40,986 nt of DNA from Bacillota bacterium (GTDB lineage Bacteria; Bacillota; Clostridia; SK-Y3). The position numbers were made by a program, and so were the translations under genes. Below are positions 1-40,986 of this stretch, one piece after another. Location: assembly GCA_022360955.1 (NCBI GenBank), contig JAKSBV010000001.1, forward strand, positions 1 through 40,986. The letters are read 5' to 3'. The notes below the pieces were generated by a model. The model was not told the origin of the DNA. It did no database searches and was given only the letters and a program-made list of their open reading frames with translations. Every line of letters starts with the position of its first letter. Within the stretch, counting starts at the first letter, position 1.

Positions 1-723
1 AACAAAGACTCTGTTTCCCTTAATGCCTATGAGGAAATGGCTGAGTATTATTTAAAATATGTTGATACAAAGCCATTCAATGCGTATTATGAGAGGCCTG
101 CAACAATATCACTGCTCCCGGACGTCAAAGGAAAACATGTTTTAGACGCAGCATGTGCAGCAGGCTGGTATACTAAATGGCTTTTGGATAACGGTGCCAA
201 TGTTACAGCAATGGATTTCAGCCCGCAAATGATAGAAATGACCAGGAAAAGAGTCGGCAATGGTGCTAACGTTGTACGGGCCGACCTAAATGAACCCCTA
301 ACCATTATTGCAGACAACTCACTGGATGTTGTTTTATCATCTCTAACGCTTCATTATTTAAAAAGTTGGGAAATGGTAATGAGTGAGTTTAATAGAATAC
401 TAAAAGACGAAGGATATCTTGTTTTTTCCGTTCATCACCCTTTTATGGACTTTACGGCATTCAAAAAAGAAAATTATTTCTTGAATGAGTTAATAAACGA
501 TGAATGGCAAACGAACAACGGAACGGTTAAAGTACAATTCTATAGAAGGCCTTTAAATGCTATCATAGCGTCTGTTATTGATGCGGGATTTACAATAGAG
601 AAACTGCTGGAACCTATGCCAGTAAAACAACTCAAAGCAAAACACCCAAACATCTATGATAGATTAGCAAGAAAACCCCAGTTTTTATTTATAAGGGCCA
701 AAAAACAAAAGGTACTCGGATAA
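1..723 (+). CDS. Class I SAM-dependent methyltransferase (5' end outside window)
   Basis: The protein is a Rossmann-fold methyltransferase of the Methyltransf_11/UbiE-like group. Motif I (VLDAACAAGW) lies about residues 35-44 counted from the Met at base 37, the ribose-binding acid follows in AMDFSP near residue 60, and motif IV appears as LDVVLSSLTLHY. The reading frame is open from base 1, and the residues encoded before base 37 (NKDSVSLNAYEE) fit the family's N-terminal helix, so the true start probably lies upstream of the window. The stop is at 721-723. The substrate cannot be told from sequence; related proteins methylate small molecules. It converges on the RAMP operon, with a MITE-like hairpin between them. 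The fold is sure; the role is unknown. Confidence 0.85.
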   Translation, partial: NKDSVSLNAYEEMAEYYLKYVDTKPFNAYYERPATISLLPDVKGKHVLDAACAAGWYTKWLLDNGANVTAMDFSPQMIEMTRKRVGNGANVVRADLNEPLTIIADNSLDVVLSSLTLHYLKSWEMVMSEFNRILKDEGYLVFSVHHPFMDFTAFKKENYFLNELINDEWQTNNGTVKVQFYRRPLNAIIASVIDAGFTIEKLLEPMPVKQLKAKHPNIYDRLARKPQFLFIRAKKQKVLG

Positions 724-754
724 AGCAATGTGTTGAAATAGACTGATGAATTGG

Positions 755-857
755 ATAAAGATATCGCACTTTACACCTACATACATTTAAACAAACAACG
801 ATGGTTTTACGTTTTTTGTTTAAATATCAATTCAGGCTTAAAGTGCGATATCTTTAT
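755..857. repeat. MITE-like hairpin, copy A, between convergent genes
   Basis: A perfect 19-bp inverted repeat (755-773 against 839-857, core AAAGATATCGCACTTTA) encloses about 65 bp that contain a second, looser inverted repeat (GTTTAAATAT near 820-829 and its partner near 790). A shorter relative lies at 34777-34851. It could double as a transcription terminator for the methyltransferase and for the RAMP operon, because it sits between the two convergent gene ends. Confidence 0.75.
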
Positions 858-892
858 TTTAAATCTTGGGGCGTTTTCTTCCGGGAGGCCTC

Positions 893-3091
893 TCAGAAAC
901 TTTGGTTAAAGAAATTTCTTCGCAGTCGGCACCTGCTATTGTAACCTTTTCCTAATTTGATTTCCCAGTTGATATGCTTGGGGCCGGCCTTGGAAAGATC
1001 GATTTCCAGCTTACTTTGAATGTATCGTTCGAAATGCACGTTATCAAAATATTCTTCTTTCCCCATCTCCGTAATATAGGCGTCAATATATTCTTGCCAT
1101 GCTTTTATTGGCTCCATCGGCTCTAAAACCAACGACGCAAAATCGGTCTCTCCCTTTTCAATCTCCAGGCTCTGAATATCAATTTTTACTTTTCCATATC
1201 CGTAGGGTTTGGCGCCTCCTATCAAGTCATAGGTTTGCTCCAGCTTGTCTCGGTATTTGTCTGCAATCTCCTTGTATTTTTCGGATTTCAGCAATTGTCT
1301 TACGTCTACGCTAAGCAGCAGCAGACCCAGTTCGGCACTTGTCAAATTGCGGAACTCGATTTTCCCCTTCAAGCATGTAATACTGTTGTGCCCGATGATT
1401 TTTTTGGCGCTTAACATGTTTTCTCCCGATTTATCCTGCGCTTTAGGTATAAGGCTTTCTTTCAAAATATGATAATATTTATAACCGTTTAACTGAGGCT
1501 CTTTCTCTTGTTCATAGGTCTGCAGCTTTCCCTTGTCTTCCTGTTGAAGATACATGGCACTGCTGGAGGCAAAGGGAGTGGGCAGCAGCAATTCCCTGCA
1601 ATAGATCTTCGGATTGCCGACAATATCCACCGGGCCGAAACGCAACCGGGACTTATAGGCCATCTTAGACTCGCCGTCTCCACCTTGCTCCTCGGGAATA
1701 AAACCGAATAGAGCTCCGGCATAATCCACTCCGTCTTTTTCTTCCCTCTTTAATAGCTGTGTCAGCTGATGCCTGTAAGGAATCTTAAAGTAAGGCGTAC
1801 GCCCGATATACAATTCTTCTTTACCGGACGCTTTTGAATGCCGAAAAAATACGATAATCCCGTCAAAGCTCTTGCTCTCTTCTTCAAGTTTTTCCTTGAT
1901 CTCTTTTTCAAGTTCTTCATAGTTATCAAAAATATCATACTTTTTCTTGTCACCGGTATGGAATTTTTTTAAATATTGCCTGTAGCCGTCTATCACCGAC
2001 TGGGGTACCGGATATTCTGCAATCCTCGGCTCCGGTCCCAGCACAAAATAATGGCTCCGCTTGGAACGCACATTGTTCGAGTTAAATATATAAGCTTTAT
2101 TGGGCGTCTCTTTCGAAGGAGTAAAGGTCATCTTCTCAATGCCTTGCCCGGCATCCCCTTTATAAAATATATTTCTTTGGTAAGGAGGAAACTCGCTTTT
2201 TGTTTCCAGCAAGCCATATTTTATATATATTTCTGCTTTCCGCTGCCACCGTTCAACAGTTAACCGATAGAGTTTAGTCACCTCTTCATCATCAGAGGGA
2301 ATGATTTTTTTGATATCCTCCCATAAATTGTCCTTGATAGTCTCAAGAGAAGACTCGTAGCTCCTATTCGTTTTTTCAGCATTCTTGTAGATAGGGTCTA
2401 AATTTCTCTTAAAATTATACTTTGTACAAAAAATATTCGATATTTGATTCTGTATCTGACTTAATTTATCTTTTAGCTTCTCCCGCTGTGCTTTAATCTT
2501 CTTTGTCTTCTCCAGGATATCTTTTTGGAGTTTGTCAAATTCTTCTATTTTTGTATGACTCCATTTAAAAATGCGGAGTTCCTCCTTTAACCCCATCTTT
2601 ACCAGCCGGTGTTCTTTGATGGACAGAAAGTTTTTGTCCTCTGGATGATTCGTTTTTATTGTCCGGGCCGGAACCACATAAAACTCGTCTCCCACCTTCT
2701 TCAAAAAACCGACCCGAACCGCCCGTTCTATCCCTTTTTTCAATTCCATTCTTTCTTTATAGAAATGTGAGCGAAAGTCCCGGTAGAGCATGGGGCTGCG
2801 ATTGATAAACTCCTGATAAGCGGCGCTCAGTATTTCCAGATTGGACCGTATCTTCCCCCGAATCTGGCTGCCACCGATAAAATAACCGCCTCCCCATTTT
2901 TCCCTGACTTCCACAGCCAAATCGGAACAGGGCCTAACGGTATAATGGAGGCACCCAGATAGCCCGCTTTTGCCGTCATGTCCGGGGATATTCTTACGGG
3001 TATAAGAAAAAACAGTGTCTTTCGCAAAGGGCACAAAATCATAGGGAAGGGTGACGTAAACAGCATCGTCTTTATGCTTTGACATTTTCAT
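893..3091 (-). CDS. TIGR03986-type RAMP protein of a type III CRISPR effector
   Basis: This is a 732-residue RAMP (Cas7-like) protein, the last gene of the operon. The N-terminus (LPYDFVPF, then GHDG) and the RNA-binding RAMP motif FIGGSQIRGKIRSNLEIL (71-88) match the TIGR03986 family. The C-terminal domain has RNLTSAELGLLLLSV and the glycine-rich loop GGAKPYGYG (625-633). Between them is a long lysine/glutamate-rich predicted coiled coil, about residues 175-275, encoded by markedly AT-rich DNA near 2270-2560. In type III complexes such subunits form the crRNA-binding backbone. The start overlaps the csx19-like stop by 4 bp (ATGA), which implies translational coupling. Family assignment is by remembered motifs, not a search. 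Confidence 0.8.
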   Translation of the reverse strand: MKMSKHKDDAVYVTLPYDFVPFAKDTVFSYTRKNIPGHDGKSGLSGCLHYTVRPCSDLAVEVREKWGGGYFIGGSQIRGKIRSNLEILSAAYQEFINRSPMLYRDFRSHFYKERMELKKGIERAVRVGFLKKVGDEFYVVPARTIKTNHPEDKNFLSIKEHRLVKMGLKEELRIFKWSHTKIEEFDKLQKDILEKTKKIKAQREKLKDKLSQIQNQISNIFCTKYNFKRNLDPIYKNAEKTNRSYESSLETIKDNLWEDIKKIIPSDDEEVTKLYRLTVERWQRKAEIYIKYGLLETKSEFPPYQRNIFYKGDAGQGIEKMTFTPSKETPNKAYIFNSNNVRSKRSHYFVLGPEPRIAEYPVPQSVIDGYRQYLKKFHTGDKKKYDIFDNYEELEKEIKEKLEEESKSFDGIIVFFRHSKASGKEELYIGRTPYFKIPYRHQLTQLLKREEKDGVDYAGALFGFIPEEQGGDGESKMAYKSRLRFGPVDIVGNPKIYCRELLLPTPFASSSAMYLQQEDKGKLQTYEQEKEPQLNGYKYYHILKESLIPKAQDKSGENMLSAKKIIGHNSITCLKGKIEFRNLTSAELGLLLLSVDVRQLLKSEKYKEIADKYRDKLEQTYDLIGGAKPYGYGKVKIDIQSLEIEKGETDFASLVLEPMEPIKAWQEYIDAYITEMGKEEYFDNVHFERYIQSKLEIDLSKAGPKHINWEIKLGKGYNSRCRLRRNFFNQSF

Positions 3092-3480
3092 TCACCTGCC
3101 TTTTTCAATCGGTACAGGACCGTCTTTTCCACATAGGCCAGATGATCTTCATCGTAGCCTATATATTCTTTGACCTCCAGCGTGTCGTAATCGTCGGCCC
3201 CGTCCTTTTTCATAAAATTCTCCGCCAGCCGATAAGAACGGGTGATAACGCCGTCCTCCTGCCTGTCTTCGTGTTCCAGCGTTTGATAGCACACCAGCTC
3301 GTCTTGGCACCGCACCGCAAAGATTTCTTTTTGCTCATTAAACAGATGGACTTCCAAAACCGTATTACGTTCGACGGCTTCCCATAATACCTCATAGGGA
3401 TATTCCTTCGCCCGGCCCACCAGCACACGATCCAGCAAATGGGCAATAAAATAGTAATCGTCCATATCCGTCGCTGCCAT
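3088..3480 (-). CDS. csx19: Csx19-like small protein of a type III-D system
   Basis: This is a small protein of about 130 residues with alternating beta-strand character. It reads like TIGR03984/Csx19, a family usually found next to Csx10 and TIGR03986 RAMPs: LEVHLFNEQKEIFAVRC, then RSYRLAENF, and LEVKEYIGYDEDHLAYVEKTVL at the end. The role of Csx19 is not well established. I chose the ATG at 3480, preceded by GGAG at suitable spacing. A GTG at 3504, which overlaps the upstream stop and has AGGTGG before it, is an equally reasonable start; extending to the ATG at 3585 would overlap the preceding gene by 89 bp. Identification rests on context as much as sequence. Confidence 0.6.
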   Translation of the reverse strand: MAATDMDDYYFIAHLLDRVLVGRAKEYPYEVLWEAVERNTVLEVHLFNEQKEIFAVRCQDELVCYQTLEHEDRQEDGVITRSYRLAENFMKKDGADDYDTLEVKEYIGYDEDHLAYVEKTVLYRLKKAGE

Positions 3481-3496
3481 ATCAAATCTCCGAAGT

Positions 3497-4927
3497 CTAT
3501 TCACCGTCACACCACCTTTTAAAAGATTCAAACCATTGTTCCAGCTGCTTACGGTTCTCTTCCGACAAATTCCCCCCCGTCTCAATTGTCCGTAGTCCGT
3601 CTTTACCTACCGCGACCTCCACCTTTTGCGCCGAAAATCCACCCAGCCCGATCACCGTTCTGCCACCCAACGGCACCGTACCCGTACCGATTCTGCGCAA
3701 TACATAAATCAAGGGGAATATATAGGGGGTTATATCGCCGCCGTATTGGTCCGCCGACAGCTCAAAGCGGATTTTTGCTCTACCCTGAATCTCCTGCTGG
3801 TGTTTAAGAGCGGAAGCGTAAGCACCGCCCGTCAAACGATCGATTTTGACATAGATCGGCCCACGCTGCTCCTCTTGCCATTTTTTCTGTTCATTTTTTA
3901 CATATCTTTCAACCTGAACCTCCCGGCCCCCCTCAATCTGCAGGTCGGAAAACACCACTTTTCCCGGTGCCGCTTCCCCGCCGAACAGCTCCTCCAGCTT
4001 TTTGTCCGCAAGCGCCTTGTCCTTTATGCGTCTCAAGAGCAGTCGGATTTCGTTTTTGACCAGCCCTTTCACACTAGTTGAAGGAATGAAATAGCGACCC
4101 ATCTTTTTGAGCAGACCGGTAAGCTGTTGTCTGCCTTTGGAATCCTTCGCTGCGGCACCCCCTGTATTGTCGGCATTCTTAACGTCGAAACTCTGATAAA
4201 CACCGTAAGGAAACACCCCTTCCATCGAAAAAACCACCCTGCACCGGTCCTCCGACTCGTAATAGAGCAATTCCTTCCAATCCAACGCTTTCCCTTTTCG
4301 ATCTCTCGACCGAAAAATATATTGTTTCAAACATTCACCGCTGTCCAGCGGAAATACCGTTTTCTCCAGTTTTTCTAACCGGCATCGTCCGAAACCGTTG
4401 CTCTTTTGTCCGCCCAGCACAAGGCGCTGGGTCTCAAAGCCCTTGGCCCAAGTACCGATGATCTTCTCCAGTTCGGCTGCACACAATTCATCGTTTTCCT
4501 GCGTGTCGTCCCGTACATCCCCTTCGATTCGAAAGAAAATTTTTGTCTCCTCCGGCAGATGTTCCAAGGTATATTTGCTATGCTTTTCTGCCGCACCGTA
4601 GGCGGGATTGACGGCCGTGCCTTCTTTCCTGGAGTAACCGGTGGTTTTCGTCATCTTCCCGTCACTAATATAGATGCCGCTGGTCACAAAGGTCTCCTCG
4701 CCTTCTTCCCCCAGCTCAACGCCCCCCATATATTTGAGAATGATTTTATCCGGCACCCCGGTTTGTTTCAAATATTCCCGCAGCGCACCTCCGAGGGCAT
4801 TGCCCGGGATAACCGACCTGCCTTTGTCGCTTTGGAACAACGGGCTCTCCTGTCCGCTCTGTCCGTCACCAAAATAAAGGGGAGAAACGGCTTCGATCAA
4901 AAAATCATATATCACCTTTTGGTTCAT
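3497..4927 (-). CDS. Double RAMP (Cas7-Cas7 type) CRISPR type III subunit
   Basis: This 476-residue protein contains two consecutive RAMP units. Unit 1 has IPGNALGGALRE (40-51) and the G-rich loop GGQKSNGFGR (172-181). Unit 2 has IPSTSVKGLVKNEIR (281-295), the Cas7-typical KIDRLTGGAYASAL segment (361-374) and a second G-rich loop GGRTVIGLGG (421-430). Such fusions place two Cas7 backbone units in one chain and occur in type III-D. In unit 1 the loop before the RAMP motif, where Csm3-type proteins carry a catalytic Asp (in a DNP-like context), reads GQESPL here, so RNA cleavage by this unit is uncertain. The start overlaps csx10 by 23 bp. It is preceded by a GGGGG/AGGG-rich site. Confidence 0.82.
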   Translation of the reverse strand: MNQKVIYDFLIEAVSPLYFGDGQSGQESPLFQSDKGRSVIPGNALGGALREYLKQTGVPDKIILKYMGGVELGEEGEETFVTSGIYISDGKMTKTTGYSRKEGTAVNPAYGAAEKHSKYTLEHLPEETKIFFRIEGDVRDDTQENDELCAAELEKIIGTWAKGFETQRLVLGGQKSNGFGRCRLEKLEKTVFPLDSGECLKQYIFRSRDRKGKALDWKELLYYESEDRCRVVFSMEGVFPYGVYQSFDVKNADNTGGAAAKDSKGRQQLTGLLKKMGRYFIPSTSVKGLVKNEIRLLLRRIKDKALADKKLEELFGGEAAPGKVVFSDLQIEGGREVQVERYVKNEQKKWQEEQRGPIYVKIDRLTGGAYASALKHQQEIQGRAKIRFELSADQYGGDITPYIFPLIYVLRRIGTGTVPLGGRTVIGLGGFSAQKVEVAVGKDGLRTIETGGNLSEENRKQLEQWFESFKRWCDGE

Positions 4928-6608
4928 TGACCCTACCCCCTATACGAATGGATAATCCCATGTCTAACAATTCCGCGATAAGTTGTCTTTTGGGATACTT
5001 AGCATCGGCATAAAACAAACGCCCTTGACGAGTATCCAACTTGTGCTTCGCATATTGAATCAGAAAATCGCTTTTGCCGCTGTGCAAATATTTTATAATA
5101 GTCTCAAAATTGGCCTTGGCAATGGAACACAGGCTATTGTCATTTTTATAAAAACGTGCGGAAGTCTCCGGTTTATAAGCATCGGGCTCGAAATTGCTTT
5201 TGAGTTTTTTCAGCGGTGCTTCCAGCAGATGCCGCATCTGACGATAATGCGCCTTCTTTAGTTGTTCGGAAATGATAATTTTTTTTGCGTCGGCTTCTTG
5301 CTCGCTTTTCCCCCATGATTTTTTGCAAATCATTTTTAACCAACGGACTTTTGCCCCTTCCAAACCGGATAGAAGGACGTCCATTACCTGCCCGATCTTT
5401 TCTTCCTGCCGCAACTCCTTTAAGTCCTGCGGCTCCTCCGGCCGCTCATTTTTCTGCCGCTTGTCTTCTGCCACCAGCAGCTTTTGCGGATAAGGAAGGT
5501 TGACACCGATCCATCCTAAGCCATCCTGGTTACGGCTGCCCAGCAGCCGACTTTCCAATGCTTCCGCAATTTTTTGCAATTCCTTTTCGCTCTTTATCTG
5601 CCCTGCAAACGTATACTGCAGCACCGAACCTGCCTTGAGGGTGGTTTCTTTAGGATACCAGGCCTGCCAGGTAGTATTATAACCTTCTGTGAGACCTGTC
5701 TGTACGCATCGCCCTTTTAACACGACTTCTTGTCCGCAGATTTCTGCAATCGTTTTTTCCGGAATAAAATCCACCGGCTGCCCGTAGTCATTGCGAAGAA
5801 TAACATCGGACAAACAAGTAATCCTCAGTTCTTCCCCTGTTCTCCCGTCAAACTCCGTGCACAACGTGACCGGCAGGCCTAGAAGTTCCTTGGCCGCCCG
5901 GTAATCCGTCAGCACCTCGCCGCATAACTTCCATCGACACAATCCGTATCCGGAACTCCTGGAGCCTCCCAGATACACCTGGGGCTCCTGTTGAAACACA
6001 GACTCTATCGTCTCCTGCAGTTCAGGGGCGAAGCGGATAATCGTGCGAAAAGTCTGTTCCGCCGCCATAGCCTGATAACGAAATAAGTTCTCTTTTTTCT
6101 CTTTACGGACATTTTTGCTGCTGCTGTGATGCAGCCGGTATTCTTTGGCTACTTTCACACCGGCTAAATACTGCTCCTTTTGGCCGTCCAGCACCTCCTC
6201 CCTTGACGTCACAAAACGATATGCCGGAGCATTTTTAGAACCTTGACCTTCCCCTGCACCCAGCAGGTCGGTCAGCCCAACCAACGGCTTATGGTCCTGT
6301 CTCCTGTCATCATACGCCGCCTTCTTTTCCCTCCAATCATGCTTGTCCATACGCAGATGCCGGGGAACGGGCAGATACAGTCTGTTGTTGCGATAAGGGT
6401 AGGCGTTGTAACACGCCATCTTCAACAAAATCGTTTCCTTTTCCTGCTCAAAGGTTCCCTCACGCACCAACCGACTTATAACAGCCCCCCGGAGCGTGGA
6501 ACCGGGAATATACTCTTTGGAAGGCTCCGTCTGACTGGCCTTGCTGCCTCCAGCGCCGATTTTCAGGGGTTCTTCGGTGGTAATTTGGATCACGCTATAA
6601 CGCCACAT
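4905..6608 (-). CDS. csx10: Csx10-like RAMP (Cas5-type) subunit
   Basis: This 567-residue protein begins like Csx10 (TIGR02674): an initial strand ITTEEPLKIGAG, then IPGSTLRGAV (34-43), in the place where the family has an IPGSxLRG motif. The glycine-rich loop GGSRSSGYG is at 214-222, and a second ferredoxin-like unit follows (residues about 230-390, with YTFAGQIKSE and DGLGWIGVN). The last 170 residues are basic and largely helical, an extension that could bind RNA or replace a small subunit; this is inference. Csx10 acts as the Cas5-like subunit that caps the crRNA 5' end in type III-D complexes. It overlaps the upstream RAMP gene by 19 bp. Confidence 0.78.
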   Translation of the reverse strand: MWRYSVIQITTEEPLKIGAGGSKASQTEPSKEYIPGSTLRGAVISRLVREGTFEQEKETILLKMACYNAYPYRNNRLYLPVPRHLRMDKHDWREKKAAYDDRRQDHKPLVGLTDLLGAGEGQGSKNAPAYRFVTSREEVLDGQKEQYLAGVKVAKEYRLHHSSSKNVRKEKKENLFRYQAMAAEQTFRTIIRFAPELQETIESVFQQEPQVYLGGSRSSGYGLCRWKLCGEVLTDYRAAKELLGLPVTLCTEFDGRTGEELRITCLSDVILRNDYGQPVDFIPEKTIAEICGQEVVLKGRCVQTGLTEGYNTTWQAWYPKETTLKAGSVLQYTFAGQIKSEKELQKIAEALESRLLGSRNQDGLGWIGVNLPYPQKLLVAEDKRQKNERPEEPQDLKELRQEEKIGQVMDVLLSGLEGAKVRWLKMICKKSWGKSEQEADAKKIIISEQLKKAHYRQMRHLLEAPLKKLKSNFEPDAYKPETSARFYKNDNSLCSIAKANFETIIKYLHSGKSDFLIQYAKHKLDTRQGRLFYADAKYPKRQLIAELLDMGLSIRIGGRVNEPKGDI

Positions 6609-7321
6609 GCTGTTTCACCTTCTTTATTTCTTTTATTTACATCAGCCATATCCCTGCCATCCACCAGCAGCCGCGTCTCCACCTCTCCTCGTCCCCGGTG
6701 AATACCTGCGCCAATCCTGTCCAACGAACGAACAATAAGGTGCAAATCTTCCAAATATGGGACCGGATTGGCGTCAAAAGATAAAGACGAATAAAATATC
6801 AGACCTTCTTTCACGGTATGGTAGGTGGTCAGCCGCTTGTCTTTAGCCTTACCGTCCTCCAATTGGATACCTGTCCGGATACGGGTTTGGGCCTCAATCA
6901 AATCGTGGGGAGAAATACTATAATATTCATCCCGGGCATCTTGCGACTGTAACGCGATAAAGTATTTTCTGATACGCTTGTCCAATTCCAAAGAACTGAG
7001 TTTCATCATGCCCTCGCCGCATAAAGAGAATTCCGACTCCATATTAATCCTTTGCAATTCTGCCCTGTTGATGCCGAATAATGCGCTGACGGACGTTAAA
7101 AAAGATGCCTGTCGCTCCGGGTCAAACCTCCCGTATTGCCGCAAGATCCAGAAGGCCTGCCGCTTGAGCTGGCCCTTCAGGGACTTGGCATGAAAATACA
7201 CCAAACCGTAGCGGTTGGTTAAAACCTTGTTATGGACCAGATTGCGTTCCTTTTCACCACTGCTGAATATGGCTTCACTGCAAATCCGCACTTCTATTTT
7301 ATAATTCTGCTTCCGTGACAT
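6590..7321 (-). CDS. Cas7/Csm3-like RAMP protein
   Basis: This is a single-domain RAMP of 243 residues. The RAMP helix motif HAKSLKGQLKRQ is at 44-55 and the C-terminal glycine-rich loop GAGIHRGRGE at 204-213, both typical of Cas7-type backbone proteins that bind crRNA. The segment DGKAKDKRLTTYHTVKEGLIFYSSLSF fits the central beta-hairpin of Csm3-like proteins. The residue that would be the catalytic Asp of Csm3 is not obvious in the N-terminal loop (NKVLTNRYG). The gene begins inside the 3' end of cas10 (23-bp overlap) behind AGGAGG at 9-bp spacing, which supports ATG 7321. Confidence 0.8.
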   Translation of the reverse strand: MSRKQNYKIEVRICSEAIFSSGEKERNLVHNKVLTNRYGLVYFHAKSLKGQLKRQAFWILRQYGRFDPERQASFLTSVSALFGINRAELQRINMESEFSLCGEGMMKLSSLELDKRIRKYFIALQSQDARDEYYSISPHDLIEAQTRIRTGIQLEDGKAKDKRLTTYHTVKEGLIFYSSLSFDANPVPYLEDLHLIVRSLDRIGAGIHRGRGEVETRLLVDGRDMADVNKRNKEGETACGVIA

Positions 7322-8924
7322 ATGCCCCCACCTCCTGATTGCTCATAAACGGCAGAACATCCAACACGTCGTTTAAAATGTAAGTATAGGATGTAATCCG
7401 CCCTTCCTCACTGATCCGTGCGGCATTTCTGCAGATGCAGCTGTCGCCGAAAATATCCTGCACTATATCGGTCAAACGCTTGCTGCCTTGACGCATTTCA
7501 AAAAACAGCTCATACTGCTCCCAGCCACCATAGAGGTTGCGTTTCAAATCTTCCAGCAGGGAAGTACTGACTTCTTCGTCCCGGCGGATTTTTCCAACTA
7601 AACGCATAAATGCCTTGTAACTGTAAATGCCTTCTTCTGTTACCGCTTGTTGTTGTCCAATGCAAAGAGGCTTGATGTGAAAACTCTCTCCATCCCTCCC
7701 GTGTTTCACATAATTTTCATAGGCTTTGTCCCTTTCCACCTGCCCCTGGAGAATTTCCCAATCAATGAAGGAAACATCTGCCGGGCGACCCTCCTTGTCC
7801 TTCGCCTTATACCGCATTTCCTTGGCCCGGTGGCACAAGGCTTCGGCTGCTTTCACCGCCTCAAAAAACGGATAGGTATATTTGACAATGGCCACACCGG
7901 CGCAAGCGGTGAACGCTCCGCCAGATAGTATTTCCTTTATAAAGGAGTCCCTTTGTTTTTCCAGTTCATAAATCCCTTCGATATTTTGAAGTATTTTGGC
8001 GGCGATTTCAATGGCGTATTCCGCCTCTGTAATGAGACAAATATCGTCACCGGCCATCAGTATGGGAGTGACATAGAAAGACGGTGATGTTTCAACTTCT
8101 TTATGGCCGGAAACAAATCTGTCAAAGCTCTTTAAGGCATCAATTACTGCTGTTTGATAGATATTTTCAACCTCCTTGCCGAAAGCGGTCAACCGTTCAA
8201 AGGTCGAAATCCGCTGCAGCATCTCCCCCATTCTATTGCCGTCAATCACCAGAACACCGATATAGCTTTTGCCTTCCTCATTTTTTTTATAGTGCTGCAA
8301 TTCAGAGGTTATTTTTATTCGGGTCCCCGCCAATCTTTGCTCAAATCTTTGGTGCAAATAATTTCTAGACAGCTTGTGATGCTGTCTTGGCTCACCCTCG
8401 TTACTCCGTTCTGCCTGCCCCGTCTCGTCTATTTTTTCCACCCCATAGGTCCAGCGACGGAACCTGGCCCGGCGCTTTTCTTTTAATTGATCTGCCTTTT
8501 TATACAGCAGTGCACGGATTTGTTTCTCCTGCTCCTCCCCATCCCCGATACCCTCTTCCGTATCATTGACCAGGCTGATATAGAGCTCCAAATCCGGATA
8601 GGCTTTTAAGACCTCTCTCGAATATCCTTGCACAAACGCCTTCCCCTGCGCCAAGTCCTTAAACCGGACAATGCTGTTGCCGCCGCCCGAATGAACAACT
8701 TCACTTTGATCGGGGTGGTACTTTTGTAAATACCCGCTGAGTGAAATCCCCACCTCCTCCGAATCCATTCCTTCCATCTTTTCGGTTACGGATTTGATAA
8801 TGAAGGAATTGTTCAGATTGTCGCTCAGCTTATTGTGCTTGTAAATGAATGCCTGCTTCCGGGATACATCAATGTACGCATATGCAGCCACGGTAACCCC
8901 CCTTTTCTTCTTTTTTCTTTCCAT
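7299..8924 (-). CDS. cas10: Cas10-like palm-domain protein without HD domain
   Basis: This is the signature subunit of type III systems. Palm 1 covers roughly residues 15-120 (YIDVSRKQAFIYKHNKL, then SGGGNSIVRF at 79-88). Palm 2 holds VLVIDGNRMGEML (224-236) and the nucleotidyl-cyclase active-site hairpin, which reads AGDD (291-294) instead of GGDD, followed by ICLITE. A helical C-terminal D4-like region follows. There is no N-terminal HD nuclease domain; 541 residues is short for Cas10. The two acidic residues needed for cyclic oligoadenylate synthesis are kept. The first codons encode a lysine run behind a poor ribosome binding site; a GTG at 8891, preceded by AGGGGGG, may be the true start. 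It lies 29 bp after the nuclease gene. Confidence 0.82.
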   Translation of the reverse strand: MERKKKKRGVTVAAYAYIDVSRKQAFIYKHNKLSDNLNNSFIIKSVTEKMEGMDSEEVGISLSGYLQKYHPDQSEVVHSGGGNSIVRFKDLAQGKAFVQGYSREVLKAYPDLELYISLVNDTEEGIGDGEEQEKQIRALLYKKADQLKEKRRARFRRWTYGVEKIDETGQAERSNEGEPRQHHKLSRNYLHQRFEQRLAGTRIKITSELQHYKKNEEGKSYIGVLVIDGNRMGEMLQRISTFERLTAFGKEVENIYQTAVIDALKSFDRFVSGHKEVETSPSFYVTPILMAGDDICLITEAEYAIEIAAKILQNIEGIYELEKQRDSFIKEILSGGAFTACAGVAIVKYTYPFFEAVKAAEALCHRAKEMRYKAKDKEGRPADVSFIDWEILQGQVERDKAYENYVKHGRDGESFHIKPLCIGQQQAVTEEGIYSYKAFMRLVGKIRRDEEVSTSLLEDLKRNLYGGWEQYELFFEMRQGSKRLTDIVQDIFGDSCICRNAARISEEGRITSYTYILNDVLDVLPFMSNQEVGAYVTEAEL

Positions 8925-8953
8925 CCCCGTTTATTACCCGGCCGAGTTTTTGC

Positions 8954-9976
8954 CTATTTTTCTCTTACGTCGTCAAGCTTGTCCCTAAACATCTTGGCAT
9001 AGGCGAAATGTGGAAACAGCATCGGATTGTTGAACAGCATAAGCAGCTGATTTAACTGCAGATTCAAAGACAACAGGGCATTGTCCGTCACTTCCAAATC
9101 CTTCAAGGTATTTTTAAGGACAGTACCCTTCTCACCTTTAAAAAGTTTTAATTCCCCATACTTGTTACACGTCTCATCCTCAAACCCCTTGTTACTTATT
9201 TCCAGATATCCTTTGGCATCCCCGTCCTCTTTACCATTTTGATTGTTTTCTTTATTATTTAGCCTGTCTCCCCACCAGCCGAGGGGCTTTTCTTCATTTT
9301 TAATCAATACTTCAAACATCTCGCCCTTTTTACCTTCTTCGTTCACCTGCCAGACAATAAAATCAAAATAATCCCCCAGCTCTTTCTTCGTATTTTCCCG
9401 TGATTCTTCATTCCCGCCGGTTCGCCTAAGGGAGGCTAAGATCTTAATAGTCCGGGTACTTTGCTGCGTCCGGTTGGTTATACCTGTAACATAACCGCTT
9501 ACCATTCTGGCCACCCCGGATTGACGGGTGCATAAAGCGTCTATGCTCTCTGCCCATTTTTTTAATTTTGCTTTATCCCAACAGGTGCTTTTACACTCGA
9601 TCACCATCGCCACCGCTTCGATAGGGATAAATTTTAACGTGTTATATTGGAAGACATAGGGGGTATATTGCTCGTCAAACACGGCAATATCCACTTCTTT
9701 AGACACCTTCCCTTGGGAGTCGATAATCATCACCCCTTGGGCCAATGAAAACTTTTGAGGCAGAATGCCCCTGAAAAATTTAACCCACATTTGTTCCCTG
9801 TGGTTTCCGGTTAGGCCGTTGTGCTCAGAAGCAAGGTTCATTTCTTCTACCATCATTCTGTTCAGATCGTTGTAATTATTGCTGATTCTTTCAAATACCT
9901 TGGTCTCCCCGGACTTTTCCGTCTTGTTGTCATTTGTTCCTGTATTACTTTGATCTTTCCCGTTGTTATCAGCCAT
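8954..9976 (-). CDS. DUF6602-like PD-(D/E)XK nuclease, leader gene of the RAMP operon
   Basis: The protein has 340 residues. After a polar, low-complexity N-terminus (1-25) comes a segment with GNHRE (57-61) and LPQKFSLAQGVMI, then EVDIAVFDE with Asp96, and IPIEAVAMVIECKS with Glu127 and Lys129. The D...E-x-K spacing and the predicted strands are those of a restriction-endonuclease-like (PD-(D/E)XK) core as found in DUF6602 proteins. I infer DNA or RNA cleavage, possibly as an accessory to the Cas10/RAMP complex. No CARF or other ligand-sensing domain is visible. The start is supported by GGGAGGG upstream. The C-terminal third (about 230-340) is not recognised. Confidence 0.72.
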   Translation of the reverse strand: MADNNGKDQSNTGTNDNKTEKSGETKVFERISNNYNDLNRMMVEEMNLASEHNGLTGNHREQMWVKFFRGILPQKFSLAQGVMIIDSQGKVSKEVDIAVFDEQYTPYVFQYNTLKFIPIEAVAMVIECKSTCWDKAKLKKWAESIDALCTRQSGVARMVSGYVTGITNRTQQSTRTIKILASLRRTGGNEESRENTKKELGDYFDFIVWQVNEEGKKGEMFEVLIKNEEKPLGWWGDRLNNKENNQNGKEDGDAKGYLEISNKGFEDETCNKYGELKLFKGEKGTVLKNTLKDLEVTDNALLSLNLQLNQLLMLFNNPMLFPHFAYAKMFRDKLDDVREK

Positions 9977-10029
9977 TTTTGACCCTCCCTGTATACAAAC
10001 CTTCTGTTTGCATAGTAATAAGCTTGCTA

Positions 10030-10242
10030 TTATAATGCTCCCTCATTGAAAAGACCCTTTTTTAAAAAAATTACGCCGGATGTTCCCTTCATTTGGATAT
10101 ACTTGCTCCAACATTTTGCATTGTTCGGATTTTTTTGGCCAGACATTTTCATAAAAAAATTGCCAGATCTGCTGAACTGTTCGTCCTGGTTCTTTACTGC
10201 TTCCTGTGATTTTTTGCCAACGGCAGCAGCCATTTTATTCAT
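10030..10242 (-). CDS. Possible small protein ahead of the nuclease gene
   Basis: This is a 70-codon frame, 53 bp upstream of the DUF6602 gene and in the same direction. The product would be basic and mostly polar (many Lys, Asn, Gln), with no signal peptide, membrane segment or known domain. The site before the ATG at 10242 (AGAAG about 9 bp upstream) is weak, and a second Met follows at codon 4. It may be a real small leader gene of the operon, or chance. I do not recognise it. Confidence 0.3.
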   Translation of the reverse strand: MNKMAAAVGKKSQEAVKNQDEQFSRSGNFFMKMSGQKNPNNAKCWSKYIQMKGTSGVIFLKKGLFNEGAL

Positions 10243-10630
10243 CGCTTTAGTCTTCTATGGGTACATTTCATTAAATTGAAAAATATTATGAAAATACCCT
10301 TTTATACAGTATTTATACTCTTATTTTAACTTATTTTGGACATTTTGTCTCTATTGGTTTCCACTATGGATATCGCTGGTTTAAAACAGTCCTGTATTTT
10401 GAAGCAAAAATACATAAAATCTATTGCATTTTTCGTGTTGAAGGAACGAATGCATATCGTACGCGATAGGAACAAGAAAAAAGAAAGGGGCTCAAACCCT
10501 TTCCGTATTAGTGGGATTTTACAGTATCAAATAACCTATGGATATGATGCGTCATAGGTCTCAAAACCGAATGAAATAAAAACCAATTATGTTTACATAG
10601 AAATATATAAAATGGAAACTCTTTCACTCT
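10243..10630. other. Intergenic region upstream of the RAMP operon, no array
   Basis: These 390 bases hold no convincing gene. I looked for direct repeats with regular spacing and found none, so no CRISPR array lies in the place where a leader-proximal array could be expected. A single GTTTCC...TTTAAAAC segment at 10359-10389 vaguely resembles a type III repeat but occurs once. Confidence 0.6.
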
Positions 10631-11710
10631 CTATCGATCGGACTTTCTATTCCGGTTCATAAAACCCAGCAGCATACCGCCTGTTTTCACTACATTCAAA
10701 GGCGAATAATAAATGAGCTGCTTAATGCCCGGCAGGCTGAGAAACGTTATTAACCGGTCATAGTCCTCATTGCTGGCATGATTATAAGCTTTTCTGAACT
10801 CATACATATTTTTATTCTTTTTAATATTAGGCTTGATCAGTTTACCATAATCCTTACCCTTTACAATTGCGCGAGCGGCCATAACCCCTTCTATCACAGC
10901 TTTTGCTTGTCCGAAACCCAAAAACGGGTCGATGCCTCCTCTCGCCTTCCCTGCAAAATACAGGTTGCCGATATGATTGGGGTAGACATAGCCGGTCTTA
11001 TGCTTCCATCTGAATTCTTCCGTTATCGTATAGTTTATGTTTTCGGCATATAAGAACCGCTCCCAATAGTACTCAATATCTCTTTCAATAACCTCCGGCA
11101 CGATTAACGAGAGGGACGCTCTTTGCTTATCAATGGGTGTCAGATAAGCATAACCGCTTTTGCAATACTCTTTATTGATCCACGCCGTGAGTGTATTCGG
11201 GTCAAAATCGCCCAGCACAACGGCTCCCCTCAGATGCGTCGTAACCCATTCATAAAAGCATCCCAATTCTTCAGCAAAATTAGAATTTCCTGTTGCTGCA
11301 ATCACATAATCGTTCTCTTTTAAAAGCTTTTCATAATCGGCTAAATGATCAAAAACTACCTTTGTATGATTCAACTGGGCATACAATTGATTTTTGATAG
11401 AGTGCTCCCCTTTGCCCCTTACAAAAAAATAGCCGAAATTGCCCTTAATCATCCTTTTTTTACGTGGTGAATAGTGGATTATCCTATTGATTGTATTGGA
11501 AGGTTTTAAGTCTATATCAAATTTTTTTTTAAAATACCTAACAACATCCCTGATGGGCCTGTTCACTATATCCAAACTGGCTGTAACGTGAGCATGTGTT
11601 TCCCCTATGAAACCATTTCGCTCATATATAACAGGGGATATCCCGTATTTTTCCAATTCATGGGCGCAGGCAAGCCCTGCCAGGCCCGCTCCTATAATAG
11701 CGACTTTCAT
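10631..11710 (-). CDS. FAD-dependent oxidoreductase, paralogue 1
   Basis: This is a flavoprotein of about 359 residues with the dinucleotide-binding motif VAIIGAGLAGLACAHEL at the very N-terminus, an acidic residue ending strand 2 (VIYERNG), and a second FAD motif near residue 270 (NLYFAGKARGGIDPFLGFGQAKAVIEG) as in geranylgeranyl-reductase-like and other GR2-type monooxygenase/dehydrogenase families. The substrate is unknown. The ATG at 11710, rather than the GTG at 11719, aligns with its paralogue at 13521, and GGAAGGTG lies just upstream. The C-terminal block (YDRLITFLSLPGIKQLIYYSPL) is shared almost word for word with the paralogue. It follows a 29-residue membrane peptide gene. Confidence 0.85.
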   Translation of the reverse strand: MKVAIIGAGLAGLACAHELEKYGISPVIYERNGFIGETHAHVTASLDIVNRPIRDVVRYFKKKFDIDLKPSNTINRIIHYSPRKKRMIKGNFGYFFVRGKGEHSIKNQLYAQLNHTKVVFDHLADYEKLLKENDYVIAATGNSNFAEELGCFYEWVTTHLRGAVVLGDFDPNTLTAWINKEYCKSGYAYLTPIDKQRASLSLIVPEVIERDIEYYWERFLYAENINYTITEEFRWKHKTGYVYPNHIGNLYFAGKARGGIDPFLGFGQAKAVIEGVMAARAIVKGKDYGKLIKPNIKKNKNMYEFRKAYNHASNEDYDRLITFLSLPGIKQLIYYSPLNVVKTGGMLLGFMNRNRKSDR

Positions 11711-11715
11711 TCCCT

Positions 11716-11805
11716 TCACCTTCCATGCTTGTGCAGTATTTTAAACCACGCAAAAATGCATATCCCTATTAAAACTATGAGAAAAATATATGTCATTAAT
11801 CCCAT
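11716..11805 (-). CDS. 29-residue single-pass membrane peptide (micro-ORF)
   Basis: This short frame was read by eye between the membrane-protein gene and the FAD oxidoreductase. Its ATG shares one base with the upstream stop (TAATG), and its TGA at 11716-11718 lies six bases before the ATG of the next gene, within that gene's ribosome-binding region. The peptide starts MGLMTYIFLIVLIGICIF and ends with the basic tail KILHKHGR, a clear transmembrane helix with a positive end. The snug fit on both sides argues for translation coupled to its neighbours. Function is unknown; it could be a small subunit of the membrane partner. Confidence 0.55.
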   Translation of the reverse strand: MGLMTYIFLIVLIGICIFAWFKILHKHGR

Positions 11806-12254
11806 TAACTTCTCTCCATCTTTTTATTTAATACAACCATAGAAAACCAACTTAAAATTACTATTGCGCCAATATTGACCATGATACTGTCTATATACCG
11901 CCAATTTATATACTCCACCACACCTCGATACACTAAAATAAGCTCCATCAAAGAATACAGCAGGGCAATCACAAATACATTCAATGGGATCATCCATCTT
12001 CTTGCAGGATGATACTGGGCCATCAGCGTGGCGACAACAAACACCGGCCCCAGCAAAAAAAACAGCGATGAACCGAAAACATCTATCACCAGACTCTTAA
12101 TAATATATCTATGCTGCAAGGTATTGAGAAAATCTACAACAACTGCAAGCACTATTCCTGCGACCCCCGCCCACATATTGATCTTGAACTCCTTCCAATC
12201 CGCCAATAATAGGAATATGATCCAATTGAATATAAAAAGCATAATCCATTCCAT
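11805..12254 (-). CDS. CBO0543-like polytopic membrane protein, copy 1
   Basis: This 149-residue protein has about five hydrophobic segments: an N-terminal helix (IMLFIFNWIIFLLLADW), two in the middle (AGIVLAVVVDFL; SSLFFLLGPVFVVATLM), one at MIPLNVFVIALLYSLMELIL, and a C-terminal one (IGAIVILSWFSMVVL). The acidic residue in SLMELIL and the following Tyr/Trp-rich stretch (VEYINWRYID) are typical of the CBO0543 family of Firmicute membrane proteins, whose function is not known. The start is supported by AGGAG. A second member lies at 13031-13498 on the other strand, and both stand next to FAD oxidoreductase paralogues. Confidence 0.72.
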   Translation of the reverse strand: MEWIMLFIFNWIIFLLLADWKEFKINMWAGVAGIVLAVVVDFLNTLQHRYIIKSLVIDVFGSSLFFLLGPVFVVATLMAQYHPARRWMIPLNVFVIALLYSLMELILVYRGVVEYINWRYIDSIMVNIGAIVILSWFSMVVLNKKMERS

Positions 12255-12285
12255 CTTTATCGCTCCTACGCATCATCAGGTTAAA

Positions 12286-12513
12286 TTAATACCTCGGCTT
12301 CGCTGAAAAGATTCTGGAAATGATATGGGGTTTGGTCTCCAGCCTTTCAATCTTTTGCTCAAGCTCTACGATGCCCCTCATTTCATCATCCCTTAATTGG
12401 GTATAAAGCTGTCTTACCTCCGGATTTCTCATCGTTATAATATTTTCATTATAAAAAAACTGGTTAGAAATCCTATATTGCCATATATCCTTTAAAATAT
12501 CTACTTCTTTCAT
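12286..12513 (-). CDS. Small helical protein of unknown function
   Basis: This 75-residue, soluble-looking protein is predicted to be almost entirely helical (NPEVRQLYTQLRDDEMRGIVELEQKIERLE) with a basic C-terminus. The length, the helix and the DDEM segment recall small Clostridial coat- or ferritin-like proteins, but I do not recognise it with certainty. It has a strong AGGAG site. It lies 9 bp after another small helical gene and about 30 bp before the CBO0543-like gene, so all are likely one transcript. Confidence 0.65.
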   Translation of the reverse strand: MKEVDILKDIWQYRISNQFFYNENIITMRNPEVRQLYTQLRDDEMRGIVELEQKIERLETKPHIISRIFSAKPRY

Positions 12514-12522
12514 ACGGATCTC

Positions 12523-12732
12523 CTATCTCTCCAGATTTAACTTGATCATTAAGTCTTTCACCAATCCCAGATGCTCTTTAGACGTTTTTTTAAATTTTTT
12601 TATCATCTGCTTAAGTTCTTTATTGTCTAACTGTCCGTCATATTCTTCGTACTTTTTGACCAGAAGTTCTTCCCTCTCTATTGACATCATGAGCTTAGTA
12701 TCCATCAGAGATTGTTGGGACATTTTTTTCAT
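12523..12732 (-). CDS. Small helical protein of unknown function
   Basis: This is a 69-residue, charged, helical protein (EREELLVKKYEEYDGQLDNKELKQMIKKF, then KEHLGLVKDLMIKLNL). It is the first gene of the leftward transcript that continues through the FAD oxidoreductase. GAGG stands about 8 bp before the ATG. The pattern of paired Glu and a late Glu-His (SKEHLG) resembles ferritin-like two-helix fragments; that is a weak hint only. Because neighbouring genes include spore functions, a sporulation role is possible but unproven. Confidence 0.65.
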   Translation of the reverse strand: MKKMSQQSLMDTKLMMSIEREELLVKKYEEYDGQLDNKELKQMIKKFKKTSKEHLGLVKDLMIKLNLER

Positions 12733-12821
12733 ATCTATACCTCAACGCTTTCTTCAATATATATTGAGCTTGGCATTTTATACAACGCTTTATTTAAGTT
12801 CAATATATATACCTTGATTTT

Positions 12822-12880
12822 ATAAGTTGAATCGCTCTAAAGCATTGCCGGTTTTATAGCAATGATTTAATTCAACTTAT
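12822..12880. promoter_or_regulatory. Inverted repeat in the divergent promoter region
   Basis: A perfect 11-bp inverted repeat (12822-12832 ATAAGTTGAAT against 12870-12880) surrounds a second one (CATTGC 12843-12848 against GCAATG 12859-12864). It stands in the roughly 300-bp AT-rich gap between the divergent transcripts, and could be an operator or a leader hairpin. Confidence 0.4.
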
Positions 12881-13030
12881 ATATTTATATATTCGGCAAT
12901 AAAACTTTTATTTGGCACTTATCAATATTTTTTCTTACCAAAGCAAATAATATTCTTGCGTATGCCTAATATTTTTTCTTATTTTGGCTAATAGTATAAA
13001 CATACAAGAAATTTCTTAAAGGATGGTAAC

Positions 13031-13498
13031 ATGGATACGAATACTTGGGCTTTTATTTTTTTCTATGGAAATATATTCATTGTACTTATTGTTTTTTTGA
13101 CACGGATCGATAAAAGCAGAATAAAAGAACTTATTACGATCGGCATGTTGAGCGGTCTAATAAATTATACGGTGGAGATTATAGGGGTACATTATGAATT
13201 TTGGTATTATCCGCTCACCCATCTGGGATATCCCAAAATAACGGTTATATCAAGTTTACTCTATTTTCCGGCGATAGCCATGCTGTTTTACCAATATCTT
13301 TCACAATCGCTTATTAAAAATATCTTTTTAGTGGCTGGTTTTGTCGGCTATAATATGATTATTGAAATCATTACTCTGACAACGACCCGTTTATTTATCT
13401 ACGGAAGATTTTTAAACCTTTTTATCACCTTTACTATGTATCTGTCCACCTATATTTTTATCATTCTTTTTCGATACATATATAAACAAATACCTTAA
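13031..13498 (+). CDS. CBO0543-like polytopic membrane protein, copy 2
   Basis: This 155-residue protein has about five membrane segments (AFIFFYGNIFIVLIVFL; ELITIGMLSGLINYTVEIIGV; VISSLLYFPAIAMLFYQY; IFLVAGFVGYNMIIEII; LFITFTMYLSTYIFIILF). The intramembrane acidic positions (TVEII, IIEII) and the EFWYYP motif match the CBO0543-type membrane family. AAAGGA precedes the ATG. It is followed after 22 bp by the second FAD oxidoreductase, mirroring the pair on the other strand. No function has been assigned to the family. Confidence 0.72.
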   Translation: MDTNTWAFIFFYGNIFIVLIVFLTRIDKSRIKELITIGMLSGLINYTVEIIGVHYEFWYYPLTHLGYPKITVISSLLYFPAIAMLFYQYLSQSLIKNIFLVAGFVGYNMIIEIITLTTTRLFIYGRFLNLFITFTMYLSTYIFIILFRYIYKQIP

Positions 13499-13520
13499 CT
13501 GTCAAAGGATTGTGAGCAAT

Positions 13521-14597
13521 ATGAAAGTAGCGATCGTTGGCGCAGGACTCTCCGGTTTGTCCTGTGCCTATGCACTGAAAAAACACGGCATTCATCCTGT
13601 TATTTTTGAAAAAGAGAGTCACATCGGGGATCTGCTGGATCATCCGGTTGCGATGCTGAGAATAGTTAACAGGTTCCAAGGAAGTGCCGTCAAATACCTA
13701 AAGAAACATTATCGCTTGAGCCTCACCCCGGTAAGCCCTTTAAAAGAAATCACCATGTTCGGACCTCACAAAAAAACGGTTGTAAGAGGTGCATTAGGAC
13801 ATATATTCAAAAAAAATGAAGACCATGACTCATTGGAAAAACAGATCGCAAGACACGTTAATCTTCCTGTGACTTTCAATCGTTATGTCAATCCCTTGGA
13901 TATCAAAAATCATTATGATTACATTGTATGCGCATCCGGCAACTGCGGCCTTGCCAAGGCATTAAATATTTTTACCCCAAGTTTTAACTGCTTCAGCCGC
14001 CTCTCAACGGTATTGGGCCATTTTGACACGACTGCAATGAAAATGTGGGTCAATACGGAATATGCAAAAAACGGATACGTTCATCTGATTCCCTATGATC
14101 AAAACAAGGCCTGTCTCGCACTATCCGTTAATGATATATCCTATCACGAGCTGGATTTTTACTGGAAACAATTTTTAGAGAAGGAAAAAATACAATATAA
14201 AATTATTGAAACCCGGGATTGGGAAAGTAACCTTGGCTTCGTTTCTCCATTACAAATAGATAATATGTACATGATTGGAAATGCCGGCGGATTGGTAGGC
14301 ACTTTTCTGGGTTTCGGGGCTATCAACGCTATTGAAAGCGGTTTCATCTCCGGCAGGTGCATTGCAAAAAACTTACACTATCCTAAACGCACGGCATCAA
14401 TTGTAAAGGATGTCAAAATGAAATATGAACTGCGTCAAATGATGAATGGCTTTGACAATAAGGATTATGACAGGCTCATAACATTTTTAGGTTTGCCGGT
14501 GATCAAACAGCTTTTATACAATAACCCTCTATATAAAATCAATCAAAGTGCCTATATCGTAAAGCTTTATAAGCGCTTCATGGGTATCTCCCATTAA
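13521..14597 (+). CDS. FAD-dependent oxidoreductase, paralogue 2
   Basis: This is a flavoprotein of about 358 residues, paralogous to the gene at 10631-11710. It begins MKVAIVGAGLSGLSCAYALKK (FAD-binding GxGxxG) and has the second FAD motif NMYMIGNAGGLVGTFLGFGAINAIESG. Its C-terminus (DYDRLITFLGLPVIKQLLYNNPL) nearly repeats that of its relative. AAAGGA lies about 11 bp upstream of the ATG at 13521; the GTG at 13512 is too close to that site. The two proteins probably act on related substrates, perhaps an isoprenoid or lipid quinone in or near the membrane, given the membrane partners. That last point is inference. Confidence 0.83.
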   Translation: MKVAIVGAGLSGLSCAYALKKHGIHPVIFEKESHIGDLLDHPVAMLRIVNRFQGSAVKYLKKHYRLSLTPVSPLKEITMFGPHKKTVVRGALGHIFKKNEDHDSLEKQIARHVNLPVTFNRYVNPLDIKNHYDYIVCASGNCGLAKALNIFTPSFNCFSRLSTVLGHFDTTAMKMWVNTEYAKNGYVHLIPYDQNKACLALSVNDISYHELDFYWKQFLEKEKIQYKIIETRDWESNLGFVSPLQIDNMYMIGNAGGLVGTFLGFGAINAIESGFISGRCIAKNLHYPKRTASIVKDVKMKYELRQMMNGFDNKDYDRLITFLGLPVIKQLLYNNPLYKINQSAYIVKLYKRFMGISH

Positions 14598-14684
14598 GCA
14601 GGAGAATATGCTGCAAAGCTTAGCGCCTGTCAGCGAAGCAGAGGGAAAAATCCTCGACACGATACTTGCGAACGGTGAGTGATA

Positions 14685-14719
14685 CATTCTCAGCTCTCAG
14701 CTCTCATCCCTTAGCTAGT
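14685..14719. repeat. Heptanucleotide-period tract
   Basis: Five 7-base units (CATTCTC, AGCTCTC, AGCTCTC, ATCCCTT, AGCTAGT) run without interruption and stop just before the end of the germination gene. It belongs to the CTC-type family also seen at 23631-23672, 30661-30692 and near 33413-33440. Confidence 0.7.
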
Positions 14720-14721
14720 TT

Positions 14722-15828
14722 TCAACCTTCATCCGCCTCTTTCATACTGCCGGATCTTCTTTGACTGATCTCTGCAATGATAAGAATTGCGAGAGGCAAA
14801 ACCACTTGAAAGGGAAAAGCAAAATACGGCCATACGTCTTCAAGCATTTTAAATAAATCAATGATACTCTCGTCCCCGAACAAAGTAATATTACACATCA
14901 TTAATCCTACAGGAAACACGAGCAATTTATAGTCTTTTAAATTGAATATTTTGGCAATACCATTACAGGTTGCCAATAGGTACACACTTATTTTAACAAA
15001 AGTAGAGGTAATGGTTGCAATAATCGCAATCATTTCCAGTCTTTGCAGGGCTTCTCCCGCATCTATGATGCTTGCGGCAGCATGGTTGGGAAAAAATAAC
15101 GCCGAATACCAATGCGGGCCTAAAACTAATATTTCGGCTAAGGAAACACCGGCTATCAGCATCCCCCCTAATAACAAGCCCTTTATATATATTTTATAAC
15201 AAGACGCTTTAGATTTTAACGAAGATAGAACCATGACGAATACCACCGTTTCCGCAAAAGGAAAGGAAAAGGCTTGGAAAGCGCCATGTATAACGGGCTC
15301 GATACCCTCATATAAGACAGGCTGAATATTGTTCAGATCCATTTGCTCAATTAATAATAGAATGGCTAGCGAGGGCAAAGGGGCATCTAACAGTACAAAG
15401 AGGGTTGCCCATCTGGACAGCGTTTCCAACCCTTCCTTGACGATCCAAATGCACAAAGCAATCATGAAAATCGCAAGTACAATTCTAGGTGTCTCAGGTA
15501 TGGAAACTGTGACCGGAAACTCACTAAAATCTCTTAAAACCCATGCCCCTGTGTAAAAGACATACCCTGCAAATAATAACCCTATCAACTTGCCAAAAAA
15601 CTTTCCAAACAGACATTCAAGAATATCAAATAAGTCCTTTCCATAAAAAAGCGAAAGAAGCCTGGCATATGCTAACGTGAAAAGCAGCGTAACTGCAATC
15701 GCCAATAAGATAGCCAGCCATAAATCTTTTCCTGCTGCCGGTGCGGTTTTCCTCGACAAGGCCTCTCCAGATATAAATAAGATTATCAAACATATGCCCT
15801 GTCGGTCAGAAATAGTTTCTTTACTCAC
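14722..15828 (-). CDS. GerAB/ArcD/ProY-family spore germination permease
   Basis: This is a membrane permease of about 368 residues with roughly ten hydrophobic segments (for example AILLAIAVTLLFTLAYARLL, GLLFAGYVFYTGAWVL, FPFAETVVFVMVL and the final FPFQVVLPLAILIIAEIS). It belongs to the Spore_permease family (PF03845), the B subunits of nutrient germinant receptors, which sit in the spore inner membrane. The N-terminus SKETISDRQG matches the family's usual short start. I prefer the GTG at 15828, with GGAGGAG about 6 bp before it; the upstream GTG at 15843 would lie inside that site. The A and C receptor subunits are not adjacent. Confidence 0.85.
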   Translation of the reverse strand: MSKETISDRQGICLIILFISGEALSRKTAPAAGKDLWLAILLAIAVTLLFTLAYARLLSLFYGKDLFDILECLFGKFFGKLIGLLFAGYVFYTGAWVLRDFSEFPVTVSIPETPRIVLAIFMIALCIWIVKEGLETLSRWATLFVLLDAPLPSLAILLLIEQMDLNNIQPVLYEGIEPVIHGAFQAFSFPFAETVVFVMVLSSLKSKASCYKIYIKGLLLGGMLIAGVSLAEILVLGPHWYSALFFPNHAAASIIDAGEALQRLEMIAIIATITSTFVKISVYLLATCNGIAKIFNLKDYKLLVFPVGLMMCNITLFGDESIIDLFKMLEDVWPYFAFPFQVVLPLAILIIAEISQRRSGSMKEADEG

Positions 15829-16034
15829 TATTAGCTCCTCCACATTTTTGCTAATTGCTGTTCGAAATGTTCTTCATTGGCCGTGAAACAAAGTATAATA
15901 TATTTTTCCCAAATCAAGCAAATTTATTAAAGTATATTCCGACCTCCGGTCTGCAGATGTATGGCAAAAAAATGGCAAAAGGGAGTCATTACGAATTAAT
16001 ATGAAAGAACAGCGATTATAAAGGCCCTGCAAAA

Positions 16035-16070
16035 TAAAGCCCGATCATGATAGGTCATGATCGGGCTTTA
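16035..16070. terminator. Rho-independent terminator after nrdG
   Basis: A perfect 16-bp stem (TAAAGCCCGATCATGA 16035-16050 and its complement 16055-16070) with a 4-base loop has a T-rich run on the minus strand past position 16036. It ends the nrdD-nrdG transcript. Confidence 0.85.
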
Positions 16071-16094
16071 TCCGAATTGAAAACACTTCTATTA

Positions 16095-16820
16095 TCACTG
16101 CAAGGACGCGTGGTTCCATCCAACGCCCCTTAATTCAAAGTCTTGAACCAACCGCTTGATCTGCTCCCCCAGGCTATAAATACGATCGGCAGAATGGGGG
16201 GATTCTTCTAACCGGCAATCCTCAAAATCTGTCTCCATGACGGGTCTTCTGAACTGCTGGAGCACATAACGCCGGGCCCCTTTGATCCGCTGCGCAATGT
16301 TGACGCCGTCTTCCTCAGTAAGCTGAGGCACAAACGTGGTACGGAACTCATAATCAATATTGCCTTCCAGCAATAACGCCATGCTGGCTTCGATACAATC
16401 CAACTCCACAGATATACCGCAGATCTCTTCATATTTTTCCAACGGCGCTTTGACATCCATGGCCACATAATCCAAAAGCCCTTTGTCGATAAGGCGTTTT
16501 AATATTTGCGGCCGCGTCCCGTTGGTATCCAACTTCACGGGATACCCCAGCGCTTTGATGCGTGTGATATATGCCTCAAGTCCGGCTTGAAGGGTAGGTT
16601 CTCCCCCACTAATGACCACACCGTCCAAAAAGGCCTTGCGCTTTGCCAAAAATTTTAAAAACGCCTCGGCATCCAACAGTTTTTGGCCTTGGTTCTTACA
16701 TATGATATCCCGGTTATGGCAGTAGAAGCAATTCATATTACAACCGGGTGTAAAGGCGACTGCGGCAATTTTACCCGGATAGTCCACAAAGGAATTTTTT
16801 TCAATGCCTACAATTTTCAT
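16095..16820 (-). CDS. nrdG: Anaerobic ribonucleotide reductase activating enzyme
   Basis: This 241-residue radical SAM protein carries the CxxxCxxC cluster motif (CNMNCFYCHN, about residues 28-37), the GGEPT motif (SGGEPTLQ) and the SAM-binding DTNGT. It makes the glycyl radical on NrdD using a [4Fe-4S] cluster and S-adenosylmethionine. The single-domain length and the FVDYPGK N-terminus fit the Clostridial NrdG/pyruvate-formate-lyase-activase-like form. Its ATG overlaps the nrdD stop by four bases (ATGA), so the two are translated together. A terminator follows. Confidence 0.95.
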   Translation of the reverse strand: MKIVGIEKNSFVDYPGKIAAVAFTPGCNMNCFYCHNRDIICKNQGQKLLDAEAFLKFLAKRKAFLDGVVISGGEPTLQAGLEAYITRIKALGYPVKLDTNGTRPQILKRLIDKGLLDYVAMDVKAPLEKYEEICGISVELDCIEASMALLLEGNIDYEFRTTFVPQLTEEDGVNIAQRIKGARRYVLQQFRRPVMETDFEDCRLEESPHSADRIYSLGEQIKRLVQDFELRGVGWNHASLQ

Positions 16821-18907
16821 GACACTCGCCCCGCCATTTTAAATTTTTTCCTGTCGAAGTATTCCTGCTTCTTTCCGTTATTATAATTGGCAACGGGACG
16901 CAAATATCCTGTAACTCTGGACCAGACTTCCGTCTCTTCACCACACTGCGGGCAGTTAAAATGCTCTCCGCCTATATATCCATGCTCCCTGCAAATGCTA
17001 AAGGTAGGGGTAAGCGAGATATAAGGCAGCTTATGCTTTGTAAATATTTTTTTGATCAAGTTCTTGGCGATTTTCGTATCCTCAATCGTTTCACCAAGAT
17101 ACAAATGCAGTACCGTACCGCCGGTATACAGGGACTGTAATTCATCCTGGAGCTCCATTACCTCGAATATATCGTCGGTATATTCCACAGGGACCTGGGT
17201 TGAATTGGTATAGTAAGGTACGTCTCCCCCTGCAGCAATAATATCCGGATACTTTGCTTTATCCAGCTTCGCCAATCGATAGGCCGTACCTTCGGCCGGA
17301 GTAGCCTCCAGATTGTAAACATGCCCGGTCTCTTTTTGTATATCCACAAGCATTTCCCGAAGGTAATTCATGATTTCTACGGAAAATTCCTGTCCTGCCG
17401 GTGTCGTAATATCTTCACCCATAAAATTGAGCAGCGCTTCGTTCATGCCAACAATCCCTATCGTCGCAAAGTGATTATACCAGTATTCTCCCGTTCTTTC
17501 CTTTACATTTCGCAGATAATGAGTGGAATAGGGATACAACCCTTCCTCCGATTGCTGTTCAATAATTTTTCTTTTAATTTCCAAGGATGTTTTTCCGATT
17601 TGAACCATCTTCCACAATCGCGCTTTAAATTCGTTTTTAGTGGACGAAAGATATCCTATCCGCGGCAAATTCACGGTATAGACCCCTACCGACCCTGTCA
17701 GAGGGTTGCTTCCGAATAGTCCGCCTCCTCTTTTTCTCAGTTCCGTAGTATCCAGACGCAAACGGCAGCACATGGATACCGCATCCTCCGGCGACAAATC
17801 GGAATTGACATAGTTTGCAAAATAGGGTATGCCGTATTTGCAGGTTATTTGCATAAACGCTTCCACCACCGGATTCTCCCAGTCAAAATCACGGGTAATA
17901 TTAATGGTGGGAATCGGAAAAGTAAATACCCTCCCCTTTGCGTCTCCTTCCAGCATTACCTCGCAAAAGGCCCGGTTGAATATATCCATTTCTGCTTGAA
18001 ATTCACCATAGGTTTCATTTTGCATCTGCCCTGAGACGATCACCGGTTGGTCTTTTAAAGTAGAAGGCACCGTGATATCAAAGGTTAAATTGGAAAAGGG
18101 GCATTGAAATCCTACACGTGTGGGCACATTGATATTAAAAATAAATTCCTGCAAGCATTGTTTGACCTCCTTGTAGGTCATATTGTCATACCGGATAAAA
18201 GGCGCACAATAGGTATCAAAACTGGACCACGCCTGTGCACCGGCTGTTTCTCCCTGGGTCGTAAAAGTCGAATTCACAATCTGTCCCAAAAAAGGTCTTA
18301 AATGTTTGGCCGGACGACTCTCCACCTTTCCATACACCCCGCCGAAGCCATCGGTCAGCAATTGTCTTAAATCCCATCCGGCACAATAAGGCCCAAAAAA
18401 TCCCAAATCGTGCAAATGGCAATCGCCGCTTTCATGGTTTTCCCTTACTTCCGTAGGATAAATCTCATGGAGCCAGTATTTTTTGGTAAAGGTTTCCCGG
18501 ACATAATTGTTTAATCCATTGACACTCTTTTGCATATTGGCATTTTCTTTGATCTGCCAGTCCCGGTCCCCCAAATAGTCGGAAAACATATCAATGGTAG
18601 CACCGATAAGGGCATTCAGCTCTCTGGCACCTTTCCTTTTTTCTCTATATAATATGTACGCTTTCGCTGTTTGAGCGTGCCCGTGCTCAATCAAAACTTT
18701 TTCAACAATATCCTGAATACTTTCTACATCCGGAATTTTATTACCGTATTTCTTTTCTGCGGCTTCTATCACCTGGTCACATAAATAATGGGCCCGGTCA
18801 AAATCTTTTCCTCCGCAGGCATTTGCGGCCTTAAAAATCGCCCATGCAATTTTTTCCGGATGGAATTTTTCCACTCTTCCGTCTCTTTTCAGGATGCTGT
18901 TAATCAT
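16817..18907 (-). CDS. nrdD: Anaerobic (class III) ribonucleoside-triphosphate reductase
   Basis: This 696-residue enzyme reduces ribonucleoside triphosphates to dNTPs without oxygen. The N-terminal ATP-cone (ILKRDGRVEKFHPEKIAWAI, 4-23) gives allosteric control. The C-terminal region has a zinc site (CREHGY...NCPQCGEE) and the glycyl-radical motif RVTGYLRP. The SNPLTGSVGVYTVNL segment fits the active-site barrel. The start at 18907 has AAGGAG at good spacing. The gene is expected to be repressed by NrdR through the two boxes just upstream. Confidence 0.96.
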   Translation of the reverse strand: MINSILKRDGRVEKFHPEKIAWAIFKAANACGGKDFDRAHYLCDQVIEAAEKKYGNKIPDVESIQDIVEKVLIEHGHAQTAKAYILYREKRKGARELNALIGATIDMFSDYLGDRDWQIKENANMQKSVNGLNNYVRETFTKKYWLHEIYPTEVRENHESGDCHLHDLGFFGPYCAGWDLRQLLTDGFGGVYGKVESRPAKHLRPFLGQIVNSTFTTQGETAGAQAWSSFDTYCAPFIRYDNMTYKEVKQCLQEFIFNINVPTRVGFQCPFSNLTFDITVPSTLKDQPVIVSGQMQNETYGEFQAEMDIFNRAFCEVMLEGDAKGRVFTFPIPTINITRDFDWENPVVEAFMQITCKYGIPYFANYVNSDLSPEDAVSMCCRLRLDTTELRKRGGGLFGSNPLTGSVGVYTVNLPRIGYLSSTKNEFKARLWKMVQIGKTSLEIKRKIIEQQSEEGLYPYSTHYLRNVKERTGEYWYNHFATIGIVGMNEALLNFMGEDITTPAGQEFSVEIMNYLREMLVDIQKETGHVYNLEATPAEGTAYRLAKLDKAKYPDIIAAGGDVPYYTNSTQVPVEYTDDIFEVMELQDELQSLYTGGTVLHLYLGETIEDTKIAKNLIKKIFTKHKLPYISLTPTFSICREHGYIGGEHFNCPQCGEETEVWSRVTGYLRPVANYNNGKKQEYFDRKKFKMAGRVS

Positions 18908-18955
18908 TTCATCGTCTCCTTTTCAGTTGTATTTATAATTAGAAATTTTATGAAA

Positions 18956-18973
18956 ATAACTATATGTTGTTAT
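18956..18973. promoter_or_regulatory. NrdR box, promoter-proximal
   Basis: The segment ATAACTATATGTTGTTAT is palindromic at most positions and resembles the ACACTATATATAGTGT-like NrdR site. Its centre lies 32 bp, about three helix turns, from the second box, as is common for NrdR pairs. Confidence 0.65.
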
Positions 18974-18988
18974 GTGCTATTATAGCTT

Positions 18989-19004
18989 ACACTAATTATA
19001 GTAT
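18989..19004. promoter_or_regulatory. NrdR box, promoter-distal
   Basis: ACACTAATTATAGTAT differs from the ideal 16-base NrdR palindrome at only a few positions. Together with the box at 18956-18973 it is the expected operator of nrdD-nrdG, bound by the ATP/dATP-sensing repressor NrdR. Confidence 0.75.
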
Positions 19005-19121
19005 TCCGTCAATAGGTCAAATGAATCATTTTTTTTTAATATGAGGGTATTGCATTCTCGGATGTTCAAGCATTACACTTTTGAGTAATCACTCTTTTTT
19101 ATGCTTGAAACAGGATTCATT

Positions 19122-19667
19122 TTACAGCTCTTGCCGTTGCATGAGCTGCCACACTTTTAATACGGCTATCATACTTTTGGCATCTCGTATGTCTCCCCGC
19201 ATCACCATGTCAACCAGCTGCAGCAAAGGAATCACTTCCGTTTCCACAAATTCGTCCTCATCCAAATTGATTTCGCCTTTGTAAAGTCCTGTCGCCATAT
19301 AAAGATGCAGTATCTCATTGGTAATTCCGGGAGTTGAGTAAAAATGCCCCAGCGAACGTATATGCTTGGCCTTGTATCCTGTTTCTTCTTCAAGCTCTCG
19401 AATACCGCATGCATAGGGGTCTTCCCCGTAATTGAGCCTCCCTGCAGGAATTTCAAGGCATACTTCATCGATAGGTTTTCGAAATTGTCTTACCATGATG
19501 ACTTCTTGACGATCGGTGATGGGGATAATCCCCACGCCCCCCGGATGGTCCACGATTTCTCTTGTAGATGTATTGCCATTGGGAAGCCTTACCGTATCTA
19601 CTCTTACATCGATTATTTTTCCTGAAAAGATTTTTTCACTCTTGACGGTTTTTTCTATAAAATGCAT
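19122..19667 (-). CDS. nudF: ADP-ribose pyrophosphatase (Nudix hydrolase)
   Basis: This is a 181-residue Nudix protein with a full Nudix box: G-x5-E-x7-REUxEExGU reads from GRLNYGE to RELEEETGY (about residues 77-98). The N-terminal strands (KIIDVRVDTVRLPNG, then VIMVRQFRKPI) and the LEIPAG lead-in are those of ADP-ribose diphosphatases, which split ADP-ribose to AMP and ribose-5-phosphate with Mg2+. GGAGG precedes the ATG. It seems to be transcribed alone. Confidence 0.9.
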   Translation of the reverse strand: MHFIEKTVKSEKIFSGKIIDVRVDTVRLPNGNTSTREIVDHPGGVGIIPITDRQEVIMVRQFRKPIDEVCLEIPAGRLNYGEDPYACGIRELEEETGYKAKHIRSLGHFYSTPGITNEILHLYMATGLYKGEINLDEDEFVETEVIPLLQLVDMVMRGDIRDAKSMIAVLKVWQLMQRQEL

Positions 19668-19980
19668 GAATGTCCTCCTTGTTCATCCTTTAGAATTGTC
19701 CTATCCTATTATACTCTTATTTGTCCCCATTATCTATAGCTTTTACAAGAAACATTACAGATAAAGATAACGCTCTGCAACCTTATGACCGGAGGTCGGA
19801 GGGCAGAGGACGGAAGTCGGAATATGGCCAAAGAGGAGTACAAAGTAATCGGCAACAATAGTTCCATGCGATCGGAGAAATCCGGAGGCACATATCAAAC
19901 AAAGCGGAGAACATTGTTCTCCGCTTTGTTTGATATGTGCTGAAAAATGACAGATATCCCAGGGTACAGAAGAGGGCGCT
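19668..19980. other. Intergenic region with heptad tract and terminator
   Basis: No gene is seen. It contains a five-unit heptad tract (GGAGGTC, GGAGGGC, AGAGGAC, GGAAGTC, GGAATAT at 19791-19825) and the long palindrome described separately. Confidence 0.75.
19888..19940. terminator. 53-bp near-perfect palindrome after glgA
   Basis: A 26-bp arm (19888-19913) is followed by one base and its exact complement (19915-19940). The core is AAGCGGAGAACA. It follows the glgA stop on the minus strand and most likely terminates the glycogen operon. Confidence 0.75.
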
Positions 19981-21417
19981 TTACAACATCCCGGTATACA
20001 GCTTCAAATATTCCCGGGCCGATTGACTCCAGCTAAAATCCTGACCCATGCCGTTTCTTACGATCTTATTCCATATCCTTTTATTCGGATAGAATGAAAG
20101 GGCATGACGTATCGTATAGAGCATATCATGGGCATTATAGTTTTGAAAACTAAAACCGTTTCCTTCCTTTGTTTCGGCATTATAAGCCTGTATGGTATCG
20201 GCCAAACCGCCCGTCTCTCTTACGATGGGAACCGTACCATACCGCAGGCTAAAGAGCTGACCCAGACCGCACGGCTCGAAAAGCGAAGGCATCAGGAACA
20301 GATCGGCCCCGGCATATATATTTTGTGCCAGCGTTTCGTCATACATGATATTGGCGGATACCTTATCGGGGTACGCCCCCGCCGCCCACCGGAACAATTC
20401 TTCATACTTTGCCTCGCCGGTTCCCAATACCACCAGCTGAACATCTTCTTGCAGAATGTCGCCCAAAACACAGTCGATTAGATCGAAGCCCTTTTGGTTC
20501 ACAAGACGGGATATCACACCGATCATCGGAATCTTTTCGTTTACGGGCAAGCCCAATGTCCTTTGAAGATTTTTTTTGTTGCGGTATTTCGTCCTCAAAT
20601 TTTTGGCATCGTAATTGGCATAAATCCTCTCATCGGTTGCCGGATCATTCACCGCAAAATCGATGCCGTTTAAGATACCGTACAGGGAATCACTGCGTTT
20701 CCGAATAACATTTTGTAAGTTTTCCCCGTAGAAGTCACTTTTAATCTCTTCGGCATAGGTCTTGCTGACGGTTGTAATGACGTCGGAATATTCCAGTCCC
20801 GCCTTGAGATAGTTAACCGTATCATAAAATTCGATCCCGTCAGGGGTAAAATATTTCCATTCCACACCTAAAATATGGTCCAATACCTCTTTGGGGAAGA
20901 TGCCCTGGTACTTGAGGTTATGAATGGTAAATACGGTACGGATATTTTTATAGGCATCCAAATGCTTATAATGGGCGTTGAGCAATAAACTAACAATGCC
21001 TGTCTGCCAGTCATTGCAGTGAATAATATCGGGCTCAAACCCAATGAAGGGAAGGATTTCGATAAGGGCCCTCGAGAAAAAAGCAAACCGCTCCGCTTCA
21101 TCATGATGCCCGTATAGCTGATCCCTTTTAAAGTAGTATTCATTATCAATAAAATACACGATGACCCCATCTATCTCGGCTTTTAACACAGCACAAAATT
21201 GATGCCGCCAGCCTATATTGACATAGATATAACCCATATATTCCATTCGTTCTACATATTGTTCGGGTATCGATTGATATTTGGGAACCACCACACGGAT
21301 ATCCACATCCAATTTTTTAAGGGCTTTAGGGAGAGAACCGGCTACATCTGCCAGTCCGCCTGTTTTTGCAAAAGGTACCACTTCCGATGAGGCAAAAAGC
21401 ACTTTTAACTGGTCCAT
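19981..21417 (-). CDS. glgA: Glycogen synthase (ADP-glucose dependent)
   Basis: This is a GT5 family enzyme of about 478 residues that extends alpha-1,4-glucan from ADP-glucose. The N-terminal ADP-glucose site KTGGLADVAGSLPKAL (about 18-33), the ITHCNDWQTG-like HCNDWQTG, FTIHNLKYQG, and the C-terminal Rossmann motif (SLFEPCGLGQLFSLRYGTVPIVRETGGLADTI) are all present. The ATG at 21417 is behind GGAGGTGA; a TTG at 21420 is less likely. It is the last gene of the glycogen cluster, 100 bp after glgB, and is followed by a strong palindrome. Confidence 0.97.
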   Translation of the reverse strand: MDQLKVLFASSEVVPFAKTGGLADVAGSLPKALKKLDVDIRVVVPKYQSIPEQYVERMEYMGYIYVNIGWRHQFCAVLKAEIDGVIVYFIDNEYYFKRDQLYGHHDEAERFAFFSRALIEILPFIGFEPDIIHCNDWQTGIVSLLLNAHYKHLDAYKNIRTVFTIHNLKYQGIFPKEVLDHILGVEWKYFTPDGIEFYDTVNYLKAGLEYSDVITTVSKTYAEEIKSDFYGENLQNVIRKRSDSLYGILNGIDFAVNDPATDERIYANYDAKNLRTKYRNKKNLQRTLGLPVNEKIPMIGVISRLVNQKGFDLIDCVLGDILQEDVQLVVLGTGEAKYEELFRWAAGAYPDKVSANIMYDETLAQNIYAGADLFLMPSLFEPCGLGQLFSLRYGTVPIVRETGGLADTIQAYNAETKEGNGFSFQNYNAHDMLYTIRHALSFYPNKRIWNKIVRNGMGQDFSWSQSAREYLKLYTGML

Positions 21418-21520
21418 CAAATCACCTCCATGTTATTGTTAAAATATACCATATAGTGATGATAATTTCAACATTTTCATATGTTAAATTTTGGTAAAAT
21501 GCCGTCAACATCTAAGCTCT

Positions 21521-23467
21521 TTAATCCTCTTTGCATTTTAATGCCTCTTTAAACACCGGCTTAAATACCAGCATGGCGAGAGGAGGGACCCGCAGCGCTA
21601 TGGAATAGGGACGTCCGCCGCATTCTATCTTTTCTGCGTGCAGTCCCCCGCAATTGCCAACATCACTGCCGCCATATATGCCGGAATCGCTGTTGAATAT
21701 TTCTTTATAATACAAGTCAAAAGGCACGCCAATGCGGTAGTGATCATAGACCACCGGCGTAAAATTATACACAAACAGCAGCATATCCTTCCGGTCTTTA
21801 CCTTTGCGGATAAAAGAAATAATACTGTGATCCGCATCATTACAATCAATCCACTCAAAGCCGTCAAAACTAAAATCAACTTCATAAAAGGCCTTTTCAC
21901 TTTGATATAATCTATTTAAATCTTTGACATAGTCCTGCATTTTCTTATGCAAATCATACTCCAGCAAATGCCAGTCCAAACTGTCATCATATTTCCATTC
22001 AATAAATTGTCCGAACTCCCCGCCCATAAACAGCAGCTTTTTACCGGGATGTCCGTACTGGTAGCCATAGGTTACTCTAAGTCCGGCAAATTTCTGCCAG
22101 TAGTCTCCCCACATCTTATCCAGCAAAGAACGCTTTCCATGCACCACTTCGTCATGGGAAAGGGGCAACATGAAATTCTCGGTAAACGCGTACATGATGC
22201 TGAATGTAATGAGATGGTGATAATATTTTCTGTGAACCGGGTCCATACTCATATATTGCAGAAAATCATTCATCCAGCCCAGATTCCACTTCATCCCGAA
22301 ACCCAATCCCCCCATATAGGGAGGCTTACTGACAAAGGGCCATGAGGTTGACTCTTCCGCTATCATCATCACTCCGGGAAAGGACTGGTAAACAGCACTG
22401 TTAAGATGTCTGAGAAATTCTATCGCTTCAAGGTTCTCGTCGCCCCCGTATTGATTGGCTACCCACTCACCGTCCTCTTTGCCGTAATTGAGATACAGCA
22501 TAGAGGCCACCGCATCAACCCTCAAACCGTCAATATGATATTTTTCAAACAAGAAAAGTGCATTGGATATGAGAAAGTTTTTGACTTCATTTCTGCCGTA
22601 ATTGAATATCATTGTGCCCCATTGGGGTTGCTCCCCCTGCCGTGCATCTTTGTGCTCATACAGGGCGGTTCCGTCAAAACGGCGCAGCCCGTGCTCATCT
22701 CTGGGAAAATGGGCCGGCACCCAATCCAAGATAACACCGATATCATTTTGATGGCAAGTATCTACCAAGTACATAAAATCCTCCGGCGTCCCGTACCTCG
22801 AAGTAATGGCAAAATATCCGGTTACCTGATAGCCCCACGAACCGTCATAAGGATGCTCGGACAAAGGTAAAAATTCTATATGGGTATACCCCATTTCTTT
22901 CACATAAGCAACAAGCTTGTCGGCTGCGTCTCTATAAGACAGAAACCCGTTTTCGTCCCGTGACACCCTCATCCACGACCCAAGGTGCACTTCATAAACG
23001 GCTGTGGGCTGCTCCAAGGGGTTGCCCTTTTTCCTATTCTCTATCCACCGTGAATCACCCCATTGATAGCCCTCTATATCGTAGACAATTGAGGCCGTAT
23101 CCGGTCTAAGCTCGGAATAAAAGGCATAGGGGTCCGCTTTGCTCAACAGCTCTTCCTTTTGCGTTATGATTTGATACTTGTACAATGCTCCTTTTGCTAT
23201 GCCGGGAATAAATACCTCCCATATGCCGGACGAACCGATGGCTGTCATTGGATGCTTGCTGCCATTCCAACCATTAAAATCACCTATAACACTTACGCTT
23301 CTCGCACAGGGCGCCCATACGGCAAAATAGGTTCCCTCAACACCCTCTATCACCTCAATATGCGCCCCTAACTTCCGGTGCAAATGTCTATGATCCCCTT
23401 TATTGAAGAGATATATGTCATAGTCGGTCAATACCGATAATGAAGTGTTTGCATTCCGTAATTCCAT
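21521..23467 (-). CDS. glgB: 1,4-alpha-glucan branching enzyme
   Basis: This 648-residue GH13_9 enzyme introduces alpha-1,6 branches. A CBM48/N-domain (AVWAPCARSVSVIGDFNGWNG) precedes the catalytic barrel. The barrel has the nucleophile in DGLRVDAVASMLYL, the acid/base in MMIAEES and the transition-state His-Asp in LSHDEVVHGK. The C-terminal all-beta domain ends near the terminus. A GGAG site lies before the ATG. It lies between glgD and glgA; the 290-bp gap from glgD is filled with repeat tracts. Confidence 0.97.
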   Translation of the reverse strand: MELRNANTSLSVLTDYDIYLFNKGDHRHLHRKLGAHIEVIEGVEGTYFAVWAPCARSVSVIGDFNGWNGSKHPMTAIGSSGIWEVFIPGIAKGALYKYQIITQKEELLSKADPYAFYSELRPDTASIVYDIEGYQWGDSRWIENRKKGNPLEQPTAVYEVHLGSWMRVSRDENGFLSYRDAADKLVAYVKEMGYTHIEFLPLSEHPYDGSWGYQVTGYFAITSRYGTPEDFMYLVDTCHQNDIGVILDWVPAHFPRDEHGLRRFDGTALYEHKDARQGEQPQWGTMIFNYGRNEVKNFLISNALFLFEKYHIDGLRVDAVASMLYLNYGKEDGEWVANQYGGDENLEAIEFLRHLNSAVYQSFPGVMMIAEESTSWPFVSKPPYMGGLGFGMKWNLGWMNDFLQYMSMDPVHRKYYHHLITFSIMYAFTENFMLPLSHDEVVHGKRSLLDKMWGDYWQKFAGLRVTYGYQYGHPGKKLLFMGGEFGQFIEWKYDDSLDWHLLEYDLHKKMQDYVKDLNRLYQSEKAFYEVDFSFDGFEWIDCNDADHSIISFIRKGKDRKDMLLFVYNFTPVVYDHYRIGVPFDLYYKEIFNSDSGIYGGSDVGNCGGLHAEKIECGGRPYSIALRVPPLAMLVFKPVFKEALKCKED

Positions 23468-23540
23468 CTCATTCTCCTTTATAGCGTTTTACTAAAGATA
23501 TCACACACTAGCATTAGAACTATAATCGTATGGATAAACC

Positions 23541-23575
23541 GGAGATCGGAAGTCAGAGGGCGGAGGTCGGAAAAT
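23541..23575. repeat. Heptanucleotide-period tract
   Basis: Five uninterrupted 7-base units (GGAGATC, GGAAGTC, AGAGGGC, GGAGGTC, GGAAAAT). The family is the same as at 19791-19825 and 30814-30848. Confidence 0.75.
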
Positions 23576-23630
23576 GACTAAACAGGGGCAGAGAGTCAAA
23601 TAGCAACGCTTTACGGCACAATACCGGGGA

Positions 23631-23672
23631 CATTCTCAACCCTCATCTCTCAGCCCTCAACTACTTTTTAGT
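23631..23672. repeat. Heptanucleotide-period tract
   Basis: Six 7-base units (CATTCTC, AACCCTC, ATCTCTC, AGCCCTC, AACTACT, TTTTAGT). Copies of the same phrase occur at 14685-14719 and, inverted, at 30661-30692 and near 33413-33440. Confidence 0.75.
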
Positions 23673-23759
23673 CTTAGGATACCCGTTACCGGAGTACGAT
23701 TATATTTCAAGCTTTACAGTGTACTATCTATACACATTGTGTCAAGGTATTATGAAATC

Positions 23760-24863
23760 TTACAGCCTTTGAACGATCGCGGGATTTTCTTTGCTTCCTA
23801 TTACACTTGTCTTATCGGGTACAACATAATTCTTGTCGATAATGGCATTTTCGATGACGCAATTTTCCCCGATAACCGCATCCTGCAGTATGATGGAATC
23901 CATCACCCGTGCGCCTTGTTTAACGGCAACCCCTCTAAACAAAACGCTATTATATACATTGCCAAGAATATTGCAGCCTTCGGGCACAATACTGTTGAGT
24001 ACATCCGAGTTCTTGCCTATATAGGCCGGATGGTAATCCTTGATCTTTGTATAGAGGGGACCGCTGCTGCGAAACAGTCGTATACCGATTTCCGGGCTCT
24101 TCATTTCCATATTGCAATTGTAATAAGCCTGGATCGTATTGATCGGTCTCCAGTATCCTTGAAAACGATACCCGTGAATATGGAAATCCTGTAGGTTTCT
24201 AACCAGAATATCGTTTACAAAATCAATAGTTTCCGGCGTTCTGTATTCATACATCATTTGCAGTAAGAGCTCTCTTTTCATTACATAAATCCCCATGGAT
24301 GCATTATTGGTTTTGGGATTTTCGGGATATTGTTCAAAACCGATAATCCTTTCGTATTCGTCTAATTCAACAATGCCCAGCAGCTGGAGGTTTTCATCGT
24401 GTACTTCTTTATAGACAACGGTAATATCGGCCTTTGTCTCTATATGGTCGGCTACCACATCCTGAAAATTCAGTTTGTACACGCTGTCGTCCGGCGCAAT
24501 GACCACATAGTCCTGTGTGCTCCTCTCTATATAAATAAGGTTTCTGTAAATCGCGTCCGCAGTGCCGGTATACCATAGGCTTGAATCTTTAGATAAAAAA
24601 GGAGGGAAGATAAACAATCCGCCTCTTTTCCTATCCAGATCCCACTCTTTTCCCGAACCCAGGTGGTCCATTAACGACCTGAATTGAAATTGGGTGGTAA
24701 TGGCAACATTATGGATTTTTGAATTTACCATGTTCGACATTACAAAATCTATCAAGCGATACTTTCCTCCAATGGGAATGGAGGCAATGGATCTTTTGAG
24801 CAGTAATTCTTTCATGTTGACGTTTTCACCGCCGGTCAATATAAAACCCATCATTGTGTTCAT
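23760..24863 (-). CDS. glgD: GlgD, regulatory-type ADP-glucose pyrophosphorylase subunit
   Basis: This 367-residue protein is homologous to GlgC: an N-terminal nucleotidyltransferase fold ([29 protein letters not shown]) and a C-terminal left-handed beta-helix ([24 protein letters not shown]). The glycine/arginine-rich ATP loop of true GlgC (GGxGxRL) is replaced by [13 protein letters not shown], as in Firmicute GlgD. GlgD forms a hetero-tetramer with GlgC and raises its activity. Its ATG overlaps the glgC stop by four bases (ATGA), and a strong GGGGGGAG site precedes it. Confidence 0.95.
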
Positions 24864-26137
24864 ATTTCTCCCCCCTGTAAAACACTTTCACCTGATTTTA
24901 TCTCCGTACTGCTATAATCTTTATAGGAAATACCGGCATCAATCATTACGTTCTTTCCGACTACGGTACCGCTTGGTATATGCGCTCTTGTACCTGCCAC
25001 CGTAATACCGGAATAGTAAATGTGAGGGGATTTTTGATTGACAATATTTTCCCCTGCGCCAATACGCACATTCGATCCGACCTTCACCCTATAATCCAGT
25101 ATTGCCTTATCGATTTTAGCCTCTTTTTGGATATGGCAATTGGGCATAATGATAGAATTACGTATTTCAGCACCTTCTTCTATCACTACACCGGGAGAAA
25201 TAATAGAATTGACAACTGTTCCGTAAATCAGAGAACCGTCGCCGACAATTGAATTTTTTACATTTGACTGACTCACAAAGTGGGTAGGATGTGCCGGTTC
25301 GATTCTTGAATAGATCTTCCAGCCGGAATCGCTAATTTTCAGTTGATTGTCTCTCTCCAGCAAATCCATATTGGACTCCCAATACGCTTCAACGGTCCCT
25401 ACGTCTTTCCAGTAGCCTTCAAAAGGATAGGCATAGAGCTTGCAGCTGTCTCGAAGCATTTTGGGAATTACATTTTTCCCGAAATCATGGGCAGATTCAA
25501 TGTCCGCAGCGTCTTCCAGCAAATACTGCTTTAATTTTTTCCAATTAAATATATAAATGCCCATAGAGATCAAATCGCTTTTAGGGTTTTTGGGCTTTTC
25601 TTCAAATTCATAAATGCTGTAGTCCTCCCACGTATTCATCACGCCGAAGCTGGATGCTTGCTCAATGGGGACTTGGTAAACTGAGATCGTAGCATCGGCT
25701 TTCTTTTGCCTATGGAACTCTATCATTTTTAAATAATCCATTTTATAGATATGATCCCCCGACAAAATCAATACGTATTCCGGCGAATACATACCGATAA
25801 AATCTAAGTTTTGAGTAATCGCATCGGCTGTTCCCAGATACCACCTTCCGGAATGTTCTTCCATATAAGGCGGGAGTATGGTGACGCCTCCTCTATTTCT
25901 GTCCAGATCCCAGGGATGACCTACGCCTATATGAGAATTCAGCACGTGGGGCTTATATTGGGTCAAAATACCTAAACACTCTAAATTTGAATTAATACAG
26001 TTACTAATTGCAAAGTCGATAATTTTATACTTACCGCCAAATTGTACTGCCGGTTTTGCTTTTGTTTTGGTGAGTACGCCCAACCGTGAACCCTGGCCGC
26101 CGGCCAGTATCATCGTTACTGTTTCAAATTTTATCAT
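24860..26137 (-). CDS. glgC: Glucose-1-phosphate adenylyltransferase, catalytic subunit
   Basis: This 425-residue enzyme makes ADP-glucose from ATP and glucose-1-phosphate, the committed step of glycogen synthesis. Visible motifs are the ATP loop [13 protein letters not shown] (12-24), [39 protein letters not shown] and [10 protein letters not shown]. The C-terminal part is a hexapeptide left-handed beta-helix ([17 protein letters not shown]). It lies 18 bp after glgP behind AAAGGG and is coupled to glgD. Confidence 0.97.
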
Positions 26138-26155
26138 GTTTGATTCACCCTTTCA

Positions 26156-28636
26156 TCATTTCATCCTTACTTCATGTATGTGCCAAATATCTTGTGCATA
26201 CTCTTGCATGGAACGGTCACTTGAAAACTTCCCGCTGTTCGCAATGTTTATAATGGATTTCCGCAGCCACAACGGGGCATTGCGGTAATCCCTGTCTATG
26301 GCATGATGCTTATCCACATAGTCTTCAAAATCTTTAATATTGAAATAGGGATCCGGCAGTCCGCCATTCTGCGCATACATTAAGTGATTGTATATATCTC
26401 TAAAGAGATCGTGATTCTCCGGTGACACTGTTCCGTCAATTAATTGCTTCATAATCCTTTCCAAGTGTCTATTATTGTTGATGACGATCTGGGAATTATA
26501 TCCCCCGCTGCGGTAATATTCCATGACTTCATCGCTTCTCAAACCGAAGATATAAATATTTTCCTTGCCAACTTCCCGGGCAATCTCAACATTTGCACCA
26601 TCCATGGTTCCGATGGTCAGTGCACCGTTCAGCATAAATTTCATATTACCCGTCCCTGAGGCCTCTTTGCTGGCAGTAGAAATCTGAACGCTTACGTCGG
26701 CTGCAGGATATAATTTTTCAGCTAACGATACACGGAAATTCTCCAGAAATACTACTTTGAGCTTTTTATTGACCACCGGATCGTGGTTGACAAGTGCTGC
26801 CACATTATTAATCAACTTGATGACCAGCTTTGCCATATAATAATTGGGGGCGGCTTTACCGGAAAATATAAAGGTCTTGGAAATGATGTCCTCATGGGGA
26901 TTGTCCTTGATGTAATTGTATAGATACATAATATGCAGCACATTCAGAAGCTGCCTTTTATATTCGTGCATTCTCTTGCACTGGATTACAAAAATAGAAT
27001 CCACATCCACTTGAATATGATTGTTGTCCAGAATATAGTCGGCTAACTGCACCTTCTTATTCCTTCTTGCAGCATGTACTTTTTCCTGGAAGGCTTTATC
27101 ATCGGCAAATTGTTCCAATCTTTTAAGCTGTTCCAAATCCGTTATCCACTGGCTTCCGATTTTTTCAACAATTGCATCGGCCAGTTCCGGATTTGCTTTT
27201 ACAAGCCATCTTCTGGGTGTAATCCCATTTGTTTTATTATTGAATTTTTTAGGAAAAATTTGATAAAAATGCTTAAAAACAACCTTTTTAAGGATCTCGC
27301 TATGTAATTCCGCCACTCCGTTAACGGAATAGGATCCTACAATGCATAAATGGGTCATGCGAACCTTTCCATCCTTAATGATACGCAGTTCTTCAACCAG
27401 CTCCGGCCGGTCGGGATATTTTTGACCCAGGGATTCGATCCATCTCCTGTCGATCTCTTCAATGATTTGATAAACTCTCGGAAACAGACCCTGCATAATA
27501 TCTATCGCCCATTCTTCCAGTGCTTCAGGCAAAATCGTATGATTTGTGAAGGCAAACGTTCCTGTCACAATGTCCCACGCTTCGTCCCAGGACAGTTCTT
27601 CCTCATCAATCAATATCCTGATCATTTCGGGAATCGCAACGGAAGGATGGGTATCGTTGAGCTGCATCACCACCTTATCGGAAAATATTTTAAGATCATT
27701 GTGCTGCTTCTTGAATTTTCGTACAATATCCTGAATGCTTGCCGATACAAAAAAGTACTGCTGCTTTAATCTCAATACTTTCCCTTCGTAATGACTATCA
27801 TCGGGATATAAGACCAGCGAAATCTGCTCTGCGTTATTTTTTTCTTTTAACGCATTCATAAAACGACCTTTTGTAAAAGAATCGAAGTCAAACTTGTTTA
27901 ACGCTTCCGCATACCACAACCTCAACGTGTTGACCGTATTATTACGGTATCCCATTACGGGCACATCGTAGGGCACCGCATTGACGGTATAATAGTTTTC
28001 ATGGACATAGGCATACCCGCCTTCTTCTTTTTCCACATACCTGACATTTCCGCCGAATCTTACCTGTACGATATCGTCGGAATCTCTAAATTCCCATATG
28101 GCTGCCGATTCGAGCCAATTATCCGCAAATTCAAACTGACTGCCGTCTATAATCTTTTGCTCAAACATACCGTATCGATATCTCATCCCATAACCGTGTC
28201 CCGGCAGCTGCAAAGTGGCCAGCGAATCAAGAAAGCATGCCGCCAATCTGCCCATTCCGCCGCTCCCCAGTCCGGCATCCTTCTCAACATCCCTGATATC
28301 GTTGAGGTTAATCCCCAACTCTTTGGCCGTTTTTTCGTATACATCGACCAAGCCCAGATTCATAATATTATTGCCTAAAAGCCTTCCTACAAGGAATTCC
28401 ATCGAAAGGTAATATACCTGTTTAACATCCTGCTTCCCGTATACCTCCTTTGTTTTGATCCATTTTTCCGCTATGAAATCTCTCACAGATCTTGCGATGG
28501 CCTGATAAAGCTCTTCACATGTAGCTTCTTCCACCGCATTGCCAAAGTAGCGATTGATTTTGTTCACGATAATATCTTTTAATGCATCCGCATCAATATT
28601 ATTCTCGTTCACATCAAAAATTTCATTTGTAACCAT
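26156..28636 (-). CDS. glgP: Glycogen/maltodextrin phosphorylase
   Basis: This is a GT35 enzyme of about 826 residues that releases glucose-1-phosphate from glycogen. It has YYLSMEFLVGR, the GLGSGGMGRLAACFLDSLA region, TNHTILPEALEEW, and the pyridoxal-phosphate lysine in GTGNMKFMLNGA followed by IGTMDGANVEI. The first ATG (28645) directly abuts GGGGG; the ATG at 28636 leaves a normal 9-bp spacing and was chosen. It is the first gene of the glycogen cluster, so synthesis and breakdown enzymes share a transcript. Confidence 0.96.
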   Translation of the reverse strand: MVTNEIFDVNENNIDADALKDIIVNKINRYFGNAVEEATCEELYQAIARSVRDFIAEKWIKTKEVYGKQDVKQVYYLSMEFLVGRLLGNNIMNLGLVDVYEKTAKELGINLNDIRDVEKDAGLGSGGMGRLAACFLDSLATLQLPGHGYGMRYRYGMFEQKIIDGSQFEFADNWLESAAIWEFRDSDDIVQVRFGGNVRYVEKEEGGYAYVHENYYTVNAVPYDVPVMGYRNNTVNTLRLWYAEALNKFDFDSFTKGRFMNALKEKNNAEQISLVLYPDDSHYEGKVLRLKQQYFFVSASIQDIVRKFKKQHNDLKIFSDKVVMQLNDTHPSVAIPEMIRILIDEEELSWDEAWDIVTGTFAFTNHTILPEALEEWAIDIMQGLFPRVYQIIEEIDRRWIESLGQKYPDRPELVEELRIIKDGKVRMTHLCIVGSYSVNGVAELHSEILKKVVFKHFYQIFPKKFNNKTNGITPRRWLVKANPELADAIVEKIGSQWITDLEQLKRLEQFADDKAFQEKVHAARRNKKVQLADYILDNNHIQVDVDSIFVIQCKRMHEYKRQLLNVLHIMYLYNYIKDNPHEDIISKTFIFSGKAAPNYYMAKLVIKLINNVAALVNHDPVVNKKLKVVFLENFRVSLAEKLYPAADVSVQISTASKEASGTGNMKFMLNGALTIGTMDGANVEIAREVGKENIYIFGLRSDEVMEYYRSGGYNSQIVINNNRHLERIMKQLIDGTVSPENHDLFRDIYNHLMYAQNGGLPDPYFNIKDFEDYVDKHHAIDRDYRNAPLWLRKSIINIANSGKFSSDRSMQEYAQDIWHIHEVRMK

Positions 28637-28645
28637 TGCTATCAT

Positions 28646-29229
28646 CCCCCAACTGCAAAATTTTCCCTATACTTTGTGATAACTATTGTACATAATATAA
28701 ATACCACAATCTTTTTATCTATATTCAAAGAAAAATCCAAATTACATCGAATTATGGATTTTTCAAATTTTAAAGGATCGCAGGGTCAAAATCTGAAATT
28801 GTATTTTATGGTTAATTATATGATTTACACACTACCTATTATTCATTACAAGAATGGTATTTTTCGTATACTAATATTTTTTTAAGTTAACAGGAAAAAA
28901 ACCGTGTTTGAATTGTACCTCCATCGGTACCTTGAATGATTTCGAAATGTTCAGCCAAAGCCGCACTACTCTTTTCCATATATTGTATTCTTCTAGTTTT
29001 ATTATATACTATTTATTGATAAAAGGCAAGAAAAAACCGCCAAAAAACTCTCTTTTTCAAATTTTTCGACGGTACCGTTATCTATGCTGTTGAAGGTTGA
29101 GTGCTAAGGGTTCGCAATACGACACCAACCTCCCCTAAAACAGCACATCATTCATTCTTAATCCTTCATTCTTCATTCTTCACTATCAATTATTCATTAT
29201 TCATTATTCATTATTCATTAATTTTCCCC
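28646..29229. other. Intergenic region ahead of glgP with heptad tract
   Basis: I see no supported gene in these 580 bases. The glgP promoter should be here; a TATTAT-type -10 candidate lies near 28690 on the minus strand but has no good -35. The right end is a long heptad tract listed separately. Confidence 0.5.
29153..29222. repeat. Ten-unit heptanucleotide-period tract
   Basis: Seventy bases in strict 7-base register: CATTCTT, AATCCTT, CATTCTT, CATTCTT, CACTATC, AATTATT, three copies of CATTATT, then CATTAAT. It ends 7 bp before the mtaD stop. A shorter relative is at 30963-30990, just before the ahcY stop. Confidence 0.85.
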
Positions 29230-30534
29230 TCACCGTTTAAACAACCGGTCGGATATCTTTTTAAGATGATAGATGACTTCTTGATAGTCGATGGTTTTAA
29301 ACTCGCCTTTGTCCATTAGAATTTGCCCGTCAACCAATACGGTTTCTACATCAGCGGCCTGGGCCGAATAAACAAGGCTTGAAGCAACATCGTGCAAGGG
29401 ATAAAGATGGGGTTTGTCCATATTAACCATGATAAGATCCGCCTTCATCCCCGGTTGGATCATACCTGTTTCCTGGCTTAGATTTAACGCCGCAGCACCG
29501 TTGACCGTCGCCATTTTGAGGACCTCACCTGCTTTCACAAGGGTCGGGTCTTTGTATACGCCTTTGCTGACAATCGCAGCGAGATGCATTTCCTCAAACA
29601 TATTCCCGTTATTATTACTTGCGCATCCGTCGGTACCCAAGGCGATGTTTAACCCTTTATCCATCATAGATCCGATCGGCGTAATACCACTCCCCAATTT
29701 GAGGTTGCTGCCCGGATTATATACCACATTTACATTGTTTTGTTTCAAAATATCCATATCTTCTTCCGAGACATGTACACAGTGGGCTGCCAACGTATTT
29801 GCTTTAAAGATGCCCAAATCATATAAATGCTGCACAGGGGTTTTGCCATATTTCTCAAAGCATTCCTGACTTTCCTTTAAGGTTTCCGCCACATGAATGT
29901 GCATCCCTATGTTTAATTTTTCCGCCAGCCCTGCACACGCTTGCAAATAGCCGGGCACACAGGTATAGAGTGAATGGGGGCCCAGCCTTACCTTAATTCT
30001 GCCGTTTCCTTCGCCATCCCAATCCTTAAAAAGCTGTTCATTTTCCAGTAAACGTACGTCCTGCATCGGGTCAAATTCCGTGTCAAAGCACTGCAATCCC
30101 CTTGACAAGTCGGCACGAATCCCTGTCTTATGTATTACTTTCGCCACTTCATCCATAAAATAATACATATCTGCAAAACAGGTTATACCGGAAGCTATCA
30201 TTTCCATCACCGCAAGCGTAGAACCCCAATACACATCCTCTGCCGTTAATTCGTCTTCTATCGGAAAGATTTTATCGAACAACCATTCCTGTAAAGGCAG
30301 ATCATCGGCATAGCTTCTCAATAGCACCATCGGCGTATGGGTATGGGCATTCACCAATCCGGGCATAACCACTTTATGCCTGCCGTCAAGAATGACCTGG
30401 GCGACAAAATCCGCCGGTAATTCTTCGCCTACATAGGTAATACGATCATCCTTGATTGCGATATAGCCGTTCTCAATAATCCTGTCATCAGCATCCATCG
30501 TAACAACAGTCGCATTTTTAATCAACTTGTTCAT
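29230..30534 (-). CDS. mtaD: 5'-methylthioadenosine/S-adenosylhomocysteine deaminase
   Basis: This 434-residue amidohydrolase has the metal-binding motif NAHTHTP (about 61-67), HIHVAET, HCVHVSE and the catalytic GTDGCASNNN, as in the MtaD/ATZ-TRZ group that deaminates SAH, MTA or adenosine to the inosyl form. The segment LPLQEWLFDKIFPIE is typical of this group and differs from guanine deaminases. AGGAGGG precedes the ATG. In context, the inosyl products could feed the purine nucleoside phosphorylase encoded nearby. Confidence 0.9.
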   Translation of the reverse strand: MNKLIKNATVVTMDADDRIIENGYIAIKDDRITYVGEELPADFVAQVILDGRHKVVMPGLVNAHTHTPMVLLRSYADDLPLQEWLFDKIFPIEDELTAEDVYWGSTLAVMEMIASGITCFADMYYFMDEVAKVIHKTGIRADLSRGLQCFDTEFDPMQDVRLLENEQLFKDWDGEGNGRIKVRLGPHSLYTCVPGYLQACAGLAEKLNIGMHIHVAETLKESQECFEKYGKTPVQHLYDLGIFKANTLAAHCVHVSEEDMDILKQNNVNVVYNPGSNLKLGSGITPIGSMMDKGLNIALGTDGCASNNNGNMFEEMHLAAIVSKGVYKDPTLVKAGEVLKMATVNGAAALNLSQETGMIQPGMKADLIMVNMDKPHLYPLHDVASSLVYSAQAADVETVLVDGQILMDKGEFKTIDYQEVIYHLKKISDRLFKR

Positions 30535-30992
30535 ATTAACCCTCCTATTTTTTTGAGTGGGGAGTGGGGCGTAGGGGGTGGGGAGGAAACTTTCCGCTTC
30601 CTACTCCCCACTATCAACCGGGTGTATAAATTCCGGTTCAAGGCAATTATTCCAAGCTTGAAAAGTAGTTGAGGGCTGAGAGTTGAGAATGAGACACTAC
30701 CAGCCTCTAACCCTACGAATCATTCTCTATTTTACAAAATCACTCATACATCCTCAACAATCTCTATATAATACGATAAATAACTTACACACCCATTCAG
30801 GAAAGTGACATACGGAAGTCGGAGGTCTGATATCGGAAGTCGGACTAAAAAATTCTTCAACGATATTTATGAAATTAAGATTTCCGACCTCTGATTTCTG
30901 ACTCCTATATGTCCCATTCCTTCTTTGCCCTTTAATATCAATTCTTTATCCAGATTTATCTAATTCTTCATTATTCATTATTCATTAACCCC
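30535..30992. other. Repeat-filled gap between ahcY and mtaD
   Basis: No gene is visible in 458 bases. It holds five heptad tracts: GAGTGGG-type at 30555-30589 (with a partly complementary segment at 30597-30619, so it can fold), CTC-type inverted at 30661-30692, GGAAGTC-type at 30814-30848 and inverted at 30879-30905, and CATTATT-type at 30963-30990. It also has one copy (30772-30812) of a 41-base phrase that recurs at 34703-34743. Confidence 0.7.
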
Positions 30993-32243
30993 CTACCCTT
31001 CCCAGCTTGACAAATATTTCTCCTGTTCTTGGGTAAGCGAATCGATGGAAATACCGAGTCCTTCGAGCTTCAAGCGGGCAACATACTTGTCAATCTCCTC
31101 CGGCACATGGTATACGCCTTTTTCCATGCTCTTGTGATTTTGGACAATGTGCTTGGCAGATAAGGCTTGAAGGGCAAAGCTCATGTCCATAATTTCGGCA
31201 GGATGTCCGTCACCGGCCGCCAGGTTCACCAATCTGCCGCCGGCAAGCAGATGAATCCATCTGCCGTCCGCCATTTTATAGCCCATAATATTGTTTCTCA
31301 TCTCTTTCTTTTCAACCGCCATTGCCTCCAATTCCGGGATACAAATCTCAATATCAAAGTGTCCCGCATTGGCCAGGATCGCTCCGTCCTTCATGACCTT
31401 GTAATGCTCGTCATAGATGACCCGATTGCATCCCGTAACCGTGATAAAAAAGTCCCCTATTTTGGCCGCTTCATCCATCGGCATGACCCTGAATCCGTCC
31501 ATTACCCCTTCAATCGCTTTGATCGGGTCTACTTCACACACAATAACATTGGCTCCTAATCCTTTTGCTCTCATGGCACAGCCTTTTCCGCACCATCCAT
31601 ATCCAATCACAACGACGTTCTTACCGCTCACAATGAGATTGGTGGTTCTGTTAATACCGTCCCATACGGACTGACCGGTACCGTACCTGTTGTCAAACAG
31701 ATATTTGCAATAGGCATCGTTGACCGAAATCATAGGAAATGCCAATAAGCCTTCCTTCGCCCTTGCTTTCAGACGGATCACCCCTGTGGTTGTCTCTTCA
31801 CATCCTCCAAACACATGGGGCAGCAAATCCTTTCGTTCTCCATGCAAAAGGTGTACCAGATCCCCTCCGTCGTCAATGACAATGTTGGGCTTAATATCCA
31901 ACGCATCATTCAAGTGCTGAAAATATTCCTCTTCCGTCGCACCGTACCATGCGTATACATGCAAGCCGTCCGCTGCAAGTGCTGCCGCCACATCATCCTG
32001 GGTAGAAAGAGGATTGCTGCCGGTTACGGAAACCTCCGCCCCGCCTGCCGCCAGTACCTTTGCCAAATATGCCGTTTTAGCCTCCAAGTGTACACAAACG
32101 ATTGCTCTCAAGCCTTTGAAATACTGATTTTTCTTAAAATCCTCCTCCAGATAGCGTAAAAGGGACATGTTTTTCTTAACCCACTCGATCTTTTGCCTCC
32201 CTTTGTCCGCCAGGTTTATATCTCTTACGATACTTTCTTTCAT
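30993..32243 (-). CDS. ahcY: Adenosylhomocysteinase
   Basis: This is a 416-residue S-adenosylhomocysteine hydrolase that splits SAH into homocysteine and adenosine and so relieves product inhibition of methyltransferases. The substrate-domain motifs ([38 protein letters not shown]) and the NAD-binding Rossmann motif [21 protein letters not shown] are intact, as is the C-terminal [20 protein letters not shown] chose the ATG at 32243: the protein then begins [12 protein letters not shown], the usual family start, behind GGAGGG. The longer frame adds 18 unlikely residues. It lies 35 bp after punA. Confidence 0.96.
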
Positions 32244-32278
32244 GCCTATGTACTCCCTCCAATATATAATGCTCTTAC

Positions 32279-33109
32279 CTACGCTCCTGCTGTCCATTTT
32301 CCGATAATTGCCCGGACCAACGTCAAAAATTTCTCTTTTACACTTTCTGCCGTTTCCATCACTTCCTCATGGTGCAAGGGCTGGTCCAAAATCCCTGCCG
32401 CCATATTGCTGATGCATGAAATACCTAAGACTTTCATGCCTGCGTGGGTTGCAACAATGACTTCGGGCACCGTAGACATCCCTACCGCATCCGCACCAAG
32501 AACATTAAGCATTTTGATCTCTGCCGGCGTTTCATAGCTGGGGCCCGGCATAAATCCATAAACACCTTCTTGCAGCACAAGTCCCAATCCATAGGCGATT
32601 TCTTTTGCCGTCTCCCTTAATGCTGCGGTATAACAGTCGGACATATCATTAAATCTCGGACCGAATGCTTCAATATTTTTTCCCCTTAAAGGGCTTTCGG
32701 AAAAAAACTTGATATGATCTTTGATTAACATCAAGTCACCGGGCTCAAACTTCTTGTTAATCCCTCCGGCCGCATTGGTGACCAGCAGATTATTAATCCC
32801 AAGCAGCTTCATTACTCTAATGGGAAAAGCAACTTCGTCCATGCCGTATCCTTCATAATAATGAAATCTTCCTTTCATCACCATGACAGCCTTGCCTTCC
32901 AATTTTCCGATGACCAATTTCCCCGCATGCCCTTCCACTGTCGAAACAGGAAAATGGGGAATATCGGCGTAATTGATTTCAACCGCTTCTTCCACCTCAT
33001 CGGCAAGCACGCCCAGGCCGGAACCCAAGACAGCTGCAATTTCCGGCTGCATCTCTATTTTGCTTCTTATAAACGCCGCACTCTGTTCCATCTTTTCAAT
33101 AGACTTCAT
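32279..33109 (-). CDS. punA: Purine-nucleoside phosphorylase, trimeric type
   Basis: This 276-residue PNP family 2 enzyme has [40 protein letters not shown] and the catalytic [16 protein letters not shown] followed by [10 protein letters not shown] and SCISNMA. It releases hypoxanthine or guanine from nucleosides by phosphorolysis. The ATG at 33109 with GGAGGG 7 bp upstream is the true start; upstream codons are not family-like. As the first gene before ahcY it would consume inosine made from adenosine. Methylthioinosine is another possible substrate, but that is inference. Confidence 0.94.
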
Positions 33110-33474
33110 ACCAACACCCTCCCTGTGTTTAACACAAAACACACACCCTATTTTACTGTAGATTCTTTTTCTCGTTTCATTTATTTTACCATACTTATAC
33201 ATCAAAATTAAATACAAAAATCAAACAAGAAATGTCCTGGGAACGAATTTATTTCTAACAATATGCAACCGGAAACGAATGCTTTCCCTGCCCAAGGGGT
33301 ATATAAATTAATGTTGAAGAAAATTATTCCAATAACTGATATTCCAAGGCTAAGAGCTGTAAGGTCATTTCCATCATTTTCTTCACCTGCACTAAATACA
33401 CCCCTGCCCAAGGCTGAAAATAGCTGAGAGTTGAGAATGCTGCGCTAATCGGATATCTTTATAGATACCCAACG
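33110..33474. other. Intergenic region, possible gene remnant
   Basis: No convincing gene. A 67-codon minus-strand frame (33208-33411) contains a hydrophobic stretch but starts with a TTG without a proper site, and may be a decayed membrane-protein gene. Two CCTGCCCAAGG phrases lie about 107 bp apart, and a CTC-type heptad tract (inverted) is at 33413-33440. Confidence 0.45.
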
Positions 33475-34323
33475 TTAACAGCTCTTTCGGTCTTGCAGCG
33501 TAACCCGCTGATTGATTAATTTGACGATATTCTCTCCCAAAATCTTATTCTTGTCCTCTTCCGGAATATCCAGCCGCTTCACTCTCTCCACCGCATATTT
33601 CTGCGTCCCCGGACACGGTGAGTCGGTTCCGAAAATCACTCGGTCCGCACCTGCCTTTTCAATGGCCGCCAATATTTTTGAGTCTTTTTGAGCATATAAC
33701 GGCGAAATATCCAGATGGATATTAGGAAACTGCGTAATTTCCTCCGCCATTTCTTCAAAATAGTTCATATGTGCTAAAATAACATTTAAGTTCGGTCTTT
33801 TCTCCATATGTTTGCTCATTATTTTAACCTCCTGCTTACAGGAAGTATGCACAAAAACCGGGACACGGTATTCATTGGCCAAATTAAAGATTTCCAGATT
33901 CTTTTGACTAAACTCACAGGGGTACAGCACCTGATGCAGCTTGAGAGCCACAAAATCATGCCGTATTAAATATTGTTCTGCTTCTTTTATCCCTTCAAGG
34001 TTCGGATTGACCCAATAGACACCGCATATTCTTTCGGGATATTTCCTGGCCATTTCGGCTACGTAAGCATTCGGGGGTATATTGATATAACGTTTTCCGA
34101 ATCTTTTGTTTTTCATTACTTTTGATGTCAAATGCATTGCGATTTTTGTTCCCGCTAACCAGGGGGGAATATTCTTTCTTTTTAATATCCAGGGAATATC
34201 TTTATCTTCAAACATATACGGTGTTGCCAGAACAAAATCAATACCGGCTTCGTCCAAGCACCGTATGAAATAGTCCGTATCTTTGAATAAGCCTCCTAAA
34301 TGCATATGGTCATCGACAATCAT
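33475..34323 (-). CDS. Amidohydrolase-2 family TIM-barrel hydrolase
   Basis: This 282-residue protein starts with DDHMHLGG, the metal-binding H-x-H of the amidohydrolase-2 (PF04909) family. The barrel continues with LKLHQVLYP, VFVHTSC, VILAHMNYFEE, IHLDISP and FGTDSPCPG, which supply the further metal ligands and the catalytic Asp. Relatives are decarboxylases and lactone hydrolases; the substrate here is unknown. AAGGAG precedes the ATG. Nothing in the neighbourhood shares an obvious pathway. The final residues (LQDRKSC) are not conserved in relatives I know. Confidence 0.82.
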   Translation of the reverse strand: MIVDDHMHLGGLFKDTDYFIRCLDEAGIDFVLATPYMFEDKDIPWILKRKNIPPWLAGTKIAMHLTSKVMKNKRFGKRYINIPPNAYVAEMARKYPERICGVYWVNPNLEGIKEAEQYLIRHDFVALKLHQVLYPCEFSQKNLEIFNLANEYRVPVFVHTSCKQEVKIMSKHMEKRPNLNVILAHMNYFEEMAEEITQFPNIHLDISPLYAQKDSKILAAIEKAGADRVIFGTDSPCPGTQKYAVERVKRLDIPEEDKNKILGENIVKLINQRVTLQDRKSC

Positions 34324-34469
34324 TGTGGTTACTCCTTCTTTTAAAAATTAAGGTTGCAGTTTAGTATTTGATCGAAATATCTATAAGATACCTAGTGCTT
34401 TTTGACAGTAACATCGCATAAATGCCGAATTCTTGGGGTTTTAATATGTGAATGGCCAAAATAATATTT

Positions 34470-34498
34470 GATTTTAATGTCAAAATAGCTTATAATAT
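34470..34498 (+). promoter_or_regulatory. SigA-type promoter of the riboswitch-antiporter transcript
   Basis: TTGATT (34470-34475), a 17-bp spacer and TATAAT (34493-34498) form a vegetative promoter. Transcription should begin near 34505, just ahead of the riboswitch. Confidence 0.75.
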
Positions 34499-34509
34499 AT
34501 ATGAAGGTA

Positions 34510-34658
34510 TAAAAGGGAGTAGCTTGATATTTGTATTTATTGCAAATACAAATTGTATAGCTGGTCGTCATTACGGTTGTTTACAACCCGGTCAGCTATT
34601 CATTGATTTTGGTGTTATTTTACTTTGTAAAATAACCTTAATGAGAGCGAGACTTTTA
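34510..34658 (+). ncRNA. yybP-ykoY manganese riboswitch
   Basis: The aptamer's conserved parts are present in order: AAAAGGGAGTAGC (34511-34523), GGTCGTCATTACGG (34563-34576) and GAGAGCGAGAC (34643-34653). A closing helix P1 pairs TAAAAG (34510-34515) with CTTTTA (34653-34658), and two side hairpins are clear (TTGTATTT...AAATACAA and TTATTTTAC...GTAAAATAA). The family binds Mn2+ where two loops meet. The 3' half of P1 is also the first strand of the terminator, so metal binding should favour read-through and expression of the downstream transporter. Confidence 0.85.
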
Positions 34659-34692
34659 CTTGTAGTTTTTACTACAGTAGAAGTCTTTTTTT
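34650..34692 (+). terminator. Riboswitch expression-platform terminator
   Basis: AGACTTTTACTTGTAGT (34650-34666) pairs with ACTACAGTAGAAGTCT (34671-34686), followed by a T run to 34692. It competes with aptamer helix P1. Confidence 0.85.
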
Positions 34693-34702
34693 AATGTTAT
34701 CG

Positions 34703-34743
34703 TACGATAAAGAATTTACATACCTATTCAGAAAAGCAACATG
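34703..34743. repeat. 41-bp dispersed phrase, second copy
   Basis: The phrase beginning TACGATAAAGAATTTACA and ending with GAAAAGCAACAT matches 30772-30812 at most positions. It lies between the riboswitch terminator and the MITE-like hairpin copy B. Confidence 0.55.
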
Positions 34744-34776
34744 GCATTAACGGTGGCTTCTTTATCCGTATTTATA

Positions 34777-34851
34777 ATAGATATCCCACTTTAAAACGGC
34801 ATTTATATTTAGACAAAAAACACATATAGGTTCAAAGTGTGCTATCTTTAA
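34777..34851. repeat. MITE-like hairpin, copy B
   Basis: The ends AGATATCCCACTTTA (34779-34793) and CAAAGTGTGCTATCTT (34833-34848) are near-complementary and match the ends of copy A. The inside (ATTTATATTTAGACAAAAAAC) aligns with the inverse of copy A's left interior, so B is a shorter, internally deleted relative. Confidence 0.65.
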
Positions 34852-34884
34852 GCAAATGACAATTAATAAAAGAGGAGGATATTA

Positions 34885-35841
34885 ATGACAGAATTCTTGC
34901 CGTTCATACTGTTTCTGATCGGATTTGTAATGATTATTAAAGGAAGTGACTGGTTTGTTGATGCGGTCATATGGATTGCAAAGGTATTAAAAATCCCCGA
35001 CATCATCATCGGTGCTACCCTTGTCAGCCTGTGTACGACGCTTCCCGAAGCAATGGTATCTGCCAGTTCGGCGCTGCGGGGCAACACAGACATGGCAGTG
35101 GGAAATGCTTTAGGGTCTATTGCATGCAATACCGGCCTTATACTCGCAATTACCATTATTTTTTCCCGACCAATACTAAAGGATAGAGAAAAGTTTCAAA
35201 AGAAAGGCATCCTTTTGGTTTCGCTTTTAATATTCATCATATTCGTCGGTTTTACCTTCGGTGAAGTGACGAGGGTTTCCGGTATTATATTGTTATGTAT
35301 TTTAGTTTGGTATCTGTACAACAACATCCGTGAAGGCCAGCAGCACCAAGAAGCTGCCATGTACGATCCTGCAGATCGGGATAAGCAAACCGTTACTAAA
35401 AACATTTTATTGTTCATTGTGGGACTTGCTTTTACCATCATTGGCGCCAACCTATTGGTAACGAACGGCGAAAAAATTGCCCTCATGCTGGGGGTGCCCG
35501 ATATGATTATCGGTTTAACGATGACGGCGTTCGGGACTTCTCTGCCGGAATTAATGACTGCTGTGACGGCCATACGCAAAAAGGCCCATAATATTTCTAT
35601 GGGAAATGTAATCGGTGCAAATATATTAAATATTATCCTTGTTATCGGGCTGTCTTCTACAATATTACCGATTCCTATCAATGCAAGCATGCTGCGCTTC
35701 CACCTGCCTTTTATCTTCTTGATTGTAGGCAGCACGGTGACCTTTGCCTTTATTAATAAAAGTCACTTTAAAAGGCGCAACGGCTTTTTGTTGTTATGTA
35801 CGTATATTGTTTATATCACTTTGACCGTAAATATGTTTTAA
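34885..35841 (+). CDS. Na+/Ca2+-antiporter family membrane transporter under Mn2+ riboswitch
   Basis: This 318-residue CaCA superfamily protein has ten or so membrane helices and two alpha-repeats, each with the ion-binding signature: GATLVSLCTTLPEAMVSA with GNALGSIACN in the first half, GLTMTAFGTSLPELMTAV with GNVIGANILN in the second. It resembles YrbG/CaxA exchangers that export Ca2+ against Na+. Because a manganese riboswitch precedes it, Mn2+ export is a reasonable alternative or added function. AGAGGAGG before ATG 34885 fixes the start. A long inverted repeat follows. Confidence 0.92.
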   Translation: MTEFLPFILFLIGFVMIIKGSDWFVDAVIWIAKVLKIPDIIIGATLVSLCTTLPEAMVSASSALRGNTDMAVGNALGSIACNTGLILAITIIFSRPILKDREKFQKKGILLVSLLIFIIFVGFTFGEVTRVSGIILLCILVWYLYNNIREGQQHQEAAMYDPADRDKQTVTKNILLFIVGLAFTIIGANLLVTNGEKIALMLGVPDMIIGLTMTAFGTSLPELMTAVTAIRKKAHNISMGNVIGANILNIILVIGLSSTILPIPINASMLRFHLPFIFLIVGSTVTFAFINKSHFKRRNGFLLLCTYIVYITLTVNMF

Positions 35842-35860
35842 ACCCATCTTTTTTAAGTTT

Positions 35861-35954
35861 TTGACCTGTGCAATCAAATCTCAAGGGCCTTTCGCTCTTT
35901 TGATTTTGGGCTTTTACAATGTAAAATGACCTGAACAAAATTTGCACAGGTCAA
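35861..35954. terminator. Long inverted repeat after the antiporter
   Basis: TTGACCTGTGCAA (35861-35873) and TTGCACAGGTCAA (35942-35954) are exact complements flanked by A/T runs and followed by eight T. The 68-bp interior can form a further hairpin (GCCTTTCGCTC region). It can end the antiporter transcript; it may have begun as a mobile element. Confidence 0.6.
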
Positions 35955-36008
35955 ATTTTTTTTAAAAACATGTCACAAAAACAGGCGCTTATGTGTCTAT
36001 AGAATAGA

Positions 36009-36024
36009 ATCTATCGCGATAGAT
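36009..36024. promoter_or_regulatory. Perfect 16-bp palindrome ahead of the sigma factor gene
   Basis: ATCTATCGCGATAGAT is fully symmetrical and ends 7 bp before the ATG at 36031. It may be an operator or a translation-blocking hairpin. Confidence 0.45.
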
Positions 36025-36030
36025 CCTTGT

Positions 36031-36582
36031 ATGAGGGAGGAGAGTGGGGACAAAAAAGTGGATGCTACAGGCAATTTTGATGAACGAGATGTAATAAAGG
36101 ACTTTAACGACTGTTATGAAAAATATTATAGGGTCATTTTCAAGCACGCCGCATACCTTACCGGAAATTCCCAGGTAGCTGAGGATATCACGCAGGAAGC
36201 GTTTATAAAACTGTATAATTCTCCTCAACAGCATACGAACACAGCAGCATGGCTTTCAAGGGTGGCTACCAACCTCGCATATAATTATTTCAGAAGGGAA
36301 AAAATAAGGAGTAATAAAGAACCGACTATTAAGCATCACGCACAAAGCAACGTGATCTCATTAGAGGATGCCGCCATCAGAGATTTTGAAATCAGGATGA
36401 CCAGAAATATTTTAAATCGCTTGAAAGCCAGGGATAGGATATGCCTCTTACTCAAGTTTTCGGGCTATAAATACAGCGAGATCTCTGAAATTGCAGGCGT
36501 GGAAAAGACATCGATAGGAAAAATACTTGCGAGAGCACAAGAAAAATTCAAAGAAATGTATTTGAAGGAGGTGCGGGACTAA
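36031..36582 (+). CDS. ECF-type RNA polymerase sigma factor
   Basis: This 183-residue sigma-70 family protein has only regions 2 and 4. Region 2 is seen in FNDCYEKYYRVIFKHAAYLTG through DITQEAFIKLYN and TAAWLSRVATNLAYNYFRR (-10 recognition). Region 4 is the helix-turn-helix LLLKFSGYKYSEISEIAGV-EKTSIGKILARA (-35 recognition). The gene precedes, by one base, a zinc-binding anti-sigma gene and then an ABC exporter, so it probably drives its own operon after envelope stress. The start is uncertain: ATG 36031 has no clear site; a GTG at 36058 follows GGGG at 9 bp. Confidence 0.9.
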   Translation: MREESGDKKVDATGNFDERDVIKDFNDCYEKYYRVIFKHAAYLTGNSQVAEDITQEAFIKLYNSPQQHTNTAAWLSRVATNLAYNYFRREKIRSNKEPTIKHHAQSNVISLEDAAIRDFEIRMTRNILNRLKARDRICLLLKFSGYKYSEISEIAGVEKTSIGKILARAQEKFKEMYLKEVRD

Positions 36583-36583
36583 G

Positions 36584-37768
36584 ATGAAGTGTCCTGGAAT
36601 TGCAGTGCTTCAAGCATATATTGACTGTGAGCTTAATATCGGGCAAAAAAAAGAGGTTGAAAAACATCTTTCCCTCTGTTCCAAATGCAGTGAATCGTTA
36701 AAAGAGCTGAAAGAGAATGACGACTTTGTATTTGGTAAAATGGAAAGCTATATACAGTTTTCCGCCAAAAACTTTATACCCTCCCCTGCACCACTGAATC
36801 TAAAATTAACCCAGACGGGGGATCATGCTAACAACAGGAAAGGAGTGTCGTTTTTTATGTTAAAATATAGAAAAAATATTAAAAAGATTGCTATCACGGC
36901 TTGTGCAATTCTTATTGCAACTGCCTGTATAACCGTTCAGCCCGTAAGATCTGTTATTGCGAGTACGCTTTCCATCTTTAGGGCACAGGATATTAAAAGC
37001 ATCAATATATCTTTAAAAGACCTAAATGAAATACGGGAAAATCTTGCACGCAATGAATCAGAAGTCGATATTGATCAAATCGGAAAAATTGCAAAAACAG
37101 GAGGGCAAAACAGACCTGTTACGGCGGAAGAAGCCAAAAGGACGGCGGGTTTTCCCGTACGCTTTCCGGCCGCGTTGGGTGACAGCCAATCGCATGTACG
37201 CATCATTGAACCTGCAACCGTTGATTTTACGCTAAATGTACCCAATATCAATCAAGTTCTAAAGTCCTTCGGAGCCACCCATTTACTGCCTAAAGAAGTG
37301 GACGGGAAAACATTCTGTGTGAATTTTTCATCCCAGGTAATGGCAGACTATGGGACAGGTGACCGGTTCATTACGGTAATGCAGACAAAATCTCCGGAGA
37401 TACACGTCCCGGCCGGCGTGGATGTAGATGCCATTTACCATGCGCTGATTGAGCTGCCCGTCCTGCCCCACCATTTGCAAAATCAGCTCAAATCGATAAA
37501 GGATTGGAAAAACACATTATACGTCCCCGTTGTGGACGCAAGCGCAGAAGAGATTACTATAAACGGTGCTAAGGGATATGTTTATTCCCGTGAAGGTAAG
37601 GATCAAGGTGCTGTTTCTCACAGCTATTCCAAGGACGGCAAAACAGAAAGGACCTTTCATTCGACAATGCACTCGTCGGTCATATGGTATGATCAAGGGA
37701 CGATATATAGTGTACAAGGTAATGTAAATAAGGATGAAGTCATCCGTATTGCCCGGTCCATGAGGTGA
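36584..37768 (+). CDS. Zinc-finger anti-sigma factor with single membrane helix
   Basis: This 394-residue protein begins with a ZAS-type domain: Cys3, then His28, Cys32 and Cys35 in HLSLCSKC, which binds the ECF sigma factor in the cytoplasm. One membrane helix follows (about 97-118, IAITACAILIATACI). The remaining 270 residues are extracellular and contain a repeat-like region with FPVRFPAALGDSQ, comparable to DUF4367-type sensor domains. GGAGGTG lies about 10 bp before the ATG. It is presumably released or cleaved when the envelope is damaged. Confidence 0.85.
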   Translation: MKCPGIAVLQAYIDCELNIGQKKEVEKHLSLCSKCSESLKELKENDDFVFGKMESYIQFSAKNFIPSPAPLNLKLTQTGDHANNRKGVSFFMLKYRKNIKKIAITACAILIATACITVQPVRSVIASTLSIFRAQDIKSINISLKDLNEIRENLARNESEVDIDQIGKIAKTGGQNRPVTAEEAKRTAGFPVRFPAALGDSQSHVRIIEPATVDFTLNVPNINQVLKSFGATHLLPKEVDGKTFCVNFSSQVMADYGTGDRFITVMQTKSPEIHVPAGVDVDAIYHALIELPVLPHHLQNQLKSIKDWKNTLYVPVVDASAEEITINGAKGYVYSREGKDQGAVSHSYSKDGKTERTFHSTMHSSVIWYDQGTIYSVQGNVNKDEVIRIARSMR

Positions 37769-37772
37769 CAAA

Positions 37773-38681
37773 ATGATCATAGAGACTGAAAGACTCACAA
37801 AATTTTATGGCGAAAAAGTAGGTTGCAAGGATATATCCATCTCCGTGAACAAAGGTGAAATTTTCGGCTTTTTGGGGCCTAACGGCGCAGGAAAAAGTAC
37901 TTTTATTAAAATGCTTGTAGGACTTATATTTCCTACAAGCGGAAAGGCTTATGTACTCGGTGAACCGCTCGGTAATGTGCAGGCAAGAAAAAAAATCGGG
38001 TATTTGCCGGAAACTTTTAGATACCAGGACTGGATGACAGGCGTCGACCTCCTGTCTTTCCACGCTTCTCTCTATAAATTGGATAAACTTAAAACTTCCT
38101 CAATGATTGAGGAAGTTTTAAGTCTTGTTAAGCTAAAAGGACATGAAAAATACAGGATCGGCACCTACAGCAAGGGTATGCAGCAGCGTATAGGCCTCGC
38201 ATGTGCCCTGCTTGCAGACCCTGATCTGCTGTTTCTGGACGAGCCCACATCTGCCCTTGACCCTATCGGCAGAAAGGAAGTCAGGAATATTATTCTGGAA
38301 CTAAAAAACCGCGGAAAATCCGTATTATTAAACAGTCACCTGTTGAGTGAAGTTGAAATGATATGTGATAGTGCCGCAATCATCAAGAAGGGCTCTATCG
38401 CTGCATTCGGAAAAATGGACGATATGCTTGAAAATAAAATAACCCTGGAAATCCGTGCGGAAAACATTCATGATGAATTATTGGCCAAGCTCCGCACGCT
38501 TGATCCCGATATGGGCCATAGGAATGGAAAAATGACGCTCACCGTTAAAGATAACGCCGACATCCCCCATATCGCTTCCCTGATTATAGAAAACGGCGGT
38601 AAGCTCTATGAACTCACCCCGCGCAAAGAAAGCCTTGAAAATGCATTTATCAGTCTGGTGAAAGGTGGTGAAGCCCAATGA
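37773..38681 (+). CDS. ABC transporter ATP-binding protein
   Basis: This 302-residue ATPase is of the drug/antibiotic-export (CcmA/NatA-like) type: Walker A GPNGAGKST (about 34-42), Q-loop near GYLPETFRYQD, signature YSKGMQQRIGLA, Walker B LLFLDEPTSALDP, and H-loop NSHLL. The C-terminal 90 residues form the usual accessory domain. GAGGTGA precedes the ATG, which is 4 bp after the anti-sigma stop. It powers the permease encoded next, with a 4-bp overlap. Confidence 0.95.
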   Translation: MIIETERLTKFYGEKVGCKDISISVNKGEIFGFLGPNGAGKSTFIKMLVGLIFPTSGKAYVLGEPLGNVQARKKIGYLPETFRYQDWMTGVDLLSFHASLYKLDKLKTSSMIEEVLSLVKLKGHEKYRIGTYSKGMQQRIGLACALLADPDLLFLDEPTSALDPIGRKEVRNIILELKNRGKSVLLNSHLLSEVEMICDSAAIIKKGSIAAFGKMDDMLENKITLEIRAENIHDELLAKLRTLDPDMGHRNGKMTLTVKDNADIPHIASLIIENGGKLYELTPRKESLENAFISLVKGGEAQ

Positions 38682-39532
38682 TGACCATTGCCGTTGCTTC
38701 CTTTAAAGAAACACTGAGAAAGAAAATATTACTCCTTATCGGCATACTTACCCTTGTATATCTGGTGCTTTTCGGCTTTATTATATATCATGCGGTAAAG
38801 GATATCAATCAATGGGATTCGGGCAATAATCTCAAAATCTACATGATGGCTTCTCAAACCGTATCCATACTTGGCTTTTATTTTTCCAGCATGCTTGTTG
38901 CCTTTTTGACCATCATGGCTTCTATAGGCTCGGTTTCATCGGAGATTGAAAACGGGGTCATTCATTCCGTCATCACCCGGCCCATTAAAAGAATGGATTA
39001 CATACTTGGCAAATACCTCGGGCTTGCTGCGCTGATCATCCTATATTCAGTTTTCCTGTATACTTCGGTCGTACTGATTTGTATATTGCTGCAGCTGCCG
39101 GTAATGAAAATGCTTGGGATACCGCCGCTTTTGAAAGGCCTTCTTTTCTTTATACTGCAGCCCATTGCCATCCTTTCCCTCTCCATCTTCGGGAGCGTAA
39201 GGTTTAAAACGACGGTCAACGGCATTGTTGTCATCGCCCTTTATATTCTGGGTGCAATCGGCGGCATGATGGAACAGATTGGCACAGCCATTGAAAATAC
39301 AAACCTGATCAATTGGGGTATATTTTCCAGCCTGCTCGCCCCTTTTGACGTTATCTACCATCAGATGCTGGATGCTGTTTTTTCCGATGCGGGCCTTGCC
39401 AACCCCATGTTCGCAATGTCCGGCATGCAGGGCAACACCCCCAGCCAATGGATGATGGTATATATATTTGTGTATATTATCGGATTGACCGCGCTGGCGG
39501 TAAGACGATTTGAAAAAAGAGATATTGGGTAG
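38678..39532 (+). CDS. ABC-2 type transporter permease
   Basis: This 284-residue membrane protein has six predicted helices (ILLLIGILTLVYLVLFGFII; SILGFYFSSMLVAFLTIM; LAALIILYSVFLYTSVVLICI; GLLFFILQPIAILSLS; GIVVIALYILGAIGG; MVYIFVYIIGLTALAV). The E-N-G-V-I-H-S-V-I-T-R-P coupling-helix segment (SEIENGVIHSVITRPIKR) is typical of ABC-2/NatB-like permeases. It overlaps the ATPase gene (ATGA) and ends the sigma-controlled operon four bases before a REP-like palindrome that can terminate transcription. The exported substrate is unknown. Confidence 0.9.
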   Translation: MMTIAVASFKETLRKKILLLIGILTLVYLVLFGFIIYHAVKDINQWDSGNNLKIYMMASQTVSILGFYFSSMLVAFLTIMASIGSVSSEIENGVIHSVITRPIKRMDYILGKYLGLAALIILYSVFLYTSVVLICILLQLPVMKMLGIPPLLKGLLFFILQPIAILSLSIFGSVRFKTTVNGIVVIALYILGAIGGMMEQIGTAIENTNLINWGIFSSLLAPFDVIYHQMLDAVFSDAGLANPMFAMSGMQGNTPSQWMMVYIFVYIIGLTALAVRRFEKRDIG

Positions 39533-39535
39533 GCA

Positions 39536-39587
39536 TAGAACAGAGGACGGTTCTTCGTTCTAGAACCAAGAACCGTCCTCTGTTCTA
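39536..39587. repeat. REP-like palindrome 1
   Basis: Perfect 20-bp arms (39536-39555, core GAACAGAGGACGGTTCTT, and 39568-39587) with a 12-base loop. It lies at the end of the ABC permease gene and supplies the last codons and stop of the opposing small membrane gene. Confidence 0.85.
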
Positions 39588-39850
39588 CTTTCCAGATACT
39601 TTGAAAACAAATTTAAGATTACAATTGATATAACAGCATAATAAATTTTATTTTCATGTAAAATTTTTAATGAAGGTAAAGTAAAATTGATTATCACCGT
39701 TATGATATACCATGCAACAAATCCAATCGATTCAATTATAAATCCATTTATTGAGCTATCTTCAGTAAAAGAATATTTTATAAAAGTTACTAAAGAAATT
39801 ATTAAAATGCCTATAATGATTCCCCAAATATTTTCAAATAAAAATTCCAT
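39560..39850 (-). CDS. Small three-helix membrane protein
   Basis: This protein of 96 residues has three hydrophobic segments (IWGIIIGILIISLVTFIKY, SIGFVAWYIITVIINFTL, YYAVISIVILNLFSKYL). It is not recognised. I chose the ATG at 39850 (MEFLFENIW) with GAGGTG about 10 bp upstream; the longer frame to 39946 would read through REP palindrome 2 into the neighbouring gene's region. The last eight residues (RTEDGSWF) and the TAG stop are encoded by REP palindrome 1, so the original C-terminus was probably replaced when the repeat arrived. Confidence 0.6.
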   Translation of the reverse strand: MEFLFENIWGIIIGILIISLVTFIKYSFTEDSSINGFIIESIGFVAWYIITVIINFTLPSLKILHENKIYYAVISIVILNLFSKYLESRTEDGSWF

Positions 39851-39879
39851 ATTGATATCGCACCTCACTTTAGAACAGT

Positions 39880-39929
39880 AGAACAGGGGACGGTTCTCCG
39901 TTTTAGAACGGAGAGCCGTCCCCTGTTCT
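39880..39929. repeat. REP-like palindrome 2
   Basis: Arms of 23 bp (39880-39902, core GAACAGGGGACGGTTCTCC, and 39907-39929) with one mismatch and a 4-base loop. It supplies the last codons and stop of the Spo0E-like gene. Confidence 0.85.
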
Positions 39930-40103
39930 GCGATAATAAGAAACAATCTGTTTGTCCAGCTCCCGGCTGAGTTCGACGATTTCTTCCTTTATTGCACCAT
40001 CTTTGGGCAAATCACATCCAATAAGTTGGTGAAGCCTTTGCCGCAGTATTTCAATGGATTGCTTGGTGCGCCGCATCTCCTCTGTGGGGCTATCTGAATT
40101 CAT
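39903..40103 (-). CDS. Spo0E-family aspartyl-phosphate phosphatase
   Basis: This small 66-residue helical-hairpin protein has the family pattern: IEILRQRLHQLIG in helix 1 and the signature SRELDKQIVSYYRR in helix 2, where SxELD carries the catalytic acidic residue. Spo0E-like proteins dephosphorylate Spo0A~P and delay sporulation. GAGAGG precedes the ATG at about 11 bp. The C-terminal RTGDGSPF and the TAA stop are encoded by REP palindrome 2, just after the signature, so the core is intact. Confidence 0.88.
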   Translation of the reverse strand: MNSDSPTEEMRRTKQSIEILRQRLHQLIGCDLPKDGAIKEEIVELSRELDKQIVSYYRRTGDGSPF

Positions 40104-40110
40104 ATTTATC

Positions 40111-40152
40111 TTTTCCTCTCAAAATGTTTTTTTGAGAGGAAAATTAAAAAAG
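40111..40152. repeat. Inverted repeats upstream of the Spo0E-like gene
   Basis: A 14-bp perfect hairpin (TTTTCCTCTCAAAA 40111-40124 with 40130-40143) is followed by a segment 40134-40152 that is also complementary to 40331-40347, on the far side of the cloverleaf RNA. A further imperfect pair, AAAGCGCACG and CGTGCACTTT, lies between about 40149 and 40192. Together they look like the ends of a small mobile element. Confidence 0.55.
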
Positions 40153-40201
40153 CGCACGGCAGAATTACATATGTATCCTACACGTGCACTTTATGTCAGC
40201 A

Positions 40202-40230
40202 TTGCAAAAATACTCGAAATGGAGTATAAT
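40202..40230 (+). promoter_or_regulatory. SigA-type promoter for the cloverleaf RNA
   Basis: TTGCAA (40202-40207), a 17-bp spacer and a perfect TATAAT (40225-40230) predict a start near 40237, which coincides with the first base pair of the folded RNA. Confidence 0.65.
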
Positions 40231-40235
40231 AACAT

Positions 40236-40338
40236 AAGGTTGCTGTGATAGCCAAAGGCTATACGCGTAGGCAGCTTTCCTCTGCCCGCGTGAGCTTCCG
40301 AGTGCTGCAACACTCGGAAGTCACGGCGACCTTTTTAA
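40236..40338 (+). ncRNA. Candidate structured small RNA, four-way cloverleaf
   Basis: A closing helix of 13 pairs (40236-40248 with 40321-40333, including two G-U pairs on the plus strand) encloses three hairpins: TAGCC/GGCTA (40249-40253, 40257-40261, loop AAA), ACGCG/CGCGT plus GGCAG/CTGCC (40263-40291), and a 10-bp stem CTTCCGAGTG with CACTCGGAAG (40295-40320). The closing helix runs straight into a T-rich 3' end. I do not recognise the family; it lacks tRNA features such as GGTTCRA or a CCA end. No frame in it is credible as protein. Confidence 0.55.
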
Positions 40339-40401
40339 TTTTCCTCTTTCATTGATTATATCTATTTTTGACGAAAAATGCAAGATTTTTTTGGATAAAA
40401 T

Positions 40402-40441
40402 GGGTGACGGTTCTTTGTTCTAAAGCAAAGAACCGTCACCC
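40402..40441. repeat. REP-like palindrome 3, purL terminator
   Basis: Perfect 16-bp arms (GGGTGACGGTTCTTTG 40402-40417 and 40426-40441) share the GACGGTTCT core with palindromes 1 and 2. It lies 10 bp after the purL stop and probably ends that transcript. Confidence 0.85.
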
Positions 40442-40450
40442 GTTCTAGTA

Positions 40451-40986
40451 TTATCTAAAATATCCCACACCCGCTTCAAACAACTTCTGGTCCTTATCAC
40501 CGGGTACATTCTTCACCACATTGGTGCCGATCCTTTCGGAATGTCCCATTTTGCCCAGAATTCTTCCGTCGGGGCTGGTAATGCCTTCGATGGCATGGAC
40601 CGAACCATTGGGGTTGTATCGTATATCATAGGTGGCATTGCCCGCCATGTCCACATATTGGGTTGCGATCTGTCCGTTTTCCGCCAATTTTTTGATTGCT
40701 TCCTCATCGGCTGCAAACCTTCCTTCTCCATGAGATACCGCAACCGTATGAATGTCTCCTGCATTCACATTGTTAAACCACGGGGAAAGGGTAGACGATA
40801 TTCGTGTTCGCACCATACAGGAAATGTGACGGCCAATGGTATTGAAGGTTAATGTAGGACAATCTTCATCTATATCCCTTATTTCCCCGTAAGGCACCAG
40901 CCCGAGTTTGACAAGGGCCTGGAAACCGTTGCATATCCCCAGCATCAATCCGTCCCTTTGCTGTAATAAACGCATTACCGCTTCTT
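40451..40986 (-). CDS. purL: Phosphoribosylformylglycinamidine synthase, C-terminal part
   Basis: The frame stays open to the window edge, so only the last 178 codons are seen. They form the glutaminase domain of the large single-chain PurL: the nucleophile Cys in MLGICNGFQALVKLGLVP, the VSHGEGRF motif that carries a catalytic-site His, and NPNGSVHAIEGI and MGHSERIG at the end. The enzyme converts FGAR to FGAM with glutamine and ATP in purine synthesis. The Met at 40975 is internal; the codons before it (E-A-V) continue the domain. A REP palindrome ends the gene. Confidence 0.95.
   Translation of the reverse strand, partial: EAVMRLLQQRDGLMLGICNGFQALVKLGLVPYGEIRDIDEDCPTLTFNTIGRHISCMVRTRISSTLSPWFNNVNAGDIHTVAVSHGEGRFAADEEAIKKLAENGQIATQYVDMAGNATYDIRYNPNGSVHAIEGITSPDGRILGKMGHSERIGTNVVKNVPGDKDQKLFEAGVGYFR

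What the first reader, a model, noticed from the sequence alone, without database searches (positions are those of the whole stretch)
893..9976. Array-less type III-D-like RAMP/Cas10 operon with a built-in nuclease gene
Seven same-strand genes overlap or abut: DUF6602-like nuclease, Cas10, Cas7-like RAMP, Csx10-like, double RAMP, Csx19-like, TIGR03986 RAMP. Seen directly: no CRISPR repeats, Cas1, Cas2, Cas6 or CARF protein within 41 kb. Known: most type III loci have at least some of these, while a few RAMP islands (for example the haloarchaeal HRAMP) lack them. Inference: the complex may borrow crRNAs from a distant array, use another guide, or act without one.
Basis: partly seen in the sequence, partly recalled or inferred. 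Interest (0 to 1): 0.78.

Follow-up and report, generated by a model that had tools for sequence, protein, structure and literature searches.

The report
Type III-D CRISPR alarm with NucC
A bacterial RNA-sensing CRISPR complex, from a lineage that seems to have stopped cutting its RNA target and instead signals a companion DNA-cutting enzyme, sits here on a piece of draft genome without a guide array, although its closest relatives have one.

Summary
The seven-gene operon is real (893-9976, minus strand). It is a type III-D CRISPR effector whose first gene, the "DUF6602 nuclease", is NucC, a family known as a cA3-activated DNase; hence no CARF protein is needed. "Array-less" holds for the window, but the window is one whole contig of a 522-contig draft and the operon ends 892 bp from its edge. 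The same assembly holds a type I-B cas cluster with Cas6b and many arrays. In a Cas10 tree the window groups (support 100) with 16 Bacillota loci. All 16 carry NucC and have a Cas6 in the locus or genome; 12 have an array in the stretch read, and 3 more elsewhere in the genome. Guide-free action is not supported; guides from elsewhere in the genome, or an array lost at the contig edge, are. The lineage is the interesting part: no recognised HD nuclease, intact cyclase and NucC residues, and the first Cas7 target-cutting aspartate missing (0 of 17, against 49 of 51 other III-D), probably a second too. It looks like a sense-and-signal type III system. The window's member is odd in that no array with its relatives' handle was found in its assembly. 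New variant of a known kind; nothing was tested in the laboratory.

The parts
8954..9976 (-). nucC, first gene: 340-aa NucC-family DNase (DUF6602)
   Evidence: PADLOC NucC 2.8e-83; Pfam DUF6602 7.3e-24; phmmer to five solved NucC sequences; model matches only NucC structures at E 0.001 or better, 14 of 14; D96, E127, K129 and Y104 invariant in 20 of 20
7299..8924 (-). cas10 (III-D type), 541 aa, cyclase motif AGDD, no HD domain recognised
   Evidence: PADLOC Cas10d 2.3e-70; Pfam Cas10 palm2 2.3e-11; PDB 8s9t_C 1.7e-14; GDD invariant in 16 of 16 clade sequences aligned
6590..7321 (-). cas7 (single), 243 aa; His30 at the place of the first target-cutting aspartate
   Evidence: PADLOC Cas7_IIId 5.1e-26; model closest to 8s9t_A, Z 16.5; Asp in 0 of 17 clade, 49 of 51 outgroup
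4905..6608 (-). csx10 (Cas5 of III-D, probably with a Cas11-like tail), 567 aa
   Evidence: PADLOC Cas5_IIId 9.7e-41; TIGR02674 3.2e-14, below its cut-off
3497..4927 (-). double Cas7 (Cas7-2x like), 476 aa
   Evidence: Pfam RAMPs 1.8e-19, two stretches; PDB 8s9t_D Cas7-2x 6e-11, clade profile 1.5e-32
3088..3585 (-). csx19, 165 aa (true start may lie further in, as the ORF overlaps its neighbour by 89 bp)
   Evidence: TIGR03984 7.7e-08, 32.2 bits against a cut-off of 35; PADLOC Csx19 4.6e-10
893..3091 (-). TIGR03986 RAMP (Cas7 with an insertion), 732 aa
   Evidence: TIGR03986 169.6 bits, above its cut-off of 161.35; PADLOC Cas7_IIId 2e-61
9977..10630 (.). non-coding stretch upstream of nucC, where many relatives have cas6 and an array; neither was found here
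   Evidence: sequence read; no Cas6 match; Cas6 beside the operon in relatives
1..892 (.). all the sequence the contig holds beyond the operon's 3' end: a convergent methyltransferase gene (37-723) and an inverted repeat (755-857), no array

Best explanation
This is a crRNA-guided type III-D effector that works as an alarm. The Cas7 proteins, Csx10, Csx19 and the TIGR03986 subunit hold a guide RNA (inferred from the homologous Synechocystis III-Dv complex). When the guide pairs with a foreign transcript, Cas10 makes cyclic tri-adenylate (inferred from its intact cyclase motif and the linked NucC) and NucC cuts DNA in the cell (inferred from the biochemistry of its family). Cas10 has no recognised HD nuclease, and the Cas7 aspartates that cut the bound transcript are missing in this lineage (the first clearly, another probably), so the complex probably senses without cutting and switches off slowly, favouring death or dormancy of the infected cell. 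Guides come either from elsewhere in the genome (I-B arrays processed by Cas6b) or from an array missing from the draft assembly; I slightly favour the former.
For: Subunit set and order as in III-D. NucC identity by profile, sequence and fold, with catalytic residues kept in 20 of 20. GDD of the cyclase invariant in the 16 clade sequences aligned; AGDD and SGDD occur in loci with known effectors and only 3% of III-D loci have an HD domain (PMC11229360, passages). Window and 16 relatives, all with NucC, are one side of a branch in the Cas10 tree, support 100. First Cas7 aspartate 0 of 17 against 49 of 51; the column taken for the third site 1 of 17 against 40 of 61. All 16 relatives have Cas6 and 15 of 16 an array in the locus or genome. 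Own assembly has Cas6b and 54 repeats. cA3-NucC signalling shown by others for III-A and III-B (PMC13060164, PMC8682760, passages).
Against: No experiment. In the own assembly no ATTGAAAY array was found while adjacent arrays of relatives end in ATTGRAAY, so loading of I-B guides ending ATTTAAAT is unproven. The I-B cas contig has GC 0.341 against 0.415 for the window outside the operon and a tetranucleotide correlation (0.86) that some foreign controls also reach, in a bin with 4.4% contamination. The third-site loss is alignment-dependent: a pairwise alignment puts a window Asp opposite D246. The loop of the first site is modelled with pLDDT under 50. Other type III systems with NucC keep the Cas7 Asp, and in Serratia loss of target cutting weakened interference.
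Confidence: 0.65

Rival explanations
1. The operon has its own array, and perhaps a Cas6, just beyond the contig edge or in an unassembled repeat. It is an ordinary complete III-D locus, and 'array-less' is an assembly artefact.
For: The contig ends 892 bp after the operon. In 12 of 12 relatives with a nearby array the nearest lies 111-1793 bp from the operon, and two of the eight downstream gaps exceed 892 bp. Several contigs of the assembly break inside arrays. Three of ten sampled contigs gave no readable bases.
Against: No array in 31 kb upstream or 892 bp downstream, although six of the eight downstream gaps in relatives are under 892 bp; no ATTGAAAY triplet in the searched assembly; a convergent gene and not a leader follows the operon.
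Confidence: 0.35
2. The complex works without a crRNA, or with another kind of guide, like HRAMP-type array-less systems.
For: No array or cas6 in the window; array-less systems derived from type III are often linked to PD-(D/E)xK nucleases (PMC12669027, passages).
Against: Every near relative has a Cas6 and 15 of 16 an array in the locus or genome; the nearest relative L043 has both elsewhere in its genome; Csx10 and Csx19 are kept.
Confidence: 0.05
3. The operon is a recently orphaned remnant: it lost its array and cas6 and is no longer used.
For: No own array or Cas6, and no ATTGAAAY array found in the searched assembly.
Against: All seven frames are open; cyclase and nuclease residues are kept; identity to the sister locus L043 is even, 58-68% for NucC, Cas10, Cas7 and the double Cas7.
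Confidence: 0.12

Closest known systems
Synechocystis type III-Dv effector (PDB 8S9T; PMC11026444, passages)
   Same: Cas10, a first Cas7 plus Csx10, Cas7-2x, Csx19 and Cas7-insertion in the same order; cas10 and Cas7-2x matches by sequence, Cas7 by fold
   Different: There Cas7-Cas5-Cas11 is one protein, three Cas7 aspartates cut target RNA, the effectors are Csm6 and Csx1, and cas6, adaptation genes and an array are adjacent
Virgibacillus pantothenticus type III-D locus with nucC and a nucC-cas10 fusion (PMC11229360, passages)
   Same: Type III-D with NucC
   Different: It has a NucC-Cas10 fusion besides a separate NucC; its Cas7 residues and its place in the clade were not examined here
Vibrio metoecus III-B and Serratia III-A systems with NucC (PMC8682760, PMC13060164, passages)
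   Same: Type III signalling by cA3 to NucC, without working Cas10 HD nuclease
   Different: Other subtypes, and their Cas7 (Cmr4 D26, Csm3 D34) still cuts target RNA
[quoted passage not shown]
   Same: Cas7 catalytic aspartates not conserved; III-G has no array and is thought to recruit crRNA from elsewhere
   Different: They keep an HD nuclease and have an inactivated cyclase, the reverse of the combination here
HRAMP and ARAMP (PMC12669027, passages)
   Same: No array beside the window's operon; a PD-(D/E)xK-type nuclease gene
   Different: The lineage as a whole has arrays and Cas6

Membership tests
CRISPR type III-D | Csx10 (III-D type Cas5) | tested here: met
   PADLOC Cas5_IIId 9.7e-41; TIGR02674 3.2e-14 but below its curated cut-off
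CRISPR type III-D | Cas10 of III-D type | tested here: met
   PADLOC Cas10d 2.3e-70 is the best model
CRISPR type III-D | Csx19 (often present) | tested here: met
   PADLOC Csx19 4.6e-10; TIGR03984 slightly below its cut-off; same position in the 16 relatives
CRISPR type III-D | crRNA from a CRISPR array | tested here: inconclusive
   None in the window; arrays in 15 of 16 relatives' loci or genomes; own arrays are of another type
Type III-Dv variant | Fused Cas7-Cas5-Cas11 | tested here: not met
   Cas7 and Csx10 are separate ORFs
Type III-Dv variant | Cas7-2x and Cas7-insertion | tested here: met
   8s9t_D match; TIGR03986 above its cut-off; the insertion itself was not modelled
NucC | Fold and D/E/K catalytic residues | tested here: met
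   14 of 14 structure matches at E 0.001 or better; residues invariant in 20 of 20; residue roles recalled, numbering matched through
NucC | Activation by cA3 | not testable with these tools
   One recalled cA3 contact (Tyr) is kept and another (Arg) is Lys in all 19 sequences that cover it
Target-cutting type III effectors | Catalytic Asp in Cas7 | tested here: not met
   First site: His30 in the window, Asp in 0 of 17 of the clade against 49 of 51 outgroup; third site less sure, 1 of 17 against 40 of 61; second site variable in both groups
HRAMP or ARAMP | Array-less as a lineage | tested here: not met
   12 of 16 near relatives have an array in the stretch read and 3 more in the genome

The most novel reading that the evidence does not exclude
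A monophyletic III-D lineage in Bacillota has shed both classical type III nuclease activities, the Cas10 HD domain and Cas7 target cutting, and kept only sensing, cA3 synthesis and an ever-present NucC: a crRNA-guided counterpart of CBASS. The member in this window has gone further, giving up its own Cas6 and array and running on I-B guides with a handle (ATTTAAAT) not seen in its relatives' adjacent arrays.
Probability: 0.33. Interest if true: 0.68.

Novelty: new variant of a known kind. Interest (0 to 1): 0.5.

Why it matters
In well-studied type III systems, cutting the target RNA is thought to be an off-switch of the signal. A lineage that keeps the cyclase and a DNA-destroying effector but has lost cutting would be a natural test of what that off-switch is for, and a source of long-signalling RNA detectors. 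The window's member also poses a clean question: can a III-D complex load guides with a foreign type I-B handle?

Tried and rejected
Cas6 by PF10040 in the own genome found nothing although a Cas6b is there, so that negative was dropped. A first Cas6 survey of relatives with PDLC01121 gave 4 of 15; it was superseded by TIGR01877 (9 of 16 genomes over the cut-off, own included) plus reading the genes upstream of NucC.

I considered that the Paenibacillus and Sporosarcina loci borrow I-C guides processed by Cas5c, because their repeats look I-C-like (recalled); set aside when a Cas6 gene turned up beside the arrays. I considered that the array beside L054 has a handle special to it; dropped, because arrays on another contig of that genome share it.

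Mobile-element carriage: a Cas10 search of plasmids gave four weak cyanobacterial matches, a viral-contig scan with the clade profile found no relative, and the neighbours are housekeeping genes. NucC searches gave two weak phage hits and 101 plasmid records, of which 10 were listed and one, a near relative in a III-B operon, was followed.

The careful tree did not finish; the quick tree is reported. phmmer of Csx10 and of the TIGR03986 subunit against the PDB found nothing at E 0.001. The profile of the single Cas7 gave only weak Cmr4 matches that do not cover the first site, and that loop is modelled with low confidence, so structure does not confirm the residue. A search on DUF6602 or type III CRISPR gave no paper naming DUF6602 among the 8 of 526 listed; a search for NucC, Cas10 and Paenibacillus together gave none.

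Rows dropped or special: L053 is left out of alignment A5 because its cas10 is split into two frames, but its larger piece is in the tree; L043 is cut inside the last gene; L048 NucC lacks its N-terminus; sequences outside length limits were left out of the Cas7 counts, and Cas10 outgroup pieces of 430 aa or less out of the tree; of the 51 outgroup Cas7 sequences 50 are distinct, of 61 double Cas7 60. For the ATTGAAAY detector 10 of the 15 held relatives' genomes were given.
Full report
OBSERVATION. Seven minus-strand genes run from 9976 to 893, overlapping by 4-89 bp, with a 29 bp gap only between the first two. In transcription order they are NucC, Cas10, a single Cas7, Csx10, a double Cas7, Csx19 and a TIGR03986 RAMP. 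The window holds no CRISPR array, no Rfam match and no Cas6 trace (ten Cas6 queries, best E 0.40). The 20 ORFs of 180 aa or more between 10 and 41 kb show no Cas or CARF family in Pfam; many are housekeeping: glycogen cluster, anaerobic ribonucleotide reductase, spore germination permease, adenosylhomocysteinase. Two things change their meaning.

FIRST, the nuclease is NucC. The DUF6602 label hides a PADLOC NucC match at 2.8e-83, phmmer matches to five solved NucC sequences and a predicted structure (pLDDT 78.6) whose 14 matches at E 0.001 or better are all NucC (TM-scores 0.31-0.54 and rmsd 6-9, so the overall superposition is loose). D96, E127, K129 and Y104 are invariant in 20 of 20 sequences.

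SECOND, the window is a whole contig: C229, 40986 bases, of a 4.64 Mb assembly in 522 contigs, 97% complete and 4.4% contaminated. The operon's 3' end is 892 bp from the contig end. 'No array within 41 kb' is therefore 31 kb on one side and under 1 kb on the other.

THE REST OF THE GENOME. Contig C374 holds cas6b-cas8b-cas7-cas5-cas3-cas4-cas1-cas2 and an array. Repeats matching GTTGAACC..AACATGAGATGTATTTAAAT with up to 3 mismatches occur 54 times on six contigs, none of them the window. Array contig C142 matches the window closely outside its arrays (GC 0.41 against 0.415, tetranucleotide correlation 0.94, above every sampled contig and foreign control). The cas contig is less alike (GC 0.341, correlation 0.86): the seven readable sample contigs span GC 0.36-0.44 and correlation 0.71-0.92, but eight foreign controls span 0.60-0.86, so composition does not prove that the cas contig belongs to this organism. 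Three of ten sampled contigs gave no readable bases, so the searches do not cover everything.

RELATIVES. A Cas10 profile found 197 relatives in the GTDB species genomes, of which the best 80 were kept. They show a clear gap: 16 loci at E 7e-78 or better, 64 at 7e-43 or weaker. All 16 carry the seven genes, NucC first in 14 and last in 2 (L054, L055); none of the 64 has a NucC match at E 0.001 in the stretch read, which is short for some. Damage: L043 is cut by its contig end, L048 NucC lacks its N-terminus, L053 cas10 is split into two frames. In a tree of 80 Cas10 proteins the window and the 16 form one side of a branch with SH-aLRT 100, and the window pairs with L043 at 99 (quick method, midpoint root). 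Members are Paenibacillus, Sporosarcina, Acetivibrio, Sedimentibacter, Anaeromonas, Anaerophilus, Alkaliphilus, Syntrophomonas and an unnamed Clostridiales bacterium, all Bacillota. A separate look at 391 genomes of the window's class found a Cas10 match in 13, own included; of the 12 others none had NucC in the stretch fetched.

GUIDES IN THE CLADE. Arrays were found in the stretch read for 12 of 16; the nearest lies 111-1793 bp from the operon. Of the other four, L043 and L057 are on short contigs; L043, L057 and L058 have arrays elsewhere in the genome (for L043 a single match), and the genome of L046 was not held. A Cas6 is present for 16 of 16: in the locus for L044, L046-L052, L056 and L058, and in the genome above the TIGR01877 cut-off for L043, L045, L053, L054, L055 and L057. 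The repeats differ in body between hosts, but in all 12 loci an adjacent array has repeats ending ATTGRAAY. A generic detector, three ATTGAAAY in register, finds arrays in all 10 of the relatives' genomes given to it (of 15 held) and none in the own assembly; one common repeat type was also absent there. Among the 64 distant III-D loci a simple, unvetted repeat detector flags arrays in 33, and in 5 of 12 of the class relatives. So arrays are usual but not universal beside III-D, and the window is the exception in its own clade: either it depends on guides made elsewhere, or the array is missing from the draft.

LOSS OF TARGET CUTTING. In the Synechocystis III-Dv complex the target-cutting residues are D26 of Cas7-Cas5-Cas11 and D33 and D246 of Cas7-2x (PMC11026444, passages). 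The window's single Cas7 corresponds to that first Cas7: its model (pLDDT 81.8) matches 8s9t_A best (Z 16.5, 209 residues, rmsd 9.4; 8s9x_A Z 16.3, rmsd 3.7). At the aligned place the window has His30; the clade has His, Gln or Glu in 17 of 17, while 49 of 51 outgroup III-D sequences have Asp and 2 Asn. In the double Cas7, an outgroup column with Asp in 40 of 61 has Asp in 1 of 17 of the clade. This second result is weaker: the loop varies in length, the profile alignments can be shifted by a few residues, and a pairwise alignment puts a window Asp, in an insertion that most of the clade lacks, opposite D246. The D33 place is variable in both groups. Against a simple 'NucC causes the loss' story, other type III systems with NucC keep the residue: a III-B operon led by the same NucC subfamily keeps VIDMP in Cmr4, and two Csm3-like proteins keep GGVD.

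MECHANISM. Shown by sequence: subunit set, NucC identity, no recognised HD domain, intact cyclase motif, missing first Cas7 aspartate. Inferred: crRNA binding, cA3 synthesis, NucC activation, death or dormancy of the infected cell, slow shut-off. HD domains occur in 3% of III-D loci, which are thought to act mainly by signalling; AGDD and SGDD are found in loci with known effectors; NucC is in 35 of 1113 type III loci (PMC11229360, passages). Vibrio III-B and Serratia III-A systems show the cA3-NucC step in practice (PMC8682760 and PMC13060164, passages). In Serratia, loss of Csm3 cutting weakened interference while cyclase and NucC mutants lost it, so cutting is helpful there; its loss in this clade would be a real departure.

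NOVELTY. III-D with NucC is in print (Virgibacillus, PMC11229360, passages), as are array-less type III loci and recruitment of crRNA from other loci (PMC12669027, passages). III-G and III-H also lack the Cas7 aspartates but keep HD and lose the cyclase. I found no description of a III-D/NucC lineage without target cutting in searches of an open-access library; beyond passages of five papers I read no full text, and no supplements. I rate it a new variant of a known kind.

Noticed in passing
L137 (NZ_CP145893.1 79880-104788): On a Paenibacillus amylolyticus plasmid the same NucC subfamily (52% identity) leads a III-B cmr operon beside type I-C genes; its Cmr4 keeps the catalytic aspartate motif.
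   Followed up: partly
L133, 2280-11583: A 57%-identical NucC precedes a different type III operon with a 693-aa Cas10 (extra N-terminal stretch), after cas3 and cas6.
   Followed up: partly
   Followed up: partly
L136, 9597-13305: A genome of the window's own family has a CBASS-like NucC beside an oligonucleotide cyclase, and a QatC-like gene next to them.
   Followed up: no
L051, 4383-5282 and 18441-19337: Two Cas6 copies 96% identical and several arrays flank the III-D/NucC operon on both sides.
   Followed up: no
L053, 9989-11501: cas10 of this Sedimentibacter locus is split into two overlapping frames (381 and 173 aa), perhaps a sequencing error or an inactivation.
   Followed up: no
window 39536-39587, 39880-39929, 40396-40447: Three near-perfect palindromes sharing an AGAACCGTC-like core, possibly a small repeated element.
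   Followed up: no
window 755-857: Inverted repeat, 24 bp arms, between the converging ends of the methyltransferase gene and the operon; a two-way terminator is a guess.
   Followed up: no
window 19888-19940: Perfect 26-bp inverted repeat with a one-base loop.
   Followed up: no
own genome contigs C34, C142, C295, C374, C441, C491 and C57: The I-B arrays use several repeat sub-variants differing in the middle bases; a Cas6b tail at the edge of C57 hints at a second, broken-off I-B locus.
   Followed up: no

Follow-up and report, generated by a model that had tools for sequence, protein, structure and literature searches.

A candidate antisense RNA cassette in the leaders of Spo0E-like and other genes of the Bacillota

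Introduction

To our knowledge, it is mainly from the control of plasmid copy number that antisense-RNA attenuators are known. The closest described systems include RNAI/RNAII of pT181, where the RNAs meet by a kissing-hairpin contact (PMC3753616), and RNAIII of pIP501. The regulators of R1, ColIb-P9 and pMU720 have a 6-base loop, TTGGCG, in common (PMC3753616). Other relevant systems are SymE-SymR of E. coli, where the SymR promoter lies inside the symE open reading frame (PMC1891008), and the type I toxin-antitoxin systems of Clostridia, a review of which makes no mention of a cloverleaf, a leader or attenuation (PMC6563280).

In this study we describe an element from a 40,986-nucleotide stretch of DNA of a Bacillota bacterium (the window), where a predicted small RNA folding into a four-way cloverleaf lies opposite the leader of a Spo0E-like gene. 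Spo0E-like proteins dephosphorylate Spo0A~P and thus hold back sporulation, as established for Bacillus.

The element shares with pT181 RNAI/RNAII and pIP501 RNAIII a position antisense to a leader and a downstream terminator-like hairpin with a competing upstream segment, but it differs from them in its chromosomal or prophage location, varied cargo, four-way cloverleaf, two variable loops and Shine-Dalgarno (SD) hairpin. The pT181/pIP501-type features found here are the hairpin, the U-run (weak in some copies) and the complementary segment, while ground-state folding is without a switch in most copies. The presumed loop-loop logic resembles that of R1, ColIb-P9 and pMU720, and in several copies a loop reads exactly TTGGCG or the complement of it; in contrast to these plasmids, neither a rep gene nor a leader-peptide/pseudoknot design was identified, and the loop varies between paralogues. 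As in SymE-SymR, an antisense RNA overlies the 5' part of an mRNA, and SymE-family cargo is found in some copies, and only in some; yet both the RNA and its promoter lie wholly within the leader, upstream of the SD sequence and start codon, which is not the SymR arrangement, and there is no Rfam match. The Clostridia type I toxin-antitoxin systems likewise combine an antisense RNA, a small protein and a frequent prophage location (PMC6563280), but most cargo of the present element is not a small hydrophobic toxin.

A Structured RNA on the Plus Strand

The original prediction, made from the window alone, proposed a plus-strand small RNA gene in which a TTGCAA-17-TATAAT promoter directs a start at the foot of a four-way cloverleaf of about 100 nt that ends in a U-rich run. 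The promoter is present where it had been placed, with a predicted start at ~40236-40237, exactly the cloverleaf foot (Table 1). Folding bears out the cloverleaf: the RNA of 40202-40338 reaches -63.6 kcal/mol (z -8.45), a stability equalled by none of 200 shuffles, and the U-run CCTTTTTAATTTT follows immediately. The argument that G-U pairs of the closing helix favour the plus strand also holds, as AGGUUGCUGUGA/UCACGGCGACCU forms two U-G pairs on this strand that turn into A.C on the minus strand.

The prediction had matched the RNA to no family and called for a comparison with Rfam, which gave the same answer: zero matches in the window at the gathering threshold, and at E values up to 10 only eukaryotic snoRNA and miRNA noise, nothing meaningful. 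A tRNA search of the feature returned none. In ten homologous loci no Rfam family matched at the element, and neither there nor in the window was homology to the plasmid ctRNA families of Rfam detected.

Table 1. Predicted features of the element and its surroundings in the window.
Feature	Position	Strand	Basis or detail
mRNA leader promoter TTGCAT-17-TATAAT, predicted start near 40348	40355..40383	-	sequence; conserved among copies
Segment a, leader 5' end AGAGGAAAATTAAAAAGG, pairs with a'	40330..40347	-	inverted-repeat and a:a' analysis
Antisense small RNA, consisting of a four-way cloverleaf (40236-40333) with a U-rich tail	40236..40342	+	fold, covariation
Loop 4 (CTGCAA), presumed recognition loop, variable between copies	40305..40310	+	
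Segment opposite helix 3 (y..x), presumed antiterminator, complementary to the two arms of the terminator-like hairpin	40262..40293	-	
Loop 3, presumed recognition loop, variable between copies	40275..40281	+	
Leader segment b TTATGTTAT, complementary to b' (40191-40198)	40229..40237	-	sequence; inference
Antisense RNA promoter TTGCAA-17-TATAAT	40202..40230	+	-35 at 40202-40207, -10 at 40225-40230
Terminator-like hairpin AAAGTGCACGTGTAGG..CCGTGCGC and U6 tract (40151-40146)	40146..40192	-	sequence
Segment a' TTTTTAATTTTCCTCT, complementary to a and overlapping the SD hairpin on the side of its 5' arm	40135..40150	-	
Hairpin sequestering the Shine-Dalgarno GAGAGG (40120-40115)	40111..40143	-	folding
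Putatively regulated gene, 66-aa Spo0E-like protein (PF09388)	39903..40103	-	Pfam

The covariation test in homologues that the prediction had named as its check revealed strong compensatory change in the helices. Standard pairs occupy 93.7% of the cells in an alignment of 46 copies, which was fitted to the model and hence leans towards it; double compensatory changes occur in 28 of the 39 pairs (274 such cells). The covariation values were reached by 0 of 500 shuffles, and sliding the pair partners destroys the signal. G-U cells number 268 in these copies and A-C cells 29. When both strands of eight homologues were folded, the plus strand kept the cloverleaf, and the minus strand folded more weakly and mostly lost the closing helix. 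With the covariance model, the plus strand scores ~61-130 bits in nearly all copies and the minus strand at most 31. Since G-U cells far outnumber A-C cells and the model scores are higher on the plus strand, it is this strand that encodes the structured RNA under selection. The sequence of helix 3 is nearly invariant among copies, and nearly all of them carry the antisense promoter, i.e., a TATAAT -10 box and a -35-like hexamer at a spacing of 16-17 nt. The comparative evidence supports a plus-strand small RNA gene, and on this basis we regard 40236-40342 as a real one.

Position and Architecture in the mRNA Leader

What the original prediction missed is the cis-antisense position of this gene. 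In the window, the cloverleaf is located between the minus-strand promoter and the start codon of the Spo0E-like gene, and, where a copy has enough flanking sequence, the RNA nearly always overlies in antisense the 5' leader of the opposite-strand gene. By sequence, the element thus has the general hallmarks of a cis-antisense RNA, a position opposite a leader and a promoter of its own. In mRNA orientation, the promoter is followed by the predicted 5' end GGAAAATTAAA (segment a), the antisense of the cloverleaf and of the small-RNA promoter, and then the terminator-like hairpin with its U-run, TTTTTAATTTTCC (segment a'), the SD hairpin and the start codon. The same layout, from promoter and a through the element and terminator-like hairpin to a', SD hairpin and start codon, recurs in almost every copy whose flanks are long enough.

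The flanking inverted repeats noticed in the original prediction are real, although its limits were 1-2 nt too wide: 16 nt are repeated at 100% identity (40135-40150 with 40332-40347). One repeat forms the 5' end of the predicted mRNA leader, and the other is its complement beside the SD hairpin. Segments a and a' are complementary in nearly every copy; between groups both partners change, but the complementarity is kept. We set aside the reading of the repeats as simple transposon ends, because they co-vary as leader pairing; part of the complementarity could stem from a common origin of the two inverted ends.

For the y..x segment of the leader, pairing with the arms of the terminator comes to about -17 to -30 kcal/mol. 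In the two most divergent groups, f17 and f22a, the leaders pair best with their cognate terminators (-23.4 versus -12.6 to -19.3 and -21.2 versus -11.7 to -18.3, respectively). The f22a terminator is paired better by the foreign Rum leader group than by its cognate leader, and in the groups with the GTGTAGG motif cognate and non-cognate pairing are about equal. The U-run of the terminator is weak in some copies (L040, L041).

At equilibrium, the SD hairpin is closed in most copies, with or without the antisense-covered part of the leader, and the probability that the SD sequence is unpaired does not exceed 0.10 in 26 of 30 copies. Only in a few copies, L036, L038 and L022, does this probability (0.30, 0.28 and 0.08) fall to 0.00 once the antisense-covered part is removed, which is the expected direction. 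The expectation that equilibrium folding would reveal an ON state failed in most copies.

Distribution, Opposite-Strand Genes and Exchange

The source genome harbours a second copy (79% identity), and further copies occur in relatives. Among 391 genomes of the class, the first covariance model (R1) had hits in 12, representing six families. The model built from the 46 copies (R2) matched 6 of 11 Ruminiclostridium-family genomes and 6 of 398 genomes of the phylum, in further families, with up to 8 copies per genome. A pattern scan confirmed by the model located nine copies in one MAG and identified as carriers Petroclostridium sp. X23, Ruminiclostridium papyrosolvens C7, Maledivibacter halophilus, Lucifera butyrica and Bacillota/Clostridia MAGs. 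Pattern matches on three viral contigs and in one Corynebacterium were unmatched by the RNA model and were taken as chance. Phage and plasmid records searched with the window element and a Ruminiclostridium copy yielded nothing. A search of open-access papers on Spo0E, DUF6809 and antisense RNA turned up no description of the element, an absence that is weak evidence.

The gene opposite the element in the window encodes a Spo0E-like protein by its match to PF09388 (32.5 bits, curated cut-off 23) and is one among several Spo0E-like genes of the source genome. Cargo elsewhere comprises Spo0E-like, DUF6809-like and SymE-toxin-like proteins as well as a large serine recombinase, and some copies reside in prophages or their remains, adjoined by capsid, terminase, holin, amidase and recombinase genes. 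Many copies in two genomes (L079-L090 in G729 and G767) precede a conserved protein of 54-55 aa (MTDYKKMYFQLAAKVADAMDILLKAQ..), one member of which was scanned and had no Pfam match.

A distant copy, at L094 (G621:C53, 2125-4564), precedes a 75-aa open reading frame and a Cas12f1 gene (424 aa; PADLOC Cas12f, E 7e-144; PDB 8j12, E 3e-110) accompanied by a CRISPR array of six repeats. The last spacer (4488-4527), situated before a degenerate repeat, matches over 39 bases the SD/start region of its own operon (2307-2345), with TTTG just upstream of the protospacer; judged by this match, it looks like a self-regulating guide.

Copies within the same genome differ chiefly in their loops: the per-base difference is 0.66 in loop 3 and 0.55 in loop 4, compared to 0.04-0.09 in the stems. 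Between L023 and L028, which differ by 1% in the 80 nt upstream and by 5% in the gene, seven of nine differences in the element fall into the two loops. Loops also change between some likely orthologues. Loop divergence on stable stems is as expected for putative kissing loops that avoid cross-talk. In the three Petroclostridium sp. X23 copies L023, L025 and L028, helix 2 is ~30 nt longer; the extension is identical among them, and loops 3 and 4 differ.

The suggestion that the element had moved as a unit is right in part. The flanking repeats are more than the two ends of a transposed unit, but at locus L025 of Petroclostridium the flanks and gene are those of L018 (mostly 80-100%), whereas the promoter and element are mostly 88-100% identical to L023/L028, against 28-82% to L018 in the promoter/element core; the whole cassette was therefore exchanged as a unit. 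The promoter-antisense-leader unit is a portable cassette; it occurs before genes for several kinds of small protein, before recombinase operons of prophages and before one Cas12f operon.

Other repeats occur nearby. A long, REP-like palindrome of the GGACGGTTCT..AGAACCGTCC type is present three times around the element (39536-39586, 39879-39929 and 40396-40446), and one of these copies supplies the last codons of the Spo0E-like open reading frame. At least seven perfect palindromes of this type occur elsewhere in the genome. In Petroclostridium L018, the mRNA strand encodes a 260-aa protein downstream of the Spo0E-like gene, ~530 bases past the element; we take it to resemble a REP-associated tyrosine transposase.

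Proposed Mechanism and Alternatives

These features suggest that the ~100-nt RNA is probably a cis-encoded antisense RNA which represses the opposite-strand gene, here the Spo0E-like gene, by attenuation and sequestration of the ribosome-binding site. Attenuation and SD sequestration would act as in pT181/pIP501 and IncI-type plasmids. If the antisense RNA is absent, upstream leader segments would pair with downstream ones as they emerge, and the nested pairing of a:a' and y..x:x'..y', in the right order, would open the terminator and the SD hairpin, allowing expression. If the antisense RNA is present, its two loops would kiss the matching loops of the leader, and the ensuing duplex would take the upstream segments away, so that the terminator and the SD hairpin could both form and shut expression off. 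Where the small RNA has G-U pairs, the leader has A.C; its copy of helix 3 is therefore weak, which would suit an antiterminator. The ON state is the weakest step of this switch model: as equilibrium folding keeps the SD sequence closed, the ON state would have to be kinetic or factor-dependent.

The same antisense RNA might repress solely by blocking translation or through RNase III cleavage, with transcription attenuation playing no part. The SD hairpin is indeed the steadier downstream feature, and some copies have a weak U-run, but a terminator-like hairpin and a complementary leader segment are kept across groups, and we consider this variant unlikely while giving it some weight. Alternatively, the cloverleaf might be a stand-alone or trans-acting RNA that acts on other targets or binds a protein and lies opposite leaders incidentally. 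The strongly selected plus-strand fold and the near-invariance of helix 3, reminiscent of a protein site, would suit such an RNA; yet in nearly all copies that have sufficient flank the leader layout persists as the cargo changes, and loops that vary between paralogues speak against a shared trans target, which makes this reading improbable.

Conversely, the minus strand might itself be a cis-regulatory leader, riboswitch-like or protein-sensing, and the plus-strand fold its mirror image. Terminator-like and SD hairpins and long-range pairing on the minus strand are in line with this idea, which nevertheless appears very improbable given 268 G-U against 29 A-C cells, model scores of ~61-130 against at most 31 bits, the conserved plus-strand -10 box and hypervariable loops unlike a ligand pocket. 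Least probable of all is a small MITE- or REP-like mobile inverted-repeat element devoid of regulatory function: inverted repeats, several copies per genome, cassette exchange, prophage contexts and REP-like palindromes nearby would be in keeping with it, but neither the deep compensatory evolution, nor the fixed position between promoter and SD sequence, nor the promoters preserved on both strands are.

Implications

Antisense repression by attenuation and SD sequestration being the preferred reading, the element looks like a new chromosomal and prophage family of a known kind of regulator, distinguished by an unusual breadth of cargo and by natural, distinct loop codes. In a broader view, to which we assign about even chances, it would be a portable, self-contained antisense silencing cassette, spread throughout the Bacillota and placed by mobile elements or hosts before unrelated, potentially costly genes (a sporulation regulator, SymE toxins, recombinases and Cas12f), with mutually orthogonal loop codes that evolved to keep the copies independent.

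Orthogonality of RNA regulators is a stated challenge in the design of RNA circuits (PMC3753616). As several copies coexist per genome with diverged loops on a scaffold that has not diverged, the natural orthogonality of RNA-RNA regulators becomes directly testable. Furthermore, Spo0E-like sporulation regulators, SymE toxins, prophage recombinases and one Cas12f CRISPR system may be subject to a layer of control that has gone unnoticed.
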